Notes under the pieces: model-generated
Databases searched by the model: none
What the model saw: only the letters and a program-made list of their open reading frames with translations
What the model was told of the DNA's origin: nothing
NCBI GenBank assembly: GCA_025024175.1
Contig: QCXZ01000001.1
Location: 10,602,001-10,666,000 of the forward strand
Length of the DNA: 64,000 nucleotides
Direction of reading: 5' to 3'
From: Rhyzopertha dominica
Lineage: Eukaryota; Arthropoda; Insecta; Coleoptera; Bostrichidae
Program-made: the position numbers and the translations under genes
Part shown: positions 1-64,000 of the stretch, piece after piece
Numbering within the stretch: position 1 is the stretch's first letter
How the letters are laid out: every line of letters starts with the position of its first letter

Positions 1-576
<576 letters not shown>

Positions 577-1985
577 CGTTTTGTACATATTTTAATTATT
601 ATCTATCATATTGTATACCTAACAGTGTCCTACATGATTTACTTGTAATATACTTTAATTGAAAGTTTTGATTAATGATAGAGAACATGATTTTTTTTAC
701 TGTATCTGGTATATGATGGTGTAATACACTTTAAAAGGTAAGTAGTTAAAAATATTTTAAATTTTGACACCGTTAAAAAAATTTTGATTTTGTTTGATGT
801 TAAAATCTACTCATATCTCAGTCTTTGTACATACTTTAATGAAATTTGGAAGAAATTATCCTCTTACAGCTTATTATAATATGTAAAAATTTCTGATGGA
901 TTCCTTAAGGCGGGGGTCTCGCAAACTTAAAAATTATTGTTGGTGAAACCCGCAAAGTTCTGAACAGGATGCCAAATGCGATTCTTCAAGAGGACGTGTA
1001 CCCAAATATGCTGACGTGTCTATAGTAAAACTGCACTATAACTGTCATTGGGATAGCGAACGAGGAGCGATTTATTGCTTTTACACTGTTATGCGGAACG
1101 CCAGAAAAAGGGTACCACGATATGATTACACACCTGCTCAAGAAAGGAACATTATGCTCAAATTCACTCTGATGAAATTTAGTTAGGCAGGCACTACTAA
1201 ACCCACGGTGGAGCTTGGTTTTGGAAAACGTTCTCATATTGACGAGACATAGGTATTTACAAACAATTGGAACTTAATGTGTTCTGGTAATCCCCAAAAA
1301 ACAAATCAAAATTGCGGGGCTAAAAGTAGCGGTCACAAACATATGCAATTTATGTATTTATACCGCACCGTATAATACCATTATGTCTTAAAAACTGATC
1401 CAACAATTTCCGTATTCGTTTCTTAGACTTCAAATGAATCCTAAGATTTACACTCTGTAGTTATATCTGGGAAAAAACGTAGCTTAAAAGTAATATATAA
1501 AAAACATCTAAAAAATTAGTGCAAACAAGAAATAACACCCGTGCTTTTACGTTTTCGATAATCATCACTGTAATAGATTTATTAGGTATATTGAAGTTAA
1601 AATTCTTTAAATGAAACAGTATCGTATGGCGCTGAAAATGACAAAATAAAGCCGAAATCGTTAGCATTTTTTATTAAAATAAGATAAATAATTTAAAATG
1701 ACGCGCGTCTTGCGCACCTGCCCCCATTATGTTATAATTTTAGATGTTACATATAACCTGTGAACAAACATTTTGAATACTGATAGTTAATACGATACAT
1801 ATAGGTAAACTCTGCATAGTAAAATGAATAATGGAATAAAATGTAGACATTTTTGATGTTGTAAATTACAAGCACGTAAATAAAATAAAAATATTACAAT
1901 ATAAGTAAATTAGTAATTTGTTAAAAAAAACAACTATTAATTTATTATGGTAGAGCTCCTCTTAAAATTGTCCATCATTCTTGTA
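577..1985. other. Intergenic, AT-rich, no gene recognised
   Basis: The stretch after the PI4KII stop holds only short open frames with no recognisable motif, including an 83-codon minus-strand frame at 986-1237 that I cannot assign. The first few hundred bases are probably PI4KII 3' UTR. Confidence 0.5.
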
Positions 1986-2125
1986 TACAGGGTGTTCACG
2001 CTAACAGTGTACAATAGCTAACTTTTTTATTTGCAGTCGTAGCATAGTGGTTTAAATGGGAAAGTTTCTTGATTATTCTAGAAGAATTTGATGGTGTTTA
2101 CAAAAAAAACAATTGAACACCATCT
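1986..2125 (+). repeat. Partial copy of the 2.3-kb palindromic repeat
   Basis: Starts TACAGGGTGTTCACGC and continues with CAATAGCTAAC, then a block (TAGTGGTTTAAATGGGAAA, later AATTTGATGGTGTTTAC) that recurs at 2331-2405. It is a diverged direct copy of the left half and centre of the neighbouring inverted repeat. Confidence 0.6.
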
Positions 2126-2230
2126 GTCAAAGATATTGACTACAAGTTTGTTATTTTAAATAGAATAACCCCACTTTTTATAGCACATTCGATTAAGGGC
2201 CTCGAATTAAACAAAAAATTATTAAGGTAC

Positions 2231-2510
2231 CACTGCCCTACAGTCATTTGTTTTTAAGATATCGCAGGTAATATGATTAGTGTTCACGAAACAATCTACA
2301 ATAGCTAACATTTTTATTTGAAATCGTAGCTTAGTGGTTTAAATGGGAAAATTTCTGGATTTTTTGTGAAGAATTTGATGGTGTTTACAAAAAAAAAAAC
2401 AATTGAACATCATTCTACGATTTCAAATAGAAAAGTTGGCTATTGTAGACTGTTTCGTGAACAAAAATCATATTACCTGAGATATCTCAAAAACAAATGA
2501 CTATAGGGTG
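2231..2510. mobile_element. Palindromic (foldback/MITE-like) element
   Basis: Left arm 2231-2329 and right arm 2415-2510 are inverted copies of each other over about 95 bases with scattered mismatches. For example CAGGTAATATGATT and CACGAAACAATCTACAATAG on the left pair with AATCATATTACCTG and CTATTGTAGACTGTTTCGTG on the right. The central loop is about 85 bases. There is no coding capacity, so this looks like a non-autonomous element. Confidence 0.7.
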
Positions 2511-3873
2511 TCAAATTGTTTTTATTTTAACTAAGTGTAAACATGCCGAAGTATCCGCGTAAGAAAGGAAAAAAGGACTTACTGAACGCCGTTTAAGTGT
2601 ATATATAAGATATAACGAGACGATGATTTCTGGAAGGGAAAAATTGATACTAAACTGGAGGATTTCTATTTTAACTGTTTGTTACCAGAAATAATTAACC
2701 CGCAACATCTTCATAATCGCAAAATAAAATATTTGCGTGCTGGAAAATCATAGATCAGAATTATTAGTGTTAAATATGCATGCGTTTATAAAGTTTTCCA
2801 TTTTATACTGTGTTGTGTAGCGAGTGTTATTAGTATCCATTTTGTTACAATACCATTAATGTGACTAAAAAGCCTGTTAATATTAATTTATTTTTATTTC
2901 CTCCAACCATTGTTTAACATCTAAACGTGTAATATGTGATTATTTAAATTCTCTGTTGTGTTATCGAGTTTACAGTAAAAATTGCGCTAACGCTAACAGA
3001 AGTTAAAATAAATAAATAAAAGCCAGTGATTAAAGTTTTTACAGTGTATCTTGAGTCAGCGCTTGAGACCTGTGACACGGTCTAAAGTAATTTGAAGCGA
3101 ACGCCTGCAATATAGGCAACTGTATGCTAAATTAAGGCAAAACATGCGTTTGTTTTATGACAGGTAATTTTTTTAGTATTCGTCGTATTCATATTTCGAA
3201 GCAACCCTGTAATCTAAAAGGTTCTGTCTAGGGGGGTACGTGGCCGTATTTAACCTTTAGCTTTTCGTTTACTAGAACGCAGCTGTCGAAATTGGACTAT
3301 ATTTGGCCAATTATAACAAAATAAATAAACAAACTTTTCAAAAAACGGCTACCTACCCCGCTGGAGCAACCTTTTATCTACATAACAAAACTTAGCTCGT
3401 TGAAGTATGAGCAAAATTGGGTCCGTGAGATGTATTTGCGCAAACCTCTACAAATCAGGACGCGAATTCCCCCCTTAAGCTGTACTAACGCTATGGCAAA
3501 ACCACTTTGTACTAAAGCTTTTAAAAAAATAAACAAATTCAAGGCTCACCATTGGGATCTCGGAAACGGAAAGAAATACAAAGACGGTTAAATGGGGGCG
3601 AAGTTGTGTATTATAATGCTCTTCAATAATCTGCAAAAATAGTTTGTTTATCTCCATCCGATTTTGTAGCAATTAAGAAAAAGTGAAAACTCCATTTTTG
3701 AAATTTGTCGATAACTTTTGTTTATAACTTTTTTCAAATGCCTAAACACATTCTTAAAGCAACTTTTTATGCTGCATCGAATGGTGATAGCCTTTTGTTT
3801 CTAGCATGTTTGTTTTTTGTCATTTCATGGCCAATTTTATTTTTTCTTATGGACGCTATATTAGATTTGTACA
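2511..3873. other. Intergenic, no gene recognised
   Basis: AT-rich DNA with short unassigned open frames at 3400-3591 (+) and 3475-3672 (-). They overlap each other and carry no motif I know, so I do not call them genes. Confidence 0.4.
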
Positions 3874-3874
3874 C

Positions 3875-5355
3875 ATATCGATAGTTTTCTAAGACGATTT
3901 CAATGATATATCACTTGCTAAATAAATAACAAAAATAGAAATTAAAATTTATTAAATATAAAATGTTTTGAAGTTTATCAAGATGGCTGTGAAGAAAACA
4001 TTTGATGACATGTTGGGTTATTTATGACAATATTAGAAATAAATTACATTTTTTATTTACAAAACAGAAATCTGAAGCAGCCAGTGAAATGTGTCTTCAA
4101 CAATGCCCTGAAAAACGACAGCCACATAGAACAATATTCAGAAAGTTAGATAGAAATGCTGCAGTTTATGGTTCCTTCAATAAAAATAGATGAGAGAAAT
4201 ACTATAGCTACGGTAAAATATTTACTATTTGAGTTGCTAGTTGCAACAATATTAATGACCACATAAAAATTTGGAGAGGTTTGAAAAAACATTCTTATAA
4301 ACCTTTCAGAATTCATGTACCACAAAAACTGCTTCCTGGAGACATAGGGAGAACAACAATGAAAACTTTTTAGACTGTTATGTGGAGCGACAAAATTCGT
4401 TTTACAAACTGTGGCATATTTAATAGAAATAACAAACACGTTTGTGCAACAGAGAATCCAAAATTAAACAGACAAATTTGAAATCAAAATAGATTTGGTT
4501 TAAATGTTTGAGCTGGGATTTTAGGAAACAAAGTTTTGGGGCCAGTTATTAATTAACAAACGTTAAATGGCCAACAATATCTAGATCTACTCATCGTAAA
4601 GATTATTTAGTAGAAACTGATTTAAGAGCATTGCCATTGTTACGGTATCAACATGACGGCGCATCACCACATAACTGCGGAGAAGTTAGTGACTTTCTTA
4701 CTGAAGAGATTGGTAATCAATTTACTGGCAATAGAGGGCATGTTCAGTGCCTTGTTAGGTCCCCAGATTTAACACCATTAGACTTTTTTCTGTTGGGTGC
4801 AATAAAAAAAAATATATTCGCAACTGATACATGAGATTGAAGATTTGAGAACAAAATCTTGAATTCTTTTGCTGCTCTGAGAAGGAGGGATCTCCACAAA
4901 GCGGTAGAACCCATAGGAAGAAGAATCAATATGTCTAGCGCAACATGGAGGTCATTTTGAACATGTACTTTGATGTTATACTGCTATTTTTATTTTTATC
5001 TCATATTGTGAGTCTAAAAAACCCTTCAACTTCATTTATATATACAAAATATCATTCATTATTTGTTTCTATAACCTAGTTAATATGTTGAAGATATATT
5101 TTGTTGGCTGCTTCAGGATTTCTGTTTTGTAAATAAAAAATTCTTAACATACCATGTTTTTCTTTGTTTCTGTAATTCTTTTTGTTTAATTTATTCTATT
5201 CAGTTATAAATAGCCCAATATGTCATTAAATGTTTTTTCACAGCCATCTTGATAAACTTGAAAACATTTTATACGTTTTGAATTTTAATTTTGTAATTTA
5301 TTATAGCAAATGATAAGTCATTGAAATCGTCGTAAAAAGCTTTATCGATATGAAT
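3875..5355 (+). mobile_element. Decayed DDE transposon (DUF4817/mariner-like) with about 150-bp terminal inverted repeats
   Basis: Left TIR about 3875-4028 and right TIR about 5205-5355 are inverted copies: GTTTATCAAGATGGCTGTGA at left matches TCACAGCCATCTTGATAAAC at right, with similarity out to CATATCGATA at the outer ends. Between them is a broken plus-strand transposase. An N-terminal helix-turn-helix-like stretch (4060-4190; CPEKRQPHRTIFRKLDRN, then GSF) resembles the DUF4817 DNA-binding region found before insect mariner-like transposases. A C-terminal DDE part (4631-4970) has QHDGASPHNCG, RSPDLTPLDFFLLGAIKK and a terminal GGHFEHVL-type ending. Stops and frameshifts separate the pieces, so it is inactive. 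Seen: TIRs and motifs. Inferred: family placement. Confidence 0.8.
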
Positions 5356-5740
5356 TAATTTCCTTTCAATATTTTCAGTATCCTAAAAAAACTAGGTTGA
5401 TTTTATTGAAATTTTGCACTCTGGAGGTTTTTTGAAGCAGTATCTATTTGACGCTAGCACATAGGCCAATTTCTCCACAATAAAAATGATCTAGCTCTTT
5501 GTCCTCATACTTGACTTTTTTATGATAATATTGTTAAACTACATTTACTTAATAGTTGGAATACAGCCATTTTTAATATAAACAAACTTTCAGTTTGTTG
5601 ATGCGTTGCACGAACTCAGAGGAAGACTTTCTTCTTGTAATGTAATAACTTAAAGAAAATTTTCAAAATGCTGTCTACTGGGAACTATATAAGAGATCAA
5701 GGTATTCCAAACAAAAAAGCGTAAACTAGAAACATGACAC
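5356..5740. other. Intergenic spacer, no gene seen
   Basis: AT-rich sequence between the transposon and the 3' end of the minus-strand gene at 5787-6011. No coding or repeat structure noticed. Confidence 0.4.
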
Positions 5741-5746
5741 TTTATT
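5741..5746 (-). terminator. Polyadenylation signal of the 5787-6011 gene
   Basis: TTTATT on the plus strand reads AATAAA on the coding strand, about 41 bases past the stop codon. Confidence 0.6.
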
Positions 5747-5786
5747 TACAACGCACTTTACCATCAAAACAATTCATACTAAGCGA

Positions 5787-6011
5787 CTACTTCTTAATAC
5801 GGTCAACCATGGGATCATCGTGTCTTATCACAGTGTATTGCGTCTTGTATCTTCGATTATCGCCATCCTTATCATAGTATACTTTCATGGCTACAGCTGC
5901 CATCCCTATGCCAACCAAACCCATGGCTGCGCTGGCAAGCACCTCAGGAATTTCGTTCCAACCCTGTTTAAATAGGGCTACTAGGCCCTTGCCTCTAGGT
6001 GCTGCGGCCAT
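5787..6011 (-). CDS. Small single-pass mitochondrial protein, probably insect NDUFA3-like complex I subunit
   Basis: 74 codons, start ATG at 6011. The ATG follows a splice-acceptor-like TTTCAG by one base, which is why I prefer it to the longer open frame starting at 6029. A short untranslated exon probably lies upstream, ending near 6067 at a CAG/GTTGG donor. The product has a basic N-terminus (MAAAPRGKG), an amphipathic WNEIPEVLAS stretch, one hydrophobic helix (roughly residues 26-46, AMGLVGIGMAAVAMKVYY), then a charged tail (DKDGDNRRYK, then VIRHDDP). Size and layout resemble the complex I B9/NDUFA3 family as annotated in insects, from memory; I am not certain. It is divergent from CTNNBL1, about 550 bp apart. 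Alternative: another small inner-membrane protein. Confidence 0.65.
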   Translation of the reverse strand: MAAAPRGKGLVALFKQGWNEIPEVLASAAMGLVGIGMAAVAMKVYYDKDGDNRRYKTQYTVIRHDDPMVDRIKK

Positions 6012-6563
6012 ACTGAAATCAATTATCAATTTTTAACTTTGAAATTGCAAACAGCATGAAAACCAACCTGGTTCATAAAATATCACGCCGGCAGTGATTT
6101 TTGGTGGTTTGCTGAAGAAAAATGAGGATTTTTTGAAATCGTTACACAACACAACTTCAGTGCTGTCAGCAGCCTGGGTGTCGTGGATGTAGTGATGAGT
6201 AGACTCGCTGCTTTGCTGGATTTATATTAAAATTTTTTGTCAGAAAACTTAAATTTAATAATTGACTGTTTATTATTTTCTAGGATTTTTCATATTATAC
6301 TTAATTATAACTATCAGTATCAGGTCGGTTTATTAAAAGTGATTCACGTAATTGGAATTATGTTCATCTCTAACTCTGCATTGTGAGGACTCTTAGTTGA
6401 CAAGTTGACATTGACAGAATGACAGGTTTGTGTTACGAATTGTCGTTTGTCAATTAGTAGTTGACACCTTCAACCTCTGAATTTTGAATTATTAAAAAAA
6501 CACATGAAAACATTATGCAGTAATCTTATTACTACTCTATAATTACTTTATTTACTACTGAAA

Positions 6564-9042
6564 ATGGATGTTGGAGAGCTACTGTCGTATAAGGTAACCT
6601 AACCTAATTTATCTTGTTGTTTTGTACATTTTGAACCGTTTGTAGCCTCCGCAAGCCTTAAAGCGTCCAGTAGAAGTAGACGAAGATGCAGAAAGTCAAG
6701 TTGAGAGACAGCGGAAGATGCGCAGGATGGCCAGGGCGAAAGCTAACCAGTTAGCAAGGGCCGCTTCGCCTACACCTTCAATCCAGACGATCGACCAAGT
6801 AACAGAGGAGGAAAGACAGGAAATACTGAAGTTTGTGGAAACAGAACAAACTGAGGTACTGATTTTTCCAGTATTTATTGAAGACTGGTAATTTTTGCCA
6901 TTGTAGGGTGAAGTTATCGATGAAGCCGCTATCAAGCGCATCATTCTGAACTTTGAGAAGCGTTGCCTTAAGAATCGGGAGATGCGCATCAAGTTTCCAG
7001 ATGCACCTGATAAATTTATGGAGAGCGAGGTGGAGTTGCATGAAATTTTGCAAGAAATGAGGGTTTTGGCCACTGCGCCAGATTATTATCCTTTGCTAGT
7101 CAAGCTTAACGTTATACCAAGCTTGCTAGAGCTATTGGCCCACGATAATTCAGACATAGCGGTAAGGTTTCGTCAGACGGAAGCAATTGAAACTATTTTC
7201 TTACGAATTTCTTGGGTTTTGCAGGTTGGTACCATAGAATTATTACAGGAAATGTCAGATGTTGATATATTGCATGAATCGGAAGAAGGTGCTGAGGCCC
7301 TTACAGATGCTCTTCTAGATCACCAGGTAAGTTTCTTCTCATTTAATCAAGAAACATTAGTTTGTTTTATCATACCGAAAATGTGCAATTTCCACTACTA
7401 AAATATTAATTTTTGTAGACAGTTTGATTGTCCCATTTTTCTATTTCTCTTCAAATGAATTTGCCATATCATTTATGCCTTAAACAATGAGAGATGTGAA
7501 TCTGACTTGGGATTATGAACTTTTTATTTTGTTGTGAAATTTATGTTGCCATTTAGACCATCTTTTTCATGCACCATGCAGGTGATAGCACTGCTTGTAC
7601 AAAACTTAGAGCGGCTGGACGAGTCAGTGAAAGAAGAAGCCGATGGCGTTCACAACACCTTAGCAATAATAGAAAACTTGACCGAATTGCGCCCCGAAAT
7701 CTGCAACGAAGCCACGAAGCAAGGCTTACTCCAGTGGTTGTTGCGCCGCATCAAACTGAAAATGCCGTTCGACCCCAACAAACTATATGCCAGCGAACTG
7801 CTCTCGATCCTGCTACAGGACAACGAAACCAACAGACAATCCCTCGGGGAAATGGACGGCATTGACACTCTGCTCCAACAGCTCGCGTTCTACAAACGAC
7901 ACGATCCCTCTAACGCTGAGGAGCACGAGTTCATGGAAAACCTCTTCAACTGTCTGTGCAGCGCGTTGATGGTTGTTGCGAATCGGGAGAGATTTCTCAA
8001 AGGCGAGGGCCTGCAACTGATGAATCTGATGCTGCGCGAGAAGAAAACATCCAGAAACGGCTCATTGAAAGTTTTGGATTACGCCATGTCTGGACGACAT
8101 GGAAGAGACAATTGTAACAAATTTGTGGACATCCTGGGACTGAGGACGATATTCCCACTTTTCATGAAAACACCAAAGAAGAACAGGAAGAAAGTGCTGT
8201 CTGCGGAGGAGCATGAGGAACATGTGACCTCGATTATTGCGTCTATGTTGAGGAATTGCAGGTAGTCTAGATTTTTTTAAAATTATTTTGTCACCAGTTC
8301 ACTAGTTCTTCGATTTAGTCATTCATTGGAAGTTTATTTTTTTGCCTGAACTGTCTGTAGGTTACTAGTTCATGAATGAATCAGTTCACTAATTCACCCA
8401 ATCACTAGTTCATTGATTTGGCTGAAGGTTTTTTAAATTGAAAATATTCATTAGTGCACCAGTTCACTAGTTGATAAACGAATCTCTTTACTAATTCTCT
8501 TACCTATTATTGACTAGTTCACTGGCTCTTCAATTTAGCCGTTAATTTAGTCTTATTTTTTTATATTTGAAATGTTCAGAAAATCTTATTTGTATATCAA
8601 ATCGACCACTTTCTTCTTTGCTAATCCCATGCTATTTAGAGGCTCGCAGCGTCAGCGTCTGATCAGCAAGTTCACCGAAAACGATCACGAGAAGGTGGAC
8701 CGCTTGCTTGAGCTGCACTTTAAGTATCTGGAAAAGGTGGAAGCAATAGATGCAAAGCTGGACGACGCTAACGAAGAGGATGAAGATGCTTTGTATCTGA
8801 AGAGACTCGAAGGTGGTTTGTTCACTTTACAGTTAGTTGATTACATAATTGTGGAAGTGTGTGCCGCGGGACCAAGTAGCATAAAACATCGTGTGATGCA
8901 AATATTGAATCTGAGGGGGGCATCTTTGAAAACTATTCGGCACGTCATGAGGGAGTACGCGGGAAATTTAGGAGATGAAGGCGACAAGGAATGGAGGGAC
9001 AATGAACAGCAGCATATTTTGCACTTAGTAGACAAGTTTTAA
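6564..9042 (+). CDS. CTNNBL1: Beta-catenin-like protein 1 (complete, six exons)
   Basis: Nuclear ARM-repeat protein associated with the Prp19/CDC5L spliceosomal complex. Exons: 6564-6593, 6646-6855, 6907-7161, 7225-7326, 7582-8261, 8640-9042; the join is exactly 560 codons (559 aa; the human protein is 563). The start MDVGELLSY is the family N-terminus. A basic stretch rich in RK (residues 25-45) is the likely nuclear localisation signal. ARM-type helical repeats follow from about residue 80, with family blocks RIKFPDAPDKFMESE, ADGVHNTLAI, NRERFLKGEGLQLMNLMLRE and FVDILGLRTIFPLFMK. The C-terminal exon starts FTENDHEKVDRLLELHFKYL after the splice and ends HILHLVDKF. All introns are GT-AG. The gene looks intact. 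Confidence 0.96.
8270..8545. repeat. Degenerate ACTAGTTCA-rich repeats in CTNNBL1 intron 5
   Basis: The intron between 8261 and 8640 repeats the words TCACTAGTTC, GTTCACTAGTT, CACTAATTC and TGACTAGTTCACTGG about ten times with irregular spacing, together with GATTTAGTC/GATTTGGC. No other intron here shows this. It is a low-order degenerate satellite, with no coding meaning that I see. Confidence 0.6.
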
Positions 9043-9424
9043 GAGCTTTGTAATTAAATACTATGCATTTATAATACACGTGTTTCATTTCAGTACTTGC
9101 TCTTCACAGAAAACAGTGTTGTGAGTTTGAAGTTTAATTTTTGCACACAGTTGTTAGATTTATTTACTATTTGTTCATGTTCTTCCAGTGTTTGGCCGTC
9201 CATGCTTATGATTTATGTCCTAGCATGTTTTTGTATATCATNAAATCATTTAGTATCCTCCATTCTTGTTCTTAGCTTTCTTAAATTATCTTTTGCTGTC
9301 TTTATTTTGCAGGGTTTTCCACCTGCCATATAGTTTGTCCTGTTCTTCAATTTGTTAAAAGTTTACTTATACAATAAATCTCCCACAAGTCTATCAAATC
9401 CACTATATTTAATGAATAGGCAAA
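9043..9424. other. CTNNBL1 3' flank, no gene
   Basis: Contains ATTAAA near 9053 as a possible CTNNBL1 polyadenylation signal, then T-rich sequence with an N at 9242. The open frame 9097-9333 has no motif. Confidence 0.4.
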
Positions 9425-9912
9425 GCGCTTTCAGCTATAATTAGCCATCATCAGTGCCTCATTGTGTAAAAAAGAATACAAAAGAATTTATAAAAAACTG
9501 ACATTGTCAAAATCGAAACAAGCAATCTTGACTTGAAACAAAAAACTAGCCTGCATGCCAAAAGCATAAATATGAAATCAATGATCAAATAAAGAATATT
9601 AGGACAACTAAAATTACAAAAATCATTCAAAATTGTAAAATTACATTTATCTATAATTTTGTATATTTCAAGAATTTCTAGAAAATTTAATGTTGAGGAT
9701 TTATTACAAACATGCAAAGAATTTAAGTTATTTAAAGAGACAGTGTGTTTAAATGACAATAAATGATTTGCTAACAAAAATTTGTATTAACTATATCAGT
9801 ATTTTTCATATTGTTTCAAGTGTTCATTGCCTCTAATTGAAAAAGATCTTCCGGTTTGACCAATATAAACAGAATTACAATCGTTACAAGAAAAACTATA
9901 AACTCCAGATTT
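9425..9912 (-). mobile_element. Penelope-like retroelement, 3' fragment with GIY-YIG endonuclease remnant
   Basis: Read on the minus strand from 9910, the sequence gives SGVYSFSCNDCNSVYIGQTG then RSFSIR. This is the GIY-YIG endonuclease core of Penelope-like elements, with the zinc-finger-like CNDC before YIG. Downstream, 9451-9777 gives LLANHLLSFKH and a LEILEIYK block that resembles the Penelope C-terminal tail. The plus strand at 9427-9460 (AAAGCGCTTTCAGCTATAAT, then TAGCCATCATCAGTGC) resembles a Penelope untranslated end. The reverse transcriptase is absent, so this is a truncated copy. Confidence 0.75.
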
Positions 9913-10706
9913 TTACGGTATAGATTTTGATGCATTCTGTTGATATTGTGTTAATTCACCAAATGTAATCATGTTTTGTTGCAGTTCACAGACTACTTAT
10001 TTGCAATTAATAATAAGCTGACTGATAGTAATTTTGACTGTAGATTTCTTGATAAGCATGTTATGTTAAAGCATGATATATAGTCCACAAGTAGATCATA
10101 TAAATCTGTTTCTTAGTATGTCTATGGCCAGATGAAGAGAATCAACACGGGAGAATTTTTCGTAGATTCTGCTTGATTTCTTAAAAAATTGTGGTTCTGC
10201 TCTGTATAATAATCTGTAAACTAATCCATTTGAAATTGATATCCAACATTTCATAGAGCATGAAATTACATATCTTTGAGTATACAAGTATTATACACAA
10301 GAATGAATGATGTAACCAGAATATCGAAGTGAAATTATGACCTTAGATTGAAGCCACTCCAGATAAAAAAATTAAATATGATTTTGTAACTAGTGGTATT
10401 TGAAATGCCAATAAATAAAAGATTCCAAAAACATCTACAGTTTATATTTTATAACATCTTACATGGCATTGTATAACTGTCTTTGGTATTTAAAAATAAA
10501 TACATCTACTTATACATAATATCATTCTTAACAATGGAATGTTGATTTCATATGAACACATTTCTTTTATGGAACATGGAAGATCAAACATTTCTTTTAA
10601 GAGACCTACCTATCAAATAAATACAGATGGCTGGAATAACAAGATAAATACCCTGTTCACAAAGAAGTAACTAATCATCAAACTAGCGACAAAAAAACCA
10701 GATCCA
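9913..10706. other. Intergenic region before DUSP12, possibly more Penelope remnant
   Basis: A 63-codon minus frame at 10096-10287 lies just upstream of the Penelope fragment in the same orientation. It may be remnant sequence of the element or unrelated; I cannot assign it. The DUSP12 3' UTR probably occupies the last part. Confidence 0.35.
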
Positions 10707-11639
10707 CTACACCGTAATTTCCACATTCTTCACCACATTCGTCCAGTCGATTTTCGAAGNCACCAAGTAAAAAGCGGGTGCCACCTGGCAACCGCAAGGA
10801 CAAAGCGCCCCCATAATCCAACTGAACGACCCCAACTTGACGTCGCACTTGGGACAGTGCAGCTTCCCTTCGGTGCACTGCGTGATATTACCCATCCAAG
10901 CCAAGGGCTCGATAAAATACGTCTGTCGACACATAATGTGGTTGGTCTCTTTACGATCGAAGTGCGTCAGCAGATTTGACTCGGCAGCCACGATTCTCCT
11001 GCATCTTTTACATCGGTAGACGTTCGGTTCCGGCTGGACCTGTGTTAGTCCCGGATCAGGTTTGATTAAATCGTAATAGTCACGTGGGAGTATCTTTGCT
11101 TTTTTAACTTTCGCGGCAGCCTTACCGAGACGGAACACTTTGTACTTGACGTGGTTTTTATCGACTTTATAACCCATCTCTTTGTACAATGTCAGCTGAG
11201 AAATGAAGCCCTGGTTCGGACACACTGGGCGTTGGCTCCGAACTCTCTTGAGCGCTTCGTTAACTGACAATCCATCGCGTCTCATCAAGTAGGCTAAGAC
11301 TACGGTGGCACTACGAGATACTCCGCACAGGCAGTGCACCAGAACTGCACCCTTCTCCAATCCAACTGTTATAAACTCGTATGTGTCATCGAAGTGACTC
11401 AACAGGTCTTCGGAAGGCAGATCTGCCAAACCGATATACTTGCATTCTATAGTCTCAATGTCTGTCACTAATCTCGGTAGAGGACATGTGTCTATGGTCA
11501 CTATGTGGGTTATTTTGTACTGAGCGAGCGTTTTTAAGTCCGTAGCAGCGTTCAAATTGCTTATGTAGAGGTTAGGTTCGATGCAATCAATGCTGATGGG
11601 TACATGAAGCTGAAATAGACGTTTTCTCTCTTTCGACAT
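10707..11639 (-). CDS. DUSP12: Dual-specificity phosphatase 12 (YVH1 family), single exon
   Basis: Conserved phosphatase with a zinc-binding tail; in yeast and human the family (Yvh1/DUSP12) acts in 60S ribosome maturation, releasing Mrt4. 310 codons, intronless, start MSKERKRLFQ. The catalytic domain spans about residues 20-160. It has the general-acid loop LADLPSEDLL (Asp about 73) and the signature VHCLCGVSRSATVVLAYLM, with catalytic Cys about 103 and Arg about 109. The C-terminal zinc-binding region has YRCKRCRR, HFDRKETNH, LHCPKCDVKLG and CPCGCQVAPAF, matching the cysteine-rich Yvh1 tail. One codon near 10760 contains an N in the assembly; this is not a real break. It is convergent with CTNNBL1. 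Confidence 0.95.
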   Translation of the reverse strand: MSKERKRLFQLHVPISIDCIEPNLYISNLNAATDLKTLAQYKITHIVTIDTCPLPRLVTDIETIECKYIGLADLPSEDLLSHFDDTYEFITVGLEKGAVLVHCLCGVSRSATVVLAYLMRRDGLSVNEALKRVRSQRPVCPNQGFISQLTLYKEMGYKVDKNHVKYKVFRLGKAAAKVKKAKILPRDYYDLIKPDPGLTQVQPEPNVYRCKRCRRIVAAESNLLTHFDRKETNHIMCRQTYFIEPLAWMGNITQCTEGKLHCPKCDVKLGSFSWIMGALCPCGCQVAPAFYLVXSKIDWTNVVKNVEITV

Positions 11640-13509
11640 ACTAGCAAACGAAAAATCTCGCTTGTATGCCTGCGATTAATCTGTTATTACATGTCTGAAT
11701 GGTTTTCTAGATTGTATTTGTACATTTGACTTTTAACCTAAAATTTTAGAAGTAAAGTCATATGTCATAGGGACTTTATCCAATAGTACAGCTATTAAAA
11801 TCCCTAAATATATCTAGGGACTTTAATACCTATTTTCAATCTACCATAATAATTTACAAAGCTATTTTTACCTGTATCCCGTACGTTCATTAATAAATCT
11901 ACCTGCAAAACATCCACAATTAAATCTCTTTAACCATTACGGTAATTTAGTTTGACTGAAAGAAGAAATATATGGAATGGCTGCACAATAGACCTTTTAT
12001 AATCTTCCTAGGGACTTTACAGTTTTATTTCCAGTGTTGTCAGACTTATGCATTATTCCTCAAATTAGGTTGTAGGGGAGGATTTTTTTAATTCGTTATG
12101 GAGAGATTTTGAACTGATAAAATTTCAAAATTACAACATTTAATTTTCCCACCGCTATTTTGCCTTAAAATGGCGAACTATTGGGGTACTGTAATATATT
12201 TAGTGACTGTAGACTCCAGAAAAATGCTATTAATCGAACCTTCGCGAAGTTTAGATAATGACCAGAAGATGGCAGTCTGGAATTTTCGATGCTAAAGTCA
12301 CTAGATAGTAGATAGATAGATTTTAGTGCAAAATAGCAGCGATAATGTTTAAATGTTTATGTAGAAGACGGGATCAAACCTATTTTGTTTCTATGGTTTT
12401 GGTTTCATCTGCCATTTTAGTGCAAAAATATGTACAATGAATTGCAGTACTGCAATATATTTAGTGACTGAATTCGATGTGGGGTATAAACAGCCCGACA
12501 GAGTGAAGTGTGGGTGTTTTGAATTCCAATGGCGATTATCGAGCGAGCGAAAGGCCTAGGGAAATAGGTGTTTTTAGTGCTATGTGTGTGCAGTATAGTG
12601 ACTTAGAGAATTAGTGGTGTTAAAACAGTAGTGTTTTGAACTAATGGTGTATAGACTTAGTGTATTTGACTCTAGTGTTTTAAATAAAAGTAGTTTAGTC
12701 AGAAATCCGCAATTTTCGAACCTCCTATTCGTATCACTATGCTTTTTTTAAAAGAGTTTGATTATTGAACAATATTTGCATTTTTGGATGTCACACTTTT
12801 ACTTACTAATGAGGAATTCGCCATTTGTAGTTCACTGAAAATTAATAATAAATAAAACCTCATTATTAATTACAATAGATACTCTATTTAGCACTTTTAA
12901 CATACGCCTTACCATAGAAAGCTTACAGGCAATACTATTCCATCCCGTTTTTTTTTTAAAGCTCGGTAGATTCATTTTCCTATCTTAAAATTTTATCACA
13001 GCACATCTAAACAGGAATTTTCGACATAGTAATGGCATATGCAACAAAAGACGATACGCAACACACAAATAAATAAATATAACATTAAAGTAAACGTTTC
13101 TGTTGCATACACGTGCGACAAACAAAATTTACACTTTGTTCAACAAATGGCACTGTCCACCAGTCTTCGTATAGTGACTAGTGATGTTTTCTTTTTCCGT
13201 AAAGTATAAATGCCACCCTAATACTACACAACGCAGAAAAACCTGCATATTGGCGGATTTTTAAGTGTTAAAAAATGAAAATTAAGTTTTTAATGACAGT
13301 CATTGACATAAATAAATCTTAAACCATTTTCTTTCAAAAAACATTCTCAAAGTGATGCTTCTAAAACGACAGAATACTCTTAAAATTCCTGTGCGAAAAG
13401 GCATTTTACAATTCTCAGCCAACAATATAACTCTAATCACCGCCATCCCGTTCAGCTAAAAATCTATAAAAAACAAGTGAATACTCTCGAAAATACTCAA
13501 AACGACGGT
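11640..13509. other. Intergenic between DUSP12 and SUCO
   Basis: No gene seen. The phrase TGCAATATATTTAGTGACTG (12450-12470) recurs in diverged form near 12190 (GTAATATATTTAGTGACTG), and 12560-12680 is rich in TAGTG words. The part nearest 13509 is probably the SUCO 3' UTR. Confidence 0.4.
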
Positions 13510-16500
13510 CTAGAATACCTTCTTGAAGATCTTCTTCAACCCCTTCCGCTCCTTTTTCGGCGTGCCCTCCCCACTCTTCGACTCCCCCAAGCCGTTAACG
13601 TTGACGTTGACGTCGAGGCTCGCCGTCTTCCTGTGGGTGTCCCGCTTCGTCCCGTTCACCTTTGGCTCCAAAGTGTGACTGACGGAACGGTTCAGTCGAG
13701 CGTCGGTGGCCGTTTTAACAAAATCAGGAACGTCGATCTTCTGGTACGTCACGGGTTCTGGAAGGGTGTGCTCGCTTTCTTCCAGGGCGACGGGCACGTC
13801 CGACTTCTCCAGCTTGTTCTGGTCGACCCAGTCGAGGTCGAGGACGCTACCGTGCATTTCGCCGATGTCCGAATGGAACGTTCTGTAGGTGTTCTCGATC
13901 TCCTCGGTTAGTGTGGTGATCGAGTTAGAACGGGTCAGTTTCTTTCTCTTGCGCTTCTTGCCGTTTCTTGGACCGTCTTCGGGGACCAAGAGATCTTCGT
14001 AAGTACCTGTAAAGGATTTTTTTTCATTAATTGAACTTTAAGCAAGTTTTATTTTTTACTGACTTAATTTGGGATTTGAAATACCAAATGTCGCTTTTTT
14101 TTAATATTCTGTGCCTAAATTTACCTATTTATGTTATAACGAATCTGTTACGAATTGGAAAAAATGTTAAAGTTCTAAAACCCTCAAACTGAGACTTAAA
14201 TAAATTTCTTACGACCACTTAAAAAAATAATATATGCAAAAGACGGCTAATTACAAGGGCTATTAAATGCTTAAACACGTTTTTCTCCTTTTCTAGTTTA
14301 TTTCTTGTTTGTCTTGCTAAGGGAAATTCTGTAAACAGATTTTAAATTTTTGCTTTTACAACCGAGAATAGGGTAGAAATATACAGGTTGTTCTATTAGT
14401 GCGTATTTCTTCAGTATCTCCGAAAGTATTAAAGATATGAAAAAAATTAATGAAGCAAAGTGAATTGGTTTCAAATTCTCTACAACATAAAATTATGTAC
14501 GCATATACAGGATGGTCCACAATAGCGCTGTCGGCACTAACTTTCTTATGTTTAATAGAACAGCCTGTGTATTATTGCATTTTGAGTTGAATTTTAATGC
14601 TAGATATTACCGTTTTTGAAATAATACTTTTTTTGACATATGAAATAAAGATTTTTTTTAAATAAGAAATTTGGCAAATGTGATTTTAACTATTAAATAT
14701 TACTGCCTGGANATTAGTTTTCATTGTGTAAAACTCATACAGGGTGTTTATTAATTGAGGGTAAGCAATGTAATTTTTAAATATTAAATATTGCTTGGAC
14801 CTAATGAATTAGAAGCTGGCAATAGAAAAAATATTTTTAATGTTTTTGTATCTTATTTTTACCTTTAAAGGTTTACCGCCAAATTCAAATATTTCGTGAT
14901 ACATCACCGTTCCTGGAGATGCACTCCGCTATTGCGCCGGATGCCCTGTTGCATGTTGCATGCTTGACACCTTTGTCGCTGTTGAACACGCGTATTTTCT
15001 GTGGTTCTGTGCCTTTGTACCTTTGTTTACGTTTTGGTTTGAGAACGGAGGACACGTAAAGTTTTGTTTTTATTTAATTAGTACGTTGTTGTTCAAACAT
15101 AGACTGTGCAAGATTATGTGAAGGGATCTTCGGACAATTTACCAAAAATTGACTTACACATGATGGACAAATTATACATGAATGGAAACTCGTGTGGCCA
15201 GATCGTTCGATTTTACGCAAATTAGGCGATTTTGCTATTTAAAGGTTGCGACTTGAATAAAATGATGTAATGGGAGCTATACATGCTGTAACTCAGGTTT
15301 AAACAAGTTTACCTACTGAGTTGTTCCAGTTTTAATATCACTTGAAATATCCTTCGGCTGCCATAAAATGAATTCTGTTTGCGATATATCCGCTGCAAGT
15401 TATAATTTTAATTTAATATATTTTACGTTTTAATATTTACAGTGGAAACGACTAACAACGAATCGCGTTTAACACATCCATTCGCGTGTAGGTTTTTATA
15501 ATTCATAATTACAATTGCGAGTTTGGAATAAAATGGCAACGCTTCTGCGACTTCGATTTCAGAAACTTCATCTTGGCCGACAGGAATGCCTGGATCAGAA
15601 AATGGCATGGCAACATCACGCAGTTACACCGCACTAAGCGCGCCAGGGAACGCTGACGTCAGAGATTCAAACTATAAATATAAACAATCTTTTTTTAAGC
15701 ATTAACTAAGCGCTTTGCAAAAAAATAAAAATATCAGGGGTCTATATTTTTTCATGTAGATTCATAATCTGCAAGAAAAAAAAAGGGGGCAACAGGCCCA
15801 TTCAATTTGCTTTATAAATTTTTTTCATATCTAATACTTTCGGAAATACAGAAGAAATACACACTAATGGAACACCCTGTATAGTTAGTAGCCTGTCAAA
15901 ATCAATAGTTAAAAAATCTTCTTGTAGTTGTTCTTTGATTAAGAACCAAATATTGTCTCAACTCACTGTATGTATATTTTTACTGACAAATTTTTGAAAA
16001 AAAAATGACATATTTCATTATTTCTAAACCCAAGTACCTTTAATTTTCAACGCCTCCTCGCTGGGACGCCTCTTCTTCTTCGGCTCAGCAGTGTGCCTGA
16101 TCACATCGACAGACTTGCGCCGCTGTACCTCACCAGCAGGTTCACTGCTCGATTGTTTATAACGGGGCGTCTTCCGAAAGTATGTCAAAATGCTGAATAG
16201 GGCTATGGTCATCAGGCAGATCCAGTAGATGAAACTGCCCCAGGTGTTGCGTTCCGTGACTAGCATGTCGACGATCTGACGCAGCNCTTTGATCTGTTCC
16301 TCGAGCTGCTGGTTCTTCTCATCCTTTTTCTTGCTCTCGGTGTTCAGCGTGAGGAGGGTCCTGTCCAGCAGGCGCTGCATCTCCTCCACTTGCTTCTTGT
16401 AACGTCTGCTGAGTTCCTCGAGGTATTGAGTCGAGAGGGACATGTTTCGTTCTAAGGCCTGTGGGTTATTAGATCAGTTGATGCAAAGCAGGGTGTAAAA

Positions 16501-19340
16501 AGTTGATTAAGACATAAACCTAAACAATCTGTATTATTTGTGGAGACTTCAATTTTTTTTTTAACTTTCCTTAATTTTTGGGAAAAGTACATTGTAATTT
16601 AAATTTATTTTGTTACTAGAATAAATCTTTTAAAAGCAGAAGATACACACTTTTTAGCTATTTTACTGCCTCAACCCAATATTACATATCCCCTTTTCTG
16701 AAATCAAGTGACAACAACCTAAAAAGTATTCTATTGAACCTCTGAATATAAAACTGACAGTTTTATATTCAAAGTACTGAACCTTGTTTAGGAATTTAGC
16801 TGAACTGTTATTTTTGAAATCTAGAAGGCTCTAACACATTGTAAGAGTGTTGTCACAGTGACAGTTTAAAAATGGCAACAGTGTTCTGTTATTCGTTTCT
16901 TCAGTCCATTGATATTATTGTAGATAGAGCTACAATATAGAAATTCATGGTTGTCACTCCAACAAGTGTATGAATGAAGCAACAAATTCAGAAATGGGCT
17001 AAATGCAAAGGTCATGTCATAATTCCTGCACATATCAAGCTGGCGCTGAACTGGCAATGGTGAAAAAAACAAGTGCTGTCAAATTATTAAAGTCTATCAC
17101 TGGGACAAATTTGGCTATATATAGAGTACGAGTAGTTCACTCAGTTTATACGTAAAAAATTCTCTAATCGGAGTAATTTGATGCAATGGAATATGTCACT
17201 GTAGCAGATTAATGTGTGCATATCAAAATTCAAACACTGCATGAAAAAACAGTTGCCGAAATTCATGGTGCATTACAAGAAGCTTGCCAGGCGTCATGTG
17301 TGGGATGTTCAATAGCAACCACAGAGGTTGAAGACCTCATACTGCTACTGACAACACATTTGCTGCTATTGTGGCTACAATAATGGAAGAAGACCGCATG
17401 GACAAACAAGCAATAGACCAATACCAAAAGACAAAAGTATTTGTCTTCTTTGTAGAAAATTTAAATACAATCATGCTAAAAGTGTCCCCTATGCAGCCCT
17501 GACATGAGTCCTCCAGATTTCGTTCTGTTCCTCCAGTGGAAAAGAAAATTTCGTGAAGTCCGATTTATTGACTTATAAGGATAAAAGCCCTGCAACAAGA
17601 TATGCGTTCCAACTGCTGAAACATCTTAACAAAAATGGCGTATTCAGCGACATTACATTACTGCCGAAGCGATGGCAACATGTTTGGATATGCCAGGGGA
17701 TTATACAGAACGACTTTATTGCAATTTTTATTAATATATGAGCTGTGTTGTGTGCAAGAAATTTGACATGACAATCTTAGACCAATTTAAAGAAAAAACA
17801 CCATTTCCAAGACAAATTCTATTCGAAAAAGTTCAGTTAGTGCTCATTTTTTTGGTATTGACAATTTTTCGTAAAATAAAAAAATCTGTAATTAATATAA
17901 TTAAAAAATGCAAAAGAAACAACACGACTTGCAACAATAAAATTTTCAATAACTAATAATTATTAATAAATTTTAAAAATTATTTAAAAAAATTAAAAAC
18001 TGATTACATCATTCATCGTTTATACAAAACTTACTATAACAGTATTGGTATTAAATATTTAATTGGAGTATAAGGGTTTTTTAACTAGAAATACTTAAAT
18101 TCCGATTTCTTATTTTAATTTGTTTTTAATTATTTTTTTTATTATTATTATTTTATTATTTTTAATTAATTTGACAAAATCTTATCTGTCAACCAGATAT
18201 CAGAGAGTTTTTCTGCTGGACAAGCACTCAGGATGGTCATCTGTGGAATCAGGAGTACCGCAGGGATCGGTATTAGGCCCTTTATTATTCCTACTTTATG
18301 TTAACGATTTACCATCAAGTATCAATTCAGACCTCACCTGTATGTTTGCAGATGACACAACTTTTTTAAACATAGGGGATGATGAGAAAAATACTACAGA
18401 GAAAACAATGAATAGTCTTGNGCAAGCACAGAACTGGTTCAGGGACAATGCAATGAAGATGAACCAAGACAAAACATTTATATTAACCATAGATACAAGA
18501 TCCAAGCCTAAGGAACAGAAATCAAACACTAAATTCCTAGGTTTAACACTAACCAGTGATCTCAGATGGAACAAACACATAGAAAACATGGAAGCCCGTC
18601 TAGGAAGAGCACTTTATTGTCTATGGATACTACATCAACAATCAACACCAGATGCTGCAAAGACTGCATATTTTGCTTATTTCCATGCTGTTGCCACTTA
18701 TGGAATTCTACTATGTGGAGCAAGTCCCCAGGCAGAGCGTATATTCTTAAAGCAGAAGAACGTGACGTGTACTGTGCAATCTCCAGTCAACCCAAAGCTG
18801 TAAATCTTATTTCACAACATCGAAAATACTTACAATTCCTAGCGTCTACATACTTGGTTGTATAGAATATGCACACCACAATATTAATAAGTACACCAAG
18901 CACGAGGAAATACACAATTTTAATACTCGTAACAGATCTCAGCTAATGCTCCCACGTCACAGAATAAATCTAACAACTGCAGCAGCTGATTACTGGGCTG
19001 CAAAACTATACAACAAACTGCCACGCAATATGAGAAATAAGTCTCCAACCCAATTAAAACTCATACTAAAGAATCATCTTATTCATCATTCTTTCTACTC
19101 CCTGGAAGAATTTCGCAGAACTCCAATACATGAAGATGAAGACAACATATAACTTCTAAGATATAGGAAGAAAAGAAGATTAAGATAATTATATAATACC
19201 TATGTATACATGTATATATTTTTTTTGCATTATGACGATAGCGTTCAAATATTTTGTTTTTGTAAGGAAGCTGAAAATAAATATTATTATTATATTATTA
19301 TATAAAAACAGTAAATTATTAACATTTATACACTTTATAC

Positions 19341-19399
<59 letters not shown>

Positions 19400-22300
19400 C
19401 CTAATAATTATAGGCCCAGCCTTCATTTACTAAAGAGACCAAGACTGGCCTAGAATTATTAAGTTGTATATTATATACATACAGTGTATAAATGTTAAAA
19501 ATTCGATATTTTTGAAAGAAGAAATAGGAATATAAAATATTTTTGTTGAAAAAATCCATTATATTATACTCCTGTTAAATGTTTGTAGCAACATTATCAA
19601 AAAAATAAAGTTTTAGATTAGATTTTTAGATTAGAAACAGTTCTTTTTTGGTAATTTTTTCTATAGGATTTAGTGGTGTATAATCAGTTCCTTAATAATT
19701 TGATCAAGTTATTAACAATTATTGAAAAATTCATTGTTGCAAGAGTTATTTTTAGTTTCTTTTACATTTTGACCATGTTTTTTGAATTGTGACTATAGAT
19801 TTTTTTTATCAAAAAGTATAAAATCAAATTAAAAAAATGAGCACTGGTAGAACTTTGAAAGTCTTTGAAAACATCTAGAAAACAAGAAAAAGGTTGATTT
19901 TTTGCATTTTTCTTCGAAATTTTAAAGTTATGTTAAAATGTGGCCAGGATGAAGTTGTTGATTTTTTTCATTATCTACAACTTTTACATTGGATATTTTT
20001 TGTTTTCACATCAACTTTCGCACACTCCTTTGACGTTTTTGTTTTTTTTTCATTTATTTGTGCCTCTTTTTCATTTTCAGCTATAGATGTTTGGATTAGA
20101 CTTTTTTCTTTGTGCGTAACAAATAAAAGTTGTTTTAATCTAATTATCACTTACTTGATACTAGTTCGCACAATACTGTAGTTCTGTGCAATTTTTCTCA
20201 TATTATAATGATATGCAACAATAAAATAAATCTGACTCATTAACTTTTTAATCAGTTTTAAAGTAAAAATCTGACATTTGCTTATTAATTAAAACTAATA
20301 GGTTTTGTTTTATTAAAAGAAACACGATTCAAGGTCCACTTCAGTTAAAAAACTGCAGAACGGTTTCCTAAATTGTTTCTTAGACAATTATTAATATATT
20401 TGGTATCAAAAGATTTATAATTTAATAATCCATCATCCAGTGAATGCCAATCTTTGACAATTATTTCAAAAATGTGTATTCATACGATTAAATTAATTGA
20501 CTCACCTTAATCCTATTCGAAAGTCTCAAAAACACGGATTCCTTCTGCACCTGCGGCAGCGTACTCGGAGTAACGCTTTGACTCGCACTTTGCCCACCGT
20601 CATTGCCCAGTTCTTGTTCGATATGATCGTCACCGCTTTCTACACTCTCCGTAACAACATCAAAGTCCGTTAAATTTTCTGTACTCCCACTTTCACTTTG
20701 ATTAACCTGCAAGGCTTCAGGAGCATCCTCCTGTGAAGACTTGACAGATTCTGTGGGTTGGATTGGTGCGTTCTCTGGATGATCGTCCTCTTGAGGGAGA
20801 ACTTTCGTGGGATAGATTGTTTCTTCTGTTGCTGGAACGTCGGTTGTTTTACTAGCTTCGGAATTGAGAGACTCGGTTGGTTTTTCGGGTTCCTGATTTG
20901 AAACTAATTCACTAGGTTCTAAGTTTGATGAGTATTGAGATGATTCGATCGTTTCCTCAGTTAGAGGGGTATTTTTGATGCTGATGTTGCTGAATTGGTG
21001 ACTGCTGTTTAGTACCACTTTCTTTTCAGATACTGCTAAGGTATTACATAAAGCTCCGAGGTATTTAGTGGGAAAAAACGCATTTAAGTAGTCCGTACAC
21101 ACAATCGAGTTGGCACCTCCACCATTTTTGAACGGAAGTCCGAAAGTTTCGCATATTCCCGAACCGCACAGAATGTTTTTGATGAAAGAGACGTCCACTA
21201 GTTTCTGCAACTCCCTCGCCTTGCAACTGAGCAACTCGTACACGCCATCGAACAAAACTTCACTGCAATTGTCGCACACGACCAAATGACTAGGGGTCAT
21301 GCACGAACTGACCGACTTGGAACGTTCGCTGTCCGTTTTGCCCGCAACTTCGACCACTGTCATGTTCGAAGTGTTCCCTTTGTTGCCCAGGGCCTCCGCG
21401 GCCTTCTTCACTATGGAAATCACGGCATCCGTGGCCGAACTGAACAGGTTCCTCGGTGCTTCTCCGTCGATGGAGTCCAGCGTTTCGTCATCGTCGTCAT
21501 CGTCAGCAGCATTGGCCTGGTTTTCCTTCTCGAGGACTTCAAATTCGGAAGTGCCGTAGACGCGGAATAGCGAGATCGGACAGAAGTGTTCACGGCCGTA
21601 GTGCGACCTTACCTCGACCTTGATGTACTTGGCGAAGAGGTGCGGATGGAGGTCGAAGCTTTGGATGTCGCGCTCGTCTTTGGCCGTGAATTGGCCGACT
21701 ATCGACCAGTCTCTTGTTGGAAACCTGAAATTACGTTTGGTTAAGGTACTCCTATATCATAGAGATCTCTTACAAATGAAAAAAACAGAAATTGGTTCAA
21801 ATGAGAAAAAGAAAAGAAAATTACTAATAAACCTTCCAAGTCTAATACTTCTTGTTATAATATTCAACCTCAGTGATTTGAACTTGACAGATGTGTTTAG
21901 TCCCCAGATTTGCAGAAAGAATAAGGAAAAAACTGACGCTTCACCTACAAATTTTCAATACCTACACAAGTTATAACAATTGACAAGTACATACCAAGAT
22001 TGAGTGAAAAAATTAATTTTGGTAATTCGATTTATATATAGTGGGAAAAAGCTACCTTTTGTTATTATAAAAATAAATGTCTATTAACAACTTTCTTTTA
22101 AATAATTTTCCCCTTCATTCTACCACACTCTAAATATAAAAAATAGTTGAAAAACCTAATTTTTATAATTATTTTGGAAGGCTGTAGTATGATATAAGAG
22201 AGCACAAAGTGCCTTCGTTAGAATTTAGCTCCAATTAACATATATTGTTCACAATTAAGATTATATGTTGTACACCCAATTTTTAAGTTTTTGCCATCAA

Positions 22301-25300
22301 CACCGTTGTTTTAAATATCCAGCAAGTTTTATACTTTCTAAAGCGTGTTTTGCTTCTCTCTTACATAATGAATTACATTTAATTTGAAACACCATAGCCA
22401 ATTCACTGCTACAATTTTTGCAAAAAATCTTCGTTTCCTACTTACAAATCCCTTTATTTAAATACTAGCTATGCCAGAAAGATTAAATTTTTAAGTTTTC
22501 CAGAAAATTCAGTCTAAAGTAATTTTTTTCCTTATATAGTTTTTTATTTAGTATAATAACTACTAAAATAACTTGAAAAACAGAAAATTTCTTTATTATT
22601 CCATAACAATATGCCTTTTATTGCTTACATAATGAATACTAGTGCCACACATCTATTTTGCTTTCAGATTAATTCAACTCATAATAAACGGCGGTAGAAA
22701 AATTACCCTGTTTCAAACATTTTCTTAAATCCGCCAAAAACTACGCAAAAGGTTCCTAATTTCCGTCATGTGCACTGTTACAGCTCCCTAGGTAACTAGG
22801 TGCTCACTGTTGTCAGTTTTATAAATGGCCAGAGAAATACAAATAATGCAATGGGAAAGAGAGGGGCGAAGGTATAAGTATAACCGTCAACGTCAATATT
22901 ACAATGTAAACATAGGAATAACCTGTAACTGTTCATCAGCAGTAGTATTCTTACAACACGGAACAAAACACTTCTTAACATAAGCCATTCTAACATTAAA
23001 AAAACAACAGATTATCCGAATACTTCGACAACATCTTGCTCCACCACTTAATCTGACAAATACGAAACTCGAAAGTTTGACCAAACTATGTAAACAAAAA
23101 CGCATGGTTAGAGTAGTTAGGGTTATTCGTTACACATGTGACACATGCAGCACATGCGAACGTGTGATGTTGTCAGCGGTACTTTACAGTTTTCTTCCTA
23201 ACGACGGCCAGAGATCGTCCTGACAGTTTCAAAATTTATCATATCGTTGTCATACGAAAGTATACAAACTAAACATTATCAAGCTTCAAGCATCGTTTAA
23301 TTCCTCATAATAAAGACATTAGTTCTAAAGCAGGTTCGATGGTTAAAGTGCTTTCGTATTTTAGCAAAAGGCCAGTGAATGCGCTTATTATATTGAACTG
23401 TTCATTATAGAATAAACTGACTGAAGGACGAATTAAGTTATTTTCACAAATACGCCTGAAGTTGACCTAGGTATCAATGTCACATTGCCAGTTTACGAGT
23501 ACATTCCTCACGGTATCGCGAAAATTTGCCCACATTGGCAACGCGACGCAGCTCAAAAAAAATGTAAACAAATATTACTTGCAATGCCGCTAGAGCACTG
23601 GCTATTATTGGTGTTTCTCGCTGGAAATAATCGCAAAAAAATGTCTTTGTGCTTCCATTTTTATGTACATTTTAAATGTAAAATGTGGGACGACCCCATT
23701 GACAATGTAAAAACGTTGCATTTTTGTATTACACCATCATATTAACAAAAAACAATGTGACCTTTTGTTTTTTTCACTGCACTTTATTTCTGACCCAGTA
23801 AATTCGGAGTAAATTTTATTAAGGAAAAAAAATGGTAAATAGGAAACTGTGTGAACATCTTTAGCATTAGGGTACAATCATTGTCTAAAATATCGTGTTA
23901 AAAAGCATGGCAATAATGGCTTCAAATTTTCACGTACGAAAACTTTCCTAAATTACAATTCTTCTTACCTGTCACTGACGGATACAGTAAAATCCTTCGG
24001 TGACGAAGAAAACAGCTCAAAGTTGGCCAGCTCGATCTTCTTCGCTTGAACGGCCTCGCACAGTTCCACTATGAACCATATCCGACTGGTACAAGTGTTC
24101 AACTTGTACTCGTCCCGCGATGGACTAAGAACAGCACTGGGACTCACAGCTTCAGGATTTGCCGCCACGATCTTGGCCCCACAATCCGGAGAGGCGTAAT
24201 TCTTCGATCTCAACTTGCCAACAGAAATCCTGCTTCCGTTCACGCTCTGTCCGTTAACGGTGGAATTCGACTGTTCCTTCTTCTTCTCGGCCTCTTCCAG
24301 TTGTTTCTGGGTCCATTCCGAGAAGGAGGGTATCTCCTCTCTAGTGAGGTTTTCTTTGGATTCGCTGCTGCTAGCTATAACTACGTCGTCAGTCTTTATC
24401 TCTGTGTTGTCAGATCTGTTGTCGTCTTCTGTCTTTTCTGGCAGGGGAACTTCGGGTTTTTGGGTTTGGTTCAATTTTTGACTGGCTGAAACGTTTTGAC
24501 TAGTTAATGTGTTTGGGATGTTTGCCATTTTTTGGAGTTCTGCGGTGGCCGTATCTTGCAAGGTGTAGATGACGGATTGACCACCATTGGTAAATCTGGA
24601 ATAGCAGTAATTTATTTTATTTTCCAACGAACAAAGTCCATTAAAGGAAAANATTCAAAATAGAAANGCAATGGAGTTACAAAATTCACTATGAAAATAA
24701 AACTTCTTGGCAATTCCTAGTAAAAGCATTAATACTATTATGGAAATTGTCAATTTTATTATTGAAATTATTATAGATTCTATAAATGTAAAAAAGGTGA
24801 ATTGTAAAGCAGTACAATGCGAGCAAATTCATTATAAAACGTAAGTGTATTTCTAGAACCGTGATAGGTAACATAAAATGATATATAATGAGAAAAGTCA
24901 TTACAAGTAATTTGACCATTAATTATCTTATACAGAAATACCAGTGAGGCATAAGTTCTTCTGCTATCTAGAGACTTAAGATTAAATTCATAACATAACA
25001 TATATCAAATCCAAAACAAGGTTCAATAACATAGATTATAAAAATTACAAACAGCAAGGAACCCAAATTAGGTCCTTGACAAACACCACTATTGCAATCA
25101 AAGAGAAAGGATTTGCAATTTTTGTACTGAACATATTCCATGCTCCTTTAGCTTAATAAGCAACAGGTTGTGGTCGACTATGTTGTGTTTTGCTTAAATC
25201 TGTATAAATTACATCAACATGTTGATCGGCCCTTTATAAAATTATGCTGTTTGTGATTAATAATATGAGTTACATGAGTAGAAATATATTTACATAAAAT

Positions 25301-28300
25301 GCTTTCAAAAAGTTTTGCAAAATTCACTTCTATAGTGGCAACTCTATGATTAGTAAAATCATTTTTATTGCCTTTTTTATACACAGGACATCTTTGTCAC
25401 TTTGCAGTTACCGGGAAGGTCCCCACTTTTAATATCAGGTTAAATAAGTGTATTAATGGTAGATACAAACAAAAGACACAGTCCTTAATAAAAAAAGCCG
25501 GGATCCTATCTATGCCCAAGGCAAACTTTGGTGTAATTTTCTGATTGTAAATTTTAGATCGTTATCACTAATTTAAAAAATTTGCAGCACATTTACACTA
25601 TAACTGATGAAAGAGCCATAACCAGCTCTATAGTCACATAGATCAGGCAAAATACAATGCAAACCCGTTTACAATCTGGAATGATAAAATAATATGATAA
25701 TTAATTATAATATGATAATATAAGCGTAGTCAATTAATTGAAAAGGAATGACATATTTAACACACTGAAGTATATTCAAAGTAACATTCATCACATGATG
25801 TAACATCAAAAACATTTGTCAAAATTGCAGAGAAACTAATATAAAAACAATATCTACCAACTTGTTTTAACTGAGTTACCTGTTAAACAAGATAGAACAA
25901 AACTAAATCAAACTATGGCTCAAGTGACAGTATTGTTTGTTGTAAACACTTAAATATCCATGGGCGTACCCAGCTTTTTGTGTAAGGGGGGACAACGCAG
26001 GAATTTCCGTTAGAGAATAATTCATAAAAATGTGCCTTTATCAAATTATGAACCTAAGTAATTAATGAAGTATTTATTCGATGAACAATCTTTGTTGATT
26101 TTCTACAAGGCGACTTAAAACATATTCTGTGACGACCCAATTTGGTCGTGAAACAATACCTAAGATTGTAATGATTTAAGTTGCTGGTTTAGTTAATCTT
26201 AGTTTAACTTAAAAATACAAGTTATAAGCCCCATAATTATGCGTCAGCTGGCCAAACACCCCCAATCAGCATTAAATTAATGGTTGTTTTATCTCTAACA
26301 ATTTTTATTCATACGTCTAATTTTACTTAAAAAAGTACTTCTTTTTGCTCTTTGGCTAAAATAATGACCGGGGCATAAATCAAAAATAATGCTTTTGGGT
26401 CGAATATATCAATGCTAGATAATAACCAGACACTGCAACACATCAGTAAAATGACAGCATATTACATCTCTACGTTTGACGACGATTTCGTACACATTAA
26501 GAGTGTAAAATCAGAATAATACTTGCATAAAATTATGCAAGACATGCTTTGTTATAAAGACCGTACAAAATATACCATCTTTTTTTTTAGACCGAGCCTT
26601 TGGGTTTATTTGATTATCACATTTTTCATTTAGCTATTATTTTTTTTAAGTTAAGCCAACCTCCGTAGTTTGCCAGTGCACTGCTCCCAAAAATTAACCC
26701 ACCACTTTATATTTTAATCAAATTAAGCCTCATTTAAATAAAATGAAATGTATTTAATCGGATTTTCAAAAGAATTTTGTTTATTGGCATTTTAATAGCA
26801 CACCAGGTTTTAATTTGTGCGTATAATACTCCTGGATTCATAAAACTTATGCTAAATAGAGTTTCAGAACTCTTAGTTCGGATGAATTTTTGTTTCTCTG
26901 TATTAACTGTTAAAATGTAATGTGGATTTTGAAATCTTGAACTAAGAAGATTGGAGTTACCGCCAAATACAAATATGTGACCGATTCTGTGAATTCCATA
27001 TAACAGAATCATGCATAGTTGAACAATCCCCAATCCCTATAGGAAAACATTTTAGAAGAGCTGAACAAAGTAGAAATCGTGGTATGACTCCTGACCAAAG
27101 AAAGCTTGGAAACCGTTTGACAACAACTCATTCAATACCACTTGCATAGGTCAAATATGAGTTCTGGGTAAAAATTGTGAAACACGCCTGTCTATAAATT
27201 TTACTTCATTTACAATTTTGTAAATACATTCTCAATTAACCTGCTAAATGTATTGAAGGTGGGAAGGGCCGAAGGGTCCAGAGTTGGCAGTCTAGGTCCA
27301 GGAAATGGCAGCTGCCCCCCCCTTGCCCCCCCTATGTTAATATCCATACTGAATACAAGATATCCATTACCGAATACTTCAAAATTTAAAGTTCTTTATT
27401 AGTAAATTTAAAATATTTAATATGTATAGCAGAGCTAATTTCATGCCTTATCCAACGGAGAAAACCATGTCTCTAACTTTTTTACTTTCGAAGATACCCA
27501 CTAAGATTAGCAGAAGTCAAGATTTTCAATGAAATTTAATATTTCCTGAAATGGTGCAAAATAGAACACATGTATGGTTAAGAAAGTGGCCTTTATTTTT
27601 TACTAGAAATCCAAAAATGCAAAAATATACAGGTTTCTGTTTAAAAATATAATGTTAGGTACTGCCCAGAGAAAATGGGACACCCTGTATAATCGAAAAA
27701 ATTTACAAATTACGTAGGTAATTACGGAGTTAACGTGACAATTGTTAGCAAGCTTTTGAAGTCGTGGAATGTTGAAAACAAATACAGCACTACATAATTT
27801 TGTTAATCCCAAAATGATAATCTTGATAGCACACTACGCGTCATTCCATTGGTTTAATTTAATCCCGCGCTTATAACAGCAATCTGGAGTTTTATTGTTC
27901 AACATACAGATAAAACTTGATTTAACGGAATCTGAGGTTGAACAGATTCTCAAGTATGCCAGCTAAGCAAAAACAAACACGATAAAAACAGGAGATCTGG
28001 TTTTACACGATATATTATTGTTAATTTATACCGTCTGGCGACTTTTGCAAAATAATCATCTAGAGTTTCCCGCATACGACCTTGAAACTCGATCTGAAAT
28101 TTAAAACAGCCTACAACTAGTTCAATTATTTATCGCAGGCGTCCGGATTTCCCTTTAGCGACATGAATAATCTGGCGGTATCAAAAGAACCTCGCCACCA
28201 TTTGCGTATTCGTTAAATTAATCGAAACAATTGCGAAAGGCAAAACAATCGCCAGTACAAGACGAAATCACGAATTACAAATCGACATACGTGTTTCTGC

Positions 28301-29270
28301 CCACGAATTCGAATCCGGTTTATATTTGGATCGTTTAATTCGCGAAGTTGAATGGCCTAAGCGGCATTCGGAAAACAGATGCGTTGTTTTTCGCAGTTTT
28401 CCGAAGCGCACTTGTTTTTTCCTTGAAATGCACGTGTTTTTTTGCGCGCACTTTATCAGGCGCCGTCCTAACGAGTTTTTTTTCCGTCGTTATTGGAGCA
28501 CGCGATGAAACAAAAGTGAAATTCCGATTCGATTGTTTCAGAAACAAATGAATGTGTCAATTGGTCTGGTTATGCAATAAAGTTATTAGCAAGTGAGTGC
28601 CAGTAGAATGACCTCGGTTAATATGTTTATTTGAAAAAGCTAATTTACTTCTGCAGATGTTGCCGCTAAAATTAACAGACCTTGCATCAGCTTTGCTTAT
28701 TCTTGTATTTAGTATTACATCAGACCAAATCCATTAATCTGTTATGCAGGAAATTAATTACTGGAAGCTAAAAATATCCTACGATGTAAAGTGAGGATTG
28801 ACAAGGCCATTTTTTCTGTACTGTTAGATAATTGTTAAATAAATGTAGTGACAATTTATGCAAGGCACAGATCTGTGTTATTTCTCCTTAAATTCTTAAA
28901 TAACTATGAAATCTTACCCGTCGCTGACTCCCGAATTCTGTGAGGCACTCTCCACTTGCAATCCTTGCTTAAACGTACTATCACCACCTTCACCTAAACT
29001 AGAATCAATGTTCGATGCACTCTCATCATCACTGACTGGTCTCGAGTCACTGTTTTTCGAAACACTATCCCCAGCATCATCAGTGAAGTTTTCGGGCACA
29101 CCAGTTGCCTGTATCGGTACAGCATCTTCAGTTTGTACAATGATAACGGCAAAAATTCTGGAAACAAGACGAGACGAATAAAAATTTAAAAAATACATTC
29201 ATTCTTTTGCTTACAGAGTCCAGCAAACTGAGTAGAACAGCGGACTGTGGCGTAGGAGACTTCTGTTCAT
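13510..29270 (-). CDS. SUCO: SUN-domain ossification factor-like protein (SUCO/SLP1 family), complete, six exons
   Basis: ER membrane SUN-domain protein; relatives (SUCO, yeast Slp1) act in protein folding and maturation in the ER. Exons in coding order: 29215-29270, 28918-29157, 23969-24595, 20506-21724, 16038-16458, 13510-14006. They sum to 1020 codons with every phase matching. The N-terminus (MNRSLLRHSPLF, then a hydrophobic run to FAVIIVQ, split by intron 1) is a signal peptide. A low-complexity acidic stretch follows, then EIPSFSEWTQKQLEE. The SUN-like domain runs about residues 230-355 (NYASPDCGAKIVAANPEA, RIWFIVELCE, FELFSSSPKDFTVSVSDR, then across the splice FPTRDW, HLFAKYIKVEV, FCPISLFRVYG). 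A coiled coil (about 725-780) precedes a transmembrane helix (about 787-808, FIYWICLMTIALFSILTYF) and a basic C-terminal tail. Introns hold several transposons. N bases occur in the coiled coil. Confidence 0.94.
14380..15883. mobile_element. TIR-flanked element in SUCO intron 5
   Basis: The left end (ATACAGGTTGTTCTATTAGT, GCGTATTTCTTC) and right end (inverse: ATACAGGGTGTTCCATTAGT, GTGTATTTCTTC) are inverted copies over about 75-80 bases, including CCGAAAGTATTA and GATATGAAAAAAATT. Inside are two further ACAGG(A/G)TG-type termini (14506, 14741), suggesting nested insertions, and a 61-codon minus frame (15423-15608) that I cannot assign. No transposase is recognised. Confidence 0.65.
17165..17780 (+). 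mobile_element. Mariner-like transposon remnant in SUCO intron 4
   Basis: Fragments in shifting frames resemble a mariner-type transposase. The N-terminal part reads EKTVAEIHGALQEACQ near 17240-17290, then TATDNT and AAIVATIMEEDRMDKQ at 17335-17410. A C-terminal part near 17500-17545 gives SPPDFVLFLQWKRKF, the degenerate form of the SPDLAPSDYHLF block. The MPGDYTERLYC stretch near 17690 resembles the mariner C-terminus. Many stops; inactive. It is antisense to SUCO. Confidence 0.65.
18165..19165 (+). mobile_element. Non-LTR retrotransposon fragment (RT domain to C-terminus)
   Basis: The open frame starting upstream at 18120 has RT motifs from about 18180: SYLSTRYQRVFL, GVPQGSVLGPLLFLLYVNDL, and CMFADDTTF as the degenerate YADD catalytic box, then MNQDKT and KFLGLTLTSDLRW. 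The reading is lost near 18803. A further frame (18946-19152; INLTTAAADYWAAKLYNKLP) gives the usual LINE C-terminal end. It is 5'-truncated, with an N at 18421. It lies antisense in SUCO intron 4. Confidence 0.82.
19344..19396. repeat. (TA)n microsatellite
   Basis: About 26 uninterrupted TA dinucleotides following a CACTTTATA repeat, within SUCO intron 4 and just downstream of the LINE fragment. Confidence 0.9.
19397..20505. other. SUCO intron 4, remaining part
   Basis: AT-rich intron sequence. The 95-codon plus frame 19894-20181 is low-complexity and hydrophobic, with no motif; I do not call it a gene. Confidence 0.4.
21725..23968. other. SUCO intron 3
   Basis: AT-rich intron of about 2.2 kb. 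Apart from the THAP remnant I see no gene; the 86-codon plus frame 23485-23745 and others have no motif. Confidence 0.5.
22790..23110 (-). pseudogene. THAP-domain N-terminal exon remnant in SUCO intron 3
   Basis: From an ATG at 22988 the minus strand reads MAYVKKCFVPCCKNT then TADEQLQ, followed by a possible donor (CAG/GTTATT). This is the start of a THAP zinc finger (C-x2-4-C). It resembles the copy near 57945 (MATEKKCFVPACANT). No continuation of the domain was found nearby, so this is a lone exon or a transposon relic. Confidence 0.55.
24660..25650 (-). mobile_element. Degraded non-LTR retrotransposon (RT) in SUCO intron 2, sense orientation
   Basis: Read from 25560 downward the minus strand gives KITPKFALGIDRIPAFFIKD, then VDVIYTDLSK, GVCQGPNLGSLLFVIFI, and the LINE C-terminal block SLDSRRTYASLVFLYKIING (24900-25001). 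Frames shift repeatedly. It appears related to the larger LINE at 39557-43105, which has the equivalent MGVDSIPAFFIRD. Confidence 0.75.
25953..27352. mobile_element. Possible hAT-like insertion bounded by an ATATCCAT direct repeat
   Basis: The octamer ATATCCAT occurs at the left edge (25953-25960, followed by GGGCGTACCCAG) and right edge (about 27343-27350, preceded by a C-rich run ending CCCCCCTATGTTA). The left end is G-rich and the right end C-rich, as in elements beginning GGGCGTAGCCAG. I could not align clear TIRs. The internal minus frame 26734-27033 is unassigned. Tentative. Confidence 0.3.
27353..28917. other. Rest of SUCO intron 2
   Basis: No gene recognised. Contains an ACACCCTGTATAAT terminus near 27680, typical of the short repeats in this window. 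The overlapping frames at 28326-28551 on both strands are low-complexity shadows of each other. Confidence 0.4.
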
Positions 29271-30178
29271 GTTAAGACAAAAAGTGCTGCTGGCATTGGC
29301 ATTTTGTGTCACCAGATTGATAATAATTTAATAAGATGCACTTAACATGTCTGCACCACTTTATACCACCGGGCAGCTGATTGTCTTAATGATTTGCCTC
29401 ATTTGCCTTATCACATAACGATCAAAGCTTCGTAAAACTGACGTGTACACTTTTTGACCGCGAACGACAGAGTGGTGGGGATTTTTTAATATGCAGGTTA
29501 ACTATAATCTGAAAAATGTTAAATTAGATTTCAGCATTTGAATAGTACAATTAACCGCAAAGAAAAACAGGCTACGGCATTAATAACACAGAGCACCGAT
29601 GCGTTTTTTAACGACAAGACAATTTAAATTAATAGTTATTACTTATTAGCTAGTGGAATTCATCATTTGATGTTGCAACCTTGGCTGTCATATACGTTAC
29701 TCGTCATACAAATTGAACTCAGCGGTGTTGCCAGAAGTAAGAGTGTAGATGTTAAGTCGTGGTAGGGACATACATTTTTGAAATGCTCGAGTCTTACGTC
29801 CCTGTTGAGCAATTAAGAAAAAAATTTATTAAAAGATATCTAAGTACTGCTTACTTATGTTGCCGTTATTAAAAGACAACCAAGAAGGTATCTATTTCTA
29901 ACTCCCGTATACATACAATAGAATATATTAGATATTCGTTTCTTAGGATTCTCTCCTAGCCAACTTCTTAAGGTTTAGGTACAACACCATTTTCAGACAT
30001 TCATAGTTTTGTTGTCATGGAGAAATTAAATTCCTCTATGCATAGGAACGGTAGTGTTCGGAGTTTATTTCTGGCAATATGGCAACGTGTCAATGTCAAT
30101 CTGTCAGTGTCAATATTGAAATTGAGGTTATCTGTCGCCGGATTTGTTTTCCACTTGTTAGTTGTAAAAACGAAAATA
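29271..30178. promoter_or_regulatory. Divergent SUCO/OSTC intergenic region
   Basis: 908 bases separate the two start codons, so both promoters must lie here. No TATA box or other element could be assigned with confidence. The open frames in it (30001-30354) only overlap the OSTC first exon. Confidence 0.4.
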
Positions 30179-30738
30179 ATGGAGCGGCTCTTTACGTTCC
30201 CCTTTTTATTGCTGGAAGTGCCAAATATGAAGCTCAAAAGGCCAGGTTGGCTGCACCAGCCTTCAGCCATGACTATGTTTGCCATAGTTTTAGTGTCGTA
30301 CTTTCTGGTAACTGGAGGTCCTTAAATGAAATACTTTTGAAGGAACTCCACTGAAGTAATAATGTTTTAGGTATTATTTACGATGTGATCGTGGAGCCAC
30401 CAAGTGTTGGTTCGACTACAGATGAACATGGCCATTCTAGACCTGTAATATTCCCGAAAAGGGTGCATTACAAAACGTTAACTTGTCTGCTTATTTTTTA
30501 GGTGGCGTTTATGCCATATCGAGTTAATGGCCAGTATATAATGGAGGGACTGGCGTCTAGTTTTCTTTTTTCCATGGGCGGTCTCGGTTTTATCATACTG
30601 GACCACATTCATTCGCCATTAACACCCAAATTAAATCGCTTGTTGATCACAGCTGTTGGATTTATTTGCGTATTGGTGTCGTTCTTTACTACATGGGTTT
30701 TTATGAGGATGAAACTGCCTGGTTATCTCCAATCATAA
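30179..30738 (+). CDS. OSTC: Oligosaccharyltransferase complex subunit OSTC (complete, three exons)
   Basis: Subunit of the STT3A-type oligosaccharyltransferase, which N-glycosylates proteins as they enter the ER. Exons 30179-30317, 30371-30444 and 30502-30738 join to 150 codons, i.e. 149 aa, the same length as the human protein. Family blocks: [40 protein letters not shown] (helix 1), [39 protein letters not shown] (helix 2), [11 protein letters not shown] near the C-terminus (after helix 3). The start is the ATG that gives MERLF; the longer upstream frame (from 30017) is not conserved. The first donor (GAG/GTCCTT) is weak but gives the conserved GGIIYDV junction. Confidence 0.96.
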
Positions 30739-30804
30739 ACAAAATTCTATTTTTCAGTTTTGTATAAATGTAACTAAGTTTTTATATTACATGAAATGAT
30801 AACG

Positions 30805-30810
30805 AATAAA
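30805..30810 (+). terminator. OSTC polyadenylation signal
   Basis: AATAAA 67 bases past the OSTC stop codon. Confidence 0.75.
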
Positions 30811-31527
30811 GAAAATCACATTGTTACATTATTCGAGTGAGAAAGTATTCTGTTTTGTTCATAAAATGGGACCATTATTTATCTTTGAAACCATAGAAAC
30901 TTTAATGATTTGGAGTGAAGTCATTGATAGGATAGAACTTTGTGTTGTCTTAATTCAAATTTTATGAATCCCACTTTTTGATAATTAAAACAAGAAAAAC
31001 TCCTTTTTTTAATAGGATGCTCTGACTTTCATCCCGCAGTTAGATGCAGACTTAAACCCCTTTCTAATGATATAAGGTTGTCAATACCCATTATTGTACT
31101 TTTTTCTGACATGTTAAATTTTTAAACACTTATTGGCATCAGTGTTTATTATGTTACCCCTGAATGCTGGCTTTTGTTTCGTAAGGGAATGTAAACAAAA
31201 TGCTGATTGTAGTTTTACGATTAATGTAAAACGATTACAAAGTAAAGTAACTATTGTCTATATAAAAATGAATAATTAATTGCTCCTTTGAAAAACAATA
31301 CGACCAGTGCATTTACCAGTTTTACAGTTTGGAATGACTTGTCTGAAAACCACCAATGCTACAATTCTTTTCATAGGCACAAATTCCATCCTTACAAAAT
31401 TAAATTAGTCCATGAATAAACAAGGATTATTTTAATAGATGCATCAAGTATTTGCTGTAATTTAATCGTATGGTATAGGTATGGTGTGTATCAATCAAAT
31501 AAAAGATGTTATAAGAATATAGTGATT
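30811..31527. other. Intergenic between OSTC and the first ZAD zinc-finger gene (convergent)
   Basis: AT-rich, no gene or repeat noticed. Confidence 0.4.
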
Positions 31528-31533
31528 TTTATT
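31528..31533 (-). terminator. Polyadenylation signal of the 31605-34458 gene
   Basis: TTTATT on the plus strand is AATAAA on the coding strand, about 70 bases beyond the stop. Confidence 0.55.
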
Positions 31534-31604
31534 AAAACTGCTATTAAAAAAATGCATTCCGGTGTACATAAACAAAATATTGACAGTGTTCAATAATCAC
31601 AAAG

Positions 31605-34458
31605 CTACAAATGTGGAATGGGTGCCGGCAATATCGTATAATGCTCAGTCTTATCATGAAAATCCTTCTCGACAATCGTGTTTTGCACATATACGATCTG
31701 CGTATCAAGTTGTTCCTCTCTCATCTTCTTTGTCACCACGTCCTCTTGCCGTATGTTAACGACAAACTTTTCTGCCTGATCGTTGTGATTTTCACCCTTG
31801 TTCATCTTCTTCTTGTGCGTCTTTATGTGTGTTTTTAAACTGCTGCTTTGGTTGAAGGTTTTAGAGCAAATATCGCATTTGTAAGGTCTTTCTCCACTGT
31901 GTATTCTCTCATGCTTGGTGAGCATTGCACGGGTTGAAAAACTTTTTGAGCATGTTGAGCAGTGGAATGGTTTTTCTCCTGTGTGTGTTCGGATATGAAT
32001 GGTCAATTGGCCTAGAAATATAAAAAAAAAATTCTAATATGAAAGAAATTGGCATATTACAATGAATAATGAATCTATACTTCAGTACGTTTCACAGTGA
32101 ACAAAGGCCTTAGACAGGGGGACCCCTTATCAACAACCTTATTGAACATAGTACTAGACTTGGTACGAGAGCTAGTAGTCAGAAAAAGTGAAATAAATAC
32201 AGTAGGCGCAGTATTAAACAAGTGTCTTATATTTGAGAATGATGCGATAATCCTAGCAAGATCAAAGATAGAGTTACAAAGAGTAATGGGAAAAGCCAAA
32301 TCAAGAAACAGAATTAGAAATATTTACAGATAAGACAAGGTACATGCAAATAAACACAACAGACCAGCAAAGAATATTGGAAATAGAATTAGAGAAGGAT
32401 AAGTAGTGTTATGAAAATAAAACATGGACAGCTTCTTATATTTGGAAATATTAATAACAAAAAATGGTATTGTGTTGGAGGAAATAAGAGGAAGGGTTGT
32501 AGAGGGTGAGAAATGTGCAGGGAGATTAAACAGTTTTTTTAAATAAAAAATTGTTTCACGGAATGGGAAAATACATGTATGCAGAACGATGCTACAAACA
32601 ATGGCTACATGTATTGGGTATTGAATATAAATATAAATTGAAAGTATGGGAATGGAAAATAGTTAGGAAAATTTTTGGAAGAAGAAACATGTTAAGCTAT
32701 GGCTCTAAAACACCTAATATGCCATAAATATATAAGGAAAGTTAAAACAACCTGTGGTGGACATGCATTTTCCACAAATTGGACACAATACAGGCTTGAT
32801 ACCACTATGAATCCTTTTGTGACTTTTCATATCGGTTGATTGTCGAAAGGCCACACCGCATACATCACACACATATGGCCTTTCATTAGTATGCTTTCTT
32901 AAGTGAACTCGTAGAGCACCTAAAAATTAAAAAGGGGAATACTGATCACACTCATAGTGTAGCCGTAATAAGATTCTATGTGTCTTAGTTACCTTATACA
33001 GGGTCTCCAACAAAAGCCTTTAGTGATAAATATTGGGAATAAGAGAAAATGGAGAATTTGATAGTTACCAAAATTTTCTGATGGTAGATGGATGGTATTT
33101 ATAAAACCCAAAGCAGTCACTACTGGGCTAATGAATGAATGAATACTATGAGGAAAATTTGAACCGATGGGTAAATAGCAATTTTTAACAATGTTTTGGA
33201 AAAAGTTGTTTACATTTCCCCAGATACTTCGAACTAAAGATTTTCTTTGGGCACCCTATACCAATTCACATTTCTTGTTTTACAAGCTTTATAATTACAT
33301 TAATTCGTCAGATTATAAGCTAACATACTTACTTTGAGCCGTAAACTTAGCTTGACAGATGTGGCATGAGAACGGCCTATATCCAGTGTGCGATCTCATG
33401 TGATAGTCGAGCGCCCCATTCTGTCGAAACCCTTTTCCACACTCGCTGCACAAAAATGGCTTTTCCCCCGTGTGTACCTTCATGTGCTCCGACAAATAGC
33501 TTGGATACTGGAAATCCTTCATGCAAATATCACAGACGTATTTTTTCTTGACGTAATTGTCATCATGTACTTTCATGTGTCTCCTCAAACTCTCGGCTGT
33601 CAAACAGCCCCTGTTACATTTCGCACAAGGAAACGGCTTGACAGAACTGTGTTTGTAACTGTGCTGCTTTAACAGGTACTGATTTTTGAAGTACTGCCCG
33701 CATTCCTTGCAATTATGCTTGAATTTCGCACTGTGCTGTTTGAAATGCGAGTACAGCGTGGATTTTTTCTTAAATGACATGTTACACTCATGACACTTGT
33801 ATACAATGCTTTTTTCGTTATTAGAAGCTTCCGAACGTGCTTTGCACTTCACTTTTTCAACTCCATCATTTTCTCTACATTCCGAGCTATCGTTGGAATC
33901 ATCTGTATCATTTACATTACACTGTTCATTATTTTCATGAGCTTCGCTTTTGTTAGTTGCATCAGAAGCTATAACAGGCAACCAACAGCTATTAATTATG
34001 AATTATTTTAAATACTACTAACCTTCTTCGTTAATAACATCGCAAGATATTGTCGGGGTACAATCCACAGTACCATTTTCCTCTTCAACAATTTCCCTTT
34101 GTATATTATGTAAAACAGTACGGTTTCTTTGCAAACGAAGTTTCGTATCACTAGAAATGCACACTTGCGAAAAATCAAACACCAGAAACACATTCGTGAC
34201 ACAATTATCACATATATTTTCTGGCAATCCATCTCCTCTAGATATCTACACAAATAATAAGTTAACTACAACTCTTCAGTTAAGGAAACATACCTTTANT
34301 TCAGTCAATCGCCTTATTATATCCGTTACATAAATTTTCTTGTCAATGGATATCGTATAATCGAATATGCTGTTGAGGTTGTCTCTTTCTTGTACACAAA
34401 TCCGACATATTTTATGAAAATCGTAAAATTCGTTTTCGGACACCACCAAAGATCCCAT
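31605..34458 (-). CDS. ZAD-C2H2 zinc-finger transcription factor A (complete, five exons)
   Basis: Probable nuclear DNA-binding regulator. Exons in coding order: 34294-34458, 34023-34245, 33333-33968, 32752-32919, 31605-32011; 533 codons, all phases match. The N-terminal ZAD (dimerisation) domain is split over exons 1 and 2: CRICVQERDNL in exon 1 and the second pair in PENICDNCV in exon 2. An acidic linker follows, then ten C2H2 fingers (about residues 170-470) with TGEKPF-type linkers, e.g. CDICMKDF, CSECGKGF and CDVCGVAF. Introns 3 and 4 cut inside fingers 6 and 8 between the Cys pair and the His pair. The C-terminus is a charged tail ending APIPHL. One N lies at 34299. The DNA target is unknown. 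Head to head with zinc-finger gene B. Confidence 0.92.
32080..32710 (+). mobile_element. RTE-like reverse transcriptase fragment in intron 4 of zinc-finger gene A
   Basis: Plus-strand frames give VNKGLRQGDPLSTTLLNIVL (RT box with QGDPLS), CLIFENDAIILAR at the position of the catalytic YADD box (mutated to FEND), then after frameshifts YLEILITKNG and EIRGRV. This matches the endonuclease-RT proteins of RTE-type LINEs. Inactive, antisense to the host gene. Confidence 0.72.
32997..33261. mobile_element. Short MITE-like element in intron 3 of zinc-finger gene A
   Basis: About 265 bases starting TATACAGGGTCTCCAACAAA and ending TTTGGGCACCCTATA. The ends are inverted for the outer 8-14 bases (TATACAGGGT against ACCCTATA). 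Non-coding. The left end fits the ACAGGGTG-type family seen elsewhere here. Confidence 0.5.
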
Positions 34459-34692
34459 TTCGAATCTTCAAAACATGGAAAATCTAAAGGAATCCAAAAT
34501 TAGTAGGGTTGACAGTTGCTACACCACTATTGTCACGTAGTTTGAACTACTAGTCTTGCTAGCTACTTAAACCACACAAACTGTCAGTGGTAGTTCTTTA
34601 GAGTAGTTGAGCTTTGAGCTGTCATTACGTTTATTGTTGACATATTATTTGATAATTCGAGTTATCCTGTATCTAGTGTTTTGAATCAAAAA
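34459..34692. promoter_or_regulatory. Bidirectional promoter region between two ZAD zinc-finger genes
   Basis: Only 234 bases separate the two start codons, so promoters and 5' UTRs must share it. It contains the imperfect palindrome TAGTTTGAACTACTAG near 34540 and a related GTAGTTCTTTAGAGTAGTTG near 34593. Whether these are binding sites is not known. Confidence 0.6.
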
Positions 34693-36355
34693 ATGTCCCA
34701 GATTAGTCCCAAATTTAAAAGAATTCACCTAAACAAAGTCTGCAGAACCTGTTTAAGTGAAAGGGGCCATTTGCGAGAGATTTTTTCAACACGTATTCCA
34801 TTTATGATGGAAGCCTGTGCTTCTGTTCGAGTAAGCAGTCACAATATTATCACACTTGCTTAGTTGCTTATCATTCTTTTTTATTTAGGTCACTGAAGAC
34901 GATGGATTACCACCGCATATCTGTCTTTCCTGTTTCCATCAGATCGCAAAGTTATATGCGTTCAAGAACAAAATAGAAGAAAGCGACCATATTTTGAGAG
35001 AGTACATAAAACAAAACAAACTGAAAGATAAAGAACACAAGGAATATCTGGATATATTGGATATGGCAGTGAATGATGCACAGATAGAAGAAGAACAAAA
35101 GAATATCACTGACATGAGCGAAGATGACACACCACTGAGCGAACGGCAAGCCAAGATGGAACTGAAGAAAAAGAAGAGGTCCAAACGGAAAATAAAACAG
35201 GAAAATGATTGGTCAGGCAACGACGCAACGCAAATAAGCTGTGAGGTTAAGAGTGAAAGTGATTCTTTCACGTTTGATGAGGGCCCACCTCCTCTGGTTC
35301 CCCTGGCCTCCGCAGACGTCACACAAACTGACACAATTTGCACAATACGCATCTTACCGCAAGACGCACCTCCTTTGATACCGATTAAACCGCTCACTGC
35401 CCTAAAACCGAGTGAGATAGTGAACGCTTTAGGAGAATCACTTCAAGTACAGTCTGATTTGAAATTCCAGTGTAGCATGTGCAAAGAAGAGTTTTCTTCA
35501 CTCGTTTTGTTGAGAAGACACATCACGAATAATTGCCAACCGTCGGAACTGCAATGCAACATTTGCAAAAAGGAATTCAACGATCGCAAACGGCTAATCA
35601 GTCATTTGAAAGCACACACGGTGCCAAAGAACTATCGCTGCCGCATTTGTGGGAAGTGTTATCCAAGTCCGAGCACATTCCGCGTCCACATGCGCACCCA
35701 CACGGGAGAGCGTCCGTTCAAGTGTCAAATTTGTAATAAAGGATTTGTTAGGTGGGCAGGAGTAAGTAGCCACATGAGAACGCACAATTCCGTGAAGCCT
35801 TACGTGTGCAAAACGTGCGGGAGGGGATTTAAAATCCTGTCGAATCTGGAACGGCACAAGATCCTGCACACGGGGAATTTTCCTTATTGTTGCAATTACT
35901 GCGGGAAAACGTTCTCACAATCCGACAACCTGCAACTCCACATTCGTACCAACCACACCCACGAACGTCCGTATCTTTGCTCACAGTGTGGTAAGGGGTT
36001 CGTGAGTTCGACGCGACTAAATCGCCACATGTGGGTTCACAGCGGCTACAAGCCTTACCAGTGTAAGCAGTGCCCCAAGGCTTACTCGAATTCCAACGAT
36101 TACAAAAATCATGTCAACGCCCACACGGGGGCTGCCCATAAACCCTATGCATGTGAATCGTGCAATTTGAGGTTCTACCATCCATGCAGGCTCGCCAAAC
36201 ACATGAAGACGCACGAGTTTCCTTGCACGGAGTGTTTAAAGACTTTCAGCAGTGATGAGTTGCTGAACAAACACATCACAGAGAAACATATTCAGTTCTT
36301 CGATGATATGAAGCTACCCGTTTCTGTACAAGAAGTATTCGTGGACTATCAGTAG
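34693..36355 (+). CDS. ZAD-C2H2 zinc-finger transcription factor B (complete, two exons)
   Basis: Exons 34693-34830 and 34889-36355 give 535 codons. The start is the ATG at 34693 (MSQISPKFKRIHLNK). ZAD domain: CRTCLSERGHLREIF in exon 1, then GLPPHICLSCFHQI at the start of exon 2; the intron falls between the two Cys pairs, as in the neighbouring gene. An acidic and lysine-rich linker (residues 90-205; KKKKRSKRKIK may be a nuclear signal) leads to ten zinc fingers from about residue 205 to 510. The first ends in Cys (HITNNC, C2HC type); the others are C2H2, e.g. CRICGKCYPSPSTFRVHMRTH shortened here to its core, CQICNKGF, CSQCGKGF and CTECLKTF. Linkers include HTGERPFKC. Paralogous in layout to gene A, but its fingers are not interrupted by introns. 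Confidence 0.93.
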
Positions 36356-37685
36356 TTTTTTATTTGTATGGTGGGTGATTTAGTCTGCTGTGATTTAATA
36401 GGAATGAGTAAATAATATATAAAGTAATAATTATTAAAGAGTAAAGGGTTTAAGGGGATTCCTTCCTTTTCGTAACGGTAAATTGAGGATGCTGATGATG
36501 TAGAAAAAAATAACTGTCGAACGTAGCGTAAAAATTAATTGGGATATCACTTATCACGGTGGGCAGAGAATGATTGACAGGACCATAAAACCTCCATAAA
36601 CTGTAAATAGACTGTTGGGTTTGGACAATGCAGAAAGACAGCTTAGGTTCGCCTCTCTCAGAGTTTGCAGAGCAAATCATAATTCTTCAAATTTAGTATT
36701 CTAATCATCTTCTTCCAACACGTAGCACCATCATTATATGAAAATATTTTTTGATACTTCTTTGTTCTACATTACTTTTAATGTAGTTTCTGATGCTTCG
36801 TTGCGAGAGTTTTCGAACAATAAAACAAAACAAATAATTGTGACAAAGTACAATCCATGATCAGTTGATCATATGTGAGTAAAGCTATGGAATAAAAACT
36901 TAAATAAAAATATTTGATTTTTAAAAAATTGGCCAAACAAGTTAATTTTCTCTTTAAAAAGGTTACTATTAACAATCAAATTAAACATTTTTATTTTTTT
37001 TGTTTTTTAGTAGTGATCAAAATTTTTTTAATGGAAATCTAATAAATGTTTTTAACCATTTTGATAGATGTTTTTATTATCGAAATTGCAATAGGTACAA
37101 GAATATTGAATTTTACATAACAATCTTTTCGAATAAAATTCGCTCAGATAAGTAAACAACGTATGTACTAAATACTAACAAAAAGGAAATATACATTTTT
37201 TAACAAAAAAAGGTAGTCAATTCTTCTTTTCAACCCAATGTTCGAAATGCCAGTTGACCCTTTTATTGTTAACAATTTGATGTTTTTTGGTTAGTAAAAT
37301 ACAATTTACATTATTGATTTTTTAATAATATCTACTTTTACCACACCATTGTATTTAGGAATTACGCAATACTTTTGCAATACGTATTGGAAGCGAAGGT
37401 CATAAATTGTTGCTTGTTGTATTTCTACAACATTGCATTGAATTTGCAGTCTTCCTTTTTTTCCACAAATAACAATCAGAAATAAGTTCATCAAATATTT
37501 TGTTTTTTCTTCATATGATCATATTTGTACAATTATATTTGCAGCACAGTTGGTAAGTTTTACTAACTAGCCATGTACACTATTAATTTAACTGATTAGT
37601 ATATTATGTANAAATCTACTACTTTCGACACCAGCAATTGTTTATTAACAATTATTATTATTATTATGATATTTTCTCGGAATGA
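36356..37685. other. Intergenic, no gene recognised
   Basis: 3' flank of zinc-finger gene B followed by AT-rich DNA. Open frames here (e.g. 36450-36680 and 36778-36975, minus) have no motif. Confidence 0.4.
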
Positions 37686-37689
37686 TCGC

Positions 37690-38000
37690 TATTTCCAGAC
37701 AGATGTATTGGTAGGTGCAGAGTGATAGAATGATCAGCACATTCCCCTGATCTGATGCCGCTTGATATTTTCTTGTGGAGGTATCTGAAAAATCGTATTT
37801 ATACTGATCGGCCACATAATGCAGAAGATTTAAAAGGACGAATCAGGGCAGAAATTCGGAACTTACCTCCAAATATGCTACAAAGAATATTAGAAAACCT
37901 TTACTCAAGGCTGCATTACTGCCAGGAAGTAAATGTGGAACATTTTGAGCATCTTCTGTAATGTAAATCTGAAAAAATACTGTATTTTTCACGGGATCAT
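37690..38000 (+). mobile_element. 3' fragment of a DUF4817/mariner-type DDE transposase
   Basis: The frame 37755-37961 reads PLDIFLWRYLKNRIYTDRPH, then AEDLKGRIRAEIRNLPPNML, and ends CQEVNVEHFEHLL with a stop. This is the C-terminal third of the insect transposase type found decayed at 3875-5355 (which has PLDFFLLGAIKK and an HFEHVL ending). The catalytic core upstream is missing. Confidence 0.75.
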
Positions 38001-38469
38001 GTATTTCTTTTTTATTTTTTGGGTACCCGATTCACAATAAATTGATCAAAATAGAACAAACTATCACCAGTCAAGGAAAAATATAATTTTTAATGATGTG
38101 CATTTTGACCCCCCTTCCCATTAAAAAAAAAATGCAATTTGCGCCTTTATCTCGGAAAAAAATTTCCAGAAAATGCCTTTTAATCACCCATGGAGGCCCA
38201 TGTACAATTTCAGAAAAATCAGTCAAACAGAACCTGAAATATCCTGCTGGTTCCATACTTTGTAGCTACCCTGTATACAATAAAGCTGTATGTTATGTGT
38301 AATTGCACTCAGTAATAAGTGAATATTATTAAGCTGCATTACTGCTTTAATGTTGCAGCATACTGATATAGTGAGTGTATTTATCATTTTTGCTACTTCT
38401 GTTACTGCAGTAAGTTCATAGTGAAGGAAAAATTTTGTTGGCCTTTATTAATGTTTTGTGTGAAGTTTC

Positions 38470-39135
38470 AATTTTTGGAAGCATGAAAGGTAAGGTACAA
38501 GCTTGAAGTAATAACATATCACATAAAAAAATGGAACTAAATAAATAGTATAAGGCGAGACCACGTCTCACATAAACTTATGGGCATAGGTTGGCTCAAT
38601 ATGGAGAACCACAGACTATACTATTGCCTGTGATTTTTGAAGTCGCTGGAGAGCAGAGCTCCTAATTACTTATTGTGTAAATTGTCGTTTCGTGATGGTG
38701 CCCACCATGTCAACACACGTTCTAAAATGTTGATGACCATTCCTCGTCACATTTCTCATATGTTTTTACAAACTATTATAATAAGTATATAGGGTTTTAT
38801 GGACCAGGTGGTTCACAGAGTTTTAAAACCAAAATTTTTATGGAAATATTTAATAACCAGTCAGAAATCTATAAGTTTGGCTTTCCTCTCCTCTCATTCT
38901 TCTCTTTTCTAGCTTTCTTTTCTGTATTTCTATGTATTTTTCTTAGGTTAGATTAGTAGGTAGCTGAACAGGCCTAGAGTGGAAGACTCGTCAGTCAAGT
39001 ACTGAAATATGTGCTTTACTGGCGGAACTTCACCTATTGTCACTTTTTGAATATAGTTAATTATTATTTAATTTTACATATGTGAAATATAGAATTCTCA
39101 AATGGTGGCAATAAAGTTATTATTATTATCAACCG
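38470..39135 (+). mobile_element. LINE 3' end fragment
   Basis: Frames between 38560 and 38760 give DFEVAGEQSS, LLCKLSFRDGAHHVNTRSKM and LMTIPRHISHMF after correction for shifts. These resemble the C-terminal blocks of jockey/CR1-type LINE polyproteins. The copy ends with AATAAAG(TTATTATTATTATC) at 39111-39131, a typical microsatellite-like LINE tail, directly abutting the Penelope-like remnant. Confidence 0.6.
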
Positions 39136-39556
39136 GGAAAATATGCACCTTGATGAACAGCGACACAACATCGAAACTGACTTACTAGTGATCGTGAGGT
39201 TGGACTGCCAGGGTCTTCAACTTCTCGATGAAACATGTCGAATCCTTGATATAACTGGCTGTTTCCTATATGGGGCTGAAGGCAGTGCATCAGATGTTTA
39301 GCCGGAGCACATGTCGGTGAACCAATGGCGCTCACGATAGGTTGCAGGGGGACGTCTGGCTTGTGGGTTTCTGAAGAGACCTTTGATCTTTCAGAGGTAT
39401 GGTGGAATCCCTGATAAGCATGTTGGTTGTCTGCAATATTTTTGAAGTTGGGTAGCAGTGTAGCTTCTTGTAAGTTGCTGCATCTAATAGGTCCAGTATC
39501 ATCTGGGATGTCCAGTAGAACTGTTGCATTGCCCTTATCGGCAGAGAGTGTAACGA
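39136..39556 (-). mobile_element. Penelope-like element, downstream part (RT start), split by a LINE insertion
   Basis: Minus-strand frames starting at 39550 give NIVTLSADKGNATV, DIPDDTGPIRCSN, VSAIGSPTCAPAKHLMHCL and, after shifts, STCFIEKLKTL. These are the Penelope RT motifs (ADKGNATVV and the SxxGSPTYxLAKHL box). It continues the piece at 43105-43545 on the far side of the LINE. Confidence 0.78.
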
Positions 39557-42500
39557 TGTTCTTATTAATAATAATAATAATGGTTTATTCAGCCCAACAG
39601 AAAATTATTTCCTTTTTAGGACACCTTGTTTGATAGTGCTGTGACGTGCGTGTAGTGCTAATAAAAAAGGTTTGTGAGTTACGTGATCCTGCTCTAGGCA
39701 CAATAAACATAACCAATTTCAATAGCTCTGGGCAATAAACAATTCCATGTTTTATGTCATACAAGAACAATAAGCCTGAAAATTGACGTCTTACATAGAG
39801 GGAACTTATCTTTAATTCAGATTATGGGGATAACATTCTTCAAGGTAAATTCCATACTTCTTATAATATACATATTTACAAAATTTTTGTTAAATGCATT
39901 CCAGTCCATCTATATGAACGTGATAGAATGGTGACCACACAACAGAGCAATATTCTAATTTAGTTCTTACATATGCACCATACAACCTGATCAAGCATTT
40001 AGCACTGCTGAAATCAGCAGTACTACGCACAAAAAACCTAACAACTTCAACGCCTCTTGACATACATACTTAATGTGATGAACAAATGACAACGATGAAT
40101 CCATCAATACACCTAGATCCCTTATTACTGCACATCTATCTAAAGTTTGACCAGAAATACAGTTCTGCAACTGAATATTTGACAACTTACGTGAGAATGT
40201 TACTATCTTACATTTTTCAATATTTATACCAATTTGATTCCATAAACACCAGGATTCTAAGGAATTTAAACAGCTTTGCAAAACTAGACAATCATTATTA
40301 TTGCTAATTGGATTTAATATTTTCATGTCATCCGCATACAAGTAAACAGTACAGTGTGGACTTATACATTTAGTGATGTCATTGACATACATAATGAAAA
40401 GTAAAGGTCCTAAATTTGACCCTAAACAAACCCCACTGTTAACAGGGAAGGTGACCGATTTTGTATTCTTATATTCCACAAATTGCGAACGATTACATAA
40501 CATGGACTTTAAAATATTTATCAGGTTGTTATTTATGCCAAAACTTGCTAGTGTGTGCAGCAGGATTTTATGATTTACCTTGTCGAATGCTTTTGTAAAA
40601 TCTGTGTATATAACATCTACTTGTACATTTTTGTCTAAAAATGCTGAAATCTTCTGGGTAACGCTACATAAGTTAGTACAGGTTGACCTGTTCCTGACAA
40701 AGCCGTGTTGATTATCAATAATTGTTGGTGCAATATGGTTATAAAATTTTGCTGGTACAATGCTCTCAAAAATTTTAGCAAAATTAACTTCGATTGCAAC
40801 TGGTCTGTAGTTAGTAACATCGTCTTAGTGACCTGACTTGTAGACAGGAAATTTTTTGTAATTTTCTAAGCACTGGGATAAATATGTTTTTTAAGATCAA
40901 GTTGTACAAATGCACTAGTGGATCTGCCAGACATGTTATGCAGTCTCTAATAAAGAATGCTGGGATGCTGTCTACGCCCATCACAAAATTAGCTTTTAGT
41001 TTTTTCACTGCTGTTATAACATCTGACGAATTTATGACAAAATTGTGAAGCACGTTTCCACATTGGAGATCAGACACGTTAAGGATGTCGTCATCAAATA
41101 TGGGGTTGAAAACACCAACCGTATTTGCATCAGCACCACACCCACTACCACAATCCGGAACTACATCTGCACTATTAAAGACACTGCTGAAATATTCAGC
41201 AAACCATTCACATGGCCTGCATATTGGCCAGTTGTTTGTTATTGTACCTCATTTTAGTAGGGATGCAGCTATTAATTTTCTTTAATTTCATTTAGGACCA
41301 GATTTGCTTTGGGTCCGAAGTGATCTTACTTTCTGCTGTTGTTATGAATTCTTTATGGTCACTTCTGATGTCATTTCTAATCTTTAAACTCAAACGTTTA
41401 GCTAAATCTTTGTAACGTTGCATCTTATAGTTTTTGAACATTTTCCAATATGTGTCTCAGAGCTTCATATCAGCAATAGTTTTTCTCTTTATCCAAGGTG
41501 CATAATTAGGTGAGCAAGGTTTTTATTTTGAAACATGGCTGTCAAATAAAGCTAATATTTCTTCTTCAAGTACAGAAGACACTGTTATGGGGTTGCCAAT
41601 GTCAAAGAAGTTTGTCCAGTCTTTTACTGCTAAGTTAGCATATAAGTTCAAATACTCTCCTCTTTTGAAGTCATAAAAAAAGTCCTTTGTGGATGCACAA
41701 GCCGGTTCATCACAATCAAAAGTCTCTGCCACATCAGTAGTAACTTCTATTAATAAGGTTGGATGAAAAGTACCTTCCACTACCAAAGGTCTATAATGCC
41801 GAGTTACAAGGCAGTGTGAATCATCAGTTGATACAACAAGGTCCAAAGTTCTGCCAGAACAGTTTGTGATTTTGTTGCTCTGAATTAGATTATTAAAACT
41901 TAAAAATGACCATACAATATCAAACAGTGGTGTTGGACGCCGTGCCCACTGCAGCAGTCATAATATTCAGGTATATTAAAATCACCAGCAATTAGACACT
42001 TTCCTGCCATAATGTTGGTTTGCTCAATATATTCAAAGAGTGATTCTCTCTAGTGATGAAGACGGAGGAATATATATGTTAATTACATGCAAATAACAGT
42101 TGTAACCTAACTGCACTTTAACAATTAGCAAGCCAGTATTTATCACAGGCGAAGTTTCACATATAATCTCACAAGAATAGTGGGTGTTTATTGCAGTTAA
42201 GATTCCTCTACCTCGTTTACCACCAACTGATCTAAACATATAATACTGGTTTAAATTAAAATATTCACTTGATAGCATATCGTCTGCCAACCAGCATAAT
42301 AATATCATAGTCACAAGATTGGGTGTTAATGTAAAATTCAGTGGTTTTCGAGTTTAAGCCCCTTACATTTTGAAAAATCAATGATAGACTGCACTTCTTA
42401 TGCCGTTGGACTGATGTTAATTTTTTGGGGCATTGCTAGGGTTTGGCTGTGAGTTGACAATTTTTGGGATACCATTGAAATATCTTAAACGTATACTACT

Positions 42501-43105
42501 TTCTTTTTCTCTTCGTGCGTAGAACTCTTTTCTAATTTCCTAAGACATATTTTGTTGCATTTTAGTAAGGTCTCTATTGAAGTAAATATTATTTACAGAT
42601 TTTTGCCGAATCAGTTTATTTACAAGGGCAGGAGAATTTAATTCCACCTTCAATACTCTGGATCTGCCATGGACTGCTTTTCCTAATCGATAAGTTGAAA
42701 CAATCTGGTAATCCTTCTCCTTGGGAATTATGGATGAAATAATTTTCTTTATGGTATTAAGATCTGTTATTTTTTGTTGACTCAGGTCACCAATTGATTC
42801 TGGAACTCCAGAAACCACAACATTGCTGGAGCGACGAATCCTGTCAGCAGCCTCCTCAATCACAGTTTCCTTGCTATTATCAGCTGAGCACATACAAGGA
42901 CTGTTCTCTTGTTGTTTTTCAGATCTGATAGTTTCCATTTCTTCACGGAGTTTTTTGTTCTCATCCAAAAGCTTCTCGATAACTTTTTTCATATTTCCAA
43001 CAACTCTCGACAAAGAATCCACAGACTGCTGTAGGTTCATTATTACATTTTTGTTCACTTCATCCAACAGAAGTGTTGAGGCACTTCGGTCACAACACTT
43101 CTTTT
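39557..43105 (-). mobile_element. Near-full-length but broken non-LTR retrotransposon (jockey/CR1-type)
   Basis: Coding order on the minus strand. An ORF1-like protein with a long coiled coil (43067-42540; VVGNMKKVIEKLLDENKKL) has the LINE ORF1 block RRSSNVVVSGVPES and RLGKAVHGRSRVLKVEL. Next is an endonuclease remnant (about 42314-41500; KRGRGILTAINTHYSC, VINIYIPPSS), then an RT domain (41077-39991; FVMGVDSIPAFFIRD, then GVCLGSNLGPLLFIMYVNDI and VYLYADDMKI with the intact YADD box, DLGVLMDSSLSF). The 3' end is an (ATT)n tail at 39570-39590. Frameshifts separate the domains. It is inserted inside a Penelope-like element. Confidence 0.85.
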
Positions 43106-43545
43106 TTCAGCACAGGCAATATGGCCCAAGACCCTTCGTAACGCCTTTCGTTCATCCCGGCTGACATTACTCTTTGGAGGCTTAGGATGCAGTATAATTC
43201 GGGCTGTTTCCCTGTGAATTTCCTCGGTGGTGTCCTGTGGCAAGTTCCTAATGCTGCTCTCGATCCCAGTAATTATGGTCTTCACAGGGACTCTCAAAGG
43301 GGTGACTGCAAAAATTTCCAGCCTTGGCCAAAATAGATGTTTCCGCAGGATTCAGCTAGTAGATAGTTTGATAGGTTCACTACCATAGGTTGTTCTTGAA
43401 GGGTCGGTGGTGGCCGCTTTGTGCTGCTACATTGGCATACGTCAACGATCTCGCCATCAGTCATCGTTCAGCAGCCGAGGATGTAACAACGCTTACCATC
43501 CAACGGACCACAGCTTATAAGCCCGGATACATGCCATGTATAATT
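43106..43545 (-). mobile_element. Penelope-like element, upstream part (5' of the RT domain)
   Basis: Minus-strand reading gives VVNLSNYLL, AKAGNF, then MRVPVKTIITGIESSIRNLP and KPPKSNVSRDERKALRRVL. These match the conserved region before the RT in Penelope-like polyproteins (NLS-x-EERKALKxL, followed by ADKGNATVV). The expected ADKGNATV follows only after the LINE, at 39550. Confidence 0.72.
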
Positions 43546-44490
43546 TGAATCCAGCCGTGAAAGCCTACATAACTAAGTGTTTTGCTTTATTTTTTAAATA
43601 AAGTTATCACAACCTTTCATACTTGGATTCTTTTATACTTAATTGCCATAAGCTGGCATCATTAATTGAAAACATTAAAATCTTGAGCTTGACAGTTGAA
43701 AATGGAGTACAATAAATTTTATTTCCAAAGGTCGATTCCCCTAAGAATTAACACTGCAAGGATCCCATTGAACCTCACCTTTGCAACGGGTTACAAGCCG
43801 CACAACTTGTTAATGGTGGACTGCTAACAAATACAGAAAAAAGAAAAATTAGAGCTGGCTATTTAGTATTAGGTATTGGCTGATACTATCATAATCTGAT
43901 AATCTGGAATATAGGTGAAAATCATCAAAAAGAATCTATCCTGTTTNCTAGGTGTATAGTTTATACTGTAAAGATTTATAAAACGTGAATATGAAAATTA
44001 AAATGTTCCATATTTGGGAACATTTCTGTAAATGTAGACGACAGTAAATTCGCTAAATGCAATTACTGCCACAAACAATATTCATGTGGTTGTTCCAATA
44101 AACGTTATCGTAACATATTTTTTTTTATTTCTCAGAATTCTGAGATTATAATAATTAGATATCTGAGATTAAAATCAGAATTCTGAGATTAAAATTGGAA
44201 TTCTAACATTAAATTTTAAGTCAAAATTTGAAAAATAAAAATATTACATAGCCCTATTACGCCTTCATAAACTTAGCAAATATTTGAAGTATAATGCATT
44301 TATGAAGAAAGATAACCAGTCTGGTAAAGAACATTCACTAATCAGCAACTCTTTGGATTACAATTGGGTATTATCACTTTTTTTGAAATTTATGTAAAAT
44401 GAATATTGAAGTGCATATATATCGTATGTCGTGTTAAAAAAAACAAAAAATATTTGTAGGTAGAGAATTTCAGGTCTGAAATTCGAATCT
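43546..44490. other. Intergenic, no gene recognised
   Basis: AT-rich; contains an N at 43947 and a short tandem of TCTGAGATTA/AATTCTGAGATT words near 44135-44200. No coding motif. Confidence 0.4.
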
Positions 44491-44494
44491 CAGG

Positions 44495-45487
44495 AGTCAC
44501 CGCCAAAACGCTTCTATCGAAGGTTATTCAACTTGTGACGACAAGTGTCATGTAAACATTACCGGGGAGTGTGCTGTTTAATGGTGTAGTATCATTCTTG
44601 TATTGAAAAAGCTTTTGTGTGGTGTTTATTGAAAGGACGATGTAAGAGGTCGCACCAAAAAGTGATTTGTGTAGTTTTACAAGCATCTATTGTGAATTGA
44701 AAANAAAACAAGTATTGTTTTGTACATGGTTATAAAAGTATTTAAGTCAGTACAGCTAACAAAATTTTTGTAACCGTTCCTCAAGATTATCAATGTATGA
44801 AAAAGTTGTTTAAGACCCCTAGACGTGATATGCCGTATTCGCAAAGTTTGTTTTTGTGTTATGAAGATCATCCTAATTCTTACTGTAAGTTGTATTATTC
44901 TTTTTGGGGTTATATTTGTTTACCATTCAGTTTCCATTTTGTTATAGCTTGAAGAGGATATGAAAAATTATATGCGTTTTAAGTTGAAAGAGTAAAATAT
45001 TATAATAAAGAACGACGTTGCTCCCCATATATTCGACTGTTAACCAGACCGGAAACGAGCCGCAAGAGCCAAGAAAATAAATGGCAATTTATATTTATTC
45101 TGAGCACTAAAATAAATGTCAAGTTTAAGGTACATTTTTGATTCTTACATTTTTATGTTTACAAATAATATGTTTCTAACAACCAACTGTGATCAAATTA
45201 TCAATGCTACGTTAATTTAATAAAAAGTTCACTTATGCTGTATCTCCGCCGCGTTGAACCGCTGTACACAAATTCCATAACAATGAACATGCCTTCAGAA
45301 GTCATAACTCATAAGTATTTCACTTTTTCTTGGGGTATTTTAATTCACTTGTCACAAAATTAACGCAAACAACAAACTGATAAATTGACGGGTTGAGGCT
45401 GACGCGCTAACCCCAGATGTAAACAAGCGGCCATTTGCAAGACACCTGACGTCACGGCCAATATGTTCGCGTTTTGGCGGTCCCTTT
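44495..45487 (+). mobile_element. THAP-domain transposon-like element
   Basis: The short inverted ends ACCGCCAAAACGC (about 44499) and GCGTTTTGGCGGT (about 45469) flank a two-exon THAP remnant. Exon 1 (about 44700-44884) reads VTVPQDYQCMKKLFKTPRRD, then SLFLCYEDH, the C-terminal half of a THAP finger. Exon 2, after an AG at 44946, reads LEEDMKNYMRFKLKE and then VAPHIFDC after a frameshift, which resembles the region following THAP domains in P-element/THAP9-like proteins. The N-terminal Cys pair is damaged. No transposase catalytic core is present, so the element is non-autonomous or decayed. Confidence 0.6.
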
Positions 45488-45966
45488 AAATATTCACATT
45501 TTTAATATTAAAAATACACGTTACAATTCATTTTTTCGAATTTATAAGCTGTCACAGCTGTTTTGTGGATTAGATGCTACCTATTAATATGCAATTTAAT
45601 AAAATATAAATACATGGCAAATACCCAATTACTGTTTTTTAGACGGTAAGGACATACTTTGCACAATATCTAACAAATCTATTATAATACACTCCAATGG
45701 ATGATTGGAATGTATAATACATTCCAGTATTTTATACATACACATTATGATGCATTATATTATTAAAAAGTATCATTATCAGAGGGTGATATCAGAAGTA
45801 TCAGTATCGATATCAGAAATGTGGCATCTAAAAAAATTGAGTCCTGGAGGTATGCAAAATGTTTAATATACTTAAGTAAACTCATTACAAAACAAAACAT
45901 AAAACACATCAAAGCTAAAAACATACATATATGTCGTTATAAGTAAAACTTCTTTAAAATACACAG

Positions 45967-48900
45967 TTATTTACACTTACGAATTTTAAGAAAATATAAC
46001 AATAATTTGAACCTCTTATGGGAGTTTCTTATCATATAATATTGACCACTTTTGACAAGAACTGAAGTTCCTGGATTCATTGGCAAAGGACTCAGGTTGT
46101 CCACTTGTAGTTGACCACTTCCTTTTTGCACTAGGAACAATATATCATGGTTTCTTAATCTCTGACCGGCTTTGAACCCATTTACTTTAATTTCAAATAA
46201 TCCCTCGGTAAGACCTTTTTCATCACATATTCCATAACTTAATCGGAGATTATCATCACCCTTTACACACATCAGTTTTTTCGGACCATGTGAGTACTGT
46301 ACCACATCTGCAGTTGAACCATGATGTGGTTGTATACCAAAAGGTCTGTCGGTGGAGTCCCTGATGCTGCAACTGCAAAGAACCAGTATGATTATGATAA
46401 AATTTAAATTGTTACATTTCGTATCATGTATTATATGTAAAGAAAATTCACCCGGTCAATGTGTGTCGCTATCTTTCTTATAGTTATACATACTAAGTTA
46501 TGCAGTTGTACCTTAGAAAGTAATTTAAAAAACCTAGGTGTAAAATATACCACTAGAAAGGTAATTTTTTTCCTATAAAATGAATGGACCAAAATTCAAT
46601 GTTCAACAAAAAATTTAAAAAAATAAAAAAGTTTGATGAAATTATTTTAAGTTTTACTAAGTATTTATTTTGATCAAACAAAAGATAACATTATTCTGTT
46701 GCAGTTGTGGAAAACAAAAACATGATATAGAAAACAAATAGGTCACACTGTAGACAGTGTGACCTATTTGTTTTTAAGTCACCCTGAAAAAAAGTTTAAT
46801 AATTGTGTGATTTGGCTCAAGTTTTTTTTTAATCGTAGGGCTTGATAAACTGCATATTTTCAACAAAAATGACCTTGCTCATACAAAATCCAAGTTTCTA
46901 AGAGCAAAATTTGAATAAAGCGTATTAGCGATTTTTTTAGAAAAAACATATGCATGCCACTGGATTCGACATCCCCCAAAATGGGCCTGTAACAAGTGTT
47001 ACTAGAAAATATCAAGTAATAACGAATTTGTGGAAAAAAAGAAAGGGACATAGGTACAGGCACCAGAATTTACGACATCGAATTTTGAACACCCTTAGCA
47101 TTTCACTCATGATGTCACAAATATGCAGTACAGCAAAACCTGCTTCAAAATATTTGTACAGTTTGATGATATCGCTAGCATCAAATAAAATACAGACTCT
47201 GTTTTCAACAAGCAAGAATAGATTTTATAGATTATACTTTGACGTTTCTAAAGTTTTAATTACATCACATCACCTCTTAGCCAATCAACACACTATTATA
47301 CTAGCAATATGCACAAGAGCTTATTATTACTATAATAATTTGTAGTACTTTGATTTTATTGACTGACAATGCATTTTTCTTAAACTTGACGTCATCATTT
47401 GTGAAAATGAATAAGAATAGATTTAGCACATTGTCAATTGATGAAATTAATGGTAAAATTAAGGAAATTGCATATAAAAAGTAAAAAAATGATCTATTGA
47501 ATACCGTGCGAGAGTGAGAATAAATAAAAAAAAAAATTTCTGAACTTTTGCCGACAATTCTCGAAGTTCTGTTGAACTATTTTCAATTTATTGTCAGTCT
47601 CCTGTTCTATTATGACTGAGAATATTACTCACTTTGAGACACCTGCCACACTGTACTCCCCTTGATCTTGTTCAGCATCAGCCTGCAAATCTTGATCAAC
47701 ACTACTCATATTTGTCTCCGTACTTTCAATAATTGGTTCTATACCGAATCCAGGTGGAGGAGTAATTCTGTAAATTTTTACACTAAGCAATAAAATAAAA
47801 CAAAATGTTATAAAGCATGCACAGATCCAAACAAAAAACTGTTGCAAATTGAATCAATACTTCCACAACCAGTTGTCAAAATGACATTTACGCTTTTATT
47901 TCTCATACTATACGATCAGTAATCAGGTTTTGAGCATTTTTTCTCTCTACACAGACAAACGGTTTTCGTGATATTAGCAAAAATACATAAATTTTTAAAA
48001 TTGTTTTTTTCCAAATAACTCGAAAATTATTACTTAACAAAAATTTTGGAAAAATTTTTTAAAACACTTTTTGTGAGAAATTATATTTCCTATCTGTAAT
48101 ATTTTCATTTTTAAAATATGTTNAGTATTTTTGGAGATATTTAGGAAAAACCTTTTTTTTAAGTGACGCTATTTTGCTAATATCTTCTAAACAGTTTACT
48201 GCACCAACGAATCATACTTCCAATTATACTACTAATCAAATACTAAAACGGAAAAAAAGTAAAAAATTATGTCTCTCGAAAGTTATCGCATTCACACACA
48301 AAACCACACACAGACAAGATTTTTTTTTTTATGTATTCAACCATTTTAAAACGATTGAGCAAATAAAAATGTTAGAAAATTTTTTTCGCGATACAGTACT
48401 TTCCATCTGTTGGATGTGGAAGTAACGAAGTAAAGTTATGATTATAGTTTATCTAAATTTCTTTCCCTTCAATATACATACATGTAATTCTGGGTGCTGC
48501 TTCTTAGAGTTTTGCTTCCACTGGCATTTTGGCTTATCTGATGAGAACGGTCCTGTACATTCGAAATACTAATATTACTATGACTACGTGTCATCATTCT
48601 GGTGTTGTCTCTGTTAGATGTGCTAAAAATTCACATAGTGTAAGTTTTCCTAAATAGAGATCCAAATAGCAACATGATAATAAATGTAAAGTACATAATA
48701 GTGAGTCAGTAAGCGGAACCTGTCTATAACGAAAGCATAGTTGAACTTCAATAAAAATATTTTCAAAGATAATAGATTTCTGGTTATACCATAAGTGTAC
48801 AGGGTGTCCCATTTTCGTTGTAATTGTAGGTTATCTTGGTAACTATTAATGCTAGAGTGTTGCGGTTTCAACATTACTGTGTTACTTTTTTGTTGTGAGT

Positions 48901-51900
48901 TGAGATGTACCGTCGCCATTTTTGTATGGTCTTGTTTTAAAGCCATACGCAACTTTTTAAAAATGTAACATTTCTTCAGTTCTCAATATCTCGATTGGCT
49001 ATGAAGACACAAAAAAACTGTAGACATTTTTTATAGATATTTTTATTCTAAATCTAGCGGCGTAATCAGAATTTTTTTAGAGCGTTACATTTTTGAGATA
49101 TAACACAAACTTATATTTTTTTTTTAAACAAAAACCATAGTTGGCTTTGCTGTGGTTGAAAAGAAATATTTTTTCTGATTAAGAAAATGTATGCATTGTT
49201 AGGTTTTTCTTTACTAATTTTGGTATTATTCCAATTTTTGTAATAATTTAATGAGATTTTATGTTTTTCGTCAAAATGGATGTAAATACTTCATAAACAA
49301 GACATAGGTACTTATGTCCAAATAAACAATCAATTTCATTAGTTATGTGGCCTCCTAGATTATCGATAAAAAAATGCATAAGTGCTGTTAGGAGTCTTAT
49401 GTATGTATTCAAATATGCATATATTATTTTTAAAGGATTAAAAGGAATAGAAGCCTAAATGCACTACACAACTTTTTTGAGATAAGAACATTACTCGAAA
49501 AACAAATGAAAAGATATACACTGCAATAGTACGTCCAGCAGTGACATCTGCATGTAAAACATGGATACTAAGAGAGGAGGATCAGAATAGGTTAGCTATA
49601 AGGGAAAGAAAGATGCTATCAAAATATATGGAGGTGTAAAAGAAAACGAACAATACAGAAGAAGGACCAACCAAGAATTATATGAATTGTTTGCTAGTCC
49701 TACTATTATTCAATATGTGAGGGCACAACGAACAAGGTGGCTGGGTCATGTGTACAGAATGGGTCCTGGAAGAAAAAACAATAACAAGGAAACAATGTGG
49801 AAGGCCAAAGAGAAAATAGATAGACTGTGTAGTGGAAGATGTTGAAAGACTGGGAATTGCGAACTGGAATACACAGGCCGGAGACAGATCGTAGGACAAG
49901 CCATGGGCCTGCAAGGCCCAAAGAGCTGATTTATATTTATATATATATTGAATAAACTTATTTGCGGTCGTCTAATGTCACTATTGGGGGAATTCGACCT
50001 GGTGGTAAAAAATCAAAGAAAACTCTTTATTCTTGCCAAGCTTTCGACTGCTTTATTGCAGTCTTCGTCAGGGCTTTCTACAAACAACAATCCAATAATT
50101 ACATTAAGATTACAAAAATGGAACAATATGTTACTTACAAAATTGAGGTTTAACTAGGCAGTTCTATTATACAGGAAAGGAATCTTTGGAAATTTAAATT
50201 TAATAAGTATATGCTAAATGTATTTCGCATATATCACAATGGTAAATTTTTAATACAATACTATGACTAGAGAAAAATATTTAAGGTGACATATACGTCG
50301 TAATCAAATTCAAAAACCACTTATATTTTGCTTTTGAATTTTGATTCATACGATTTTAAAAGAGAATGCCAATAACTACTTGAATTTAAGTTTTATTACT
50401 TCTGTAAAATTTCTGTCGATATATAATAATGAATAGTAGTTTTTTGGAAGTTGTCAAACAATACTAGCAAAACACTTGTTTATGATCCTACTTGAAACCG
50501 GTCCGTATGATGTAATAAGCAAACATCCATTTAAAAAAAAATATAAAAGAGGTTAATGATACTTTGGGCAGTTGCAGTCTATTAATAAATAGTAATCTTA
50601 AATACAAGTTAAAGTTAAAAAATTTGTTGATATCAAAAAGCTATGCTCTCCCAAAAATTCATAAACCGGGAAATAAATATTGCCTTTTTCCTTTTTCCAA
50701 ATTACCAATTAGCAAAGTGGTTGGTTAATAAATGACAGTTTGATCAAAAATTCTCTAAATTTAATAAATAAATTAAAAAATTTCAAAACTAAATGAAATC
50801 ACAGACTAATATTATTCAATAGCGTACCAATACCTCAAGCTTTAGAATATTCGAAAAATTTAACAAAACTGTGCATCATGCAAGACACATTATATTTCAT
50901 CAAAAATTGTATAAACAAAAATTTGAAATGGCAATGGGAAACCCTCTCACACTTTTCTTAGCTAATCTTTTCTTAAGCCACCGGGAAAATCCACAAAACA
51001 CAAATGAATTTCCGATATCGTGGTATAGATATGTAGACGATGATTTTGCCATAATAGATAATAACTTTGATATAAATAATTTACACAAAAATTAAATTAA
51101 TTATGTCAGTCAATAAATTTCACTTTTTAACTAGAAAAGGATTCCCAATTGCCATTGCTAGATTTAATAATATATTGAGAGGACTTTAATTTTAATATTT
51201 ACAGAAAACCAACACAGAGATAATTATATTAAAAACAGTTCTTATACACCTTTTAAGTACAAAATGACTGTCTTTAATAGTTTAATATATACATTACTAA
51301 ATGTTCCATTATCCACAGAAAATTACAGAAATGAACTCTTACATTTGTAATTTAGCCAACTTAAATGGATATAAAAAAGAAATGATCACTAAGTTATTAA
51401 ACAAACAAAAATATAAATTAAGTTTTCAATCTCATACGCATCTTAGTCCTGAAAACCAAAACATATTCCATAGAAAATTTACATACCATCGATTAATAGA
51501 ACATGAATTTCAAAATTTATTTTCTAGACTTAATATCTTGCTTTTGGTAACAATTGCATATTAAGAAACTTGTTAGGCAATCCCCTATATAAAGAAGATA
51601 TGTTAAACAAATCTGGAATTTATGAAATTAAACGCTGTAACTGATTAAAAAAGTACATTGGCCAAACAAAACATGATGTAAATATCAAATTCAAAGACAA
51701 TATGTACAATTCGACTCCAACAATGAAAAGCTTGGTTATTAAATGACAACATTTTGTTGCCCTTCGATATATTTGCACCTTTTAATGTCAGTACTTTGCA
51801 TAAATCTAAGGCTCCCTGGTTGACAGACAACATTCGCTTTCTGATGAATTTGAGAGATTCTGCTTACAATAGATACCAACGGCGTAAAAGTGAAGCCCGC

Positions 51901-54900
51901 CAGGTATTTTATAAATCATTGCTTAATTACATGATTATGGCAGTCCGAAGGGAAACGAGGGCACATTTGGAGCATGTGGTTCTGTGGGATAGTGTTGCTT
52001 GCATGTGGAAAAGTTTACGAAATTTATAAGAAAAGATAAGATCCTCACTTTTCACTCATCTTTCTGATCCCGGTACCCTTAACGATTTCTTCTATCAGTC
52101 GGCGACCAGTCAGGCTTTTGATTTGGAACTTAGACATTATTATTCATCTCACTCGCTAGTGGAGAATGTAATAATGCTTCGATATATAAGATAACTAAAT
52201 CAGTGGGTTTAGATGGTATTAGCACTAACATATTGCAATTTTGTTTACCAGTAATTGTTCCTTATATTACTAATATTATAAATTTTGCATTGTCAATGGT
52301 GTTTTTCCTCGTCAACCTAAGCCATCTTGTATCCATCCATCTAAGAAGAGCAATCCAACGTAAAGAAAAAACTTAGACCAATTAAATAGTATTTTGCCTG
52401 CCATGGCCAAACTTGAATTTCTTTCTGGTCCAGTATACATACATATTAAAAGATATTAGATTTACATACCTCAAATTCTCATTGCTGCATCCAACTGCAT
52501 TCAACTTTGAATTGACATTTCGGCTGCTCTGGTGTGAATGGTCTTGTAAGTTTGAGATGTTTGTATTATTACTATAGCGTGTCATTCTTCTACCTCTTTT
52601 AGATGTGCTGAAAAATGCCACAGTGTGAGAGAGATCAAAACAGCAACATTATAGTAAACATAGTCTACGAGCCCAGGCTCATAATAGTTCGGCCGGCTGG
52701 CATTTGCAGTTACATGTTTTAAAAAGTTCTGATACCAACACGAACTGTGACAAATTGTTGCAAAACTATTTATACTACATTAAAACACAGATCTTGATCT
52801 TACAAAAGCAAACAATTTTATTTCATTTACGTGAACTGCTATAATTACCGAACCAAAAATGTAATTCAACNAACGGGTCATAATAGTTCGGCCATGTCAA
52901 CACGAGGCGGCCTGCCAAAACAAAACATATACGGAATAGTTAGGCAAAAGAAAAACCCCTTTTGACCCAATTACAGAAGAAGAACTAAAATGGGCACGGG
53001 AACGCAAAAACTGGACAATGGAATAGTATCATTTGGAGTGATGAGTCGAAATTCGAGGTATATGTGGGTGACACACGAAAAAGAGTTATACGCACTTCTT
53101 CAGAAGCATATCGCAATGACTGTTTGGTAAAAAAAGTTAAGTTGCCAGGGTCTGTGACGGTTTGGGGTTGTATGNCTGCTAGGGGTGTAGGTAGTCTGCG
53201 TATTATTGATGGCACTGTTAACATGCAGAAATACAGAGACATTATTGTAGAAAATCTTTTACCGTCCATCCCAAATTGTCAAACGGCCGAAGGCGAATTT
53301 ATGTCCCAGCAAGATGGAGCGCCGTGTCATACGGCAAAAATAATTCAAACATAAAATATCAGTATTAAAATGGACCTCTTCCAGTCCGGATTTATCTCCA
53401 ATTGAGACCCTGTGGCATAATATGAAGGAACAGAAATGCAAATCCATTTAAAAATTTGTTGTACCTTCTAAGAAACTCCAAGCATGAAAAAAAAAAACAT
53501 TAAAAGTTAAAGTGTTTCAGTGTCCATATCATAATATCCACGAAGATCGTGACAACTTAAATCGTGAAAACTTTTTGTCCTTTCATGTATACAAATTTGG
53601 ACTAAAAAATGTTTTCGAACTTTTTTTTTACATCAAAAAAGGTTACCTTATTGACAAGCTAGGAGCAGTCGTTTACAAAAGAAAAACATTAAAAGTTAAC
53701 GAGGGTGAATGCTTTCAGTGTTCTTAATATCAGAAAAAACCGCTGTCAGTATCAAACACTGATCAAAAATAATTAATTTGATATTTCGATCATACCTGTA
53801 ATCTTTGTCAAAGAAGAAACCTTCAAAAATTGTCTGACACAAGTTCAAACAAAAGAAATAGTTCATCCTAACAATGTCAATAAGATGGACATTCTTTTTT
53901 GCCTAAACTGAGTACAATAAAGGACAAAACACTTTTTAGATCTTAATTTGACCCAAAAACCCAACAACTTTTTTTTACGATTTTGCTTTCCAAACCCATC
54001 TAACAAATNAAAGAAAAAATGTAATTAAATTTTAAAATTNTACACCCTGCATTTCCGTTAATATCAACCTTGGTACTANAATCAGTTAAATCAGCTTATT
54101 CATTACATTCATTTGTTATGAATGCTGAAAATCATTACCTTACCTTCGACACAATACAAAATAAGTTTTATTTTAATATTACAAAATTGCCACCAGATTA
54201 TTAATAGAAGGGTATAACTTTATAAAAAAAAACAAAGCAGTTCACCACACAGCCTAATAAATAACGTTTGCATCATTATATTTTTCAATGTCACTTAAAG
54301 CAGTTCTGCTCGTTATAGAACAGCCAACGTGTTAGTCAAGTCTGTACTATAAAGACATTTTATACATACCGGTTCAGTTAAAAGTACAAGGAGTCCCGTT
54401 TTCATTGTAATTTGAGGGTATCTCGGTAACTATTAATGTTAGAGGGTTGAGTCCATTCCTGTATTACTTTTTTGTTGTGTGTTGAGCCATTTTCATATGG
54501 CCTTTGGTATTCAAACTATAGCCAACTTTTGAATAATGTAACATTTCTTCAGCTCTCAATATCTTACTTAGGTATGTATAACAGGGAGTTACATTTTTGA
54601 GATATAACAGAAAGTTGCATTTTTTTAATGGAAACCATAGTTGGTTTTGATATGGTTGAAAAAAACCTATTTTTTTCTGATAAAAAGATGTATATGTTAT
54701 TAGGTTTATTTTCACTAATTTTGGAATGATCAATTTTTTTTTAGTAATTTAATCAGATTTTACTTTTACATCCGGAGGCTATGGTACAAGAAAACACAAT
54801 ATAATTTATGTTATTAAGTAAAAATTTTAATCTATTAAAAATAATATATGATTATTTGAATACATACATAAGACTTCTAAAAGCGCTCACACAGTTTTTT

Positions 54901-57900
54901 TATCGGTAATCTAGTAGGCCATGTAACTAATGAAAATTATTTTTTATTTGGAGATGATTACCTATGCATTGATTAGCATCAATTATTTACAACCGTTCTG
55001 ACGAAAAACGTAAAATCTCATTAAATTATTATGGTAATTGGAATAATACCAAGATTAGTAAAAATTAATTTAACAATATTATATAGACATCAGNGCATGA
55101 TTTTGGGAGAGGAGATGTCTTATTGGGCCGATGTTTCTGTAGGTGTTCCACAAAGATACATAGTCGATCCGTTTGTCATTTATTCCTGAAGAATTTGAGG
55201 TAGCTTACAGTACAGCCAGTACCATCAGTTTGCAGATGATAGTATGCAAAAGAATTTTCTTTTTCATCTTAATATTTTGACAATTAAATTTTCTTTAAAA
55301 AAAAGTTTAGCTTTTCCAGACTTAAGCGACACGTCCTGTACTGTGCATACTTTACATACTTATAACTACTACAGCACTTGAATTTCTTTCTGGTCCAGTA
55401 TACATACATATTAAAGGATGTTAGATTTACATACCTCAAATTCTCATTGTTACATTCATCTTTACTTGAACTGACATCTCGGCTGCTCTGTATGTTTGAG
55501 ATGTCTGTATTATTACTATAGCTTGTCACTCTGCTACTTCTTTTCGATGTGCTGAAAATTGCAACAGTATTAGAGAGAGTAAAATAGCAATATGATAATA
55601 AATGTAATCTGAATATCATATTTAATGTATACAGGATGATTAGTAATGAAAGGAAAATCCATGATCCGGTGATCAAGTGCATAAAAAATATGCCAATTTA
55701 ACTAAACTTACCGTAAGTATTAAAGCTGACCTTGAGGGAAATACAGAGTGTTAAAGTTAAGAATACAGATTACATTTTCTTTAATATGTTTAGGTCACTT
55801 TAACATAATTCCACAAAATTTGGTATACAGAGGTGTTTTAGGCTGAGAAATGCAAATTCATTTAAATATTTGTTGTACCTTCTAAGAAACTCCAAGCATG
55901 AAATAAGAAAAACATTAAAAGTTAAAGAGGGTGACTTCTTTCAGTGTTTATAATATAAGATAAAGTGTTTCCGGAAAAAACCCTGTCAGTATCAAACGCT
56001 GACCCAAAATAATTAATTTAACATTTTGATCATACCTGTAATCTTTGTCAAAGAAGAAAACCTCTAAAATTGTCTGATACAAGTTCAAACAATTTTAACA
56101 GGTTCGTTGAAATGAGAAAATCCAATAATTTTTTGACTGAAAATTAAGTTAATTCAATTAAAATGTAAATAGGTGTGCAATAACTATACTAAATTATTGA
56201 TATAGAAAAATGTATTTTACTTTTAAATAGTTCATACTAGCAATGTCAATAAGGTAGGCATTTTTATGCAGTAAAAAACACAGCTGAAACTTCTTTTTTG
56301 CCTAAACCGAGTACAAGAAAGGACAAAATAGTTTTCAGATTTTAATTTGACCCAAAAATACAAACAACTTTTTTGATTTTCCATTCCACAGTCCATCTAC
56401 CAAATTAAAGAAAATGTACTTAAATTCTTAATTTGGACACCCTGCAATTCCGTTGATATCAACCTCCTTACTAAAATTATTTAAATCAGCTTATTCATCA
56501 CATTCATTCGTTATGAATGCTGAAAATCATTACCTTACCTTCGACACAATACAAAATAAGTTTTATTTTAATATTACAAAATTGTCTCCAGGTTATTAGG
56601 AGAAGGGTAAGCTTTATAAAAAAAACAAAGCAGATCACCACATGGCCTAATAAACAACATTTGCATTATTATATTTTTTCAATGTCACTTAAAGCAGTTC
56701 TGCCGACGTGTTAGTCAAGTCTGTGTTTTTAAATAAACAACAAATAATATATCAAAGCAGATTCTGCAGGTGTCAATAATCGATTTTATTGATTTGATAA
56801 TAATAATTCTAATGCTCCTACTATCTTATTCACTTGAATAAAACTTTACATCAAATTAAATGTTCAAACTAAAGACCTCCTAGAGCTTGGCAATGACAGT
56901 CGATCAGAAATTGAGCAAAGGACAAGATATTGCTAGCAACGTCACTTGACCCGGCTAGAGTGGGGAGTGTGGTGAGATCACATTTTGCTACGGTAAACCT
57001 ACCGTGATTTCGCGTTTGACTCGTAGAAGAGACATCTGCTCATTGTTGCCAACTTAGCGGATAAAATTCTCGCCTAGCGGGAAAATATAGGTTTTAGCGG
57101 TTAGCGTATATTTTAACAGAATAAGAAAGTTTTTAGTTATTATTAACTGTTGCAATTTAGCGTATGAATATTGGAAAATAGATATGAAGTATCTAAAATC
57201 GATTTATTTATGCTAGGTGACTCGATGGTTACTGTATTCCTTGCCTGGGAAATATTATACATCCTGCTTATTTTACCTACCAATCCAAAATTTAACCAAT
57301 GTCTTGCTAGTTCTTGTGTGTTTCACATTGTAGCTCAGACCGTCAGATGAGGCAGATATTATCTTAAACCATAAAAAGCCACGAGACATATTTCTGGAAG
57401 GAACACGATCAGCTTGACAATGAAATTTTTAACGTTTTAGCATAATATGTAGGAAACTAACAATTATTTATGTAAAATAAATGACAAATCCCGTTTTATA
57501 TAAACAGATTACCTTGTCTTAAAAATTTTAGCGGATTCGATGCGGCAATGTATCAGCCTCAGTGGCAACACTGTAGACAGATGATATGTTTGTTTACATT
57601 TGCATTTGGCTTGGTTTTGCGAGGAAGATTTATATTTTATATTTTTGCCTGCATTTTTTTAACACAAGTGACTTGTTGTTAGTGCTACACCTACTGCATC
57701 ATACCTCAATTTTTGTCTCAATATTTCTTCGGGTACAATTAAAAATTTCTTCCTGGAACAACAATACTAGTATTTGCGCATGCTGGTACAAAACATTTCT
57801 TTTCAGTAGCCATTTCGTCCGCGTTTTGAACGATATAATCGTGATCGATAAACAAAAGCAAAAAACAAGGATTACTAAGAGATTGTGAATGACGCTCTTC

Positions 57901-60900
57901 GTCGACAGTTGACAGCGAAAAACACGCATAGGCAACTCTGGAACGCTGAAAATTATTCTGCTCTGGCAACAACACACAGCTGCTGCCAATCACAAGCGGC
58001 AGGGTCAACCTACGTCACACATTCAAATATTTAAACTTCACAATTTTTTTTATGTTTATCTAAGTGATTTGGAAAAAATGAAAAAACTGGGGTCTATTAT
58101 TTTTTATGTAGATTCATATTCTGCAATAAAAAAAATATGGTCTATAACCCCATTATAAAAAAACCTTGTTAAGGACATTTTGCTATTAAGTCCACATTTA
58201 CAGAAGTAAACCTATATTCTATACTTTTGAGTAACCCTATATATTAATAAGCAGTTGAAGAAAATTTAACAGAACCAAAGATACAAAATTCAGTGCTTGA
58301 TTTTTTTAATTATTTAATAGTTTGAAGCACCACAAAAATAGTTTTTTTTTACTTACTGGGCAGTATCAGGCTGTAAACTGAGATTGCCTCCATGCTGAAT
58401 ACTTTTTTTGTATTTAGTAGTACGACGCTTCCTTACTGTATTTGTATCCTTTAAAATTTTCAAAGAACTACCATAAATAATTTCAGTTATTAGGAGTGGA
58501 TTATCACGAATAACATGGTTTCGTGTGGAACGCCGAATTGGTACTTCAGCGTCAGCTTCTTTAGCCTTTTTCTCTCGCAATTTCCTCCTTTTTGGAGGAC
58601 TTGTTTCCTCTGCGCTGATATCTTCATTACGAGTATTTCTTTTTCGTGAAGTGGAACCAGTTTCTTGTGTTATTCTGGAACTAAAAATAGAGTAATGTAA
58701 TATTTGACTTTTCTTTTTAAAGATGTAAGTACCTACCCAATGAAATTAAAATGTGACAATGTTACACAGTAAATGTTCAACGAGATGGATAATGAAAACA
58801 CAAGGTAAAATTGCATTCTTTCATGAAAATTTATAGATAATATCATATTCAAAATATTCTGTTCTAAAATGTTTTTGGCAGTAATTTTTAGGCATGACTT
58901 CCAACATAGCTGTACGATGGCCACCAATGAGGTGGTTAGTAAAAATCCCAGTGAAAAAAAACAGAAGAAGAATTAACAAAGTACTGTAGAAAACCAACAG
59001 GAATCAATGTGTATGTGAAGTGCTTGAGGTTCTTCCATAATTCTGTTCTAAAAGAATTATAAGCATAATTATTTGATAAAAAAAAAAACTGGTACATAAT
59101 TAGCCTAAGGCTAATTATTCTTAAATTTAACCTATAAGGTAGCACAAAACTGAAATATAAAACCAAATAAATAATAATAATATAAAGACAAGCTTACGAA
59201 TTAAAACTTTTTAACAAAACAGAACTCTAAAAAATAATCAGATTATGCAGGAAACTATTGTTGATTTATATTTGACCAGCCAATCTCTTTTAATTCACTT
59301 TTGACATGACGAAATTTGCTAAGGTTATTAATTAGGAGACAACATGAATTCTGCTTCTAGGAGCATGGTCCATACAAGAATTATATAACACTACCATATG
59401 AAAACACAGCTAACGTCAAACACTCACAAAGACTTACTTTAAGTTTTTTGTTCAGTACATCTTTATTTAATATTATTGGCATCCCCAGATCACCAGGGTG
59501 GTCTTACAAAAATAATCATATTAAGTCAACAACATGAGCAAAGAGAATATATGGGCCAAATAATACACTTAACAGGCCCTATAAAATCAAAAGTAAACAT
59601 AAGACACGTGACTGGAAAGGTGTGATATATGAGAAAGCAAAAAATCCTGATCCCTAGCTATTATCGAGTCTTCTTTTCTTGGAGTTTTTTGGAGAATGAT
59701 GTAAGAATTTCACAGAAAATCAGCAAGATAAATTTTGGATAGTAGGTGATTTTAACCGATATATTAAAAAAATATATACAGGGTGATCAGTTAAGGTTGG
59801 ACAGCGGCTGTATCTTGGAAATTAATCGTGCTAGAATCTTGCGGTATTTTTTTGTTAAACAAATGTGGCCACCCAGATTTCATTTAAAATATTATGAAGT
59901 ACGTAACTTTGCCCGTAGATGGTGCATTTAATATGACATATCAAAAAATAGTTTCTTTCTCCAAAAAGGAGGGATAGAAGTTTCAAATCTTCAAAATGTC
60001 ATAACTCAAGTATAGTTTAACAGAATTTAACAAATGATGGCTAGTTTTAAAGTGAATTTTATGGCTCTCAATATAATCATAAATAACTTATAACTTATTC
60101 CAAATGTTTGACAATGGGAGGCGTTATTTATAAAATTTTTATATTTACTAAAACATCTTTAAAATATCAAATGCAACCCTATAGAGTTTTTTGTTAGTTC
60201 GGAGGTCGATATCTTTTTTCGTTTCTTGATTATAGTAAAAATGTCTACCGTTGCTGGCAAATCACAGATATAAACCTAACCTAATAAGTCGTAATTTATA
60301 AGTAAGTCTGACTTTCTTTTTAATATAACCTAATTTTCTTTCAAGAAAAAAAAATAGCCGCACCAAAAACAGGTTTGCAGTTTTTTTACTATAACAAATA
60401 AATATCGACCTCTGATTTTCAAATTTATTTTGCTTGATTAGTGAACTATAACAACTAACAAAAAAGCCTATAGAATTTCATTTTATCTTTTTAAGATATT
60501 TGACGAAATATAAAATTAGTATAACTAACGTCTCCCATTGTCAAACAGTTGCAATTAATTATAAGTCATTTATGATTATACTGAAAACCGTAAAACTAGC
60601 CCGCATTCGTTAAATTCAGTTAAACCATACTTGAGTTATGCCGTTTTGAAGATTTAAACCTTTTATCCTTCCTGTTGTTATAGCAGCTAAAAACAAAATT
60701 TATTACGAAATAAATATTGATTATAATGAAGTCTATTTTAGACCAACACTGTATCGCAACTTTATGAAGAAATAAACGATTCTTTGATATGTTATACTGA
60801 ATGCGCCACCTAGCTTACTTTATATTATAAAAGAAATCTGGGTGGCCACATTTGTTTAAAAAAACTTTACCGCGAGATTCTAGCACGACTGATTTCCAGC

Positions 60901-61986
60901 TGCTGTCCTGTTTTAACTGATCACCCTGTATATGATGGGGATATTTGTGACAAAGAGTTGAGGAGTTTACGAATGCGGGTATTGATAGCAGAACCACAAT
61001 TGATCTATTAATTACGAATCACTATGACACATTTGTAAACATTGAGGGTATTTTGGATTTTTCTACTCGTAGAATGATTAAATTAAAAATAGCTTTTATG
61101 AACAAGAAGATGGTATACATACAGGAAGAAAAAAAAAGATTATAATTATGCCAAGAGACTGCTACAGGAAATTAATTATGACTACCAATCATTAGATGTG
61201 GCGACAAAAACAAAAAAGCTCATATATAGAGGATCTAAGAAGAGTGGCAAATATTGGTAACCTATAAGAACAACACCCAGTAATAAATCTAAGTCCTGGT
61301 TTAATATTGACGTAAAAAAAGCAATACAGAAAGATTATTATCCCTTCACTGTATATTTACTTTTGTATCATGCATGTGAAGAAAAATTTATATTTATGTC
61401 TATCAATTTGAATGGTATTAATATGTTACGAGGTCCGGGAGCTTATTGGGCACTAAATACTTGCGACTACAAAAGAGCAGATGTCATGTAACTCCTATAC
61501 AGTCAATTTTTTTCCNTAACTNTCCTAGAGACCTACTNAAATTAGAAATGAATACATTGAAGAAAAACAGAGAATTCGCTACCATAGTNAGTTTCCTTGG
61601 ANTAAAGTGTACCTAGTGATTTCTTATATTTAATCTTAGTTAAATTTGCATTCTTACTAAAGTTCATCAGGATTTTTCTCTCTATTTTATTGTTGTGGGT
61701 GTTTGCAAGTCATACATTTTGACAATAATCAAATAATCTAAATTAAATATAGAAATAATATACCCCATGATTTGAATTCATGGACATTGCCATAACTAAA
61801 TGATGCTCATAATTTATGATACTCGTGAAAACAGATTAATAAAAACAAAAAAGTAAAGAATTACATAAATACTGTATTACATACCTTGATTCTCCAAAAT
61901 CAGAATTTACCATTGAAATTTCATCGCACCCTGTTTGTCTAGCTCCTCCTTTGGAAATCCTTGGCACTTGTTTGTTCTTGTTTTGA
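45967..61986 (-). CDS. CENP-C-like centromere protein, C-terminal exons (gene continues beyond right edge)
   Basis: CENP-C links centromeric nucleosomes to the kinetochore. Exons in coding order: 61885-61986, 58357-58674, 55435-55551, 52470-52607, 48482-48622, 47633-47767, 45967-46372. Every junction carries the same split (two bases before, one after), so all join in frame to about 451 codons. The last exon matches the Mif2/CENP-C cupin fold: GLFEIKVNGFKAGQ, DILFLVQKGSGQLQV, GTSVLVKSGQYYMIRNSH. Exon 58357-58674 is very basic (KRRKLREKKAKEA) and has IRRSTRNHVIRDNPLL then TEIIYG, a degenerate CENP-C motif without the usual Trp. Three internal exons are tandem duplicates. The upstream part, presumably with the start codon, is outside the window. 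Identification rests on cupin plus RRSxR context; another cupin-tailed nuclear protein is possible. Confidence 0.72.
46731..46774. repeat. Perfect 20-bp hairpin in the CENP-C-like intron
   Basis: AAAACAAATAGGTCACACTG (46731-46750) is followed by a four-base loop TAGA and its exact reverse complement (46755-46774). It lies in the intron upstream of the cupin exon. No mismatch in the stem. Confidence 0.9.
46775..47632. other. Intron between the cupin exon and its upstream neighbour
   Basis: AT-rich with no recognised gene. The overlapping open frames at 46860-47345 on both strands carry no motif. Confidence 0.4.
47633..47767 (-). CDS. CENP-C-like penultimate exon
   Basis: Encodes ITPPPGFGIEPIIESTET and an acidic tail (DQDLQADAEQDQGEY) ending VSK across the splice. 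Acceptor TTTACAG, donor AAA/GTGAGT. Part of the gene at 45967-61986. Length 135 with one base in and two bases out, so it can be joined to any of the upstream repeated exons or to the RRSTR exon without a frameshift. Confidence 0.7.
47830..48424. mobile_element. Non-coding TIR element X, copy 1 (shortened)
   Basis: The ends are TACTTCCACA (47866) and TGTGGAAGTA (48415). The interior is the reverse complement of the copy at 62331-63181 over most of its length (e.g. GACATTTACG, ATCAGGTTTTGA, TCACAAAAAGTG words) with an internal deletion. Around 35 bases outside the left TIR (CCAAACAAAAA, then TGCAAATTGAATCA) are also shared. No coding capacity. Confidence 0.68.
48482..48622 (-). repeat. Duplicated CENP-C-like exon, copy 3 (most diverged)
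   Basis: Encodes TSNRDNTRMMTRSHSNISIS then NVQDRSHQISQNASGS; acceptor TTTTTAG/C, donor AT/GTATGT. It aligns with the copies at 52470 and 55435 in TSxR, TRxxSN, IS N-Q and SxQ/RN positions. 46 full codons; same phase at both ends. Confidence 0.75.
48799..49440. repeat. Dispersed non-coding repeat B, copy 1
   Basis: Starts TACAGGGTGTCCCATTTTCG. Shares long blocks with 54385-54775, such as TCTCGGTAACTATTAATG-like, CATTACTGTGTTACTTTTTTG-like and TAACATTTCTTCAG. Its last 240 bases are present in inverted form at 54838-55090. Confidence 0.7.
49495..49925 (+). mobile_element. RTE-like LINE C-terminal fragment
   Basis: The plus strand reads IVRPAVTSACKTWILREED then RLAIRERKMLSKY, and after shifts YRRRTNQELYELFASPTIIQ, RTRWLGHVYRMGPG and RLGIANWNTQA. 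This is the standard C-terminal end of RTE-type endonuclease-RT proteins. Broken. Confidence 0.75.
49970..51745 (+). mobile_element. Penelope-like retroelement, decayed, with RT and GIY-YIG remnants
   Basis: The left end has CCAAGCTTTCGACTGCTTTA and TTGCAGTCTTCGTCAGGG, a Penelope-type terminal sequence. The body gives LPKIHKPGNKYC near 50650, then MAMGNPLTLFLANLFLS and WYRYVDDDFAII (the RT YVDD catalytic box) at 50925-51060, MNSYICNLANLNGYKK at 51330, and near 51640-51700 KKYIGQTKHDVNIKF, the YIG half of the GIY-YIG endonuclease. Several stops and shifts; inactive. It lies antisense in the CENP-C-like gene. Confidence 0.8.
51746..52405 (+). mobile_element. Jockey-type LINE fragment (linker to start of RT)
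   Basis: Reads KSKAPWLTDNIRFLMNLRDS, YNRYQRRKSEARQVFYKSLL, then SDPGTLNDFFYQ, and after shifts TKSVGLDGIS and LNSILPAM. This is the region between endonuclease and RT in jockey-like LINEs, ending just before RT box 1. It abuts the Penelope-like copy on one side and the duplicated exon unit on the other. Confidence 0.75.
52470..52607 (-). repeat. Duplicated CENP-C-like exon, copy 2
   Basis: Encodes TSKRGRRMTRYSNNTNISNL, then QDHSHQSSRNVNSKLNAV and a terminal SNENL; acceptor TTTTTCAG/C, donor TTGAG/GTATGT. The following 60 bases of intron (to 52408, CCAGTATACATACATATT) also match copy 1, so the duplicated unit includes flanking DNA. Confidence 0.85.
52640..53436 (+). mobile_element. Tc1-type transposon remnant
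   Basis: The transposase is readable from about 52975: RERKNWTMEW, then SDESKFEVYVGDTRKRVIRT (first catalytic Asp), GSVTVWGCM, MSQQDGAPCHTAK (second Asp), and after a stop and a frameshift SPDLSPIETLWHNMK (the Glu). A 16-base word TCATAATAGTTCGGCC is repeated directly at about 52679 and 52879, as in inverted-repeat/direct-repeat termini of some Tc1 elements. The N-terminal DNA-binding half is deleted. No matching right TIR seen. Confidence 0.82.
53436..54355. repeat. Repeat R, copy 1 (next to duplicated exon copy 2)
   Basis: Matches 55850-56727 almost throughout: TTGTTGTACCTTCTAAGAAA, CTCCAAGCATGAAA, CCTGTAATCTTTGTCAAAGA, GAATGCTGAAAATCATTACC, TTACCTTCGACACAATACAA. A stretch of about 180 bases at 53510-53690 is extra, flanked by AAAAACATTAAAAGTTAA on both sides. 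Confidence 0.85.
54385..55090. repeat. Repeat B, copy 2, arranged as a foldback
   Basis: 54385-54770 is a direct copy of the start of 48799-49440, while 54838-55090 is the reverse complement of its last part (e.g. AATACATACATAAGACTTCT, ACGAAAAACGTAAAATCTCA). The two halves therefore face each other. An N occurs at 55094. Confidence 0.65.
55435..55551 (-). repeat. Duplicated CENP-C-like exon, copy 1 (shortest)
   Basis: Encodes TSKRSSRVTSYSNNTDISNI, then QSSRDVSSSKDECNNENL; acceptor TTTTCAG/C, donor TTGAG/GTATGT. Lacks the QDHSH block of copy 2. The intron beyond the donor is nearly identical to that of copy 2 down to about 55378. Confidence 0.85.
55850..56727. repeat. Repeat R, copy 2 (next to duplicated exon copy 1)
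   Basis: Partner of 53436-54355. Lies at the same relative position (5' side of the exon in coding sense), so exon and R were probably duplicated together. Confidence 0.85.
56728..57560. other. CENP-C-like intron, no gene recognised
   Basis: Includes a more GC-rich patch at 56880-57120 (CTAGCGGGAAAATATAGG, TTTTAGCGGTTAGCG) that differs from the surroundings and may be transposon-derived; no motif identified. Confidence 0.35.
57565..58020 (-). pseudogene. THAP-domain N-terminal remnant
   Basis: From the ATG at about 57811 the minus strand reads MATEKKCFVPACANTSIVV then PGRNF, the start of a THAP finger (Cys pair, then the basic segment). It breaks after about 24 residues. Similar to the fragment at 22988. 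Lies in an intron of the CENP-C-like gene in the same orientation. Confidence 0.5.
58357..58674 (-). CDS. CENP-C-like exon with basic region and RRSTR motif
   Basis: 106 codons: ITQETGSTSRKRNTRNED, TSPPKRRKLREKKAKEADAE, then VPIRRSTRNHVIRDNPLLIT and EIIYGSSLKI. The RRSxR...PL...Y order is that of the CENP-C motif, which binds the CENP-A nucleosome, but the Tyr-Trp pair is replaced. Ends DTA with CA left over. Part of the gene at 45967-61986. Confidence 0.7.
58675..59630. other. CENP-C-like intron, no gene recognised
   Basis: AT-rich intron. Frames at 58733-58927 and 58936-59166 (minus) are hydrophobic low-complexity with no motif. Confidence 0.4.
59640..61620 (+). mobile_element. LINE fragment (endonuclease/linker) interrupted by a palindromic element
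   Basis: Before the palindrome, 59733-59756 reads FWIVGDFN, the endonuclease GDFN motif. After it, 60955-61080 gives SRTTIDLLITNHYDTFVNIE, then YAKRLLQEINYDYQSLDVAT near 61140-61205 and KSWFNIDVKKAIQKD near 61290. These are endonuclease C-terminus and linker. The right end is ragged and contains several N. Confidence 0.6.
59775..60933. mobile_element. Long palindromic (foldback) element
   Basis: About 1.16 kb whose two halves are inverted copies. Outer ends ATACAGGGTGATCAGTTAA and TTAACTGATCACCCTGTAT; further in AACAAATGTGGCCACCCAGA against TCTGGGTGGCCACATTTGTT, CATAACTCAAGTAT against ATACTTGAGTTATG, ACAATGGGAG against CTCCCATTGT, and GAGGTCGATA against TATCGACCTC. Arms about 440-530 bases, with a unique centre of roughly 190. 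TATA flanks both sides. No transposase. Confidence 0.88.
61885..61986 (-). CDS. CENP-C-like exon (intact member of a second duplicated pair)
   Basis: 33 full codons: QNKNKQVPRISKGGARQTGC, then DEISMVNSDFGES. Acceptor TTCNAG (one ambiguous base), donor AG/GTATGT. One base in, two bases out. It is the most upstream intact exon I can identify; exons carrying the N-terminus lie beyond the window. Confidence 0.6.
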
Positions 61987-62217
61987 CTNGAANTTATAAG
62001 CCACATATACATAAATTCAATAATTAAGATAATTGTTATACTAAATTTTTTCTTCAGTTACAAGCTTTGCCTTTCTGAATGTGCAAANAGTTAGCTGTCC
62101 AGTAAACCATTATTACTAATATTATTATTTATTATACAAAAGAATATGAAGATATTTAAACTTTTCTACATGTTAAATTGTATAATGAAATTAAATTACA
62201 TAAATAATGTATTACAT

Positions 62218-62331
62218 ATCTTGAATATCCAAAATTAGAATTTTCCATTGAAATTTCATTATGCCCTGTTGTTTGAAGGTTATCCTTTATTTGTATAGCA
62301 CCTCGTTTAGAAGTTGTCGGCACTTGTTACT
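62218..62331 (-). pseudogene. Damaged duplicate of the 61885-61986 exon
   Basis: Reads QVPTTSKRGAIQIKDNLQTT then GHNEISMENSNFGYS, aligned to the intact exon. The donor is AG/ATATGT instead of AG/GTATGT. The 5' part of the exon is cut off by element X copy 2, whose end abuts CAAGTGCC. Its upstream intron continues beyond the insertion at 63185-63420 and matches 61990-62160. Likely not spliced. Confidence 0.65.
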
Positions 62332-63181
62332 TCCACATCCAACGGATGGAAAGTATTATATTGCGAAAAAAATTTTCAAAAATTTTGATTTGCTCATTTG
62401 CTTTAAAATGGCCGAAAACGCATAAAAACAAAATTTGAACAAAAAAAATTTCTTGTCTGTGGTATTGTTTGTGGACACAATAACTTTCGAAAGACTTAAT
62501 ATATGAACTTGAAATTTGGCAAACATATAAATCTCAACTACCCAAAGCGACCTATTGTTTGTGGGGTAAGTAGGGTATCGGGAAGGGGGCAAAATTGGGG
62601 GGTAACTACCCTTTTTGCAAATTTTTATTTTTTTATATTTTTTCGTTTTAGTATGTGATTAGTAGTATAACTGCGAGTATTATTAGCTCTTATAAATTTT
62701 CGGTACAGCAAACTGTTTAGAAGATATTAACAAAAAAGAGTCACTTAAAGAAAACGGTTTTTCTTAAATATCTCCGAATATATTTAATATATTCAAAAAA
62801 TGAAAATGCCATCAGATAGGAAATAAAATTTCTCACAAAAAGTGTCTTAGAAGATTTATCCAAAATTTTGACATTTTCGAAATATTTCCAAAAAACCTAT
62901 TTTGAACCTTGCTCGTACGATATTTTTTAAATTTTGGTATTATATAGAAAATCATATTTTTGATCAGAAAGCGCTCTTGTAATTTTTTGTTAAAAAATAA
63001 TTTTCGAGTTATTTGGAAAAAACTGATTTTAAAAATGTATATATTTTTGCTAATATCACGACTGTTTGTCTTAGAAAAAATGTGTAGAGAGAAAAAATGA
63101 TCAAAACCTGATTATTAATCGTATAGTATAAAAAATAAAAACGTAAATGTCATTTTGACAATTGAATGTGGAAGTATTGAT
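62331..63181. mobile_element. Non-coding TIR element X, copy 2 (longer)
   Basis: Ends TACTTCCACAT (62328-62338) and ATGTGGAAGTA (63167-63177 region), an 11-base perfect TIR. About 850 bases, AT-rich, no long coding frame. It sits inside the duplicated exon unit. Confidence 0.68.
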
Positions 63182-64000
63182 TCAATTTGCAGCATTTTTT
63201 TTTGTTTGGACTAGAAATTATATGCAACATATACTTAAATTCAATAATTAAGGGACTGGTTACATTAATTTTTTACTTCAGTCACAAGCTTTGCCTTTCT
63301 CAATTTATAAAAAGTTAGCTGTCCAGTAAACCATTATTACTATTACCTATTATTATTATTATTATTATTTGTTATATAAGAGAATATAAAGATATTTAAA
63401 CTTTTCTGCATGCTAAATATAGTGAAATCAAACAAAAGTTTCTACAGATAAATAGTATGTATATACACATACGTGATTTTGAAAGTGTTGTCTTAAATTA
63501 AACTACAGCATGTCAACAACATATGAAAACAATATATCGGTAGTATAATTCATTTTCTTTAAAAAATAAAACCTCAAAATCCAGACCCCATTCGGCGTCA
63601 CTGACGGGCACTTGTCCCTTTATCGCATATAACTGAACAATAATCTAGTGCAATGACCTAACTCAACCTGATAGCACCTATAAATAGTGCCGCAAAAAAA
63701 TGTTTTTTTTTTTAAATGATATAAATCGCCAGCCGCCTGGATGTGTTTCATTATTCCATACATGTATGTACATTTTCATGTACAAATTTATTTTTTTGTA
63801 ACTTACAAACCATCGTGAAAATAAAAAACCCAATCTGCCATCTTTCTTAGTTATGAAGTATTATGGGTTTAAAAAGAGATATCACTTTCGCAATCACGCA
63901 GTATGTTTACTCTGATCAAAAACAATTTTATAGTCATACAAATAGGTTGGCCCTTATGTTTGCAATATTAGATTCTTTTATTTCCACCCCTAAAACCAAT
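63182..64000. other. CENP-C-like upstream intron or flank
   Basis: 63185-63420 duplicates 61985-62160 (e.g. AAGCTTTGCCTTTCT, AAAGTTAGCTGTCCAGTAAA, CCATTATTACT). The remainder to the window edge shows no exon that I can support. Confidence 0.5.

Follow-up and report, generated by a model that had tools for sequence, protein, structure and literature searches.

Three tandemly duplicated exons of one phase in a probable CENP-C gene of the beetle Rhyzopertha dominica

CENP-C is required at every division and yet changes fast. In the window, a stretch of 64,000 nucleotides from the beetle Rhyzopertha dominica, a CENP-C-like gene contains three small related exons, which raises the question of whether these are genuine exons, how they multiplied and whether they are included together. 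The reading that we consider moderately probable is that they are real exons of what is likely a divergent CENP-C, which were duplicated twice, are included together and thereby lengthen a linker, in a locus with a general habit of duplication. The rival explanations weighed below are not mutually exclusive and may hold together. The exons concerned are, in the order of the gene:

61885-61986, minus strand: E61, 102 nt, in the same phase as the other exons, with two N in its acceptor region
58357-58674, minus strand: E58, 318 nt, bearing RRSTRNHVIRDNP, the CENP-C-like motif of the original prediction
55435-55551, minus strand: module exon E55, 117 nt, 38 full codons, the younger duplicate
52470-52607, minus strand: module exon E52, 138 nt, 45 full codons
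48482-48622, minus strand: module exon E48, 141 nt, 46 full codons, the oldest split
47633-47767, minus strand: E47, 135 nt, linker with the modules on one side and the cupin on the other
45967-46372, minus strand: final exon, which carries the cupin and the stop codon

The gene was followed past the window edge on the minus strand, and the predicted exon set comprises 12 exons that encode 1264 amino acids from ATG to stop, with all 11 junctions in one frame. The three tandem duplicated exons of the original prediction were recovered at exactly the same positions, each being open, a multiple of three in length, preceded by AG and followed by GT. Their phase symmetry was likewise borne out, as the three modules and both neighbours, E58 and E47, which are also open, all have one base in and two bases out. 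Nine successive introns share this phase, and from E75 through E47 the predicted exons are all symmetric, so that extra exon copies preserve the reading frame.

The relatedness of the modules is evident in DNA and protein. In nucleotide matches, 55376-55610 is 80.9% identical to 52411-52666 over 256 bp (E=2.7e-65), and 52513-52658 is 66.9% identical to 48522-48684 over 163 bp (E=2.2e-9). The protein scores of E55/E52 and E52/E48 were reached by none of 5000 shuffles each. The direct E55/E48 score is within reach of shuffles (869/5000), so the kinship of these two is drawn via E52 and the flanking DNA. Hence the copies are homologous as had been proposed, but the shared consensus fits E48 loosely (TSNR, SHSNISISN). 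The two exon gaps between E55 and E52 measure 15 and 6 nt, both multiples of three, which holds for only 2 of the 9 gaps in the duplicated blocks of the locus, nearly all of them non-coding. Furthermore, the donor of E48 has no homology with the one assigned to E55 and E52; in the alignment its counterpart in both is a second GT, in frame and 27 nt further downstream:

55408-55434, minus strand: 27-nt in-frame extension of E55 to the second GT
52443-52469, minus strand: 27-nt in-frame extension of E52 to the second GT, arranged as in E55

The younger of the module duplications extends beyond the coding sequence, and the matches between the two units concerned are collinear:

55376-56724, minus strand: unit B, E55 with flanking intron
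52411-54345, minus strand: unit A, E52 with flanking intron

Non-coding blocks of the two units are 78-95% identical, and block 52900-53420 of unit A is without counterpart in unit B. The intronic blocks may have been duplicated with the exon or may be repeats that were inserted twice. As to the order of events, an ancestral small symmetric exon was duplicated, after which a segment of one copy was duplicated again with its flanking intron, yielding E52 and E55. As to a source elsewhere in the gene, descent from the RRSTR exon E58 found no support once multiple tests were allowed for: the E48/E58 score was reached by 181 of 5000 and, in a second run, 20 of 1000 shuffles, and those of E52/E58 and E55/E58 by 1786 and 4100 of 5000. 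Weak similarity to E47 was seen for E52 (53/5000 shuffles; 9/1000 in a second run) and E55 (186/5000; 35/1000). This looks like a common Ser/Asn/Asp composition, with a remote common origin being possible.

Counting the triplication of the module, the gene has four coding duplications, and intron pieces have been duplicated too. E81 contains an internal array of 44-amino-acid repeats, seen with blastn and protein alignment and comprising six units delimited by eye, although Tandem Repeats Finder reported no repeat in this exon. The tail of the first exon is duplicated as well, since the score of E84 against the end of E85 was reached by 0 of 1000 shuffles; a proposed duplication of E72 as E75 was rejected (343/1000). 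The fourth case is a dead duplicated exon, the pieces of which were examined separately (identity to the E61 unit of 87.0% across 77 bp and of 79.3% across 241 bp):

62194-63432, minus strand: E62, decayed second copy of the E61 unit, with an insertion (about 62322-63210) and a lost donor GT

With the repeat array, the first-exon tail, the dead E61 copy and the duplicated intron pieces, the module copies form part of a locus-wide habit of duplication. Within 102.4 kb, 20 of the 21 rows of direct repeats less than 6 kb apart fall in the gene, and part of these repeats are probably transposon copies. Ten-kb pieces with such repeats make up 4/4 in the gene, 1/4 in the rest of the window and 6/20 elsewhere on the contig. 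In terms of the base pairs that such repeats cover, three of the control pieces, with 3019, 2361 and 1182 bp, equal or surpass most gene pieces (615-1493 bp).

A duplication-prone locus also permits a reading without function, in which the modules drift neutrally and those that are still open are the survivors before a decay like that of E62. The duplication of introns along with the exons and the decay of E62 itself agree with this, as do the dN/dS ratios of 1.51 for E55/E52 (bootstrap 0.48-6.71) and 0.56 for E52/E48 (0.19-1.48), since neither interval leaves out 1 and constraint and neutrality are thus not separable. However, all three modules retain their frame, splice dinucleotides and length in multiples of three. 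The rough neutral chance of keeping the frame, the splice bases and gaps in multiples of three comes to about 0.05 for the pair E52/E55 and to 0.005-0.008 for E48, an estimate with inputs hand-picked from the dN/dS and gap data that ignores that open exons are what drew notice. Functionless duplication is accordingly regarded as rather unlikely, though it is the strongest of the rivals. If the modules are real exons, as preferred here, the copies may persist through weak constraint or through the rapid evolution usual for CENP-C.

The original prediction further held that transcripts can include zero to three modules. As cassette exons, the modules could tune linker length or phosphorylation, and their lengths in multiples of three and the phase shared with the neighbours would allow this. 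In addition, E55 and E52 possess the second in-frame GT, and their conserved donor sides agree at 57 of 59 bp. In 4 of 24 combinations of a module flank with an intron, the best RNA duplex was stronger than the best of 8 shuffled queries. Symmetric phase, however, filters which duplicated exons survive and is expected of every survivor, and nine successive introns have this phase. The other 20 duplexes did not exceed the best shuffle, chance alone would let about 2.7 of 24 beat 8 shuffles (which had a coarser scanning step), and no pairing partner is common to the three copies. Variable inclusion thus found no positive evidence and appears improbable, somewhat more so than neutral drift. Under the preferred reading, all three modules would normally be included together, the in-frame copies extending a Ser/Asn-rich, partly basic and presumably disordered linker from the RRSTR exon to the cupin.

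Candidate cassettes were also sought by sequence features alone, on both strands and in three frames of the 102.4 kb (YAG, loose pyrimidine tract, GTRWGT, 99-160 nt, multiple of three, open). With these settings, which were picked after the exons were known and by design miss E61, E75, E84 and longer exons, 23 candidates were listed, 8 of them in the frame of the module exons, one base in and two bases out. Seven of the 8 lie on the coding strand of the gene at five places: E55 (with either donor), E52, E48 (two acceptors), a longer E47 and a piece of the cupin exon. The single one away from the gene is 24721-24840 on the plus strand.

Is the gene CENP-C? The motif of that protein starts with RRSxR and ends in P-x-x-aromatic-W. 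The predicted protein has RRSTR at residue 894, so the CENP-C-like motif claimed before is present in its first part, but nothing beyond RRSTR is recognizable and no tryptophan follows, the sole W being residue 480 and P..[YFW]W being absent from the predicted protein. The gene is therefore termed CENP-C-like, a probable and not a confirmed member. The cupin with the modules upstream stands as described, and the name rests on a Pfam match below the cut-off: the best match of the last exon is PF11699 CENP-C_C (21 bits against 29; E=4.1e-4; 8-78 of 85), followed by PF07883 Cupin_2 (19.1 bits against 27.2; E=0.0011). A PF11699 profile search of the whole genome gave no match, even at this locus. 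Likewise no match was obtained in Pfam with the 937 amino acids upstream of the modules, in NCBIfam, in the PDB with the cupin, or in protein searches with the 451-amino-acid C-terminal part, in which the permitted lengths would exclude a 1264-amino-acid protein; the database does contain beetles, as shown with DUSP12 as control query. Two PDB matches to E58 were discounted (E = 1.1 and 1.5), and a structure predicted for the cupin exon from its single sequence had too low a confidence to be of use (mean pLDDT 39.3). The sub-threshold score with Cupin_2 close behind, the missing motif end and the empty genome-wide search would suit some other protein that has a cupin at its C-terminus behind a long N-terminal part. 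This is considered quite unlikely, as no Pfam family matches the last exon better than CENP-C_C, and RRSTR followed by a cupin is the CenpC order given in the available part of an insect survey (Drinnenberg et al. 2014, PMC4359364). The long, poorly conserved protein with its cupin in the last exon also has the layout of CENP-C, and the gene is on sequence grounds probably the beetle CENP-C. According to the same part of the survey, some insects carry CenpC-type cupins, and the motif, which the survey calls universal, has decayed in dragonflies and is not recognizable in Tribolium. No recognizable CenpC was found in Tribolium either, with another study's report of one acknowledged, so that beetle copies may be divergent (PMC4359364).

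The duplication was thought to be undescribed. For insects, no published account of CENP-C exon duplication was found among the matches listed in the open-licence literature, and the available part of the survey mentions none for its insect CenpC genes, some of which have a cupin as the beetle gene does (PMC4359364). For CENP-C in general, however, grass exons 9-12 are known for recurrent exon duplication (Talbert et al. 2004, PMC549713). That study describes a tandem triplication in rice and, in grasses, a further internal duplication, losses and protein lengths that vary. Both systems have small exons tandemly duplicated in a poorly conserved part. By description, grasses duplicate exon pairs encoding acidic and basic peptides, whereas the beetle duplicates a single exon, and its array, unlike those of grasses, lies between the RRSTR exon and the cupin (PMC549713). 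Homologous exons in tandem in an insect gene also recall the mutually exclusive exon arrays of insect genes such as Dscam (PMC1397879, PMC6071210), but the beetle modules show no sign of mutual exclusion, and their joint inclusion preserves the frame, all copies being multiples of three in one phase.

The grass precedent invites an adaptive reading, in which a DNA- or RNA-binding segment of CENP-C is repeatedly duplicated under centromere drive. The exon-duplication region of maize CENPC is reported to bind both DNA and RNA (Du et al. 2010, PMC2816676), a possible functional model although binding is reported for maize alone, and positive selection is reported in the duplicated region of wheat and barley (PMC549713). 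The several separate duplications within one gene would fit such an array, as would the excess of K+R over D+E in E52 (7:2) and E48 (6:2), with E55 at 5:5. In contrast to wheat and barley, the dN/dS intervals of the beetle modules span 1, and positive selection cannot be claimed. Homology of the modules to the E81 repeats was also rejected (of 1000 shuffles each, 99 reached the score for E52, 322 for E48 and 474 for E55; profile comparison probability 0.4 on a 0-100 scale). An adaptive array is hence improbable, about as much as variable inclusion or slightly more. Less likely still, the CENP-C motif may have eroded to RRSTR, with the adjoining basic R-x-T-R-like array now contacting chromatin, DNA or RNA and its copy number turning over under centromere drive; this would be an independently evolved insect counterpart of the grass exon 9-12 array. 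The beetle gene is most likely an independent insect case of constitutive lengthening of a Ser/Asn-rich linker. If exon duplication does recur independently in grasses and beetles, it would be a general route by which this linker protein changes in length and perhaps in binding capacity, and setting module number against satellite turnover would put centromere-drive ideas to the test. The predicted exons further model a beetle gene that went unrecognised in Tribolium in the earlier survey, as far as its available part reports (PMC4359364).

Five minus-strand exons make up and border the module array of the predicted gene:

58357-58674, minus strand, RRSTR exon (E58)
55435-55551, minus strand, first module exon (E55)
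52470-52607, minus strand, second module exon (E52)
48482-48622, minus strand, third module exon (E48)
47633-47767, minus strand, exon after the modules (E47)

Their coordinates proved exact, with AG/GT borders, and the phase symmetry in the original prediction holds, each exon being a multiple of three in length and open with one base in and two bases out. From the upstream exon E61 (61885-61986) to the stop at 45967, the frame encodes 451 amino acids with no stop inside. The proposed homology is borne out for E55/E52 and E52/E48 by blastn of the region against itself and by protein shuffles. Positions 52411-52666 match 55376-55610 (80.9% over 256 bp, E=2.7e-65), an alignment that runs into both flanking introns. 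The match of 52513-52658 to 48522-48684 (66.9% over 163 bp, E=2.2e-9) runs into the acceptor-side intron, and the donor side of E48 also lines up in a multiple alignment of the modules. The protein score was reached by 0/5000 shuffles for both pairs and by 869/5000 for E55/E48. Together, these patterns indicate that E48 split first and that E55 resembles E48 only via E52.

The younger pair, E55/E52, seems to stem from duplication of a larger segment comprising each exon and its flanking intron (52411-54345 and 55376-56724), since the introns also match collinearly (53432-54345 with 55846-56724). These intronic blocks may alternatively be repeats inserted twice; other introns of the gene contain sequence similar to parts of them, at 72196-72318 and 77548-77675. 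The intron of the E52 unit also holds an ORF (52985-53354) with no match in the E55 unit; it reads as transposase-like, a reading for which Pfam gave no support (its one hit, to an unrelated family, was below threshold).

The donor assumed for E55 and E52 is missing from E48, whose donor is aligned instead with a second, in-frame GT that lies 27 nt downstream in both of those copies. This GT may be where E55 and E52 are really spliced, or may serve as an alternative donor. The 59 bp past the assumed donor are identical at 57/59 positions between E55 and E52, compared to 46/59 before the acceptor (Fisher 0.0043). The contrast with the exon itself (18 differences in 114 codon-aligned sites; Fisher 0.022) would weaken under free alignment, which leaves just 13 mismatches in 117. 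The high donor-side identity could also reflect gene conversion or chance.

The predicted gene extends rightward past the window, whose numbering is carried on, and has further exons and one more duplicated unit:

61859-62270 and 63195-63432, minus strand, the duplicated E61 unit, one copy of which has decayed through an insertion and the loss of its donor
71786-72106, minus strand, predicted exon (E72)
75179-75334, minus strand, predicted exon (E75)
80165-81402, minus strand, predicted exon (E81)
84456-84620, minus strand, predicted exon (E84)
84735-85292, minus strand, predicted first coding exon, with ATG (E85)

The predicted gene has 12 exons encoding 1264 aa with every junction in frame, although its 5' exons derive from open frames and splice dinucleotides and further exons may be missing. 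One phase is common to nine introns, from that after E81 to the last. A cassette-exon scan (102.4 kb, both strands, three frames), with settings that were chosen with the exons already known and that exclude E61, E75, E84 and longer exons, returned 23 hits. Eight are in the relevant frame: seven on the coding strand of the gene, at five predicted exon places, and one elsewhere (24721-24840, plus strand).

Duplication in this gene reaches beyond the modules. E84 is a separate exon that repeats the tail of E85, where the coding sequence starts (84456-85292 spans both; 71.6% over 155 bp, score reached by 0/1000 shuffles). The 1.2 kb of E81 contain about six 44-aa repeat units, as delimited by eye, with two blocks 89% alike over 313 bp and a higher-order period of 127 aa. 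Local duplications are present in the introns as well. One repeat has copies at 47826-48431, 62322-63210 and 82559-82777 (77-85% alike), one of them inside the decayed exon copy and another adjoining E48. Direct repeats <6 kb apart account for 21 rows across the 102.4 kb, and 20 of these fall in this gene, several rows describing one array and some being probably transposon copies. Such repeats occur in 4/4 of the 10-kb pieces of the gene, 6/20 same-contig controls and 1/4 pieces in the rest of the window (Fisher ~0.016); the repeat-covered length of the gene pieces (615-1493 bp) is not extreme, three control pieces having 1182, 2361 and 3019 bp. The locus looks duplication-prone in both its introns and its exons, which weakens the case for the exon copies alone having been selected. 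The array would most simply be explained by tandem exon duplication lengthening the linker in frame, in a duplication-prone gene that is probably CENP-C.

The observation is correct and of wider reach than first stated. Its supposed novelty may stand for insects, as no CENP-C exon duplication in insects appears among the titles and abstracts of the matches listed in the open-licence PMC literature, but not for CENP-C generally: according to PMC549713, exons 9-12 of grass CENP-C have been duplicated and lost repeatedly, with a triplication in rice. In maize, DNA/RNA binding of CENPC is mapped to this duplication region in PMC2816676.

In the dN/dS comparison initially proposed, computed by Nei-Gojobori, all three bootstrap intervals include 1: 1.51 (0.48-6.71) for E55/E52, 0.51 (0.17-1.53) for E55/E48 and 0.56 (0.19-1.48) for E52/E48. 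Within the exons, the E55/E52 alignment has gaps of 15 and 6 nt; four duplicated blocks of almost entirely non-coding sequence have nine gaps, of which two are divisible by three. The rough neutral probabilities of keeping the frame, splice bases and 3n gaps are 0.05 for E52/E55 and 0.005-0.008 for E48, with inputs hand-picked from these dN/dS and gap results. Past constraint on the modules has moderate support, subject to ascertainment bias, and adaptive tuning by the modules is a possibility.

The modules may also be alternatively spliced. RNA pairing of six flanks with four introns was no stronger than the top of eight shuffled queries in 20/24 cases. The other four beat all shuffles, which were scanned at a coarser step that favors the real sequence: intron E48-E47 with the donor flank of E52 and with that of E48, and intron E52-E48 with the donor flank and the upstream flank of E48. 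No partner common to all three copies was found among these combinations.

Judged from its architecture, the gene is most likely CENP-C. The last exon (45967-46372) scores 21 bits against PF11699 CENP-C_C (cut-off 29) and 19.1 against Cupin_2 (cut-off 27.2), and Pfam, with E values up to 1 allowed, has no family matching the 937 aa that precede the modules. The CENP-C motif usually ends in P-x-x-aromatic-W. The RRSTR part of the proposed CENP-C-like motif is found, but this end is absent from the predicted 1264-aa protein, whose sole W is residue 480. Because this defining feature is missing, the gene is kept out of the confirmed CENP-C members. PMC4359364 reports that CenpC is not recognizable in Tribolium, though it mentions that one was claimed elsewhere, and that the CENP-C motif of dragonflies has decayed. 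For DUSP12, also in the window, the best named matches among the best 120 of 234 are all from beetles, namely Atheta (67%), Ignelater, Onthophagus and Tribolium (65% each) and Photinus (64%), and one unnamed protein matches at 99%; the genome, of 479 Mb in 138 contigs, is thus very probably that of a beetle. The intron before the cupin exon contains a near-perfect 44-bp palindrome (46731-46774; 95% self-complementary).
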